Origin: Alphaproteobacteria bacterium
GTDB lineage: Bacteria; Pseudomonadota; Alphaproteobacteria; Caulobacterales; Parvularculaceae
Reading direction: 5' to 3'
Length of the DNA: 39,769 nucleotides
Assembly: GCA_016125425.1 (NCBI GenBank)
Contig: WGLT01000006.1
Coordinates: 1 to 39,769 of the forward strand
Position numbers and translations under genes: made by a program
Notes under the pieces: model-generated
Database searches by the model: none
Told to the model about the DNA's origin: nothing
The model's input: only the letters and a program-made list of their open reading frames with translations
Shown here: positions 1 through 39,769 of the stretch, in pieces
Layout of the letters: each line of letters opens with the position of its first letter
Position numbering within the stretch: the first letter of the stretch is position 1

Positions 1-1347
1 GCCGACGGAGCAGGCCCGGCCTTCGCGCCCGAGCAGGCGCGCGCGGCGAACGCCCTGATCGACCGGGCGCTGAAAGACGACGTCGCGTGGACATTCGTCG
101 AAGGGTTGACGACGGAAATCGGGCCGCGGCTTGCGGGATCGTCCGAAGAGCGTCGCGCGCGGGACTGGGCGGCCGCAAAGCTGAAAAAAATGGGTTTCAA
201 GAACGTCCGTATCGAAACATTCGACATTCCCTATTGGGCGCGCGTGCGAGACAAGGCCGCGATCGTTTCGCCCTTTCCCCAGCCCTTGCGGATCGCCGCT
301 CTCGGCCGTTCCGTGGCGACGCCCGAAGGCGGCGTGACGGCGGAGGTTGTTCGCTTTCCCACATTGGCGGCGCTGAAAGCGGCGCCGATGACAGGACTTG
401 AGGGCAAGATTGTTTTTGTCGACGAGAAAATGCCCCGCACGCAGGACGGCTCCGGCTACGGCCATGCGGTCGCGATGCGATCGGGCGCGGCGAACGAGGC
501 GGGAAGGCGCGGCGCGGCGGCGGCGCTCATCCGCTCCGTCGGCACCGATGAAAGCCGCAATCCGCATGCCGGCGGCATGCGCTACGAGGAGGGCGTCCGC
601 GAGATTCCGGCCGCGGCGCTCTCGACCGTCGACGCCGACCAGCTGGCGCGCGCGATCGAGCGGGCGAAAGGGCCCGTCACGGTCTCGCTCGACATTGCGG
701 TTGAGACGAAGCCTTTGGTTCAGTCCGGCAATGTCATCGCCGAAATTCCGGGCAAGAGCGATGACATCGTTCTGGTCGGCGCCCATCTCGACAGCTGGGA
801 TCTCGGCACGGGCGCGATCGACGACGCGGCCGGCGCAGCCGTCGTCTCGGCCGCAGCGAGGCTCGTCGGCGCGATGAAGGGAAAGCCCAAGCGGACGATT
901 CGCGTTGTCTTGTTCGGCGCGGAGGAGTTCGGCCTTCTCGGAGCGAAAGCCTATGTCGCCGCGCATAAGGCGACGGACCTCGACAGACATTATTTTGCGG
1001 CCGAATCCGATTTCGGCGCCGGCGTCATCTGGCGATTCAAGACGGCGGTCGCCGAAGATGCTTTGCCGAAAATCACTGAGATCACCGATATTCTGCGGCG
1101 CCTGAAAATCGATCCGGGCGAAAACGACAGCGATGGCGGCTCGGATGTGAGCGAGTTGAAGAATGCGGGCGTTCCTGTGGGCGAGCTTGCGCAGAATGGC
1201 TGGCGTTATTTCGACTACCACCACACGGCGGACGACACGCTCGACAAGATCGATCCCGAAGCGCTTCGTCAGAATGTGGCGGCCTATGCGGCGACGATCT
1301 ATCTGATGTCGGAGATGCCGGGTTCGCTGCGCGCGCCGGCGCAATAA
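1..1347 (+). CDS. M28-family zinc metallopeptidase, 5'-truncated by the window edge
   Basis: Likely zinc aminopeptidase/carboxypeptidase of the M28 family (carboxypeptidase Q-like), which hydrolyses peptide bonds outside the cytoplasm or in the cell envelope. The frame is open from base 1, so the true start and any signal peptide lie upstream; the first internal TTG (106) is not a credible start because the conserved '[13 protein letters not shown]' N-terminal motif begins before it. Visible zinc-site motifs are AHLDSWD (about 781-801), the IDDAAG aspartate (about 817-834), the catalytic pair in FGAEEFG (about 913-933) and the C-terminal HHTADDT (about 1219-1239). A PA-domain-like insert lies between roughly 300 and 720. 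About 448 residues are visible, close to full length. The family is certain; the substrate is unknown. Confidence 0.9.
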
Positions 1348-1439
1348 CGCCGCACGCGGGTCAGGGTCCCGGCCATTGCCGCGCGCCGGCGACTGGGCTA
1401 CCCCGAGATCTTCGAAAACCGGCGGAAGAAGAGGCGGCG

Positions 1440-2390
1440 ATGGACGGCGAGATTGCGACGAGGCGCTGGCGGCGCGAAGACATTGAGGCGCTGATGGCGC
1501 TTCCTTTCGCGGACCTCGTCTGGCGCGCCCAGACCGTTCATCGCGAGCATTTTCCGGCGAATGAAGTGCAGGCCTCGCGGCTTCTCTCCATAAAGACGGG
1601 CGGTTGTCCGGAGGATTGCGGCTATTGCAGCCAGTCGGCGCATTTCAAAACCGGGCTCAAGGCCTCGAAGCTGATGGACAAGGAGGCGGTTCTCGCCGAA
1701 GCGCGGCGCGCAAAAGCGGAGGGCGCCTCGCGCTTCTGCATGGGCGCGGCCTGGCGCGCGCCGAAAGACAGGGATATGCCCGATCTTTGCGATATGGCGC
1801 GCGAAGTGAAGGCGATGGGGCTGGAGACGTGCATGACGCTTGGCATGCTGACGGAAGATCAGGCCGAACAGCTCGCAGAAGCGGGGCTCGATTACTACAA
1901 CCACAATATCGACACCTCGCCCGAGCATTATGGCGAGGTCGTTTCCACACGGACGTTTGAGGATAGAATTGCGACATTGGAGAGGGTGCGCCGGTCAGGC
2001 ATGAAGGTTTGCTGCGGCGGCATTGTCGGCATGGGCGAGCGGGCGGAAGACCGCGTGGGCCTGCTGCTTGCGCTCGCGAATATGACGCCGCCGCCGGAAT
2101 CCGTGCCCATAAACGCGCTGGTTCCGATCGAGGGAACGCCGCTCGGAAACTCCGCGCCCCTGCCGGCGATCGAGTTCGCGCGCATGATCGCGGTGGCGCG
2201 CATATTGATGCCGACGTCCTATGTTCGGCTTTCCGCCGGCCGCGAACAGATGAGCGAGGAGGCGCAAGCGCTTTGTTTTCTCGCCGGCGCCAATTCTGTA
2301 TTCATCGGCGAGCGCCTTTTGACGACCGACAATCCCGGCGAGCGCCGCGACGTCGCTTTGTTCGAGCGGCTGGGGGTGAGGCTTGTTTAG
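1440..2390 (+). CDS. bioB: Biotin synthase BioB
   Basis: Radical-SAM enzyme that inserts sulfur into dethiobiotin, the last step of biotin synthesis, in the cytoplasm. The radical-SAM CxxxCxxC motif is seen as [13 protein letters not shown], with C56, C60 and C63. The later [28 protein letters not shown] and YVRLSAGRE motifs are all family-typical. The length of 316 aa is normal. The ATG at 1440 follows a purine-rich stretch (GGAAGAAGAGGCG). No other bio genes are adjacent, so bioB stands alone here. Its TAG stop interlocks with the TAA stop of the convergent TetR gene (4-bp overlap at 2387-2390). Confidence 0.97.
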
Positions 2391-3019
2391 GCGCCCGGCG
2401 CCGCCGCGATATTCAGTTGACGGATGAGAGCGTCCGTCGCCTTGTCCAAATCGCTAAGATCGACAAGCCCGCCGAGCCGTCCGTCAGAGGCGAGGATAGC
2501 CATGCCGTGCGCGAGCGACCAGACGGCCGCGCAAGCGTTCACTCTCTTCGCGCGGCTCGCGCCCGGCAAACACTCCGCCACGGCGTCTGCGAGCGGCAGA
2601 TAGCTTTTCTGCCGCGCCGCATCGAGCGCGCGATAAGCGCCCGCCCGCTGAAAGGCGGGCGTCTCCATCAGGCGAAAGAGCGCCGGGCGGGCGCGCGCGA
2701 AACCGACATAACCGGCGGCGAGCGCCCGCAGCCGCTCGAACGGATCGCCGCCCGCCGCTTCGGCGCGGGCGAGCAGCGCAGCCCGAAGTTCGCGAAAGCC
2801 CTCGGCCGCGACGGCGGCGAGCAACGCATCCTTGTCGGCGAAATGATGATAGGGCGCGGCCTGGGAGACGCCCGCCGCGCGCGCGACGGCCCGCAGCGAA
2901 ACGCCGTCGGGCCCATCGCGCTCGGCGATCGCCCGCGCCGCCGCGATCAGCGCGGCTTCAAGACCGCCATGATGGTAGGGCGCGCGAAGCGCCGTCGGCC
3001 GCATCGTTCCGTCTGGCAT
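2387..3019 (-). CDS. TetR/AcrR-family transcriptional regulator
   Basis: A 210-aa DNA-binding repressor-type protein. The N-terminal TetR helix-turn-helix covers about residues 20-65 and includes [20 protein letters not shown] followed by [17 protein letters not shown]. The C-terminal ligand domain resembles the WHG type ([13 protein letters not shown] near residues 165-177). The gene is convergent with bioB, with overlapping stop codons, and stands upstream of nothing on its own strand, so its target is not obvious from context. The region between its start and the rplS terminator is short and holds no operator that can be asserted. The family call is firm; the effector is unknown. Confidence 0.9.
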
Positions 3020-3094
3020 CGCATGCCCCTAACAGCGTTAAGGCGATCGCCGCGCATGGTCCTGACGCTGTAAAGATTCGGTTCGGACGGCAAC

Positions 3095-3118
3095 AAAAAA
3101 GCGGCCCCGAAGGGCCGC
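3095..3118 (-). terminator. Intrinsic terminator after rplS
   Basis: On the minus strand a 7-bp perfect stem (GCGGCCC / GGGCCGC) closed by a TTCG tetraloop is followed immediately by six T residues. It lies 32 bp past the rplS stop and ends the long leftward gene chain. Confidence 0.92.
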
Positions 3119-3149
3119 CCCTGATCGCGTCGCAAGGCGGGCGGCGGCG

Positions 3150-3530
3150 CTAGCTCGCCGCCTCGTCCTGCGCCTTGTTGTCGGATTTTTCGGCGATGCG
3201 GGCCGACTTGCCGCGCCGTTCGCGCAGATAATAGAGCTTGGCGCGCCGCACCTTGCCGCGGCGCACGACCTCGACGGAGTCGACAAGCGGCGAATAGACC
3301 GGGAAGACCCGCTCGACGCCCTCGCCGAAGGAGATTTTGCGCACGGTGAAGCTTTCATTCAGCCCGCCGCCCGACCGTCCGATGCACACGCCCTCATAGG
3401 CCTGGATCCGCTCGCGGTCGCCTTCGCGCACTTTGACATTCACCTTGACGGTGTCGCCCGGCGCGAAGTCGGGAAGTTTCTTCCCAAGCTCGGCGATATG
3501 CTCTTTTTCGAGCTCCTCGATGATGTTCAT
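3150..3530 (-). CDS. rplS: 50S ribosomal protein L19
   Basis: L19 sits at the 30S-50S interface. The 126-aa protein starts [12 protein letters not shown] and carries the family signatures [28 protein letters not shown] and [16 protein letters not shown]. The open frame extends 39 codons further upstream into trmD, but ATG 3530 matches the family N-terminus. A short acidic C-terminal tail ([11 protein letters not shown]) is typical of alphaproteobacterial L19. It follows trmD with a one-base gap, so the two are co-transcribed and probably translationally coupled. Confidence 0.98.
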
Positions 3531-3531
3531 G

Positions 3532-4251
3532 TCACGCGTCCTTGTTCTTGCCGCGCCGGATAGGACCGTTTTCGGAATACCTCTTCCAGAGGTCCGGTCG
3601 TCGCGTCCGCGTTGTTTCTTCCGCCTTTTCGCGCCGCCACGCCGCAATCTTCTTATGATCGCCGGACGTTAAAACGGCTGGAATTTCAAGTCCTTCGAAG
3701 GTCTTCGGCCGGGTGTATTGCGGATATTCCAGCAAGCCCTGCTCGAAGCTTTCCTCGGCCGCCGAGGAAGGCGAGCCCAATACCTTAGGGATCAGCCTGA
3801 CGCAAGCCTCGACAAGGGCCATGGCGGCGATTTCCCCGCCCGCCAGCACAAAGTCCCCGATTGAGATCTCCTCGATTCCCCGCGCCTCGATGAGGCGCTG
3901 GTCGATCCCTTCAAACCGTCCGGCGATGGCGACAAGGCCGGGTCCGGCGCTCAATGCGCGGGCCCGGTCTTGTGTGAACGGCGTTCCGCGCGGACTGAGC
4001 GCGAGGACGGGCCGTCCGGCGAGCGCGACCGAATCGAGCGCAGCCGCCAGAATGTCCGCCCGCATCACCATGCCCGGGCCGCCGCCGGCCGGCGTGTCGT
4101 CGACAGAACGATAGGCGTTGTCGGAGAAAGCGCGAATGTCGACGGTCTCCAGCGCCCACAGCCCTTGACCGCGCGCTCGCCCGAGCACCGAGGCGTCGAG
4201 AGGCCCCGGAAAGAGCTCGGGAAAAAGCGTCAATATGGTCGCGGTCCACAT
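3532..4251 (-). CDS. trmD: tRNA (guanine-37-N1)-methyltransferase TrmD
   Basis: SPOUT-class methyltransferase that makes m1G37 in tRNAs reading CNN-type codons, preventing +1 frameshifts. The N-terminus [16 protein letters not shown] selects ATG 4251 over an upstream in-frame ATG at 4269. The trefoil-knot S-adenosylmethionine motifs [19 protein letters not shown] and [11 protein letters not shown] are present, followed by the YPQYTRP linker and the [10 protein letters not shown]-terminal domain. The 239-aa length is normal. Its usual partner rimM is upstream but separated by about 205 bp containing a dispersed repeat; rplS follows after one base. Confidence 0.97.
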
Positions 4252-4311
4252 GGCGGCAGTGGATGGCATGGAGGAAGCGGGAAGGGAAGCGGGGCGGACA
4301 GTCGCCCGCCC

Positions 4312-4359
4312 CCTCCGTCATCCCGTGCGCGCTGCGGCATGAAATGCCGCTGCGCAGAC
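4312..4359. repeat. 48-bp dispersed repeat, copy 1 (rimM-trmD gap)
   Basis: This segment matches the reverse complement of 17409-17456 at 45 of 48 positions. It contains a near-palindrome around GCGGCATGAAATGCCGC. It lies in the 205-bp non-coding gap that separates rimM from trmD. It resembles short intergenic palindromic (REP-like) repeats of Hyphomicrobiales; the mechanism of spread is unknown. Confidence 0.75.
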
Positions 4360-4456
4360 ATCGGGATTCAGCAAACAGCGTCCATCAAGCGTAGCGCAAT
4401 GCGCCATTCTATCTTCGAAAGGCGCCTTGCGCCGCCGGCTTAATGCGCCCTATGCC

Positions 4457-5113
4457 TCACGCATCCTCCTCCCTCATCGCGTCGAGATCGACGCCGACAT
4501 CGTCGCTGACGATTTCGCCCGTCTCGTCGGAGATAATCGGTTCTTTTTTTTCTGCGCGCTTTTTCGTCGTCTTGCGCGCGGGCTCGTCCTCCTCGGCGCT
4601 GATCTCCTCCAGCGCGGCGGCGGCGACAGTCAAAATTCCGCCGGCGAGATCGACCGCGGCGATCGCCTCTTTCGTGAAGGGCAGCATCACCGTTCCCTTC
4701 GCGCCCGGCACGCTTTCAAGTTCGATCACGTCGCCCGCGCCGAAATTATAAACCGCGCCGACGCGGCCGAGCGGCGCGCCACCCGCAGTTTGCGCGCAAA
4801 GTCCGATGAGGTCTTCGACGTAAAATTCGTCTTCGTCAGTCGCCGGAAGAGCCGCGCGATCGACATAAAGCCTTTCGCCTTTAAGGGGTTCAGCGTCATT
4901 GCGCGAGAGGATCTCCGCCGCCCGCGCAATCACGAGATCAGGCTTCAGGATACGGACGATCTTGAGAGAAAGAGACCGCCCGCCCGCCGTTTTGACAGGG
5001 CCGTAAGCGGCGATGTCTTCGGCGCTGTCCGTGAATGTCTTCACCTTGAACTCGCCCCTGACGCCATGCGCGCCCGCGATCGCGCCGAGACAAATGCGTT
5101 TGTTATCCGTCAT
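4457..5113 (-). CDS. rimM: 16S rRNA processing protein RimM
   Basis: Maturation factor for the 30S head that binds S19. The N-terminal beta-barrel begins KRICLGAIAGAHGVRGEFKV and the PRC-barrel domain carries DEFYVEDLIGL and LPFTKEAI. ATG 5113 (MTDNKRICLG) is chosen because it overlaps the stop of the upstream MFS gene as ATGA. The 218-aa protein has an unusual acidic, lysine-mixed C-terminal extension of about 45 residues (EEDEPARKTTKKRAEKKEP and onward) beyond the usual RimM end. No rpsP is seen directly upstream, unlike the common rpsP-rimM-trmD-rplS order. Confidence 0.95.
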   Translation of the reverse strand: MTDNKRICLGAIAGAHGVRGEFKVKTFTDSAEDIAAYGPVKTAGGRSLSLKIVRILKPDLVIARAAEILSRNDAEPLKGERLYVDRAALPATDEDEFYVEDLIGLCAQTAGGAPLGRVGAVYNFGAGDVIELESVPGAKGTVMLPFTKEAIAAVDLAGGILTVAAAALEEISAEEDEPARKTTKKRAEKKEPIISDETGEIVSDDVGVDLDAMREEDA

Positions 5114-6342
5114 CTCGTCCCCCGCGTCTCGAACAAGCGCCCCTTCTCCGTCCACAGAGCGACCGCGAAGGCGGCGATGCCGAGAAGGGCGAAGCCGGCG
5201 ACGATCGGCAGCGTCGTGCCGTCGTAAAGGCGGCCGATGATTCCGCCGAGAAGCCCCGCGACAGTCGTGCCCGCAAATCCGTTCGCCGCTGCGGCCGCGC
5301 CCGCCATATGGCCCATGGGTTCAAGCGCCAGCGCGCTCGCATTCGGGCCGATGAGCCCAAGCGCGAAAAACGATACGCCGGTGAACAGAATGAAAAACGC
5401 CAGGCTGTCGCCGATCGTCGCGACGATAGCGAGGTGGATGAGATTGGCGAGAACGAAGGCGAGGAGGGCGCCGTGGAGCAGGCGCCGCATCCCGACGCGC
5501 CCGACCAGGCGCGCGTTCGACAGCGTCGCGCAGGCGAGCGCGCCCGCGACGGCGGCGAATGCGAGCGGGAAACGATCGCCGAGGCCAAAGGTGTCGACGA
5601 AGATCTGTTCGGAGGCGCTGACATAGCCGAAGAGCGCGCCAAAGGTCAGCGCGGCGATCAGCGTATAGCCGATGGCGATGCGATTGCGCACGAAAGTCCA
5701 GTAAAGCCCGGCGGTCTCGCGCGCATTGAGGGGGTGACGGTCTTCTTTCGCCATCGTCTCCGGCACGCGCCAGAAACACCAGAGCAGGAGAACGACGCCG
5801 TATAGCAGCAGCGCGAGGAAGATCCCGCGCCAGGGGGCGGCGAACAGAATAAGCTGGCCGAAGCTGGGCGCGAGGATCGGCGCCGCCATGAAAATCGTGA
5901 TCGCCAGCGACATGACTTCCGCCATGCGCCGGCCGGAAGTCTCGTCGCGCACGATGGCGATAATCGAGACTCGCGTCGCCGCCGTCGCAACGCCCTGAAA
6001 GGCGCGCGCGGCGAGGAGCAGCATGAAGTTTCCCGCCGCCACGGACAGGGCCGAGCCCGCGATGTAGCCGACGAGCGACCAGAGAAGGACCCGCCGCCTG
6101 CCGAAATGATCGACAACGGGCCCGAAAAACAGCTGCGCGACGCCATTGCCGACGACATAGACGACGACGATCAGCTGCCGGTCGTTTTCGCTCGCCGCGC
6201 CGAGCGCCCTGCCGATTACGCCGATCGCCGGAAGCATCATGTCGATGGCGAGCGAATTCAGCGCCATCGCCGCCGCAGTGACGGCGACAAGCTCCGGAAA
6301 GGAAAGGCGCGATTTCGCGGCTGGCGGCGCGTGAATATTCAT
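5110..6342 (-). CDS. MFS transporter, Bcr/CflA-like drug efflux (DHA1)
   Basis: A 410-aa inner-membrane proton-driven transporter with about 12 hydrophobic segments. The MFS motif A appears as GPVVDHFGRRRVLL after helix 2, and the N-terminal SLAIDMMLPAIGVIG matches Bcr/CflA efflux proteins. ATG 6342 (MNIHAPPAAK) is preferred to an upstream in-frame codon at 6378. Its TGA overlaps the rimM ATG by 4 bp, and its start lies 46 bp past zapE, so it sits in the middle of a leftward operon-like chain that begins with arsenic genes. Whether it exports an arsenical, an antibiotic or a metabolite cannot be read from sequence. Confidence 0.9.
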   Translation of the reverse strand: MNIHAPPAAKSRLSFPELVAVTAAAMALNSLAIDMMLPAIGVIGRALGAASENDRQLIVVVYVVGNGVAQLFFGPVVDHFGRRRVLLWSLVGYIAGSALSVAAGNFMLLLAARAFQGVATAATRVSIIAIVRDETSGRRMAEVMSLAITIFMAAPILAPSFGQLILFAAPWRGIFLALLLYGVVLLLWCFWRVPETMAKEDRHPLNARETAGLYWTFVRNRIAIGYTLIAALTFGALFGYVSASEQIFVDTFGLGDRFPLAFAAVAGALACATLSNARLVGRVGMRRLLHGALLAFVLANLIHLAIVATIGDSLAFFILFTGVSFFALGLIGPNASALALEPMGHMAGAAAAANGFAGTTVAGLLGGIIGRLYDGTTLPIVAGFALLGIAAFAVALWTEKGRLFETRGTR

Positions 6343-6388
6343 GCGCCATCCGATAGGCGGGCGCGCGGGCCCGCGCAAGCGACAGTCC

Positions 6389-7522
6389 TCACGCGTTCGC
6401 CGCTTTTGGCGTGCGCTCGGCTCCGAGATAGTCGGCCGAGCGCATTTCGAGAAGGCGCGAGACCGTGCGCCCGAAATCGACCGCGCCGTCGCCGGCAGGG
6501 TAAAGATCCGCCGGCTCTCCGTCCGCAGAACAGACGAGTTTCGTGCGCGTGTCGTAAAGCGCGTCGATCAGATTGATGAAGCGTCGCGCCGCGTCGCGCA
6601 TGTCGGGGCTCATGCGCGGGATTCGGTCGATGAAGATCGCGCCATACCGGCGCGCGATCGCGAGATAGTCCGCCGCGCCGAGCGGCTTTTGGCAAAGGTC
6701 GCGGAAATGGAAGCGCGCCGCGTCGCGCGCGACGCGGGGAATGATCAGCATGCGCCCCTGCACGTAAAGTTTTTCCTCACGCTCGCGCGCGCCGCAAATA
6801 AGCTGCGCCCAGGCGTCGTCCATCGCTTCGTCGGCGTCCGGGCCGAGCGGGCGATAATAGACCGGCGCGCCGGTGAGCCTTGCGAGGCGGTAATCGCGGG
6901 CGGCTTCCAGCTCAAGAACGTCCAGCCGGCTTTTCAGCATGTCGATAAAGGGCAGGAAGAGCTGGCGGTTGATGCCGTCCCAATAGAGCTCGTCGGGCGG
7001 ACGGTTCGACGTCGCGACGACAACGAGCCCGCGCGCGAACAGCGCATCGAAGAGGCGGCCGAGAATCATCGCGTCGGCGATGTCGCGGACCTGAAATTCG
7101 TCGAGGCAGAGCAGTTTTGTCTCGTCGGTGATCTCGAAGGCGACGGGCGGCATCGGATCGTCGATGGATTTTGGGTTGGTGCCCGGGGCCCGCTTTCGCT
7201 TGCGCGCATCGAGCGCGCGAAATCGGGCGATGCGTTCATGCGTCTCGGCCATGAATTCATGGAAATGGACGCGCCGCTTCGCGCGCGCGGCGGAATTGTT
7301 AAAGAAGATATCCATCAGCAGCGACTTGCCGCGTCCGACTTCGCCCCAGAGATAAACGCCTCTCGGCGCGGGCTGCGGGCCGGCGAACAGACGAAAGCGG
7401 CGCGCGCGCGCAAGCGCGTCCTCGAGCGCTTGCAGGCGCTCGGCCGCCCGCTCTTGCGCAGGGTCGGGCTCGAGCGCGCCCGCCGCGACGAGCGCGCGAT
7501 ATCGGTGAAGGGGCCCCCTCAT
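6389..7522 (-). CDS. zapE: Cell division ATPase ZapE (AFG1/LACE1 family)
   Basis: P-loop ATPase that associates with the Z ring in bacteria; the mitochondrial homologue is AFG1/LACE1. The 377-aa protein shows Walker A as GEVGRGKS (residues 60-67), Walker B as LLCLDEFQVRD (D141/E142) and the sensor-like VATSNRPPDELYWDG. The family usually has GGVGRGKT in Walker A, so two substitutions are conservative variants. The ATG overlaps the aquaporin stop by 4 bp (7519-7522). In other Hyphomicrobiales zapE commonly stands near TCA-cycle genes; here it rides behind an arsenic module. Confidence 0.95.
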   Translation of the reverse strand: MRGPLHRYRALVAAGALEPDPAQERAAERLQALEDALARARRFRLFAGPQPAPRGVYLWGEVGRGKSLLMDIFFNNSAARAKRRVHFHEFMAETHERIARFRALDARKRKRAPGTNPKSIDDPMPPVAFEITDETKLLCLDEFQVRDIADAMILGRLFDALFARGLVVVATSNRPPDELYWDGINRQLFLPFIDMLKSRLDVLELEAARDYRLARLTGAPVYYRPLGPDADEAMDDAWAQLICGAREREEKLYVQGRMLIIPRVARDAARFHFRDLCQKPLGAADYLAIARRYGAIFIDRIPRMSPDMRDAARRFINLIDALYDTRTKLVCSADGEPADLYPAGDGAVDFGRTVSRLLEMRSADYLGAERTPKAANA

Positions 7523-8205
7523 TCGGCGGGTGTATAGCCTTTGGCGGGGGCTGCGAAAAGCCAGGAGGCGAGCCCTGTCGCGAGGGCGGCGGCGGCGAGC
7601 TGGGAGGCGATGAACATCGGCGCGTCGGCGGGCATGATGCCGGCGAAAGTGTCAGTCATCGTGCGCGCAATCGTGACGGCCGGGTTCGCAAAGGACGTCG
7701 ACGAGGTAAACCAGTATCCGGCCGTGATGAAGAGGCCGACGGCGTAGGCGACCGAGTCGGGCCGAAACCGCGCCGCGCCCAGGATCGTCAGAACAAGGCC
7801 GAATGTCGCCGTCGCTTCGCCGAGCGCCTGGCCAAGCCCGGCGCGCGCTTTGACGCTTTGCTCAAGCAGCGGCAAGTCGAACATCGCATGAGCGAGAAAC
7901 ACCCCGGCGACGCCGCCGATAATCTGTACGCTAACATAAAGGGCGGCTTCGGAAAGGGCGATTTCCCGGCGCAGGTGAAAGGCGAGGGTGACGGCCGGAT
8001 TGAAATGGGCGCCGGAGACGGGCCCGAACATCAGAATGAGAATGACGAGGCCCGCGCCGGTCGCAATCGTATTGCCGAGCAGCGCGATCGCCGCGTTTCC
8101 GCCGGCGAGGTTTTCGCCCATGACGCCTGAACCGACCACCACGGCGAGGAGCAGCGCAGTCCCGATAAATTCAGCCGCGAGGCGCTGGGGGCGCGAGAAA
8201 GTCAT
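7519..8205 (-). CDS. Aquaporin-family channel (MIP), arsenic-operon type
   Basis: A 228-aa membrane channel with six hydrophobic helices and both half-helix motifs: HFNPAVTLAF (N69-P-A71) and SFANPAVTIAR (N174-P-A176, R181). ATG 8205 overlaps the arsC stop as ATGA; a longer open frame upstream lies inside arsC and is not coding. Position directly after arsC matches the known AqpS arrangement of Sinorhizobium meliloti, where arsenate entering the cell is reduced by ArsC and arsenite leaves downhill through the channel. The function as an arsenite conduit is inferred from context. Confidence 0.93.
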   Translation of the reverse strand: MTFSRPQRLAAEFIGTALLLAVVVGSGVMGENLAGGNAAIALLGNTIATGAGLVILILMFGPVSGAHFNPAVTLAFHLRREIALSEAALYVSVQIIGGVAGVFLAHAMFDLPLLEQSVKARAGLGQALGEATATFGLVLTILGAARFRPDSVAYAVGLFITAGYWFTSSTSFANPAVTIARTMTDTFAGIMPADAPMFIASQLAAAALATGLASWLFAAPAKGYTPAE

Positions 8206-8645
8206 GCCGCTTCGCTTTCGAGAAACGCGTCTATCCGGCTGCGGATGGACTGAAAAACGTCTTCGAAAGCCGCGCGCTTTTCGGCGTCGTCGCCCCGAAC
8301 GGCGGCCGGATCGGGAAAGCTCCAGTGCAGTTTTCGAATCGGCCGGCCGGGGCGCGCCGGAAAAACAGGGCATATCTCGCCGGCCGCGTTGTCGCAGACG
8401 GTGACGACGACGTCGAGTTGCGGCGCGTCGGCGCCGGCGAATTCGTCCCAGCTCTTCGAGCGCGGCGCGCGCGCCTCGATCCCGTGGCTGGCGAGCGTCG
8501 CAAGCGCCAGGGGGTTTGGCCGTCCGGTCGGGTGAGAGCCCGCCGAGAAAGCGCGCCAGCGTCCTGCGCCGGCGGCGTTCATATAAGCCTCCGCCATGAT
8601 CGAGCGCGCCGAATTGCCGGTGCACAGGAAGAGGATGGTCTTCAC
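8202..8645 (-). CDS. arsC: Arsenate reductase ArsC, low-molecular-weight phosphatase fold
   Basis: Reduces arsenate to arsenite in the cytoplasm. The phosphatase-type active-site loop is CTGNSARS (C8 and R14, CX5R) at the N-terminus, and the redox cysteines C84 and C92 appear in VCDNAAGEICPVFP. The chosen start is GTG 8645, which forms a GTGA overlap with the upstream stop and places the C-loop at the expected distance; an in-frame ATG at 8678 would lie inside the upstream gene. At 147 aa the length fits the thioredoxin-fold-independent ArsC class. It is operonic with the ArsR fusion and the aquaporin. Confidence 0.95.
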   Translation of the reverse strand: MKTILFLCTGNSARSIMAEAYMNAAGAGRWRAFSAGSHPTGRPNPLALATLASHGIEARAPRSKSWDEFAGADAPQLDVVVTVCDNAAGEICPVFPARPGRPIRKLHWSFPDPAAVRGDDAEKRAAFEDVFQSIRSRIDAFLESEAA

Positions 8646-9817
8646 GACGCCTTCTCCTTGATGACATAGGGGCCGCACAGGCGCGGATCGCCCTGGCAGC
8701 AGTCGGCCATCAGAAAGTCCACCAGTTCCCGAATGCCGGCGTAATCGGCGACATAGATCACGCGCCGGCCCTCCTTGCGCGACAGGACGAGCCCGGCATT
8801 GGCGAGCTCCTTCAGGTGGAAGGAAATGGTGGAGGCGGGGGCGTCGAGGGCCTCGGCGAGCGCGCCGGCGGCGATGCCGGACGGCCCCTTGCTGATCAAG
8901 GCGCGCACGATTTTAAGCCTGCTCTCTTGCGCCAGCGCCGAAAACCGCCCGACCGCATCCATTATTTCCATAATTTTGGAATTATAGAAATGACTGGCCG
9001 GCGTCAAGCTGAACTTCAGCCAAGCAAAGAGCCGCCAGGCCGCCAGAATCAGCACCCCCGCAAGGATAAGCCGCAGCAAGCGCTCCGGCGCGAGAGGGGC
9101 CAGCATGCTGGCGATGGTGATGCCGGGCAGCAAGCCGAGCAGCAAGGAGAAAAGGAGCGTGAAATCGATATCCCCGATCGCCCAATGGCCGACGCCGGCG
9201 ACCAGGGTCAGCGGCACGGCGTGGGCGATGTCCGAACCGACGAGCCGGACCAGCGGCTGGCGCGGGTAAAGCGCGAGAAGCGCGGTCATGCCCAAAGCCC
9301 CGGCTCCGACGGAAGAAACGGTGACAAGGACGCCGAGCGCCGCGCCGGTCGCGATGGTGAGATTGCGCGTCGCTCCGTCCGCCGGCGTTTGCCGCGTCGC
9401 GGTCCGGCTCGCAACGGCTCGCAGCAAGGTCTGGCGGAAGATCAGCGAGAGCGCGGTGAGGACGAGCGCAATTCCCAGCATTTTCGAAATCACGAGCCCG
9501 CTCTTTTCGCTTTCGACGCCGAGCGAGCGCAGAACCAAAAGCGTCAGCGCGGCGGCAGGCGCGCTTCCCGTCGCAAGCCGCGCGACGATCCGCCAGTCAA
9601 TCGTGCGATTGAACGCGTGCACGCCGGATCCGCCAGCCTTGGTCGCGCAAGCGTAGAAAAGGCCGGTGCCGACGGCGGTCGCCGGATGAACGCCGAAAAG
9701 CAAAATGAGCAATGGCGTCATCAGCGAGCCGCCGCCCGCGCCGGTCAGGCCGACGAGAAATCCGACGCCGAATCCCGACGCGACATAAGCGATATCCGCC
9801 GTATGCAGAATGTCCAT
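8642..9817 (-). CDS. TSUP (TauE/SafE) permease fused in frame to ArsR-family regulator
   Basis: One continuous 391-aa frame. Residues 1 to about 280 are a TSUP permease: the two internal repeat signatures are FLVGLTGAGGGSLMTPLL near the N-terminus and VLVTVSSVGAGALGMTALLA in the middle, with about eight hydrophobic segments. Residues 283-391 are a complete ArsR winged helix, with LAQESRLKIVRAL, the recognition region APASTISFHLKELANAGLV, and a C-terminal DCCQGDPRLCG (C373, C374, C381) that resembles arsenite-binding cysteine sets. ATG 9817 follows GGGAACAG. A second start at ATG 8971 would give a soluble 109-aa ArsR, and a promoter-like sequence lies just upstream of it. Either this is a true membrane-tethered regulator or permease and regulator merged by stop loss. 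It leads the arsC-aquaporin unit. Confidence 0.88.
   Translation of the reverse strand: MDILHTADIAYVASGFGVGFLVGLTGAGGGSLMTPLLILLFGVHPATAVGTGLFYACATKAGGSGVHAFNRTIDWRIVARLATGSAPAAALTLLVLRSLGVESEKSGLVISKMLGIALVLTALSLIFRQTLLRAVASRTATRQTPADGATRNLTIATGAALGVLVTVSSVGAGALGMTALLALYPRQPLVRLVGSDIAHAVPLTLVAGVGHWAIGDIDFTLLFSLLLGLLPGITIASMLAPLAPERLLRLILAGVLILAAWRLFAWLKFSLTPASHFYNSKIMEIMDAVGRFSALAQESRLKIVRALISKGPSGIAAGALAEALDAPASTISFHLKELANAGLVLSRKEGRRVIYVADYAGIRELVDFLMADCCQGDPRLCGPYVIKEKAS
8970..9007 (-). promoter_or_regulatory. Promoter and palindromic operator for arsR, inside the fusion frame
   Basis: On the minus strand TTGACG (9002-9007) is followed after 15 bp by TATAAT (8981-8986). The -10 overlaps a perfect inverted repeat ATAATT-N4-AATTAT (8970-8985), which touches the internal arsR ATG at 8971. 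The stretch is strikingly AT-rich inside very GC-rich coding sequence. ArsR proteins typically bind such dyads over their own promoter. The 15-bp spacer is shorter than the 17-bp optimum. Confidence 0.65.
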
Positions 9818-10125
9818 AGACTGTTCCCGTGATCGGCGCAGTTCGACGATGGGCGGATGCAAGCAGCCGCGCGATGATATCGCACGGCGTCGAGCGCCTT
9901 CAGGCGCGCTGAATTCTTTGGAGTCCGCCGTGCGCTTGCGCTCGCCGAAACGCCGTGCGCCGGCATCCGTGATGACTTTCGCCGACCTCGAGAATGCGGG
10001 CGTTCATCTGCGCCGAAAGACCGGCTTAGCGCAAGCGGCCGGCGGGGCCGGCCGGCTTTTGGCGGCGCCGGAGGCCCGCGCGCCCGCCCGCCCGGACGCC
10101 GGCTCCGGGAAAGAGCGCGCTGGCG
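9818..10125. other. 308-bp gene-free stretch upstream of the permease-ArsR gene
   Basis: No credible ORF. It holds the 9-mer CGCCGTGCG twice (9926-9934 and 9951-9959) and once inverted (CGCACGGCG, 9881-9889), plus a 7-bp GC hairpin at 10037-10053. The leader and any promoter of the 9817 gene must lie here, but I see no clear -35/-10 pair. Confidence 0.5.
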
Positions 10126-11946
10126 TTACGCCGCCTGCTTTTGCTCGGCGATCCAGTCCTTCACGTTCTTCTCCATGATGTCGAGCGGCATGCCGCCATT
10201 CAGGAGAATGAGTTCGTGAAACTTTCGAAGGTCGAATTTGTCGCCGAGCGCGGCTTCGGCTTCGGCGCGCGCCCTGAGAATGGCGAGCTGGCCCGTCTTA
10301 TAGGCGCAGGCTTGTCCGGGCATAACGACATAGCGCTCGATTTCGCGCGTGACCTCCGCCTCGGTCATGCCGGTTTTTTCGACCATGTAGGCGATCGCCT
10401 GCTCGCGCGACCAGTGTTTGGCGTGCATGCCGGTGTCGACGACGAGGCGCACCGAGCGGAACATCTCGGCCTGAAGGCGCCCGAGATCGCCGAGCGGATC
10501 GTTCTTGTAAAGTCCCATATCGGTCGCCGCGATGCGCTCGGCGTAAAGCGCCCAGCCTTCGGCGAAGGCCGAAAACGGAAAGACCTTGCGGAACACGGGC
10601 ACGCCTTTGATCAATTGCGCCGCCGAGAGCTGGAAGTGATGGCCGGGCACGCCCTCGTGATAAAAGAGCGTCGGCAGGGTCCAGCGCGGATTGTCCGCGG
10701 TGTCTTTGAGGTTGATGTAGAACCGGCCGGGCCGCGAACCGTCGAGCGCGGGCTGATTGTAGTATCCGCCGGGCGAGGAGTCCTGCGCATAGACCGGCAC
10801 CCGCACGATTTCGAGCTCCTGCTTCGGCATGGTGATGAAGTATTTCGGCGCTTCGGCCATCACGCCTTTGTTCAGCTCGTTGAGATAGTCGAGCATTTGC
10901 TGGCGGCCTTCATCCGTATTCGGAAATTGCTGTGCGGGATCCTTCATGAGCTGATCGACGCGCTCAGCGACCGTGCCTTCCGTATAGCCTTGCGCTCTCA
11001 AAATGGCGTCCATTTCGTTTTCGATGCGCGCGACTTCCGACAGCCCGATCTGATGGATCTCCTCAGGCGTCAGATCAGTCGTGGTGAATGAGCGCAGCGC
11101 TTCGGCGTAAATCTTGTCGCCGTCCGGTATGCGCCAGATGCCGGCGTCATGGGTCGCGGTTTTCCGCATATCTTCAAAAAGCGCGATCATCGCCTGATAG
11201 GATGGGATAACCTGGCTCGCCACGGCCTCTTTCGCCTGGGCAAGATAGGCGGCCTGTTTGTCTTCGCTGAGCCCGATCTTCTGCAACTTTGCGGGAAGCG
11301 TCGTGACGAGCGGATTCTTGTCCGCGCCGCCTTCGATGAAGGCGTTCAGAACGCCGAGGGTCTTGTCGATGATGAAATCCGGCGGCGTGACTCCGTTGGC
11401 GCGGTCATCTTCAACCCGCGCCCTGAGCTCGCGCATCACGCGCCCGAACTCGTTGAGGCGCGAGATGTAGCGTTTCACGCTCTTCTCGTTCTTTATGAGA
11501 TGCGTGTCCGTCAGAAACTGCGGCATGGAGACATTGGGCGCGAACAGCTGATTGACGCGGTAGCCGCTGTGTTCGAACTCGGATTGGCGAATCTGGTCGT
11601 CATAGAACCAGACCATGATTTCGTAAGTGAGCAGTTCCTGGCCTTTGAGGTTTTTCGGACCATATTTGTCGAGCTGAGCGCGATCCTTCTTCAGGAGCGC
11701 GAGCATTTTGTCATCATGCTCCTTGGTGTAGGAGTCGAGCTTGCCGCTGTGAAAATCGAGCGGCGTATTGTCGATGAATCCGAGCTGGGTCAGCAGCTCA
11801 GGCGACTCAAGCGCGAACTCGATCGTCTGCTTGTTGACGAGATTGTTGATGCCGACCGGCGTCGCCCAGAACCAGAAATAGGCGCCGACAATCGCCGCGA
11901 TAAGGAGGCCGATAAGCCCGAGAAAGATCCTGCCAAGGATGCGCAT
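10126..11946 (-). CDS. DUF885-family putative metallopeptidase, membrane-anchored
   Basis: A 606-aa protein with an N-terminal signal anchor (residues about 5-30, FLGLIGLLIAAIVGAYFWFW), so the body is probably periplasmic. The DUF885 zinc-site motif is HEGVPGHHFQ (H430, E431, H436/H437), followed by FAEGWALYAERIA, which supplies the third-ligand glutamate region typical of these proteins. PGGYYNQPA and PGQACAYKTGQ are further family signatures. DUF885 members are predicted peptidases by motif; few are characterised. It stands alone on its strand, 308 bp from the permease-ArsR gene, and is not clearly operonic with it. Confidence 0.9.
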   Translation of the reverse strand: MRILGRIFLGLIGLLIAAIVGAYFWFWATPVGINNLVNKQTIEFALESPELLTQLGFIDNTPLDFHSGKLDSYTKEHDDKMLALLKKDRAQLDKYGPKNLKGQELLTYEIMVWFYDDQIRQSEFEHSGYRVNQLFAPNVSMPQFLTDTHLIKNEKSVKRYISRLNEFGRVMRELRARVEDDRANGVTPPDFIIDKTLGVLNAFIEGGADKNPLVTTLPAKLQKIGLSEDKQAAYLAQAKEAVASQVIPSYQAMIALFEDMRKTATHDAGIWRIPDGDKIYAEALRSFTTTDLTPEEIHQIGLSEVARIENEMDAILRAQGYTEGTVAERVDQLMKDPAQQFPNTDEGRQQMLDYLNELNKGVMAEAPKYFITMPKQELEIVRVPVYAQDSSPGGYYNQPALDGSRPGRFYINLKDTADNPRWTLPTLFYHEGVPGHHFQLSAAQLIKGVPVFRKVFPFSAFAEGWALYAERIAATDMGLYKNDPLGDLGRLQAEMFRSVRLVVDTGMHAKHWSREQAIAYMVEKTGMTEAEVTREIERYVVMPGQACAYKTGQLAILRARAEAEAALGDKFDLRKFHELILLNGGMPLDIMEKNVKDWIAEQKQAA

Positions 11947-12054
11947 TGAATTCCCCTGCGTCGAAAGCCCGATCTGGCTTTTTTGCAGATAACCGCGTGC
12001 GAGGCGAGGCTCTTCGTCGCAGGATGACAGCGTCTCGCCGCCTGGCGGGGCCGT

Positions 12055-12496
12055 CTAGGCGGGGCCGGCCGCGGCCAGCGCCGCCGCAAGCGTCGGCTCG
12101 TAGCGGATTTTCGCAGGCGACACGCCGCCGGCCGCGAGCGCCCGGCGCGCCTCGATGCTTGCGCCGGAGATGACCACGGACACGCCCTGCCGGACCGCCT
12201 TGTCGGTGAAGCTCTTGATCGCCTGCGCGCCAGTCGAATCGACGAAAGTCGCGCCGGAGAAGTCGAGAACCAGCTTCTTCTGGCCGGCGAGGATTTTATC
12301 GAGCGCAATCGCAAGACTCGCCGCCGAGCCGAAAAAGAGCGCGCCGGTGATGCGGTAGAGCGCGACGCCCTCGGGAAGGTTTTCCGGCTGATAGGCTTCG
12401 CGCGCGGCAGGCGCGCCGTCGGCCTGGTCGGCGATGACGAGCGGCCCCGGCGTTTTCAGCGTCGCGCGTCGCGGCGCCCGGCGAAATCATGGTCAT
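12055..12496 (-). pseudogene. Broken STAS-domain gene (SulP-permease C-terminus or lone STAS protein)
   Basis: On the minus strand a STAS domain is readable with no start of its own: PEGVALYRITGALFFGSAAS, then KKLVLDFSGATFVDSTGAQA, then VRQGVSVVISGASIEARRAL, ending in a TAG at 12055-12057. The conserved DSTG loop is intact. The upstream frame holds a stop (TGA) with no ATG or GTG before the domain. A second frame begins at ATG 12496 (MTMISPGAATRDAENAG) and would join the STAS frame smoothly if one G were removed from the GGGG run following GAAAACGCC. So this is either a one-base frameshifted stand-alone STAS gene or a relic of a SulP anion transporter tail. The rest of such a transporter is absent. 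Confidence 0.7.
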
Positions 12497-12680
12497 ATGT
12501 TGTGAGCCCCGGCTCGGCCCTTAGCCGCCAAGACGATCAGCCCTTCCTCCTGGCGGACTTGGCGGACAGGGTTGAGGATGTTCTATTGCAAACGCGTAAA
12601 GAGACGTAAGACCGGCGCCGGCGAATAAGTCGAGACCTTTCGCTGCAGAGAAGCGCCCGTCGCCGCCCGGAGAGGACCCC

Positions 12681-13112
12681 ATGAACGCCGCCGGCCTTGG
12701 CGCAGTGTCCTTTGAGACCGCCTTCGAACGGCCGATCGAGCCGGCGCAGTCGGATTTCGACGAACTCGGCCATGTCAACAACGCGGTCTATCTGAGATGG
12801 GCGCAGGAGATCGCCATCGCGCATTGGCGGCTGGTTTCCGACCCGGCGATGCTGCGGGCGTATCTCTGGGTCGTTTTGCGCCATGAGGTCGACTATCGCG
12901 ATCAGATACGCCCGGGCGACGCCGTTATGGGGCGCACCTGGCTCGGCAAGGCGCAAGGCCCGCGCTTCGACCGCTATATCGACATTCGAAAGCCGGGCGC
13001 GCCGCGCGCCGCCGCGAGCGTGAAGTCGACCTGGTGCCTGCTCGACGCCGAAACGCGCCGCCCGCGCCGCGTCGGCGCTGATATTCTCCAAGCGTTTCAG
13101 GTTCCGGGCTGA
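12681..13112 (+). CDS. Acyl-CoA thioesterase, hotdog fold (4HBT family)
   Basis: A 143-aa single hotdog domain. The active-site region QSDFDELGHVNNAVYLRWAQ carries the aspartate/asparagine pattern of 4-hydroxybenzoyl-CoA-thioesterase-like enzymes, which hydrolyse acyl-CoA to free acid and CoA. A good ribosome-binding site (GGAGAGG) stands 7 bp before the ATG. The DUF488 gene follows after 3 bp, so the two are co-transcribed. The exact acyl substrate is unknown. Confidence 0.9.
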   Translation: MNAAGLGAVSFETAFERPIEPAQSDFDELGHVNNAVYLRWAQEIAIAHWRLVSDPAMLRAYLWVVLRHEVDYRDQIRPGDAVMGRTWLGKAQGPRFDRYIDIRKPGAPRAAASVKSTWCLLDAETRRPRRVGADILQAFQVPG

Positions 13113-13115
13113 GCC

Positions 13116-13475
13116 ATGGCGCGTTCGATCGTCAGGACGAAGCGCGTCTATGACGAGCCGTCGGAGTCTGACGGTCAGCGCATTCTCGTCGAGCGTCTTT
13201 GGCCGCGCGGCGTCAGAAAGGAGGACGCCCACATCGACCTTTGGGCGAAGGAGGTTTCGCCGAGCCCGGATTTGCGGAAATGGTACGGGCATGAACCGGC
13301 GAAATGGGCCGAATTCCAGAAGCGCTACCGCGCAGAACTCGACAAGAACGCCGCCGCCGTCGACGCGCTCCTCGCGCTTGTTCGCAAGGGACCGACGACG
13401 CTGATCTACAGCGCGCGCGACGAAGAACGGAACAGCGCGGGGCTGTTGGCGGCTTACCTGCAAGAGAGACTCTAG
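13116..13475 (+). CDS. DUF488-family protein (YeaO-like)
   Basis: A small 119-aa cytoplasmic protein with the DUF488 signatures RILVERLWPRGVRKED, LWAKEVSPSPDLRKWYGH and TTLIYSARDEERN. The family is uncharacterised; it recurs beside stress and redox genes. It begins 3 bp after the thioesterase and ends 85 bp short of the convergent sdhB. No metal-binding or catalytic residues can be assigned with confidence. Confidence 0.9.
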   Translation: MARSIVRTKRVYDEPSESDGQRILVERLWPRGVRKEDAHIDLWAKEVSPSPDLRKWYGHEPAKWAEFQKRYRAELDKNAAAVDALLALVRKGPTTLIYSARDEERNSAGLLAAYLQERL

Positions 13476-13560
13476 AGCTTAATCGCCCGCGAAGGCGCGC
13501 GCCGCCGGTTCGGGCAGGCGTGCGATCCGTATGACGGCCGATTCGCCTGAGCTTCTTGAC

Positions 13561-14382
13561 CTATTTCGCCGTCGCGCCTTGTCCGTTCGGGCGGTTCACC
13601 ATCAGCTTTTTGATTTCGGCGATCGCCTTGGCGGGGTTGAGGCCTTTCGGGCAAACCTGCGCGCAGTTCATGATCGTATGGCAGCGATAGAGCTTGAATT
13701 CGTCCTCAAGCTTGTCGAGACGCTCCTTGGTCATTTCGTCGCGGCTGTCGATCAGCCAGCGATAAGCCTGAAGGAGCGCGGCGGGTCCGAGATATTCCTC
13801 ACCGCCCGGATTATTTCCGTTCCACCAGTAGGAGGGGCAGGACGTCGAACAGCAAGCGCAGAGAATGCATTCGTAAAGTCCGTCAAGCCGGGCGCGGTCT
13901 TCATGCGACTGCAAGCGCTCCTTTTCGGGGTCTGGCGTCTTCGCCTGAAGAAAAGGCTCGATATAGGCGTGCTGCCGGAAGAAGTTCGAAAGGTCCGTGA
14001 CGAGGTCCTTCATCACCGGCTGATGCGGCAGGGGATAAACCGAAATATCGCCCGAGCCGAATTCGTCGAGTCCTCTCGTGCAGGCAAGCGTATTCGCGCC
14101 GTTGATGTTCATCGCGCAGGAGCCGCATACGCCCTCCCGGCAGGAGCGGCGGAAAGAAAGCGACGGGTCAATCTCATTCTTGATCTTGATCAGGGCGTCC
14201 AAAATCATTGAAACGCCGCGGGTGTCGATTTCGAATATGTCGACGCGCGGATTTTCGGGGCTGTCCGGATCGTAGCGGTAGATTCTGAAGCGGCGGATTT
14301 TCGCGCCGTCGCCTTTCTTCGCCTTGTAGACTTTGCCCTTGCCGGTGACTTTCGAGTTTTTCGGAAGCGTAAGCTGGACCAT
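13561..14382 (-). CDS. sdhB: Succinate dehydrogenase iron-sulfur subunit
   Basis: Carries electrons from the flavin of SdhA through three Fe-S clusters to ubiquinone (complex II, TCA cycle). The [2Fe-2S] ligands are seen in [13 protein letters not shown] and ACT (C81, C86, C89, C101). The [4Fe-4S] and [3Fe-4S] ligands are in [14 protein letters not shown] (residues 170-183) and [16 protein letters not shown] (residues 232-247). The 273-aa length includes the N-terminal extension of about 25 residues usual in alphaproteobacteria. It is separated from sdhA by about 3.1 kb holding three unrelated genes and a repeat-rich gap, whereas sdhB normally follows sdhA directly. It therefore needs its own promoter or long read-through. 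Confidence 0.97.
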
Positions 14383-14497
14383 GGGCTTTCTCGGGCTTTT
14401 CAGTGGCGGCGGATCAAATCGGGCGGACGGCGCTAACGCGCTGATTTTGCGCGAGAGTTATAAGCGGTCCCGGCGGCGGATGAAAGGGCTGCGGGCG

Positions 14498-15334
14498 CTA
14501 TAGCGACTTCTTGACAGGCTTCAGGTCGGCGTGGCGCGGCGGACGCTTTTCCGTCTTGGCCTGATAGCTTTCGAGAATGTCCGCCGCGCGCAACATGCCG
14601 GCGTTCCAGACGCCGACATAATCGAGCGCATCGGCGGTCGAATGGTCGCGGGCGTAATTGATCATGCGTTTGCAACCCGTTACGGCGAGCGGAGAGTGAG
14701 CGGCGATCTTCTCCGCAATCTCCATCACGCCTTCCAGCAACGCGGCCGGGGTCTCGTAGACTTCGTTGACGAGACCGATCTCTTTCGCCTTCCCGGCCGG
14801 CAGGCGTTCGGCGGTATAGGCGATCTGGCGCGCCCAGCCTTCGGGGATGATCTTCGCAAGCCTCGGGAAGGTGCCGACATCGGCGGTCATTCCGATCGCC
14901 GTCTCCTGCACGGCGAAGAAGGCGTCCGCCGAGGCGTAGCGGCAGTCGCAGGCGGTGGCGAGATCGACGCCGGCCCCGATCGCCCCGCCCTGGATCGCGG
15001 CCAGCACCGGCTGGCGCGCATTTTCGAGCGCTGAAAAAGTGTGCTGCAATTCGGCGAGATGATGGCGGAAGCGCTCCGCATCGAGCTCTCTGTTGTCCGG
15101 ATCCTTGTCGACGCCGCCTTGCATGAAGACGGAAATATCCATGCCTGATGAGAAATGTTTGCCCTCGGAGGAAATAACGATGACGCGCGCTTTCGCGTTA
15201 TCGGAAATGTCTTCGACGGCGGCGGGCAGCTCGCGCCAGAATTCCGGTATCATCGAATTCGCCTTTTCCGGGCGATTGAGGCGGATATGCGCGATCCGGT
15301 CGGCGATTTCGAGCGTGAAGCAGGCAAAGGTCAT
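14498..15334 (-). CDS. Crotonase-family enzyme, probable dienoyl-CoA isomerase (ECH1-like)
   Basis: A 278-aa crotonase fold. The oxyanion-hole segments are GKHFSSGMDISVF (about 58-70) and QGGAIGAGVDLATACD (about 115-130). The positions matching the three acidic catalytic residues of rat delta3,5-delta2,4-dienoyl-CoA isomerase are all acidic here: D124, E144 and D152, with the same 20- and 8-residue spacings, and the diagnostic ADVGTFPRLAKII follows. This favours isomerisation of dienoyl-CoA in unsaturated fatty-acid oxidation over simple hydration. It lies between the aldose epimerase and sdhB, with 70-bp and 115-bp gaps. Confidence 0.88.
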   Translation of the reverse strand: MTFACFTLEIADRIAHIRLNRPEKANSMIPEFWRELPAAVEDISDNAKARVIVISSEGKHFSSGMDISVFMQGGVDKDPDNRELDAERFRHHLAELQHTFSALENARQPVLAAIQGGAIGAGVDLATACDCRYASADAFFAVQETAIGMTADVGTFPRLAKIIPEGWARQIAYTAERLPAGKAKEIGLVNEVYETPAALLEGVMEIAEKIAAHSPLAVTGCKRMINYARDHSTADALDYVGVWNAGMLRAADILESYQAKTEKRPPRHADLKPVKKSL

Positions 15335-15404
15335 GGGGCTGGCTCCGTCGGCGGCGGCGGCACTTTAGCGGCGGCGCGCGGCGCGCGACAGAGCAAGGCG
15401 CAGA

Positions 15405-16265
15405 TCAGAGCGGCGCCGAGATCGTCAATTTGAGGCGCGACGTTTCGCCGGGCGCGAGCATGTCTTCGCCGAAAAGACCGGGCCGGTGCGATACGGGCTC
15501 GAGACAGAAAAACCCGGCGCCCGCAGGCGCGAAGAGATGCAGGATCGGCGCGTCCGTTTCAAGACGGACGCGCTTTCCCCCGCTTCGCACTTCCGCGCGG
15601 CCGGAAAATCCCATGAAAGAAAAATCGGCGTTGTCGGCCGGCAAAGGCGCGCCCCGGGCGAAATCGAGGCCCGGCGACAGCGCCTTGCTCTCCCCGCCGC
15701 CGGCTTGCGCGGGCAGCCAGACGCTCTCTGCCTCAAAGGCGAGCACGGTGTCGGCGCCGCGCGGAAAATAAGGGTGCAGGCCGAGCCCCGCCGGCATGGG
15801 CGAGCGCCCGATATTGCGGACCGAAAGATCAAGCTCGAACGCGCCGCCGACGATCTGCGCGATCTGGCGCGCCTCATAGGGGAAGGGAAATCGGCCCTCG
15901 CCTTCGCCGTCGCTCGCAAAACGGCATTCGATGAAGTCGTCCGTATACGATGCGACGCCCCAGCTCCGGGTCCAGCCCTCGCCGTGCAGAGGATAACGCG
16001 GATCGCAGGCCGGCAGGGTCGGCGCGAGATCGACCTTGCGCCCGCCCGCCTCGACGCCGTCGAACAGCCGCCCGAACCAGGGAACGCAAGGGAAGCAGGC
16101 GGCGTTGCGGGGGTCCTCCGCGACCGCCTCAATCGACGGGGCCGGGCGCAGCATATCGTCGCCGGCGATCTTTACGGAAAGCAGCGCCGCGCCGTGATCG
16201 GGCGAAAGGCTCGCCTCGACGGCGCCATGCCGCAAAGTCGCCGGCAGGCTTCGTCGTTGTGTCAT
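15405..16265 (-). CDS. Aldose 1-epimerase-family protein
   Basis: A 286-aa galactose-mutarotase-like beta-sandwich enzyme, likely interconverting anomers of a sugar or sugar phosphate. Family landmarks are RYPLHGEGWTRSW (histidine of the active site), GLHPYFPRG (second histidine) and FFCLEPVSHRPG (glutamate base). The N-terminus VEASLSPDHGAALLSVKI is typical. Its ATG overlaps the GST stop by 4 bp (16262-16265), so the two are translationally coupled. The substrate cannot be told from sequence. Confidence 0.9.
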   Translation of the reverse strand: MTQRRSLPATLRHGAVEASLSPDHGAALLSVKIAGDDMLRPAPSIEAVAEDPRNAACFPCVPWFGRLFDGVEAGGRKVDLAPTLPACDPRYPLHGEGWTRSWGVASYTDDFIECRFASDGEGEGRFPFPYEARQIAQIVGGAFELDLSVRNIGRSPMPAGLGLHPYFPRGADTVLAFEAESVWLPAQAGGGESKALSPGLDFARGAPLPADNADFSFMGFSGRAEVRSGGKRVRLETDAPILHLFAPAGAGFFCLEPVSHRPGLFGEDMLAPGETSRLKLTISAPL

Positions 16266-16864
16266 GCGGGCCTCGCATCCTTCTTGAGCGCGCGCGCGAG
16301 CGCCGGGCGTTCGCTGCAGCGCTTGAGATAGGCGTCGACGATGGGATCGGCGGGCAACATTTGGCGCGCGAATTGCCCGAGTCCGGTAATCAGAAAATCC
16401 GCCGCCGTGAACTTGTCGCCAGCGATATAATCATGGGCTTCCAATGCGCCGAGAATGCGCGCGTCCATCTCGGCGCGCCCGCGAAAAGTGCGCCTTAGCC
16501 CCTCGTGATCGCCAAGATCGAAAAACACGAAATGCACGACTGGTTCTATGACCCCGGCGTAATAGAAGAGCCATGAGACATATTCGCCGCGCCCTTTTTC
16601 ATCCGGCCGCGGCGCAAGGCCGGCCTGCGGGTAAAGGTCGGCGACGTAAAGGCAGATCGCCGCCGATTCAAAAACCGCATCGCCGTTCGAATTGACGAGG
16701 AAGGGGACCTTTTTCTCAGGGTGCGGATTTTTCGGGTCCGGCGCGCCCGAGCCGTCCTGGCGCGGGATCGTCACATATTCGATCTTGTAATCGGCGCCCG
16801 CTTCTTCGAGCAGCCAGATGATCCGCGACGAGCGCGATTGCGGCGAATGATAAAGCGTCAGCAT
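16262..16864 (-). CDS. Glutathione S-transferase
   Basis: A 200-aa cytosolic GST. The thioredoxin-like N-terminal domain begins MLTLYHSPQSRSSRIIWLLE, where the serine pair near residue 12 could activate glutathione, and includes the cis-proline in KKVPFLV and the glutathione-binding FESAAICLYVAD. The helical C-terminal domain carries KFTAADFLITGLG. The gene is the first after the repeat-rich gap and is coupled to the epimerase by a 4-bp overlap. It resembles the generic bacterial GSTs with no defined substrate. Confidence 0.92.
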   Translation of the reverse strand: MLTLYHSPQSRSSRIIWLLEEAGADYKIEYVTIPRQDGSGAPDPKNPHPEKKVPFLVNSNGDAVFESAAICLYVADLYPQAGLAPRPDEKGRGEYVSWLFYYAGVIEPVVHFVFFDLGDHEGLRRTFRGRAEMDARILGALEAHDYIAGDKFTAADFLITGLGQFARQMLPADPIVDAYLKRCSERPALARALKKDARPA

Positions 16865-16963
16865 GGGTCTCTCCTTTTCCTGAGAACATTACAGGAACAT
16901 ATGGGCGGGGGCAATCAGGGAAGTCCGCCGAGCTTTTTGATCCCTTCGGGCATTTCTCCAGCT

Positions 16964-17071
16964 GTCATCCTGGAGCTGCGCGAAGCGCAGAACCCGGAAT
17001 CCAGAAGCGGCAGGCGCAGCGCTCGCGGCCCTGGATTCCGGGTTCGCTGCGCAGCAGCGCCCCGGAATGAC
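16964..17071. repeat. Palindromic intergenic repeat, unit A/B
   Basis: Two inverted arms, beginning GTCATCC at 16964 and ending GGAATGAC at 17071, with a core inverted pair AACCCGGAATCCAG (16991-17004) and CTGGATTCCGGGTT (17031-17044). This 'GTCATCC...GAATGAC' form is the common mosaic intergenic repeat of Hyphomicrobiales. Confidence 0.8.
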
Positions 17072-17106
17072 GAAGTGGGCTTTGGGTTCGCCGCCACACA
17101 TTCCGC

Positions 17107-17190
17107 GTCATCCCGGACGCCGAAGGCGATCCGGGATCCAGAATGTGATTCAGTTCTGGGCTCCGCCTTCGCGAGGGCGAGCGGGGTGAC
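17107..17190. repeat. Palindromic intergenic repeat, unit C
   Basis: Imperfect 84-bp inverted repeat starting GTCATCCCGGACGC and ending GCGGGGTGAC. The central arms CCAGAA (17138-17143) and TTCTGG (17154-17159) flank a 10-bp loop. It belongs to the same family as the 16964 unit. Confidence 0.8.
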
Positions 17191-17303
17191 TGGCGCTCGG
17201 ATCTGCGGCGCATTTACGCTTGTTGTCAGCATTGAATTTACGCAATTGCTGTGACCTCCAGATAATTCTGCCATGTGATGCGCCCTGCGCTTGCCGTCGA
17301 TCG

Positions 17304-17355
17304 TCGTCCCGGACGCGATGCAACACAGAGTGTTGCTTCGCAGATCCGGGATCCG
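17304..17355. repeat. Palindromic intergenic repeat, unit D with perfect inner hairpin
   Basis: Outer arms TCCCGGA (17307-17313) and TCCGGGA (17345-17351) enclose a perfect GCAACAC-AGA-GTGTTGC hairpin (17320-17336). Confidence 0.75.
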
Positions 17356-17408
17356 GCGCGGCTTGCTTCGTCGTCTTGCGGCGCTTGCGGGGAGGAAAGC
17401 GGTTCCGT

Positions 17409-17456
17409 GTCTGCGCAGCAGCATTGCATGCCGCAGCGCGCACGGCATGACGGAGG
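17409..17456. repeat. 48-bp dispersed repeat, copy 2 (inverted, next to sdhA stop)
   Basis: Reverse-complement match to 4312-4359, 45 of 48 positions. It ends 11 bp from the sdhA stop codon and closes the repeat-rich gap that separates sdhA from the GST gene. Confidence 0.75.
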
Positions 17457-17467
17457 AGTGAGACCCC

Positions 17468-19255
17468 TCAATAAACCCGCTTTTTCGGCTCGATATACTG
17501 GATCTCGTCCGTCATCGTATAATTGTGGACAGGCCGGTAATCGAGCGTCGCGGCGCCGTTCGAAAACCAGGCGACGGTGTGCTTCATCCAGTTGGCGTCG
17601 TCGCGGTCGGGATAATCCTCGCGCGCGTGGGCGCCGCGGCTTTCTTGCCTCGCGGCCGCGCCCTCCATCGCGACGATCGCCTGCGCGATCATATTGTCGA
17701 ACTCCAAAGTCTCGACGAGATCGGTGTTCCAGATGAGCGAACGGTCGGTGACTTTGACGTCGCTCGCGCGCTCATAAACCTTGGCGATAAGCTTTCTGCC
17801 TTCTTCCAGCGTCTCGCCGGTGCGGAAGACGGCGCAATGCGATTGCATGGTCTTTTGCATGGAGAGGCGAAGATCGGCCGTCGGCGTCGAACCGCTCGCA
17901 TGGCGGAATCGGTCGAGGCGGGCGAGCGCTTCGTCGCCGGCGTTTTTCGGCAGGGGCCGCGCCGGCTCGCCCGCCTTGACGATTTCGCCGCAGCGAAGCC
18001 CCGCCGCGCGGCCGAAAACGACAAGGTCGATCAGCGAGTTCGAGCCGAGCCGGTTCGCGCCGTGTACGGAGACGCAAGCCGCTTCGCCGATCGCCATCAG
18101 GCCGGGCACGACGACATCGGAGTCGTCGCCGCGCTTCGTCACGACTTCGCCGTGATAATTGGTCGGTATGCCGCCCATATTGTAGTGGCAGGTCGGGATG
18201 ACCGGGATCGGCTCTTTCGTCACGTCGACGCCGGCGAAGATCTTCGCCGATTCCGAAATGCCGGGCAGGCGCTCGGCGAGGATTTTCGGGTCGAGGTGGT
18301 TGAGGTTGAGATAAATGTGATCCTTGTGCGGGCCGACGCCGCGGCCTTCGCGTATCTCGATCGTCATGGCGCGCGAAACGACGTCGCGCGAGGCGAGGTC
18401 CTTGGCGTGCGGCGCATAGCGCTCCATAAATCGCTCGCCCTGCGAATTCGTAAGATAGCCGCCTTCCCCCCGCGCGCCTTCGGTGATGAGAACGCCCGCG
18501 CCGTAAACGCCGGTCGGGTGGAACTGGATGAACTCCATGTCCTGCAAGGGAAGCCCCGCGCGCAGGACCATTCCGTTGCCGTCGCCGGTGCAGGTATGCG
18601 CCGACGTGCAGGAGAAGAAGATGCGGCCGTAACCTCCCGTCGCGAGAATCGTCATCTTGGCGTTGAAACGGTGGATCGTGCCGTCGTCGAGTTTCCACGC
18701 CATCAGGCCGCGGCATTCTCCGTCATCGGACATGATGAGATCGAGCGCGATGAATTCGACGAAGAATTGCGCGTTGTTCTTCACGGCCTGGCCGTAAAGC
18801 GTGTGCAGCATGGCGTGTCCGGTGCGGTCGGCCGCTGCGCAGGTGCGCTGAACCGGGCCTTCGCCAAAGTTCCGCGTCATGCCGCCGAAGGCGCGCTGAT
18901 AGATCTTGCCGTCTTCGGTGCGCGAGAAGGGAAGGCCCCAGTGCTCGAGTTCGTAGACGGCGGCCGGCGCGTGCCGGCACAGATATTCGATCGCGTCCTG
19001 GTCGCCGAGCCAGTCCGAGCCCTTGACCGTGTCGTACATGTGCCAGCGCCAGTCGTCCTCGCCCATATTGCCGAGCGCGGCGGCGACCCCGCCCTGCGCG
19101 GCGACGGTGTGCGAGCGGGTCGGAAACACTTTGGTGACGCATGCCGTTTTCAGGCCCGCCTGCGCCGCGCCGAGCGTCGCGCGAAGCCCTGAGCCGCCGG
19201 CGCCGACAACGACGACGTCATAGTCATGATCGATAATATCGTAGGCCTTGGTCAT
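17468..19255 (-). CDS. sdhA: Succinate dehydrogenase flavoprotein subunit
   Basis: Catalytic subunit of complex II, oxidising succinate to fumarate. The 595-aa protein shows the FAD dinucleotide fold [13 protein letters not shown] (residues 14-26), the covalent-FAD histidine in [11 protein letters not shown] (H49), and the active-site region around [20 protein letters not shown]. The C-terminus ends [12 protein letters not shown] as in other alphaproteobacteria. It follows sdhD by 19 bp within the sdhC-sdhD-sdhA unit. The next gene, normally sdhB, is missing here; the stop is followed immediately by palindromic repeats. Confidence 0.98.
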
Positions 19256-19274
19256 GCGTCGGTTCCTGAAGTCA

Positions 19275-19604
19275 TCAAAAGGCGAGGCGCCAGGCCGCCC
19301 AAATTCCCGCGCCGGCGACGGCGAGCGCGGCGAGCGTGTTCAGCGTCATCAAAACGCCTTTCGCGCCGGCGTGGATGTAATCCTCGATCACCTCATTCAG
19401 GCCGATCCGCATGTGAAAGGCGGAGATCGCGATCAGCGCGGCGAGCAGGCCCGCGTTCAGCCGGTCGGAGAGCCAGGCGCGCGCGGCTTCGTAATCGGCG
19501 CCGGCATGGGCGACGAGGCCCCAAAGCAGCCATGCGACGAGCGGCAATAACAGGACGGCGCTGGCGCGCTGGGCGATGAAGGTCGGCGTTCCTTTCGCGG
19601 ACAT
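19275..19604 (-). CDS. sdhD: Succinate dehydrogenase membrane anchor subunit
   Basis: A 109-aa membrane protein with three hydrophobic helices that, with SdhC, anchors complex II and binds heme b and ubiquinone. ATG 19604 ([20 protein letters not shown]) is preferred over a longer open frame running back inside sdhC. The family pattern [17 protein letters not shown] carries the probable heme-ligand histidine. A gap of 14 bp separates it from sdhC. Confidence 0.95.
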
Positions 19605-19618
19605 AAGGATATTCCCCG

Positions 19619-20008
19619 TTAGGAAAGAGCGGCCGCGAAGATTGCGGCTGCAATTGCGATCGAGGCGACATAGACGAGCCAGGCCGTCATCGTCGCCATT
19701 CTCGGCGCGAGCCCGCGCCCCGTGTCCCAATAAAGATGGCGCAAGCCGTTCAGCGCGTGAAAGCAAAGCGCCCAGCAAAAGCCGAACAGAATGATGCGGC
19801 CCGGAAGGGAGGAGACGACGCCTGCGGCGACGCCATAGGCCTGCGGCCCGAGCGCGGCCGATGCGAACCAGAGAGCGAGGAGCGCTGCGCCCGCATAAAG
19901 GGCAAGGCCCGTCGCGCGGTGGGTGATCGATGCGGCCATGGTCACGGTCCAGCGCCAAATCTGAAGATGCGGCGAAAGGGGATGCGCGGAAGGCGCGCCG
20001 TCAGCCAT
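19619..20008 (-). CDS. sdhC: Succinate dehydrogenase cytochrome b556 subunit
   Basis: A 129-aa integral membrane subunit with three helices. The quinone-site motif SPHLQIWRW...SITHRATG (S27, R31) is intact, and HALNGLRHLYWD contains the heme-ligand histidine (H84). It is the first gene of the sdh unit, starting about 43 bp after a near-consensus promoter, with GAGG 8 bp before the ATG. Confidence 0.96.
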   Translation of the reverse strand: MADGAPSAHPLSPHLQIWRWTVTMAASITHRATGLALYAGAALLALWFASAALGPQAYGVAAGVVSSLPGRIILFGFCWALCFHALNGLRHLYWDTGRGLAPRMATMTAWLVYVASIAIAAAIFAAALS

Positions 20009-20050
20009 GATTGTCCTCGCTCGGGTGAATTCGGCCGGGAATCGCGGCCG

Positions 20051-20078
20051 ACAATAGGCGGCGCCCGTCGCCTGTCAA
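20051..20078 (-). promoter_or_regulatory. sigma-70-type promoter of sdhC
   Basis: On the minus strand TTGACA (20073-20078), a 16-bp spacer, then TATTGT (20051-20056). The -35 is a perfect consensus and the -10 matches at 4 of 6. It is well placed 43 bp before the sdhC ATG. Confidence 0.75.
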
Positions 20079-20176
20079 CGCGCATCGGCGGTCGCGCCGG
20101 GGTCCGCAGATTGCCAAGCCCGCCGCTTTCGGCGAGTATTCGTCGCTCGTGCGGGGAAGTCGGAAGGGGGCGCAGC

Positions 20177-20695
20177 ATGATCGGGAACCGGATGAAGCCT
20201 ATCGTCGCTGCGGCGGCCGGGTTGCTCGCTTTGGGGATGTTCGGCGCCGCTGGCGCGCAAATGAAAAGCGCTCTCACCGCCGATGAGATCGAGGCGGTTC
20301 TTTCGGACGCCGGGCTCTCTCCGCAAATGACGACGGATGCGGCGACGGGCGCGCCGGTCGCCAACGGCAAGGCGGGCAATGTCAGCTTCTGGGTGCGCGC
20401 GCTCGACTGTTCGGGAACGCCGAAATCCTGTCAGACGCTGATGTTTTTCGCGAATTTCGATCTCGGGCGCTCGGCGAGCGCGGACGACTACCGGATCATG
20501 AACAAGTTCAACGACAAACAGGTTTTCGGCCGCGCCTATGTGCTCGAGGGCAGGCAGGAAGTCGGCGTCGACTATGTGATCGAGCTCACGGGCGGCGTCA
20601 GCATGGACAATCTGACGTCGAATATCGCGCGCTGGTCGGATGTCATCACCGCGTTCATGGATAATTTCGCCGCAGAGCAAAAAGGCGCGAGCTGA
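20177..20695 (+). CDS. YbjN-domain protein, exported
   Basis: A 172-aa protein with a signal peptide (MKPIVAAAAGLLALGMFGAAGAQ, cut after about residue 27). The mature part matches the YbjN/sensory fold with SFWVRALDCSG, RIMNKFNDKQVFGRAYVLEG and the closing YVIELTGGVSMDNLT. ATG 20177 is chosen for its strong ribosome-binding site (GGAAGGGGG, 6 bp away); ATG 20192 is an alternative. It is divergent from sdhC and convergent with the next gene. Role unknown; YbjN relatives are type III secretion chaperone-like folds. Confidence 0.75.
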   Translation: MIGNRMKPIVAAAAGLLALGMFGAAGAQMKSALTADEIEAVLSDAGLSPQMTTDAATGAPVANGKAGNVSFWVRALDCSGTPKSCQTLMFFANFDLGRSASADDYRIMNKFNDKQVFGRAYVLEGRQEVGVDYVIELTGGVSMDNLTSNIARWSDVITAFMDNFAAEQKGAS

Positions 20696-20728
20696 ATTGC
20701 TCGCGCTGAATTGCGCGCGCCGGCACGT

Positions 20729-21181
20729 CTAGCTCTTGGAATAGACCGCGCAGCTTTCCTTGTCGAAAGAAAAGCCGGCGAGCGCGCCGCCGCTCGGACG
20801 CTTGACGAAAATGCGCATCGCTACGCCGTCGTCGAGAAGACCGCGTTCGCCCAGCAACGCGCAATTTCTTTCGCCGAGCGAGTCGCCGATCGCATCGACT
20901 TCGTTTTCCGAGAGTCGTTCGGCGCGCGCGTCGCGCAGGCGGATATCGACGCTGATCAGGCCGGCGCGGGCGTCAGCGGTGAGCGACTCCACTTGCGCGC
21001 GCCTGCCGACGCTCGCATGGAAGCCCGACCGGAAACCGGCGGCGAGCCCGTCCAGATAATGCTGGCGGCTGGCCTCGCCCGCATGGGCGTAATCGAATGG
21101 CGAAGGAGCGAGGACGGCGGCGCCGGCCGCGGCGGCGGCCAGGACGAGGGCGCCGGATGCGGCGGTCATGAAGGATTTCAC
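20729..21181 (-). CDS. Hypothetical exported protein
   Basis: A 150-aa protein with an N-terminal signal sequence (MKSFMTAASGALVLAAAAAG) and a mature part of mixed charge with two cysteines (in ERNCALLGERG and KESCAVYSKS) that could form a disulfide. I do not recognise a family. It follows the TerB-like gene by 11 bp, so the two probably form one unit and may act together on either side of the inner membrane; that is inference. Confidence 0.65.
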   Translation of the reverse strand: MKSFMTAASGALVLAAAAAGAAVLAPSPFDYAHAGEASRQHYLDGLAAGFRSGFHASVGRRAQVESLTADARAGLISVDIRLRDARAERLSENEVDAIGDSLGERNCALLGERGLLDDGVAMRIFVKRPSGGALAGFSFDKESCAVYSKS

Positions 21182-21192
21182 GACAGGGCTCC

Positions 21193-22146
21193 CTAAGCGG
21201 CGCGCTCGACGAGCGCTTTCAGCTTGGGCGGCAGATCATCTCCCAGCTCGCGGAGGTGATTGACGATGCGGCGTTCGCCTTCGCCCAGCACGCCGTCCCG
21301 GCCGATCCGGTCGGCGAGCCAATCGGCTTCGAGGGGCGTGATCTTTTCGGCCTCGGCGATCGCGCGTTCGCGCATGACGTTGCGCTCGGTCTGCGCCGGC
21401 TTTTCTTCGCTGCGAAAGCCGCTGAGGGAAACCATTCGCCGCAGGAAGCCGCCCGGACTGACCGTACGATCTTCGAGGAACTGCTGCGCGCGCAGGGCTT
21501 CCTGGCGGCTCGGCGCGTCGAAGGTGAAATGCGACATGAGATGGTTGGAAATCGCGCGCACGAAAAACTCCGTCCACGCCGGGTCATTCCCCAGACCCAT
21601 CGTCGCGTCGTTTATGTCGAAGATCAGCTCGGCTTCCTCGCGCGTCACCGCCACATTGGCCGCCCCGCCGCTCGCAAAAATGAAGCGCCGGACGAGGGCC
21701 GTCTCTTCGCGCGTCACGGCGGCGTCCGCGCCTTTATTCAATATCGCCCGACGCAACTGGTCGGCGACGAAGGAATGCATGGAAGGAGGCGTATCGCGCG
21801 CGACTTCGAGAAGCCGGATCATCAAGCGAAGCTTGAGCTGACTCGCCGCCTCGCCGTCGCGCGTGATGCGCGCTTTCAGCGCCTCGAATTCTTCTTCGGT
21901 CAGATAGCCTTGCGGTTCGTTCTGGCGCAAATAGAAGTCGGCGACGATTTCTTCGAAAAACATCAACCATTCCGGATCGCCGTGCGGCGCGCGCTCGGCG
22001 AGGAGGAAAATCGCGTCGAGCTCTGCGGGCGAGGCGATCCCGTCCTGAAAAACCGTACGGCGCAGATAAAGGACATCTTCGGCGGACACATGTCCGTCGA
22101 CTGCGATTTCCGCGATGCGTCTCGCAACTATCGTATCGTTGGACAT
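21193..22146 (-). CDS. Unknown cytoplasmic protein with repeated TerB-like helical units
   Basis: A 317-aa soluble protein without signal or membrane segment. Two segments look like copies of each other: residues about 21-75 (SAEDVLYLRRTVFQDG... then GDPEWLMFFEEIVADFYL) and about 145-208 (TREETALVRRFIFASGG... then NDPAWTEFFVRAISNHL). A third short copy may close the protein (LEADWLADRIGRDGVLGEGE). The acidic-loop-plus-helix pattern recalls TerB/tellurite-resistance helical domains, but that is a weak likeness. ATG 22146 is chosen since the upstream extension is low-complexity. It heads a two-gene unit with the small exported protein and is divergent from the PadR gene. Confidence 0.7.
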   Translation of the reverse strand: MSNDTIVARRIAEIAVDGHVSAEDVLYLRRTVFQDGIASPAELDAIFLLAERAPHGDPEWLMFFEEIVADFYLRQNEPQGYLTEEEFEALKARITRDGEAASQLKLRLMIRLLEVARDTPPSMHSFVADQLRRAILNKGADAAVTREETALVRRFIFASGGAANVAVTREEAELIFDINDATMGLGNDPAWTEFFVRAISNHLMSHFTFDAPSRQEALRAQQFLEDRTVSPGGFLRRMVSLSGFRSEEKPAQTERNVMRERAIAEAEKITPLEADWLADRIGRDGVLGEGERRIVNHLRELGDDLPPKLKALVERAA

Positions 22147-22298
22147 GCAAGTCCCCCCGGTGACCGGCGACCAGCTTCCCCTTGTCCGGTTAAGATCGCG
22201 AAAAGAGAAAATGTCGGGATTTAACGAATGCGGGCCGCGCCGGCCCCGCCGGCGCCGTATCGCCCCGTCCATTCGGGTCCTGTCTTTAAGGATAAGTC

Positions 22299-22334
22299 TT
22301 GACGCCGATTGATTATCTTATGATATATCGTAAG
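22299..22334 (+). promoter_or_regulatory. Promoter and palindromic operator of the PadR gene
   Basis: TTGACG (22299-22304) followed after 17 bp by GATATA (22322-22327). The -10 region lies in the 18-bp near-perfect palindrome CTTATGATATATCGTAAG (22317-22334, one mismatched pair). Such AT-rich dyads with a central ATATAT over the -10 are typical of PadR self-regulation. Confidence 0.6.
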
Positions 22335-22354
22335 AAGTATCGCAGGATAGGCTC

Positions 22355-23011
22355 ATGCGCGATCGTTACGGGTGCGGGCCGGATGCGCCGGGCGCGGCTT
22401 TTTTCGCCGGAAGGCGGGGCGGCGGCAGGCGTCGCGGACGCTTCGGCCAAGGCTGGGGCGGGGGACGCGGCGGCGGTTTTTTGCGCGCCGGCCGGATGCT
22501 CGCCGACGGCGATTTGCGCCTCATCGCCTTGCGGCTGCTCGAAGACGGCCCGCGTCACGGCTACGACATCATCAGGGCGCTCGAAGATCTCTCCAGCGGC
22601 GTTTACGCGCCAAGCCCGGGCGTCGTTTATCCGACGCTCACTTTTCTCGAAGAGGCGGGCTATGCGACCTCGGCGCCGGACGGCGCAAAGAAGGTTTATT
22701 CGATCACGCCATCCGGCCGCGCCCATCTTGAGGACAATCGCGAGATCGTCGAAAGCGTGCTTGCGGAGATTGAGCGCTTCGGCGCCAAAATGGCGCGCGC
22801 GCGCGAATGGTTCGACTGGCTCGGCGATGATGAAGACCGCGCGCCGCGGCGGCGCCCGCGGGATGTTTCCGAAAGCGCGGAAAGGCTGATGGCGATGCGC
22901 CGCCGACTCCGGCGCGCGGTCGATGACATCCTCGAAGCGCCGGAGGATGTGCAGGAGCGGGCGGCCGACATTCTGGCGCGCGCCGCCGAGGAGCTCGACC
23001 GGCTGGAATAA
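22355..23011 (+). CDS. PadR-family regulator resembling YqjI/NfeR
   Basis: A 218-aa winged-helix regulator. Residues 48-125 hold the PadR core: DLRLIALRLLEDGPRHGYDI, YAPSPGVVYPTLTFLEEAGY and KKVYSITPSGRAHLEDNREI, all closely like Escherichia coli YqjI, a nickel- and iron-responsive PadR. The N-terminal 45 residues are a Gly/Arg-rich extension (RRGGGRRRGRFGQGWGGGRG) where YqjI has a His/Cys metal-binding tail, so the same architecture exists but the obvious nickel ligands are absent. A C-terminal helical dimer region ends at ARAAEELDRLE. The start at ATG 22355 lies 20 bp after a palindrome that it probably binds. No obvious target gene (such as a ferric reductase) is adjacent. Confidence 0.88.
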   Translation: MRDRYGCGPDAPGAAFFAGRRGGGRRRGRFGQGWGGGRGGGFLRAGRMLADGDLRLIALRLLEDGPRHGYDIIRALEDLSSGVYAPSPGVVYPTLTFLEEAGYATSAPDGAKKVYSITPSGRAHLEDNREIVESVLAEIERFGAKMARAREWFDWLGDDEDRAPRRRPRDVSESAERLMAMRRRLRRAVDDILEAPEDVQERAADILARAAEELDRLE

Positions 23012-23015
23012 GCGC

Positions 23016-24596
23016 TCAGTCGCGCCTGATCAGCGCGCCGCCGAATGGCGCCAATTCAATCGCGCCGTTCCGGAGCGCGCCGCCTAGGCCCGTCTCGATC
23101 AGGACGGCGCCGTCCGGCGCAGCGCAGGCCGCAGCCTCTCCGGACAGATTGAAGGCGCAGACGATGGTCTCCTCCCCGAAGACGCGCTCAAAAATGAGAA
23201 GGTCGTCCGTCGCCGCGATCAAGGCGGCTTCTCCGAAGAGGAGCGCGGGCAGGCTTCGGCGCAAAGCGAGGAAGCGGCGCGCGAAAGCGAGCACGGATGC
23301 CCCGTCCGCCTCCTGGGCGTCGACGGCGAGGCGCCGGTGGCGCGGATCGAGCGGCAGCCAGGTTTCGCCGGCGCTCGAAAATCCGGCGCCCGCGGCGCCG
23401 GCGCGCCACGGAAAGGGCGTTCTTGCGCCGTCGCGGCCCGACCCTGCGCGATTTCTGACCGCGAGCGGGTCCTTCAGCCGCTCTGAAGGAACATCCGCAT
23501 GCGGAAGACCGAGCTCGTCGCCCTGATAGAGAAAGATCGCGCCTTTCAGGCAGAGCAGGATGGCGAGCGCGAGCTTGGCCGCGCGCGCATCCTCATGCGC
23601 GCCGAAGAGCCGCGTCGGATAGCGAACGACGTCATGATTGCCGAGCGACCAGCTCGGCCAGCCTTCGGCCTTCTCCCAGGCCTTGATTGCGTCAGCGAAG
23701 AGCTGCGGCGTCGCAGCGCGCGCATTGAGAAGATGAAAGCTGTACGCCGTATGGAGCCGGCCAGGCGCGGTATATTCGATCTGACGTTCGAGCGGGGCGT
23801 CATCGAAGATTTCGCCGAGCAGCATTTTGTCTCCGGCCTTGTCGACATGCGCGCGAAGCGCAGCGACAAAATCGAGATTTTCCGGCCTTGAACAATTAAA
23901 GACGTGGCGCTGGTGGAAGAAGGTCTCCGCCGGCGGCTCTTTGAATGAGGCTGGCGGATTATCGCGCAGCGCCGCGTCATGCGTGCAATAATTGATGACG
24001 TCGAGACGAAAACCGTCGACGCCGCGCGCCAGCCAGAAATCGGCGACCTTCAGAATCTCCCTGCGCACGGCCGGATTGTGAAAATTGAGATCGGGCTGGC
24101 TGTTGAGAAAATTATGGAGATAATATTGCCGCCTCTCCGGCGCCCATTCCCATGACGGACCGCCGAAAACGGACATCCAGTTGTTCGGCGCCGAGCCGTC
24201 GGGCTTCGCATCCGCCCAGACATAATAATCGGCCTTGTCGCCCGTGCGCGCGGCGCGCGACTGCGCGAACCAAGCGTGCTGATCCGAGCTATGCGAATAA
24301 ACCTGGTCAATCACGACTTTCAGGCCGAGGTCGTGCGCTTTTTCGACCAGCGCGTCAAAATCGGCGAGCGAGCCGAAAACAGGATCGACGTCGCAATAAT
24401 CGGCGACGTCATAGCCGAAGTCCTTCATCGGACTCTTGAAGAAAGGCGACAGCCAAATTCCGTCGACGCCGAGAGAGGCGACATAGTCGAGCTTTTCGAT
24501 GACGCCTCGAAGGTCGCCGACGCCGTCTCCGTCCGCATCGCGAAAGCTGCGCGGATAGATCTGATAGATGACGGCGCCTTTCCACCACTGGGTCAT
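23016..24596 (-). CDS. Alpha-glucosidase, glycoside hydrolase family 13
   Basis: A 526-aa cytoplasmic GH13 enzyme cleaving alpha-glucosides (oligo-1,6-glucosidase/alpha-glucosidase type). The N-terminus WWKGAVIYQIYPRSFRDADG is diagnostic. The catalytic triad is visible: nucleophile D199 in GFRLDVIN, acid/base E262 in LLGEIFDD and D322 in GNHDVVRYPTR. The calcium/QPDLN loop is present at about 167-171. It is convergent with padR (4-bp gap) and lies 11 bp downstream of the amidohydrolase gene. No signal peptide is seen. Confidence 0.95.
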   Translation of the reverse strand: MTQWWKGAVIYQIYPRSFRDADGDGVGDLRGVIEKLDYVASLGVDGIWLSPFFKSPMKDFGYDVADYCDVDPVFGSLADFDALVEKAHDLGLKVVIDQVYSHSSDQHAWFAQSRAARTGDKADYYVWADAKPDGSAPNNWMSVFGGPSWEWAPERRQYYLHNFLNSQPDLNFHNPAVRREILKVADFWLARGVDGFRLDVINYCTHDAALRDNPPASFKEPPAETFFHQRHVFNCSRPENLDFVAALRAHVDKAGDKMLLGEIFDDAPLERQIEYTAPGRLHTAYSFHLLNARAATPQLFADAIKAWEKAEGWPSWSLGNHDVVRYPTRLFGAHEDARAAKLALAILLCLKGAIFLYQGDELGLPHADVPSERLKDPLAVRNRAGSGRDGARTPFPWRAGAAGAGFSSAGETWLPLDPRHRRLAVDAQEADGASVLAFARRFLALRRSLPALLFGEAALIAATDDLLIFERVFGEETIVCAFNLSGEAAACAAPDGAVLIETGLGGALRNGAIELAPFGGALIRRD

Positions 24597-24607
24597 GGGT
24601 ATGTCTT

Positions 24608-25921
24608 CTATTTCGACTTGTAGACGACGCCCTCCTTCATCACGAAATCGACGTCGAGAAGCTCGTTAATGTCGGCGAGCGGGTCGCCGTCGACGGCGAC
24701 GAGGTCGCCGAATTTGCCGGGCGCGATCGAGCCGATATTGGCGCTCTGGCCCATATTATCGGCGTCGTTGACGGTCGCCGCTTCGATCGCCTCCATCGGC
24801 GACAGCCCCGCCTTGACGAGGAGCGGAAACTCTCGCGCATTCTGTCCGTGCTTCGATACGCCGGTGTCGGTGCCGAAAGCGATCTTCACGCCCGCCTTGT
24901 GCGCGCGCCTCACCATGTCGAGAATGTGCGGGCCGACGGCGAGCGCCTTTTTTCTCACCGCGGGCGGCATGAAAGTGTCATCGGGCGTCGCCATTTCCGT
25001 GACCGTGACGCCCGCCAGGATCGTCGGCACGAGATAGGCGCTGTGCTTCTTGAAGAGTCTGAAAGACTCGTCATCGGAAAATGTTCCATGTTCAATTGAA
25101 TCGACGCCCGCGTGTAGCGCGGCGTTAACGCCGTTCGTCCCGTGGGCGTGCGCCGTGACGCGTCGGCCGAGCATATGCGCGGTTTCGATAATCGCCCGCA
25201 TTTCGTCGTCGTAGAACGCGACGCCCGTGCCTGCCGCGGTCTCGGAGAGAACGCCGCCCGTCGCCGTGAACTTTATTTGGTCGGCGCCCCTTGAGACGGC
25301 CTCGCGCACCGCGCGCCGGCAGTCATCCGCGCCGTTGCAGACCGCATAATGCGGCATGGTTTCGAGGATGTCCTCGCGATAGCCGTGCGGCGCGCCATGG
25401 CCGCCGGTCGGCGTAATGAGCGGGCCGGCGGCGAAAATCCGCGCGCCTGCGAAGCGCCCGGCGTTGATCGCATCGCGCACGGCGAAGATTTCGTCGCCTG
25501 CGCCGAGGTCGCGCACCGTCGTGAACCCCGCCATAAGCTCCTTGCGGGCGTTGTCGAGCATGTCGAGCGTTATGGCGGCGTCGGATTTTTCGACCGCCTC
25601 GAGCTTGGAGCGCGGGCTCAGTTCGCTTTCAAGGTGAACATGGCCGTCGATCAGGCCCGGCAGGACGAATTTCCTGGTGAGGTCGTAGACCCGGACCGTG
25701 TCGGTCTCGCTCGCGCCCGCCGCCCGCGCGTCGATATAGCCCGGCGTGACCGCGGCGATCCGGCCGTCCTTGATGACGACCGTCTGTTCTTTAAGAACGG
25801 ACTTTCCCGGAACGGCGAGCAGCCTGCCGGCGTGAACGATCGCATAATCGGCGGCGAGAACCGGGCTGGAAACAAGGACGAGCGCGGCCGCGGCGGCCGC
25901 CCCCGGAAGAACGGGTTTCAT
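24608..25921 (-). CDS. Secreted amidohydrolase-superfamily metal-dependent hydrolase
   Basis: A 437-aa protein with a signal peptide (cut near VLA-AD, residue 23-24), so periplasmic. The amidohydrolase metal motifs are IDGHVHLE (H94, H96), the metal-bridging lysine region DQIKFTATGG, VTAHAHG and the GTDTGVSKHG aspartate. The C-terminus closes with GKFGDLVAVDGDPL as in imidazolonepropionase/Xaa-Pro-dipeptidase-like members. ATG 25921 gives a normal signal peptide; the 25954 alternative would push it inward. Substrate unknown, probably a dipeptide or cyclic amide. Confidence 0.92.
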   Translation of the reverse strand: MKPVLPGAAAAAALVLVSSPVLAADYAIVHAGRLLAVPGKSVLKEQTVVIKDGRIAAVTPGYIDARAAGASETDTVRVYDLTRKFVLPGLIDGHVHLESELSPRSKLEAVEKSDAAITLDMLDNARKELMAGFTTVRDLGAGDEIFAVRDAINAGRFAGARIFAAGPLITPTGGHGAPHGYREDILETMPHYAVCNGADDCRRAVREAVSRGADQIKFTATGGVLSETAAGTGVAFYDDEMRAIIETAHMLGRRVTAHAHGTNGVNAALHAGVDSIEHGTFSDDESFRLFKKHSAYLVPTILAGVTVTEMATPDDTFMPPAVRKKALAVGPHILDMVRRAHKAGVKIAFGTDTGVSKHGQNAREFPLLVKAGLSPMEAIEAATVNDADNMGQSANIGSIAPGKFGDLVAVDGDPLADINELLDVDFVMKEGVVYKSK

Positions 25922-26013
25922 CGGTCTTACCCCTCTGGTTTTTTCGGCCGGCATGGTTTCAGAAGCTTCGGCCCGTTACAATGGCGTTCCGCTGATCAGC
26001 AAATGAGATATCC

Positions 26014-26256
26014 ATGGCCGTCCAACTCCCAGACCGTCTCAGCGTCAATCCGGCGAGTCCCTTTTACGACGCCGCTGTTCTCGAGCGCGATGTCGGCATT
26101 CGATTCAACGGGCAGGAAAAGACGAATGTCGAGGAATATTGCGTGTCCGAAGGCTGGATCCGGGTCGCGGTCGGGAAGACGATGACGCGCAAGGGCGATC
26201 CGCTCACAATCTTGCTCAAAGGCAAGGTCGAGCCGTTTTTCAAGAGCGCCGAATAG
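26014..26256 (+). CDS. DUF3297-family small protein
   Basis: An 80-aa protein with the complete family pattern: LPDRLSVNPASPFYDAAVLE, GIRFNGQEKTNVEEYCVSEG and WIRVAVGKTMTRKGDPLTIL. The family is short, cytoplasmic and uncharacterised, widespread in Proteobacteria. ATG 26014 follows AAATGAGATATCC, a weak ribosome-binding site. It is convergent with the aspartic protease gene, 20 bp away. Confidence 0.93.
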   Translation: MAVQLPDRLSVNPASPFYDAAVLERDVGIRFNGQEKTNVEEYCVSEGWIRVAVGKTMTRKGDPLTILLKGKVEPFFKSAE

Positions 26257-26276
26257 CCTCTCCATTCGCGCGGCGG

Positions 26277-27278
26277 TCAGCCGCCGGCCGCCGCAGAAGG
26301 CGCCGCGCCCATCGCCCCGCCCGCCGGGAGCGGCGGCGCGTAGAAGATCAGGTTAGCGAAATCTATTGCGAAAGGCCGCTTGCCGAGAAGGTCGAACCCG
26401 ATCGCGGCGAACGGATCGTCGGCATAGCCGAGGTCGACGAAAAGCTGCGCCGGCGCGATGTAAAGCGAGCCGTTCGGCCATTTTATGCGTCCGGTCGAAA
26501 GAGTCGCGAAGAATACGATATAGCTTTGCGTTTCTCCGACGGTCGCGCCTTTGATTTCGGTTTTGGCGCGCCGCGAAGGCGGCCGCGGCACGGTCGGAAG
26601 GCGGCGCATCAGCGCTTCATTGCCGAGCGTGACTTCAAGGCCGGTGTCGATGAGCATCGAAAACGGCGCGCCGGCGACCCGCCCTTCAATCAGAAAGACC
26701 GGGCGAGAGGACAGGCCGAATGTTTCGGCGCGCATGGGCGTATGCAGCCAGCCGCCGAGACGGGCTCGAGGCGGGGTCTGCGGATCGAAAAACAGGACTT
26801 CATTCCGATCGCAATCGAACAGAACGAAAAAGCGCGTCAGCACATCGAGGCCGATAACGCCGTCTCCATGATCGGCGATCGTGTCGTCGAGAACTACGGC
26901 GTCGATGGGTCCGGCTTCATAGGAGGAAAGCCGAAGCGATCGGATACGGATTGCGGGGCGTCGGGCGACGCCGCCGACGCCGAGCACGCTGACGCGTTTC
27001 GTATTGTCCGGCGTCCCATGAACGGCGTGCTCGAATAGCGCTGTCGTCGTCGACGCTGTGTCCAGGATAAAGTCGAGGGGGCCGCGGCCATCAACGGTGA
27101 CTTCCGCGACGGGCCTTCCGTTTTCATCGAGATGAAAGGGAAGGACGAAAGCGGGCGCTTCCGGCGCCCCCGGCGCCGGCGCGGTTGAGGCGCAGGCCGC
27201 CAGCGAAAGGCAGGACAAGACGACGGCGAGCGCGCGGAGAATAGCGGCTAGGGGGGCGTTGACGTCTGGTCGCTGCAT
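26277..27278 (-). CDS. Retropepsin-like aspartic protease, lipoprotein, two lobes
   Basis: A 333-aa protein with a lipoprotein signal (lipobox LAAC, C29), so probably tethered to the inner or outer membrane facing the periplasm. Two aspartic protease-like active-site motifs lie in one chain: FILDTASTTTALF (D73) and MLIDTGLEVTLGN (D211), and a conserved GVIGLDVLTRF follows the first. Retropepsin-like bacterial proteins usually carry one motif and dimerise; here both lobes are in one chain. The first motif has DTAS in place of DTG(A/S). It is paralogous to, and tandem with, the gene at 27522. Confidence 0.85.
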   Translation of the reverse strand: MQRPDVNAPLAAILRALAVVLSCLSLAACASTAPAPGAPEAPAFVLPFHLDENGRPVAEVTVDGRGPLDFILDTASTTTALFEHAVHGTPDNTKRVSVLGVGGVARRPAIRIRSLRLSSYEAGPIDAVVLDDTIADHGDGVIGLDVLTRFFVLFDCDRNEVLFFDPQTPPRARLGGWLHTPMRAETFGLSSRPVFLIEGRVAGAPFSMLIDTGLEVTLGNEALMRRLPTVPRPPSRRAKTEIKGATVGETQSYIVFFATLSTGRIKWPNGSLYIAPAQLFVDLGYADDPFAAIGFDLLGKRPFAIDFANLIFYAPPLPAGGAMGAAPSAAAGG

Positions 27279-27521
27279 GGGCCGCCTCCTTTCGCAACAA
27301 AGGCGGACGCGCTCTTTGCGCGCTCCAATATGGCGCAGTTCGCATCAGGGCGGAATTCAAGCGCTCCAATGACGCAAAACGGCCGTTACGTGATGCGGCG
27401 ATCCGCCGACAGAACCCGCGCGGGCGCACGGCGCAGCCTATCGCGCAATGACATCGATTTTGATTTCACGCTGCGGACGGGCCGCTTTGCGCGTCGGTTT
27501 ACGGGTTATACGTCTGCCGGC

Positions 27522-28454
27522 CTAATCCTTGGCTTGCGGACCGATGCGCAATTCGCCGCGCGCGATGTCAAACGCAAAGCTTCTCTCGCGCAGCATGTCA
27601 TCGCCGAGTAGGCCGAACGGTCGGCCCGCTTGCCCCAGCTCTTGGAAGATTTTCGCATCGTGCACGGCAAGAATTCTGTGATAAAATATGACTTTCCGCG
27701 CCAGCTCGAAACGGTCGATCCGAACAAGATCGGCGTCTTTCGTTTTCTTCATCGCGTCGGTAATCCGCGCGCTTCTTCCGCTCGGACCGGTGGTAATGGT
27801 GAATCGGCCGCTCGTCACCGAACCGTAGGCGGCGCGATTGATGATCGTGCCCGAAGCGCCGAGATCGACGAGAAAGGGAACCTTTCGATAGTCGAGTTTC
27901 GCGTCCAGCGTATAGAGGTCGCCCGCCCCCAGCCCAAAATCGTTCTTTTTCAGTCGGACGACTCCCCAATGGCGAATCTCTTTCGGCGATGATCCGACCG
28001 GATAAAAAATGACCCGTTTTGAATCCGCCTCGAAAACCACGATATATTGCGACAGGAAGTCGAGACCGAGCACCCCCGCAGGCGAGGCGCCGCCCTCCCA
28101 GTCCGGCAATATGACGGAGTTCAGGGCGGGCAATTTCGCCGGCCCGACGGCGACCTCGCCGATGATGAAAGTCGGATAAGTGCCGGTCGAGCCGAGGCCG
28201 AGAACGAATTGCGGCGGCCCGTCGGACGGCGGAAAAGTCTGTTGGCCCGCAAGATTTTGGAAAACCAGGGTCTTTGTCGCGCCGGTGTCAATGATGAAGT
28301 CATAGGGGCCTTGGCCGTTGACCGCGACGGGTATGGTGAACCAGCCGGTGTAGTCGAGACGATAGGGCACGCTGACGATAGGCGTCGGCTGAGGCGCGGC
28401 CGAGGCCGGCGCGACGGCGGTCATCGCCAAAAACAGAAGCGCCAATAAACGCAT
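27522..28454 (-). CDS. Retropepsin-like aspartic protease, secreted, two lobes
   Basis: A 310-aa paralogue of the adjacent 26277 gene, with a cleavable signal peptide (MRLLALLFLAMTAVAPASAA) instead of a lipobox. Active-site motifs are FIIDTGATKTLVF (D56) and FLVDLGASGTIIN (D197), the second with leucine where threonine is expected. GVLGLDFLSQY repeats the flap-side motif of the first gene. The two genes are 243 bp apart on the same strand. A direct C-terminal block (FGLLGDDMLRERSFAFDI) also parallels the sister (IGFDLLGKRPFAIDF). Confidence 0.85.
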   Translation of the reverse strand: MRLLALLFLAMTAVAPASAAPQPTPIVSVPYRLDYTGWFTIPVAVNGQGPYDFIIDTGATKTLVFQNLAGQQTFPPSDGPPQFVLGLGSTGTYPTFIIGEVAVGPAKLPALNSVILPDWEGGASPAGVLGLDFLSQYIVVFEADSKRVIFYPVGSSPKEIRHWGVVRLKKNDFGLGAGDLYTLDAKLDYRKVPFLVDLGASGTIINRAAYGSVTSGRFTITTGPSGRSARITDAMKKTKDADLVRIDRFELARKVIFYHRILAVHDAKIFQELGQAGRPFGLLGDDMLRERSFAFDIARGELRIGPQAKD

Positions 28455-28624
28455 GCGGCGTCGCCTCCAGGAATCCGCAGATCGCAGACGTGCTTTCCGG
28501 CACCCTAGCCCGCCTGTCCGGACGGCGGGAGTCGCCCCGCCGCACGGCGGCCTCGTTCGGACGCGAGCGGCGCCTTGCGGCCGCCGCTCGGCTCTTCGGG
28601 CCGACGGAATGCGCGCGGAAAGCC

Positions 28625-28652
28625 TTGCTTTGCCGGCGTCTTCGGCTATAAC
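28625..28652 (+). promoter_or_regulatory. Promoter upstream of rpmI-rplT
   Basis: TTGCTT (28625-28630), 16-bp spacer, TATAAC (28647-28652). It lies about 97 bp before the rpmI ATG, leaving room for a ribosomal-protein leader. infC, the usual upstream gene, is not adjacent, so a dedicated promoter is expected. Confidence 0.6.
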
Positions 28653-28748
28653 CCGCCCCTCTCATGGGCCGCCGGGCCAAAGGCATGCCTTGGCGGCTCT
28701 TAATGCTGGGCGCGATCGCGCGCGCCCCTTTTCAAGGATTTGAGCAAA

Positions 28749-28949
28749 ATGCCCAAACTGAAGACCAAAAAATCCGCCGCCAAGCGGTTCAAGATGACGG
28801 CGACCGGCAAGGTCAAACACGGCGTCGCCGGCAAGCGCCACCGCCTCATCAGCCATAACGGCAAATATATCCGCCAGAACCGCGGCACCGAAGTGATGTC
28901 GGACGCGGATGCGCGCATCGTCAAAAAATACATGCCGTACGACCGGTAG
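28749..28949 (+). CDS. rpmI: 50S ribosomal protein L35
   Basis: A 66-aa, very basic L35 with the family N-terminus [17 protein letters not shown] and the core HLISHN-type segment [18 protein letters not shown] 28749 gives the correct N-terminus, with AAGGA ahead of it; an in-frame start 9 bp earlier is less likely. It is followed by rplT after 12 bp. Confidence 0.97.
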
Positions 28950-28961
28950 GGAGATTGATCG

Positions 28962-29318
28962 ATGTCACGCATTAAACGCGGCGTCACCGCGCGCGCGCGC
29001 CACAAGAAAGTTCTCGGCAAGGCCAAGGGCTATTACGGCCGCCGCAAATCATCCTTCCGCGTCGCCAATCAGGCGGTCGAGAAGGCCGGCCAATACGCCT
29101 ATCGCGACCGCCGCGCGAGAAAGCGGAATTTCCGCGCGCTCTGGATCCAGCGGATCAACGCCGGCGCGCGTGAGCTCGGTCTCACCTATGCGCGATTTAT
29201 TGACGGGCTGTCGAAGGCCGGGATCGAGGTCGACCGCAAGGTTCTCGCCGATCTCGCCGTTCGGGAGCCCGAGGCCTTCAAGGCCCTCGCCGACAAGGCG
29301 AAAGCCGCGCTCGCTTAA
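28962..29318 (+). CDS. rplT: 50S ribosomal protein L20
   Basis: A 118-aa L20 that nucleates 50S assembly on 23S rRNA. Signatures are [55 protein letters not shown] and the C-terminal LAVREPEAF. In many bacteria L20 autoregulates its operon through the leader; no such structure can be confirmed here. A strong terminator follows the stop. Confidence 0.98.
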
Positions 29319-29345
29319 AAGACCCATTTCTGCGGAAACGGAATG

Positions 29346-29380
29346 ACGGCGCGGCTCTCGGGACGCGCCGTTTTTCTTTT
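29346..29380 (+). terminator. Intrinsic terminator after rplT
   Basis: Perfect 8-bp stem ACGGCGCG (29346-29353) / CGCGCCGT (29364-29371), 10-nt loop, then TTTTTCTTTT. It lies 27 bp past the rplT stop and separates the ribosomal-protein pair from the pheS-pheT cluster. Confidence 0.92.
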
Positions 29381-29741
29381 CGGAAACGAAATGAGTTGGG
29401 CGCGCATAAGTTGAAAATGCGGGCTTTCGCACATTTTTTTGCGGCGCTCGGGCCGCGCCCTGAAAGCCAGGTCGCCTTTCCGGCGACGCCAAAAACGGGA
29501 ATATCCCAATAGGGACGTTCGATAGTTATCAACCCCCTTTCGGGCGGACCTAAGCTGAAGGCGACAGGCAAAGAACTTGGACGGAATGACAAAGACTCTC
29601 GCCGGACTTTCTTTTTTCTCCGCTCTGGGCGCTGAGGGCGTTCGTTCCGCGACCGGCGGGAATGCCCGCGTCGATGCGCCGCCGCTCGATAGAGCGCGCC
29701 GGATTTCAGACCGCGATCGGCGCGGGGAGGGGGACTGAGCG
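29381..29741. other. 361-bp gene-free stretch between rplT terminator and the pheS cluster
   Basis: No credible ORF. It must hold the promoter of the 29742-34643 cluster. It includes an AT-rich segment near 29410-29450 (TTGAAAATGC... and a T7 run) and AGTTATCAA near 29525, but I see no convincing -35/-10 pair or riboswitch. Confidence 0.45.
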
Positions 29742-30104
29742 ATGAAACCCGAAGCGGCGGGAGCTTTGTTTGCGGCGGCCCTTATGGGCGGATGCGCGCA
29801 TGCCGGACCGCTTTCGAATGTCGCGGAAAAGACGGGTCTCTATTATGAGGACGCGAAGGGTTGCAACCTTATGACGCTCGCGGATGAAGCGCGCGAGCGC
29901 CTGATCAATGCAAGACCTGGCTATGCGGATAAAAAATGGCGGCTTGCATTCTTCGAAAAAGACGGGCGTCTCCTGTTCTGGTTTCCGGATCTGTCGCCGA
30001 CGGGCCGGCTTTCGGAGGATACGCCCGAATTGAGGCTCGGTGGGTTCGCCGCCGAGTTCGACAAGAAGACCTGTCGGTTCATAAAGTTTGTTGGATGGAA
30101 GTGA
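29742..30104 (+). CDS. Small exported or lipoprotein-like protein of unknown function
   Basis: A 120-aa protein with an N-terminal export signal containing a cysteine at the right place ([12 protein letters not shown]18), so it may be a lipoprotein although the lipobox is not canonical. The mature part holds [20 protein letters not shown] and a conserved-looking [21 protein letters not shown] strong ribosome-binding site (GGGAGGGGG) stands ahead of the ATG. Its stop lies 19 bp before pheS, so it is the first gene of the pheS unit. I do not recognise a family. Confidence 0.7.
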
Positions 30105-30123
30105 AGAAAGGGAGACGGACGTA

Positions 30124-31200
30124 ATGTCCGACCTGGAACAGCTCGAACGCGATCTCGAAACGAAGATCATCGCCGCGGAGACGCTCGCCGCGCTTGAAGA
30201 CGTGCGCGTTTCGGCGCTCGGGAAAAAAGGCGTTGTTTCCGAGCGAATGAAGACGCTCGGTAAAATGACGCCGGAAGAGCGCAAGGAGATGGGCCCGGCG
30301 CTGAACGGCCTCAAGGAGCGCGTGGCGGCGGCGATCGAGGCGAAAAGGGAGGCGCTTGAGGAAGCCGCGCTCGATCAGCGCCTCGCCTCGGAAAAGATCG
30401 ACGTCACCCTGCCGACGCGGCCCGAACCGAAAGGCAAGATTCATCCTGTCAGCCAGGTGATGGAGGAGATCGCCGTGATTTTCGCCGCCATGGGCTTCGA
30501 CATCGCCGAAGGACCGGACATTGAAGACGACTTTCACAATTTCACGGCGCTGAATTTTCCGCCCGATCATCCGGCGCGCGAGATGCACGACACGTTCTTC
30601 TTCGAGCCGAAAGAGGACGGCTCGCGCATGCTTTTGCGCACGCACACCTCGCCGGTGCAAATTCGCACTATGATGTCGAAAAAGCCGCCCATCCGCATCA
30701 TCATCCCGGGGCGGACTTTCCGTTGCGACAGCGATCAGACGCACACGCCGATGTTCCATCAGGTCGAAGGTCTCGTCGTCGACCGGGAGACTCATATGGG
30801 TCATCTCAAAGGCACGCTCGAAGCCTTCGCCAAGGCGTATTTCGAACTCGATACGGTGCAAACGCGTTTCCGTCCGCATTTCTTTCCGTTTACAGAGCCT
30901 TCGGCTGAAATGGATATCGGCTATGAGCGCATCGGAAACGAAATCCGCATCGGCCAGGGCGAGAAATGGATGGAGATTCTGGGCTGCGGCATGGTGCACC
31001 CGAATGTTCTCGCCAATTGCGGGCTCGATCCGGATGAGTATCAGGGTTTCGCCTTCGGCATGGGCGTCGACCGTCTCGCCATGCTGAAATACGGCATCCC
31101 CGACTTGCGCGATTTCTTCGCGGCCGACGCCCGCTGGCTGGAGCATTACGGCTTTGAGGCGGCGGACCAGCCGAATCTCGCGACGGGATTGAGCCGATGA
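30124..31200 (+). CDS. pheS: Phenylalanine-tRNA ligase alpha subunit
   Basis: Catalytic class II aminoacyl-tRNA synthetase subunit of the (alpha-beta)2 enzyme. The coiled-coil arm covers residues 1-85, and the catalytic core has [32 protein letters not shown] (motif 2 region) and [14 protein letters not shown] (motif 3). ATG 30124 ([12 protein letters not shown]) matches the family start. The 358-aa length is normal. Normally pheT follows directly; here 1.03 kb and two genes lie between. Confidence 0.98.
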
Positions 31201-31216
31201 GCATGGGAGACCGCGC

Positions 31217-31600
31217 ATGACCTACTATATTGCAAAGACTGTCTCTGGCGATTTCGACGCCGTCATCGCGCGCGTGACGGAGGCCCTCAAAAAGGAAGGC
31301 TTCGGCGTCCTGACTGATATCGACGTCTCGGCGACTTTCAAGAAGAAGATCGACGTCGACTTCAGGTCCTATCGCATTTTGGGCGCGTGCAATCCGAAGC
31401 TCGCCCACCATGCGCTCTCGCTTGAAGACAAGATCGGGGTGATGCTTCCCTGCAACGTCATCGTTCAGAAAACGGATAAAGGCGTCGAGGTCGCCGCGGT
31501 CGACCCCGTCGCTTCGCTTGGCCGCGTCGGCAATCCGGCGCTCGACGAGGCGGCGCGAACGGTGAAAGCGGCGCTCTCGCGTGCGGTGGAGAGCCTTTGA
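31217..31600 (+). CDS. DUF302-domain protein
   Basis: A 127-aa single DUF302 domain: TYYIAKTVSGDFDAVIARVT at the start, GFGVLTDIDVSATFKKK in the middle, and LGACNPKLAHHALSLEDKIG with a cysteine, then VMLPCNVIVQ with a second. No signal peptide is seen, so it is cytoplasmic here. It starts 16 bp after pheS, and its TGA interlocks with the ATG of the next gene (TGATG). The family is uncharacterised; its place inside pheST is unusual. Confidence 0.93.
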   Translation: MTYYIAKTVSGDFDAVIARVTEALKKEGFGVLTDIDVSATFKKKIDVDFRSYRILGACNPKLAHHALSLEDKIGVMLPCNVIVQKTDKGVEVAAVDPVASLGRVGNPALDEAARTVKAALSRAVESL

Positions 31601-32235
31601 TGGCAGGCGGGCCGAAAACCCTGCGGCTCAATTTTGAGACCGTCGCCTCGATCATGGCGATGCTGATCGGCGCCTCAGCGCTCTTCGTCGCCTGGGACCA
31701 GGCGCAGATCATGCGCAAGCAGCAGCATGCGAGCGTCATTCCGATTCTCAATGTCAGCGGCGGATTTTCGTCCGCGCGCGACGCGCATGTCATGACGGTC
31801 AGCATCAGGAATGACGGCATCGGACCGGCCATCATTGAAAGCGCGGCGCTGACCATCGCCGGCGAAGACGTGCAAGGCTGGCCGGACCTGCGCAAGCGTT
31901 TCCTGCCCGAACCCTTGCGCGCCCATTACGACACGAGTCTTGATTCGACCATCGGCGTGCTCGCTGCGGGCGAGAGAAGCGAGGCGATCCGCATCAGCTG
32001 GCCGCGCGGCGAGGGGCGGGACGAAGCTTTCGAGGCGCTGAAAGCGCGAGTCTTTTCTTCGCCGGGCGACAACGCCGTCTTCAGCGTTTGCTATTGCTCG
32101 GTCTTCGACCGCTGCTGGCGCGCGGGCGCGGGCGACAGGGCGCGTCCCGAGCCCGTCAAACGCTGCGGGGACGCGGGCGAGGACGTCGTCGCGCGCCTTC
32201 TTCAGACCATTTCAGACGAGACCCGAGAACAATGA
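31600..32235 (+). CDS. Membrane-anchored protein of unknown function, between pheS and pheT
   Basis: A 211-aa protein with one transmembrane helix near the N-terminus (about residues 12-32, VASIMAMLIGASALFVAWDQ) and a soluble C-terminal part of about 170 residues with a beta-rich look (VSIRNDGIGPAIIESAALTI) and four cysteines near the C-terminus (VCYCSVFDRC and RCGDAG). ATG 31600 shares one base with the DUF302 stop, and its TGA overlaps the pheT ATG as ATGA, so it is translationally coupled on both sides. No family recognised. Confidence 0.75.
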   Translation: MAGGPKTLRLNFETVASIMAMLIGASALFVAWDQAQIMRKQQHASVIPILNVSGGFSSARDAHVMTVSIRNDGIGPAIIESAALTIAGEDVQGWPDLRKRFLPEPLRAHYDTSLDSTIGVLAAGERSEAIRISWPRGEGRDEAFEALKARVFSSPGDNAVFSVCYCSVFDRCWRAGAGDRARPEPVKRCGDAGEDVVARLLQTISDETREQ

Positions 32236-34643
32236 AATTCACGCTTTCCTGGCTGAAAGACCATCTGGAGACTTCCGCGAGCCTCGGCGAAATCGTCGAG
32301 ACCATGATCGCGGTCGGCCTCGAGGTTGAGGACGTCAACGACCCGGCGGAACGCCTGAAGGCGTTCACGATCGGCGAGGTGATCGACGCCGCGCCGCACC
32401 CTGACGCCGACAAGCTGCGCGTGTGCAAGGTCGAAACGAAAGACGGCGTGTTGCAGATCGTCTGCGGCGCGCCGAATGCGCGCAAGGGGATCAAGGTCGC
32501 CTATGCGCCGGTCGGCGCCTATGTGCCGGGCATCGACGTGACGCTGACCAAGGCGAAAATTCGCGGCGTCGAATCGCACGGCATGATGTGCTCGGCGAGG
32601 GAGCTTGAACTCGGCGAGGACCATGACGGCATTATCGAGGCGCCGGCTGACGCGAAGGTCGGCCAGCCGATCGCGGAGGTCTTGGGCGGCGATCCCGTCG
32701 TCGATTTCGAGGTGACGCCGAACCGTCCGGATACGAATGGGGTTGCAGGCGTCGCGCGCGACCTCGCGGCGGCGGGGCTCGGCCGGCTGATCACGAAAAC
32801 GCCCGCGCCGGTCGAAGGCCGGTTCAAGAATCCGCAGAAGATCGGCCTGCATTTTCCCGAGGGCGCAGAGGACGCCTGCCCCGTTTTCGCAGGCCGCGTC
32901 ATCCGGGGACTCAAAAACGGGCCCAGCCCGAAATGGCTCGCTGACCGATTGCGCGCGATCGGCCTTCGCCCGATCAATGCGCTCGTCGATGTGACGAACT
33001 ATCTGTCCTATGACCGCGCGCGGCCCCTGCACGTCTACGACGCGGCGAAACTCAAGGGCGAAATCTGCGCGCGCCTCGGCAAGAAAGGCGAAAGCTTCCT
33101 CGCGCTCGACGGCAAGACATACGAAGTCGACGAAACGATGTGCGTCATCGCCGACGACAATGGCGTGCTCGGCCTTGGCGGGGTCATGGGCGGCGAGGAC
33201 ACGGGCTGCTCCGAAGAAACGACGAGCGTCTTTATCGAAAGCGCTTATTTCGATCCTCTGCGTACGGCGAAAACCGGGCGCAAGACGGGCGTCAATTCCG
33301 ACGCGCGCTATCGCTTCGAACGCGGGGTCGATCCGAATTTCGTCGTGCCCGGCCTCGAAATGGCGACCCAGATCATTCTTGACATTTGCGGCGGCGAGCC
33401 GGGCGAAATCGAAATCGCCGGAGTCGTTCCGAAGGCGGGCAAAACCATCGCCTTCCCGCCGTCCGAGGTGAAGCGTCTGACCGGACTCGACGTGTCCGAG
33501 GCCGAGATCGAACGGATTCTGAAAGCGCTCGGCTTCGGCGTTTCGGCCTCCGATCCCTGGCTTGTCGACGCGCCGAGCTGGCGGCCCGATATCGACGGCA
33601 AGGCCGATCTCGTCGAAGAGGTCGCGCGCATTGTCGGCTTCGACAAGCTTCCGAATGTCACGCTGGCGCCGCGCGCCGCGGTCGAAAAGCCGAAGCTGAC
33701 GCCTTTGCAGGATCGCCGGCGCCTTGCGCGCCGCGCGCTTGGCGGGCGCGGGCTGCTCGAAGCGGTCACTTGGTCTTTTACCGATGAGCGCTTCGCGGCG
33801 CTGTTCTCCGAGGGCGCCGACTGGCTCAAAGCGAAGGGCCTTGTCCTCGCCAATCCGATTTCCTCCGATCTCGGCGCGATGCGTCCCTCGCTGCTGCCCA
33901 ATCTCATCGCCGCGCTTCAGAAAAACGCCGATCGCGGGCGCGACGACCTCGCGCTGTTCGAGCTGGCGCCGGCCTATCAGGGCGACCGACCGGAAGATCA
34001 GGAAATCGTCGCCGCCGGCGCGCGGCTTTCGAATCCGCCGCGCCATTGGCAAGGAACGGAGCGAAAGGCCGACGCCTTCACGGCGAAGGCCGACGCGCTC
34101 GCCGCCCTCGAAGCGGCGGGCGCGCCCGTCGCCAATCTCCAGACGACGGCGGACGCGCCCAAATGGTACCATCCGGGCCGCTCCGGCGCGCTGCGGCTCG
34201 GGCCGAAAAACGTGCTCGCCTATTTCGGCGAGATTCATCCGCGCATCCTGAAGGCGATGGATGTCGACGGGCCGGTCCACGCTTTTGAGGCGTTCCTCGA
34301 CCGAATTCCCGCCGCGCGGCCGCGGCCGACCAAGACCAAGCCCGCCCTCGACGTCTCGGAACTGCTGCCGCTGCGCCGCGACTTCGCCTTCCTCGTCGAT
34401 GAGGAGATCGCCGCGGCGGCGCTGGTCAAGGCGGTTTCGGGCGCCGACAAGAAGCTGATCGCCTCGGCGCGGCTGTTCGACGTCTATGCGGGCAAGGGCG
34501 TGCCGGAGGGCAAGAAATCGCTCGCGGTCGAGGTCACCATCGCGCCGCGCGAGAAAACATTAACGGAGGAGGAGATCGACGCTCTTTCGGTCAAAATCAT
34601 CGCCGAGGTCGAAAAGGCGACCGGCGGGACCTTGCGCACGTGA
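32232..34643 (+). CDS. pheT: Phenylalanine-tRNA ligase beta subunit
   Basis: An 803-aa beta subunit. Domain order: N-terminal MKFTLSWLKDHLET, an EMAP/tRNA-binding domain (about 40-150, ending MMCSARELELGEDHDG), the B3/B4 editing domain (about 210-385), the B5 DNA-binding-like domain (about 400-475), the catalytic-like core, and a C-terminal ferredoxin-fold anticodon-binding domain starting LPLRRDFAFLVDEEI. ATG 32232 forms ATGA with the upstream stop. Length and motif content are normal and the editing domain is present. Confidence 0.98.
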   Translation: MKFTLSWLKDHLETSASLGEIVETMIAVGLEVEDVNDPAERLKAFTIGEVIDAAPHPDADKLRVCKVETKDGVLQIVCGAPNARKGIKVAYAPVGAYVPGIDVTLTKAKIRGVESHGMMCSARELELGEDHDGIIEAPADAKVGQPIAEVLGGDPVVDFEVTPNRPDTNGVAGVARDLAAAGLGRLITKTPAPVEGRFKNPQKIGLHFPEGAEDACPVFAGRVIRGLKNGPSPKWLADRLRAIGLRPINALVDVTNYLSYDRARPLHVYDAAKLKGEICARLGKKGESFLALDGKTYEVDETMCVIADDNGVLGLGGVMGGEDTGCSEETTSVFIESAYFDPLRTAKTGRKTGVNSDARYRFERGVDPNFVVPGLEMATQIILDICGGEPGEIEIAGVVPKAGKTIAFPPSEVKRLTGLDVSEAEIERILKALGFGVSASDPWLVDAPSWRPDIDGKADLVEEVARIVGFDKLPNVTLAPRAAVEKPKLTPLQDRRRLARRALGGRGLLEAVTWSFTDERFAALFSEGADWLKAKGLVLANPISSDLGAMRPSLLPNLIAALQKNADRGRDDLALFELAPAYQGDRPEDQEIVAAGARLSNPPRHWQGTERKADAFTAKADALAALEAAGAPVANLQTTADAPKWYHPGRSGALRLGPKNVLAYFGEIHPRILKAMDVDGPVHAFEAFLDRIPAARPRPTKTKPALDVSELLPLRRDFAFLVDEEIAAAALVKAVSGADKKLIASARLFDVYAGKGVPEGKKSLAVEVTIAPREKTLTEEEIDALSVKIIAEVEKATGGTLRT

Positions 34644-34665
34644 GGACCGCCGGAGCCTGCATGTT

Positions 34666-34729
34666 GCGCGGCCCGGCCGGCCGCGCTATCAAGCGCGCCT
34701 TCGCCGCGGCCGGCCTTCGGGCCGGCCGC
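34666..34729. repeat. Two adjacent perfect GC-rich hairpins between pheT and tRNA-Thr
   Basis: GCGCGGCC-CGGCC-GGCCGCGC (34666-34686) and GCGGCCGGCC-TTCG-GGCCGGCCGC (34706-34729, 10-bp stem with a TTCG tetraloop). No T-run follows either, so they are not classical intrinsic terminators, but they may stop transcription after pheT or protect the mRNA end. Confidence 0.7.
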
Positions 34730-34738
34730 CGGGCGAGC

Positions 34739-34814
34739 GCCGCTTTAGCTCAGTTGGTAGAGCACATCATTCGTAATGATGGGGTCGCGTGTTCGAGTCA
34801 CGCAAGCGGCACCA
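34739..34814 (+). tRNA. tRNA-Thr (anticodon CGT)
   Basis: A 76-nt cloverleaf with encoded CCA. Acceptor GCCGCTT pairs with AAGCGGC; D arm GCTC/GAGC; anticodon stem CATCA/TGATG around loop TTCGTAA (anticodon CGT, reads ACG); T arm GCGTG-TTCGAGT-CACGC; discriminator A followed by CCA. The gene ends 19 bp before the polA start. Confidence 0.96.
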
Positions 34815-34833
34815 GTCTTTCCGGGGTCCGCGC

Positions 34834-37611
34834 ATGACCCAAGGCCCAATCCGCCTCTATCTCGTCGACGGCTCCGGCTATATTTTCCGCGCTTATCACG
34901 CGCTGCCGCCGCTGACGCGCAAATCGGACGGACTTCCCGTCGGCGCCGTCTCCGGCTTTTCGAACATGCTCTACAAGCTCCTCTGCGACATGGCGGACGA
35001 GCACGACCCGACGCATCTCGCCGTCGTCTTCGACCATTCGGCGAAGACTTTTCGCAACGATCTTTACCCGGAATACAAGGCTCACCGTCCGGAGCCGCCG
35101 GAGGATCTTGTCCCGCAATTTCCTCTGGTAAGAGAGGCGACGCGCGCCTTCAACGTCCCATGCATAGAATTGCCCGGCTACGAAGCGGACGACATCATCG
35201 CCGCCTACGCCAAATTCGTGGAGGCGCAGGGCGGCGAGGTCGTCATCATATCGTCGGACAAGGACCTGATGCAGCTTGTCTCGGACCGTGTGTCGTTGTT
35301 CGACACGATGAGGAACCGGAAGATCGGCCGCGAGGAGGTGATCGAGAAATTCGGGGTGCCGCCCGAAAAGGTGGTCGACGTGCAGGCGCTCGCGGGCGAT
35401 TCTGTCGATAACGTGCCGGGCGTGCCGGGCATTGGCGTCAAGACGGCCGCGCAGCTTATCAATGAATATGGCGACCTCGAGACGCTCCTTTCGCGCGCCG
35501 GCGAGATCAAGCAGCAAAAGCGCCGCGAAAAACTGATCGAACACGCCGAGGACGCGCGTATTTCGAAAAAGCTGGTGACGCTTGAACCGAATATCGCGCT
35601 TCCCCAACCGCTCGATAAGCTCAAAATGCCGGAGATCGACCGGTCGAAACTGTTGAAATTTCTCGGCGTGATGGAGTTCAACACGCTCGCGCGGCGCGTC
35701 GTCGCCGATCTTGACGGCAAGGCGCGCGCGAACGGCGCGGCGCCCGCTCCGGCCGAAACGGCGCGCGTCGAGAGCGACGGCTACAAGACGATTTTCGATC
35801 CCCAGCTGTTGCAGGGCTGGGTCGAGCGCGCATCCGAGAAAGGGCTCGTCGCCGTCGACACCGAAACCGACGGCCTCGACGCCATGCAGGCCAATCTTGT
35901 CGGCGTGTCGCTGGCGCTCGCGCCCGGCGAAGCCTGTTACGTTCCGCTCGGTCATGGCGCGGACGGGCTTGCGCTCGACGAAGCGGATGTGTCGCGGCAA
36001 ATGCCGCTCAAGACCGCGCTGAAGATATTAAAGCCGATGCTTGAAGATCCTTCGATCCTCAAGATCGGCCATAATCTCAAATTCGACGCCGTGGTGCTGT
36101 CGCGCTACGGAATCGTCGTCGCGCCTTTCGACGACACGATGCTGATGTCTTATGTTCTCGATTGCGGGCGCGGCGGCAACGGGATGGACGAGCTGGCCAA
36201 GCGCCATCTCGATCACGACACGATCAAATTTTCCGACGTCGCGGGCTCGGGCAAGAAACAGAAAACCTTCGACCAGATTGAAATCGCGAAAGCGAGCGAA
36301 TACGCCGCCGAAGACGCCGATATCACACTGCGCCTGTTCGAAATCCTCAAGCCGCGCCTGGCCGCCGAAGGCAAGGCGACCGTCTATGAGACGCTGGAGC
36401 GGCCCCTGATGCCGGTGATCGCCGCGATGGAGCGCGAAGGCGTAAAGATCGATCAGGAGGCGCTGGCGCGGCTGTCGGCGGAGTTCGCGCAGCGCGCGGC
36501 CCGCTACGAAGCCGAGGCGCACGCGCTTGCGGGAGAGGATTTCAATCTCGGCTCGCCGAAGCAGATATCGGAGATTTTGTTCGGCAAGCTGGGACTCTCC
36601 GGCGGGCGCAAGACGGCCGGGGGCGCGTGGTCGACCAAGGCGGACGTGCTCGAGACCCTGGCCGCGGAGGGAGAGCCTCTGCCGCGGGCGATCCTGAACT
36701 GGCGCAGCCTGACGAAGCTCAAGAGCACCTATACGGACCTTCTGCCGGCGGCGGTGAATCCGCAGACGGGGCGCGTTCATACGTCTTATTCGCTCGCGGC
36801 GACGACCACCGGCCGGCTCGCCTCGACGGATCCTAATCTCCAGAACATCCCGATACGGACGGAAGACGGAAGGAAAATCCGCGCTGCGTTTGTCGCCGAG
36901 AAGGGGAATGTTCTCGTCTCCGCCGACTACAGCCAGATCGAATTGCGGCTTCTTGCGCATATCGCGGATTTGAAGGCGCTCAAGGATGCGTTCGCAAGGG
37001 GCGTCGATATCCACGCCATGACGGCGTCCGAAATGTTCGGGACGCCTGTCGAGGGCATGGATCCGTCGATCCGCCGGCGCGCCAAGGCGATTAATTTCGG
37101 CATCATTTACGGCATTTCCGCTTTCGGGCTGGCGAATCAGCTCGGCATCCCGCGCGGGGAGGCGAAAGACTACATCGCCGCCTATTTTGAGAAGTTTCCC
37201 GGCATCAAGGCCTATATGGACGATACGGTGCGCGCAGCCCGCGCCGACGGCTATGTCGAAACGATTTTCGGCCGCCGCACTTATGTGAACGGCATCAATG
37301 ACAAGAATCCGGCGATGCGCGGTTATGCGGAAAGGCAGGCCATCAACGCGCCGATACAGGGCGCTGCCGCCGACGTCATCCGCCGCGCGATGATCCGTAT
37401 GCCCGAGGCGCTGAGGAAAGCGAAATTGCCTGCGCGCATGCTGCTGCAGGTGCATGACGAGCTCGTCTTCGAATGTCCGAAATCGGCGGCGGAGGAAACG
37501 GCCGCGCTGGTTTCAAAAGTAATGCAGGAAGCGCCGCATCCTGCGGTCGACATTTCCGTGCCGCTCGTCGTTGAGGCGCGCGCGGGCGCAAATTGGGATG
37601 AAGCGCACTAG
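34834..37611 (+). CDS. polA: DNA polymerase I
   Basis: A 925-aa full-length Pol I for Okazaki-fragment processing and repair. The 5'-3' exonuclease domain (about 1-290) has KTFRNDLYPEYKAHRP, GYEADDIIAAYA and the H3TH GDSVDNVPGVPGIGVKTA. The proofreading domain is active-looking: DTETDG with D342 and E344, IGHNLKFDA and YAAEDADITL. The polymerase domain carries motif A DYSQIELR (D698), motif B RRRAKAINFGIIYG and motif C VHDELVFE (D875). ATG 34834 (MTQGPIRLYLVDGSGYIF) is chosen; the longer frame starts inside the tRNA and is not real. Confidence 0.98.
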   Translation: MTQGPIRLYLVDGSGYIFRAYHALPPLTRKSDGLPVGAVSGFSNMLYKLLCDMADEHDPTHLAVVFDHSAKTFRNDLYPEYKAHRPEPPEDLVPQFPLVREATRAFNVPCIELPGYEADDIIAAYAKFVEAQGGEVVIISSDKDLMQLVSDRVSLFDTMRNRKIGREEVIEKFGVPPEKVVDVQALAGDSVDNVPGVPGIGVKTAAQLINEYGDLETLLSRAGEIKQQKRREKLIEHAEDARISKKLVTLEPNIALPQPLDKLKMPEIDRSKLLKFLGVMEFNTLARRVVADLDGKARANGAAPAPAETARVESDGYKTIFDPQLLQGWVERASEKGLVAVDTETDGLDAMQANLVGVSLALAPGEACYVPLGHGADGLALDEADVSRQMPLKTALKILKPMLEDPSILKIGHNLKFDAVVLSRYGIVVAPFDDTMLMSYVLDCGRGGNGMDELAKRHLDHDTIKFSDVAGSGKKQKTFDQIEIAKASEYAAEDADITLRLFEILKPRLAAEGKATVYETLERPLMPVIAAMEREGVKIDQEALARLSAEFAQRAARYEAEAHALAGEDFNLGSPKQISEILFGKLGLSGGRKTAGGAWSTKADVLETLAAEGEPLPRAILNWRSLTKLKSTYTDLLPAAVNPQTGRVHTSYSLAATTTGRLASTDPNLQNIPIRTEDGRKIRAAFVAEKGNVLVSADYSQIELRLLAHIADLKALKDAFARGVDIHAMTASEMFGTPVEGMDPSIRRRAKAINFGIIYGISAFGLANQLGIPRGEAKDYIAAYFEKFPGIKAYMDDTVRAARADGYVETIFGRRTYVNGINDKNPAMRGYAERQAINAPIQGAAADVIRRAMIRMPEALRKAKLPARMLLQVHDELVFECPKSAAEETAALVSKVMQEAPHPAVDISVPLVVEARAGANWDEAH

Positions 37612-37630
37612 ATGTGCGGAGGGGGCGCTT

Positions 37631-38674
37631 TCAGTCCGAACCGGCGGCCCTGCGCGCAGCCGGCGGAGCGATGAGCGCGTTGCGGATTTTATCCCAGTCG
37701 AGGCGGCTCGCGCTCGCGACGTTTTCATCCGTCGTGTCGGCGACGAGAAACAAGGGCCTGCCCTTCGATTCGATATAAAGACGGCCCAAATATTCGCCGA
37801 TGATTGCTGTGGAAAGAAGCTGCGCGCCGGAGAAAAAGCTGACCGCGGTGAGAACGCTCGCCCAGCCGGGCGCCGTCGAGCCGGCGATGACGCTCCAGAG
37901 CACGTAAACGATCGCGAGGGCCGCGACGAAAAAAGCGAAAAGCGACATCATGCCGGCCACGCGCAAGGGCGCGGTCGAAAAGCTTGTGATCGCGTCCGTT
38001 GCGAAGCGGACCATCTTGCCGAGCGTATATTTGGTCTGGCCGGCGTGACGCGCGTCGCGGTCATAAGGAACGGCCACCTGGCGATATCCGACCCAGGCGA
38101 TCATGCCGCGCACAAAGCGGTGACGCTCCGGCATGGCGAGAAAGTCTTCGAGCACGCGCCGCGTAATCAGACGGAAATCTCCGGCGTTTCGCGGCAGGGC
38201 GAAATCGGAAAGCGCGCTGACGCCGCGATAAAATAGATCAGCGGACATGCGCTTGAAGAGGGTTTCGCCCGCGCGGCGCCGGCGCTGCCCAAAGGCGACA
38301 TCAGCGCCCTCGTCAATCGCGCGCATCATCTCGCCAAGCAGTTCCGGCGGGTCCTGCAAGTCTGCGTCGAGCATCAGAATGCGCGCGCCCCGCGCCGCGG
38401 AAAGACCTGCGGTCAATGCGAGCTGATGGCCGTAATTGCGGGAGAGATTGAGACCGCGCACATGCTTATCCGACGCATTCGCATCCTTGATGGCGCGCCA
38501 TGTTCGGTCAGTCGAACCGTCATTGACGAGAATGATCTCAAAATCCTCGCCGACTTCGGCGCGCGCTGCGGCGCTCGCGCGCGCGCACAGGACGGCGATA
38601 TTTGCTTCTTCATTATGACAGGGCGCCACGATGGAGAGCAAAGGCGCGACTGCGGTCATGGATCGTTCAGTCAT
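37631..38674 (-). CDS. Polyprenyl-phosphate glycosyltransferase, GT2 (GtrB/DPM1-like)
   Basis: A 347-aa GT2 enzyme that moves a sugar from a nucleotide sugar to a polyprenyl phosphate at the inner membrane. The donor-binding motifs are LVNDGSTDRT (D52) and MLDADLQDPP (D103), followed by GQRRRRAGETLFKRMSADLF and the acceptor-side GQTKYTLGKMVRFA. Two C-terminal helices (about 235-262 and 270-300) and GEYLGRLYIESKGRP are as in GtrB. ATG 38674 is chosen over a TTG three bases upstream. It is divergent from a multi-spanning membrane protein, so it may supply lipid-linked sugar to an envelope pathway. Confidence 0.92.
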   Translation of the reverse strand: MTERSMTAVAPLLSIVAPCHNEEANIAVLCARASAAARAEVGEDFEIILVNDGSTDRTWRAIKDANASDKHVRGLNLSRNYGHQLALTAGLSAARGARILMLDADLQDPPELLGEMMRAIDEGADVAFGQRRRRAGETLFKRMSADLFYRGVSALSDFALPRNAGDFRLITRRVLEDFLAMPERHRFVRGMIAWVGYRQVAVPYDRDARHAGQTKYTLGKMVRFATDAITSFSTAPLRVAGMMSLFAFFVAALAIVYVLWSVIAGSTAPGWASVLTAVSFFSGAQLLSTAIIGEYLGRLYIESKGRPLFLVADTTDENVASASRLDWDKIRNALIAPPAARRAAGSD

Positions 38675-38873
38675 CAATCGCCGGCCCGTCTTAGCGATAT
38701 CGAAAGAATTGACGAAAAATGGCTAAGGAAGCGTCAATAACGCCCGCATCCCGTGACGGCGCGCCGTCCGGCGAGGGTAGCGGAATAGTAAAGATGTTTG
38801 GCGATGGTGGGGAGCCGAACGCGGAATTCGCCAGATGCACGTCGCCAAGATCAAGCTTACGGGCCTTGACCAA

Positions 38874-38894
38874 CTCGCCGCCTTGCGCGGCGAG
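38874..38894 (+). promoter_or_regulatory. Perfect hairpin just before the membrane-protein start
   Basis: CTCGCCGC-CTTGC-GCGGCGAG, an 8-bp perfect stem 18 bp ahead of ATG 38913. It may shape translation initiation in the leader, or be part of the coding region if the gene starts at 38835. Confidence 0.35.
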
Positions 38895-38912
38895 GGAGCG
38901 GAACCGCGGACA

Positions 38913-39769
38913 ATGCGCTGGCTCGCAATTGCGCTGATCGGGTTCGCGCTCGCGCCAACCTTGCTGACGCCGATTCCGGCGATGGTCGACTATCTCAACC
39001 AGATCGCGCGGATGGATATTTTAAGCCGCGCGGGAACGCCTGACGCCAACCCTTTCTTTGAGACGGTCTGGAGGCTTTATCCCAACCTCGCCATGGATCT
39101 CATTGCGCCGTTCATGGCTAAGGCCCTCGGCCCGATCGCGGCGTGCCGCATTTTTCTTGCTATCAGCCAGATTCTGATTCTGTCGGGAGCGATGGCGCTT
39201 GAGCGCGTCGTCAAGGGACGCATCGCGCTTTCCCCCCTCGCAGGCTGCCTGTTTCTCTACAGCCTGCCTTTTTCCTTCGGGTTCATGAATTTCGAATTCG
39301 GGCTCGGCGCGGCGCTCTGGGGGTTGGCCGTCATGCTCGCAATCGACAAACGCCCGGCGATTTATCGGCTGATCGTCCACGCCGCCTTTTGCGCGCTCTT
39401 GTTCGTCGCGCATTTCTACGCCTTTGGGATTTATGGCGCGGCGCTTGGATATTACGAACTCGCGCGCATTCGTTCTCTTCGGAGCGATTACCGCTTCGCG
39501 CTCGGCCGCTTCCTTCTGCTTGCGGCGCCGGCGGCGGTCCTTCTCGTCATGCTTTTCATGACCGGCGGGCGCGTCGGCGAAGAAGGAAATATCTGGACGC
39601 TTCGGACTAAACCGCTGGCGTTCTTTCATATCCTCAATGGCTATAACTTTTATGTGTCTGCTGTTTGCATGACGATATTGGTCGCGGGAGGGGTTTACCT
39701 CGCCAAAAGCGGGTTCCTGCGCGTATCGAGGGTCGGCGTTTTCATGGGGATTGGATTCGGCGTTCTCTA
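38913..39769 (+). CDS. Multi-spanning membrane protein, 3'-truncated by the window edge
   Basis: The frame is open from ATG 38913 to the end of the window (285 codons), so the C-terminus is missing. It has an N-terminal helix (MRWLAIALIGFALAPTLLTP), then a first loop with DYLNQIARMDILSR and FETVWRLYPNLAMDLIAPF, followed by about six more hydrophobic segments. The first loop, with an aspartate soon after helix 1, recalls lipid-linked-sugar glycosyltransferases of the GT-C type, but no family is certain. An in-frame ATG at 38835 would add 26 residues. It is divergent from the GtrB-like gene, with a 238-bp gap. Confidence 0.75.
   Translation, partial: MRWLAIALIGFALAPTLLTPIPAMVDYLNQIARMDILSRAGTPDANPFFETVWRLYPNLAMDLIAPFMAKALGPIAACRIFLAISQILILSGAMALERVVKGRIALSPLAGCLFLYSLPFSFGFMNFEFGLGAALWGLAVMLAIDKRPAIYRLIVHAAFCALLFVAHFYAFGIYGAALGYYELARIRSLRSDYRFALGRFLLLAAPAAVLLVMLFMTGGRVGEEGNIWTLRTKPLAFFHILNGYNFYVSAVCMTILVAGGVYLAKSGFLRVSRVGVFMGIGFGVL

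What the first reader, a model, noticed from the sequence alone, without database searches (positions are those of the whole stretch)
8642..9817. A TSUP permease and an ArsR regulator joined in one reading frame
A complete TauE/SafE-type permease runs without a stop into a complete arsenic-type ArsR with the C-terminal CC-x6-C set. ArsR proteins are normally soluble, single-domain and about 100 aa. A membrane-tethered ArsR would couple a transported anion or its own transport state to promoter binding at the membrane. The alternative is a recent stop loss between two neighbouring genes. The permease part looks complete, which makes either reading possible.
Basis: partly seen in the sequence, partly recalled or inferred. 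Interest (0 to 1): 0.72.

Follow-up and report, generated by a model that had tools for sequence, protein, structure and literature searches.

The report
Permease gene running into arsR
In one environmental bacterium a permease gene has no stop codon and reads straight into the arsenic regulator gene behind it, but the joint looks like the regulator's own promoter, so this is most likely a one-off gene joining and not a new kind of membrane-bound sensor.

Summary
In detail: on the minus strand one stop-free frame (ATG 9817 to stop 8642, 391 aa) encodes a complete TauE/SafE permease (residues 12-262) and a complete ArsR (283-391, CC-x6-C). The interpretation mostly does not. Of 46 permease relatives whose ends I read, 38 end at the position of residue 264-268 and 8 at 282-284; none has an ArsR in its fetched locus. 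All 29 ArsR relatives read have an ATG at the place of M283 and give 106-125 aa from it. The linker is DNA that resembles the arsR promoter/operator of relatives (26 in the matrix; L035 shows none by eye): TTGAC box and an AT-rich dyad over the ATG, the only high-scoring place in the window. A same-genus genome has the same locus with an unrelated gene in the permease's place. Best reading: a permease gene next to a standard arsR-arsC-aquaporin operon lost its stop in this lineage; soluble ArsR is probably still made from its own start. A selected membrane-tethered ArsR is not excluded but has no support beyond the open frame; an error in this single assembly cannot be excluded.

The parts
8642..9817 (-). 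joined open reading frame, 391 aa (P0001)
   Evidence: no internal stop
9020..9817 (-). TauE/SafE (TSUP) permease part, residues 1-266; Pfam match 12-262
8972..9019 (-). linker residues 267-282; DNA like the arsR promoter/operator of relatives
   Evidence: G+C of 8966-9013 is 39.6%
9002..9007 (-). TTGACG, -35-like box at the place of the TTGAC-like box of most aligned relatives
   Evidence: rows, read by eye; the generic promoter scan called nothing here
8981..8986 (-). TATAAT, -10-like box (spacing 15)
   Evidence: sequence, read by eye
8964..8991 (.). imperfect 28-bp dyad, candidate ArsR operator overlapping the arsR start codon
   Evidence: dyads of varying quality in the 26 relatives
8642..8971 (-). 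arsR proper, 109 aa from the ATG that aligns with an ATG in 29 of 29 relatives read; C-terminal CC-x6-C
8202..8654 (-). arsC, low-molecular-weight phosphatase-type arsenate reductase; overlaps the end of arsR
   Evidence: best NCBIfam match arsenate reductase, below its curated cut-off (79.5 vs 174.3 bits)
7519..8190 (-). MIP channel (aqpS-like aquaglyceroporin by context)
6389..7522 (-). AFG1-type ATPase, neighbour of the operon in several relatives
10126..11946 (-). DUF885 protein upstream; also upstream of arsR in same-genus genome G002

Best explanation
A TSUP permease gene, without a close counterpart in the 36 same-family genomes, sits directly in front of a standard arsR-arsC-aquaporin operon and has lost its stop codon (small deletion or indel), so that its frame runs through the arsR promoter/operator into arsR. 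The working regulator is most likely still the soluble 109-aa ArsR, made from its own promoter and ATG inside the joined frame; it binds the dyad over its start codon and is released by arsenite through C373/C374/C381. Ribosomes that translate the permease would in addition make some permease-ArsR chain, as a side product. Shown: the open frame, separate state of the relatives read, likeness of the linker to their promoter/operator, a different gene in the same place in a same-genus genome. Inferred: promoter activity, leaderless start, operator binding, arsenite release, existence of the joined protein, acquisition of the permease from outside.
For: 46 of 46 permease relatives read stop at query position 264-268 (38) or 282-284 (8); no ArsR-like match (tblastn E<=1e-3) in any of these 46 loci; nearest relatives in an unsupported FastTree tree are short-tailed. 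29 of 29 ArsR relatives read have an ATG at M283 and give 106-125 aa. A matrix from 26 of these upstream regions has its best score of the window, both strands, at 8966-9013: 36.3, next place elsewhere -1.1. 11 of 29 relatives have no in-frame stop in the 18 codons before the ATG, so an open promoter frame is common. Same-strand arsC behind arsR in 21 of 29, MIP in 15 of 29 loci with short flanks. G002, same genus: DUF885, opposite-strand gene, arsR operon, no permease. In one search the best permease-part match among the 36 same-genus and same-family genomes is E 4.2e-15 at 36% (G030); at E<=1e-30 the permease is in 5 of 398 genomes of the order, own included, the other four in other families.
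Against: The window's promoter score is at the low end of the relatives' leave-one-out range (17.5-63.9; 2 of 26 lower), so decay is possible. The matrix was scored against a G+C-rich background, which favours any AT-rich site, and includes ATGGAA columns; without these the exact register scores 23.9, behind two overlapping registers of the same place (31.5, 30.4; next place 7.9). The generic sigma-70 scan found no promoter in 7400-10300 (a 15-base spacing is outside its rule). L035 shows no such promoter by eye. For the 11 relatives with an open upstream frame the start at this ATG is inferred from alignment only. Several relatives are incomplete genomes. No expression data.
Confidence: 0.68

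Rival explanations
1. Assembly or sequencing error: the permease really ends at its usual place and the two genes are separate; the consensus of this single assembly lost the stop.
For: Only one genome shows the joint. Stop codons lie in other frames close to the usual permease end, so a slip of frame is enough to open or close it.
Against: By eye, several long conserved frames of the window are unbroken (names not tested), so the consensus looks good. A stop in some other frame within a few codons is expected by chance fairly often (not computed). Reads were not available.
Confidence: 0.17
2. A selected membrane-tethered ArsR: the permease anchors the repressor, and substrate or transport state alters DNA binding at the membrane.
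For: Both domains are complete; the ArsR part is modelled with block pLDDT of 96-98 over residues 291-360 behind the last permease helix; ArsR-ArsC, Acr3-ArsC and AqpS-ArsC fusions are on record (passages of PMC6205960). The arginines at 128-151 are compatible with a cytoplasmic C-terminus if the permease has eight helices (inference).
Against: No second case in any search run; the linker looks like promoter DNA; arsR start codon and dyad retained; permease part only weakly to moderately modelled (whole chain mean pLDDT 71.1, pTM 0.40); no ArsR-type operator upstream of the permease.
Confidence: 0.1

Closest known systems
arsR-arsC-aqpS operons (Sinorhizobium meliloti type)
   Same: arsR, arsenate reductase and aquaglyceroporin in one row; the review passage says AqpS may be the arsenite exit (PMC6205960 and PMC4435449, passages)
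   Different: a TSUP permease frame leads into arsR and an AFG1 gene follows; the exact gene order of the Sinorhizobium operon was not compared
Fusions inside ars operons: ArsR-ArsC, Acr3-ArsC, AqpS-ArsC
   Same: an ars gene joined in frame to a neighbour (PMC6205960, passages)
   Different: the word TSUP does not occur in that paper's main text; here the promoter of the downstream gene appears to be kept inside the joint
CgArsR (PDB 6j05)
   Same: best solved-structure match of the ArsR part, E 1.3e-17 (chain name from the table is 'Transcriptional regulator ArsR', CgArsR identity recalled)
   Different: CgArsR takes the As(III) cysteines from two chains (passages of PMC11212059); here a C-terminal CC-x6-C set, nearer in kind to AfArsR, whose three cysteines lie in one short stretch
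TSUP / TauE-SafE permeases
   Same: full Pfam TauE domain
   Different: the 46 relatives read end at or soon after the last helix

Membership tests
ArsR/SmtB family regulator | winged-helix ArsR domain over curated cut-off | tested here: met
   (HTH_20 42.5 vs 27; HTH_5 28.8 vs 22; HTH_metalloreg 65.8 vs 55)
ArsR/SmtB family regulator | cysteine set that could bind As(III) | tested here: met
   CC-x6-C read; binding itself not tested
ArsR/SmtB family regulator | small stand-alone protein of about 100 aa | tested here: inconclusive
   own ATG kept, 109 aa possible, but the frame is open to the permease start
ArsR/SmtB family regulator | binds a dyad at its own promoter | not testable with these tools
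   a dyad is present at 8964-8991; binding needs an experiment
TSUP (TauE/SafE) permease | full-length TauE domain | tested here: met
   profile 2-236 of 237
TSUP (TauE/SafE) permease | transport of sulfur-type anions | not testable with these tools
   no substrate evidence; neighbours looked at in two relatives only
ars operon | arsR followed by arsC and an arsenite exit protein | tested here: met
   domain matches and order; function not tested; arsC below the NCBIfam equivalog cut-off
selected one-component membrane regulator | joined architecture conserved in more than one lineage | tested here: not met
   found in the own genome only

The most novel reading that the evidence does not exclude
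A dual-product locus: soluble ArsR binds an operator that lies inside the coding frame of a permease-ArsR protein, so it represses its own operon and also blocks transcription of the membrane form; arsenite lifts both, and the membrane form then titrates or tethers operator DNA at the membrane.
Probability: 0.08. Interest if true: 0.7.

Novelty: new variant of a known kind. Interest (0 to 1): 0.2.

Why it matters
As found, it is mainly a caution: an open frame across two complete domains can run over an old promoter that happens to lack stops. If a membrane form were made and used, it would be the first TSUP-ArsR regulator known to me (recalled). Paper searches for TSUP with ArsR and fusion, TSUP with ars operon and ArsR with sulfite exporter and fusion protein returned no papers; those returned papers whose listings name no such case and which I did not open.

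Tried and rejected
A natural long C-terminal tail of the permease as source of the linker: 8 of 46 relatives have an 18-21 residue tail, but the window's tail aligns to these no better than shuffled tails (107-313 of 500 shuffles reach the score) and the tree (FastTree, midpoint root, no support looked at) puts the window among short-tailed relatives. Rejected.

ArsR operator upstream of the permease gene: none found; the only high-scoring place of the window is the joint.

AlphaFold model: ArsR part confident, permease part weak, so no fold search was run. No solved structure related to the permease by sequence (3 KdpC matches, best E 0.31).

One search printed minus-strand loci in the wrong orientation and was not used; one search replaces it. 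In the promoter matrix I left out 3 of the 29 ArsR loci (L035, L037, L038) by eye as most distant; L035 has no such promoter by eye, the other two have AT-rich stretches. The 29 ArsR loci are those fetched (30 asked for, own genome included), not all matches. The 46 permeases are the loci fetched; of the 64 other-genome permease matches, only those with loci were read, and the unread ones end at residue 274 or before. Alignment A1 holds 69 rows: P0001, 39 of 45 usable permeases (6 near-duplicates left out) and 29 ArsR.

Papers: listings only (12 papers; 1; 3; 6; 8; 8 of 13 shown); passages in PMC5840216 (TSUP background), PMC11212059, PMC4435449 and PMC6205960. No paper was read whole.

Full report
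What is there. On the minus strand, 9817 to 8642 is one open frame of 391 codons. Pfam finds a nearly full TauE/SafE domain at residues 12-262 and an ArsR-type winged helix at 295-346; NCBIfam agrees on ArsR. The C-terminus holds C373, C374 and C381. Behind it, same strand, come arsC (8654-8202), a MIP channel (8190-7519) and an AFG1-type ATPase (7522-6389); before it a DUF885 protein (11946-10126).

Where it comes from. The window is contig 30 of a 2.87-Mb genome in 31 contigs, 96.9% complete.

ArsR relatives. In 61 genomes (own, 8 same genus, 28 same family, 24 same order), 59 have some match to the joined protein. I read the 29 ArsR loci fetched: each has an ATG at the place of M283 and gives 106-125 aa from it. 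In 11 of 29 the frame is open for at least 18 codons further upstream, so there the start is inferred from the alignment. Same-strand arsC follows in 21 of 29 and MIP in 15 of 29, with flanks of about 1.5 kb or less. In L031, L050, L072 and L075 a VOC-type gene (named by eye, no family search) lies between arsR and arsC; the window has none there.

The joint looks like a promoter. Upstream of the relatives' ATG lies in most a TTGAC-like box and an AT-rich, more or less dyadic stretch that overlaps the start codon; L035 has none by eye. A matrix from 26 of the 29 (L035, L037, L038 left out by eye) has its best score in the 39.8-kb window, both strands, at 8966-9013: 36.3, next place elsewhere -1.1. 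Part of this comes from the ATGGAA columns and from the G+C-rich background; with columns -42 to -1 only, the place still holds the best scores (31.5, 30.4 and 23.9 in overlapping registers; next place 7.9). The window's score is low among the relatives (leave-one-out 17.5-63.9; 2 of 26 lower), and a generic promoter scan calls nothing here. The stretch is 39.6% G+C between coding parts of 65-66%. The short distance from TATAAT to the ATG suggests a leaderless start (inference).

Permease relatives. I read the ends of 46 relatives fetched from the order, class and phylum samples and from the GTDB scan. 38 stop at the position of residue 264-268, 8 at 282-284; no ArsR-like sequence (tblastn E<=1e-3) lies in any of the 46 loci, most of about 3.8 kb. 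In the phylum sample 65 of 397 other genomes match the joined protein at E<=1e-35 (64 by the permease, G009 by ArsR); three matches reach past residue 283, all with stops inside, and all three were read (L076, L082, L093). The 8 longer tails belong to another clade and resemble the window's linker no more than shuffles do. At E<=1e-30 the permease is in 5 of 398 genomes of the order, own included, and the four others are of other families; in the 36 same-genus and same-family genomes the best permease-part match is E 4.2e-15 at 36% identity. The nearest relatives are 59-63% identical over the aligned part and lie in other proteobacterial MAGs and same-class genomes. Acquisition from outside the family is the simplest account (inference).

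Same place in a relative. In G002 of the same genus, DUF885 (78% identical over 227 residues) is followed by an unrelated gene on the other strand (-827 to -126 from the arsR ATG) and then arsR (53% identical), a VOC-type gene, arsC, MIP and, by eye and blastn, AFG1, without a permease.

How chance could do it. 11 of 29 relatives have no in-frame stop in the 18 codons before the arsR ATG, and two have more than 100 open codons there (L014, L023). A permease gene that ends just in front of such a promoter and loses its stop in the matching frame would give what is seen. Whether the loss is real or a consensus error cannot be told without reads; stops in other frames lie near the usual permease end.

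Function. Most likely ArsR works as ArsR proteins do: dimer on the dyad at 8964-8991, released by arsenite bound to the C-terminal cysteines (inference). The joined protein may be made in addition. The model of the joined protein is confident for ArsR only. Hydropathy and charges allow a cytoplasmic C-terminus, so a joined ArsR would not be on the wrong side, but nothing shows that it acts.

Known background. Fusions among ars proteins (ArsR-ArsC, Acr3-ArsC, AqpS-ArsC) are on record (PMC6205960, passages; the word TSUP does not occur in its main text). A survey of transporters in 685 ars operons names ArsY, ArsB, ArsP, MFS, MIP and 20 others; the words fused, fusion and sulfite do not occur in its main text (PMC4435449; I did not search it for TSUP). 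Searches for TSUP with ArsR and fusion, TSUP with ars operon, and ArsR with sulfite exporter and fusion protein returned nothing; those returned papers that I saw as listings only. The library lacks most subscription papers.

Verdict. Real open frame, most likely a private joining of two genes over a retained arsR start. Low interest unless a membrane form is shown.

Noticed in passing
L031, L050, L072, L075: Relatives carry a VOC-type gene (named by eye) between arsR and arsC; the window lacks it.
   Followed up: partly
L050:2782-3378: In a relative the arsR frame is open about 105 codons upstream of the aligned ATG (L014, same place), so a mechanical caller gives a 198-aa ArsR; the same hazard as in the window.
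   Followed up: yes
L076-L083 (8 loci): A clade of TSUP permeases with an extra 18-21 residue C-terminal tail.
   Followed up: partly
L045-L048, L061, L062: TSUP relatives whose stop is followed directly by a conserved gene (RAWQRMLSGRRLDL...), a possible functional neighbour.
   Followed up: no
L001 (G000:C10:261082-264216): Another ArsR-type domain of the same genome inside a 362-codon open frame.
   Followed up: no
L072, -827 to -126 from the arsR ATG: An unrelated opposite-strand gene occupies the place of the permease in a same-genus genome.
   Followed up: partly
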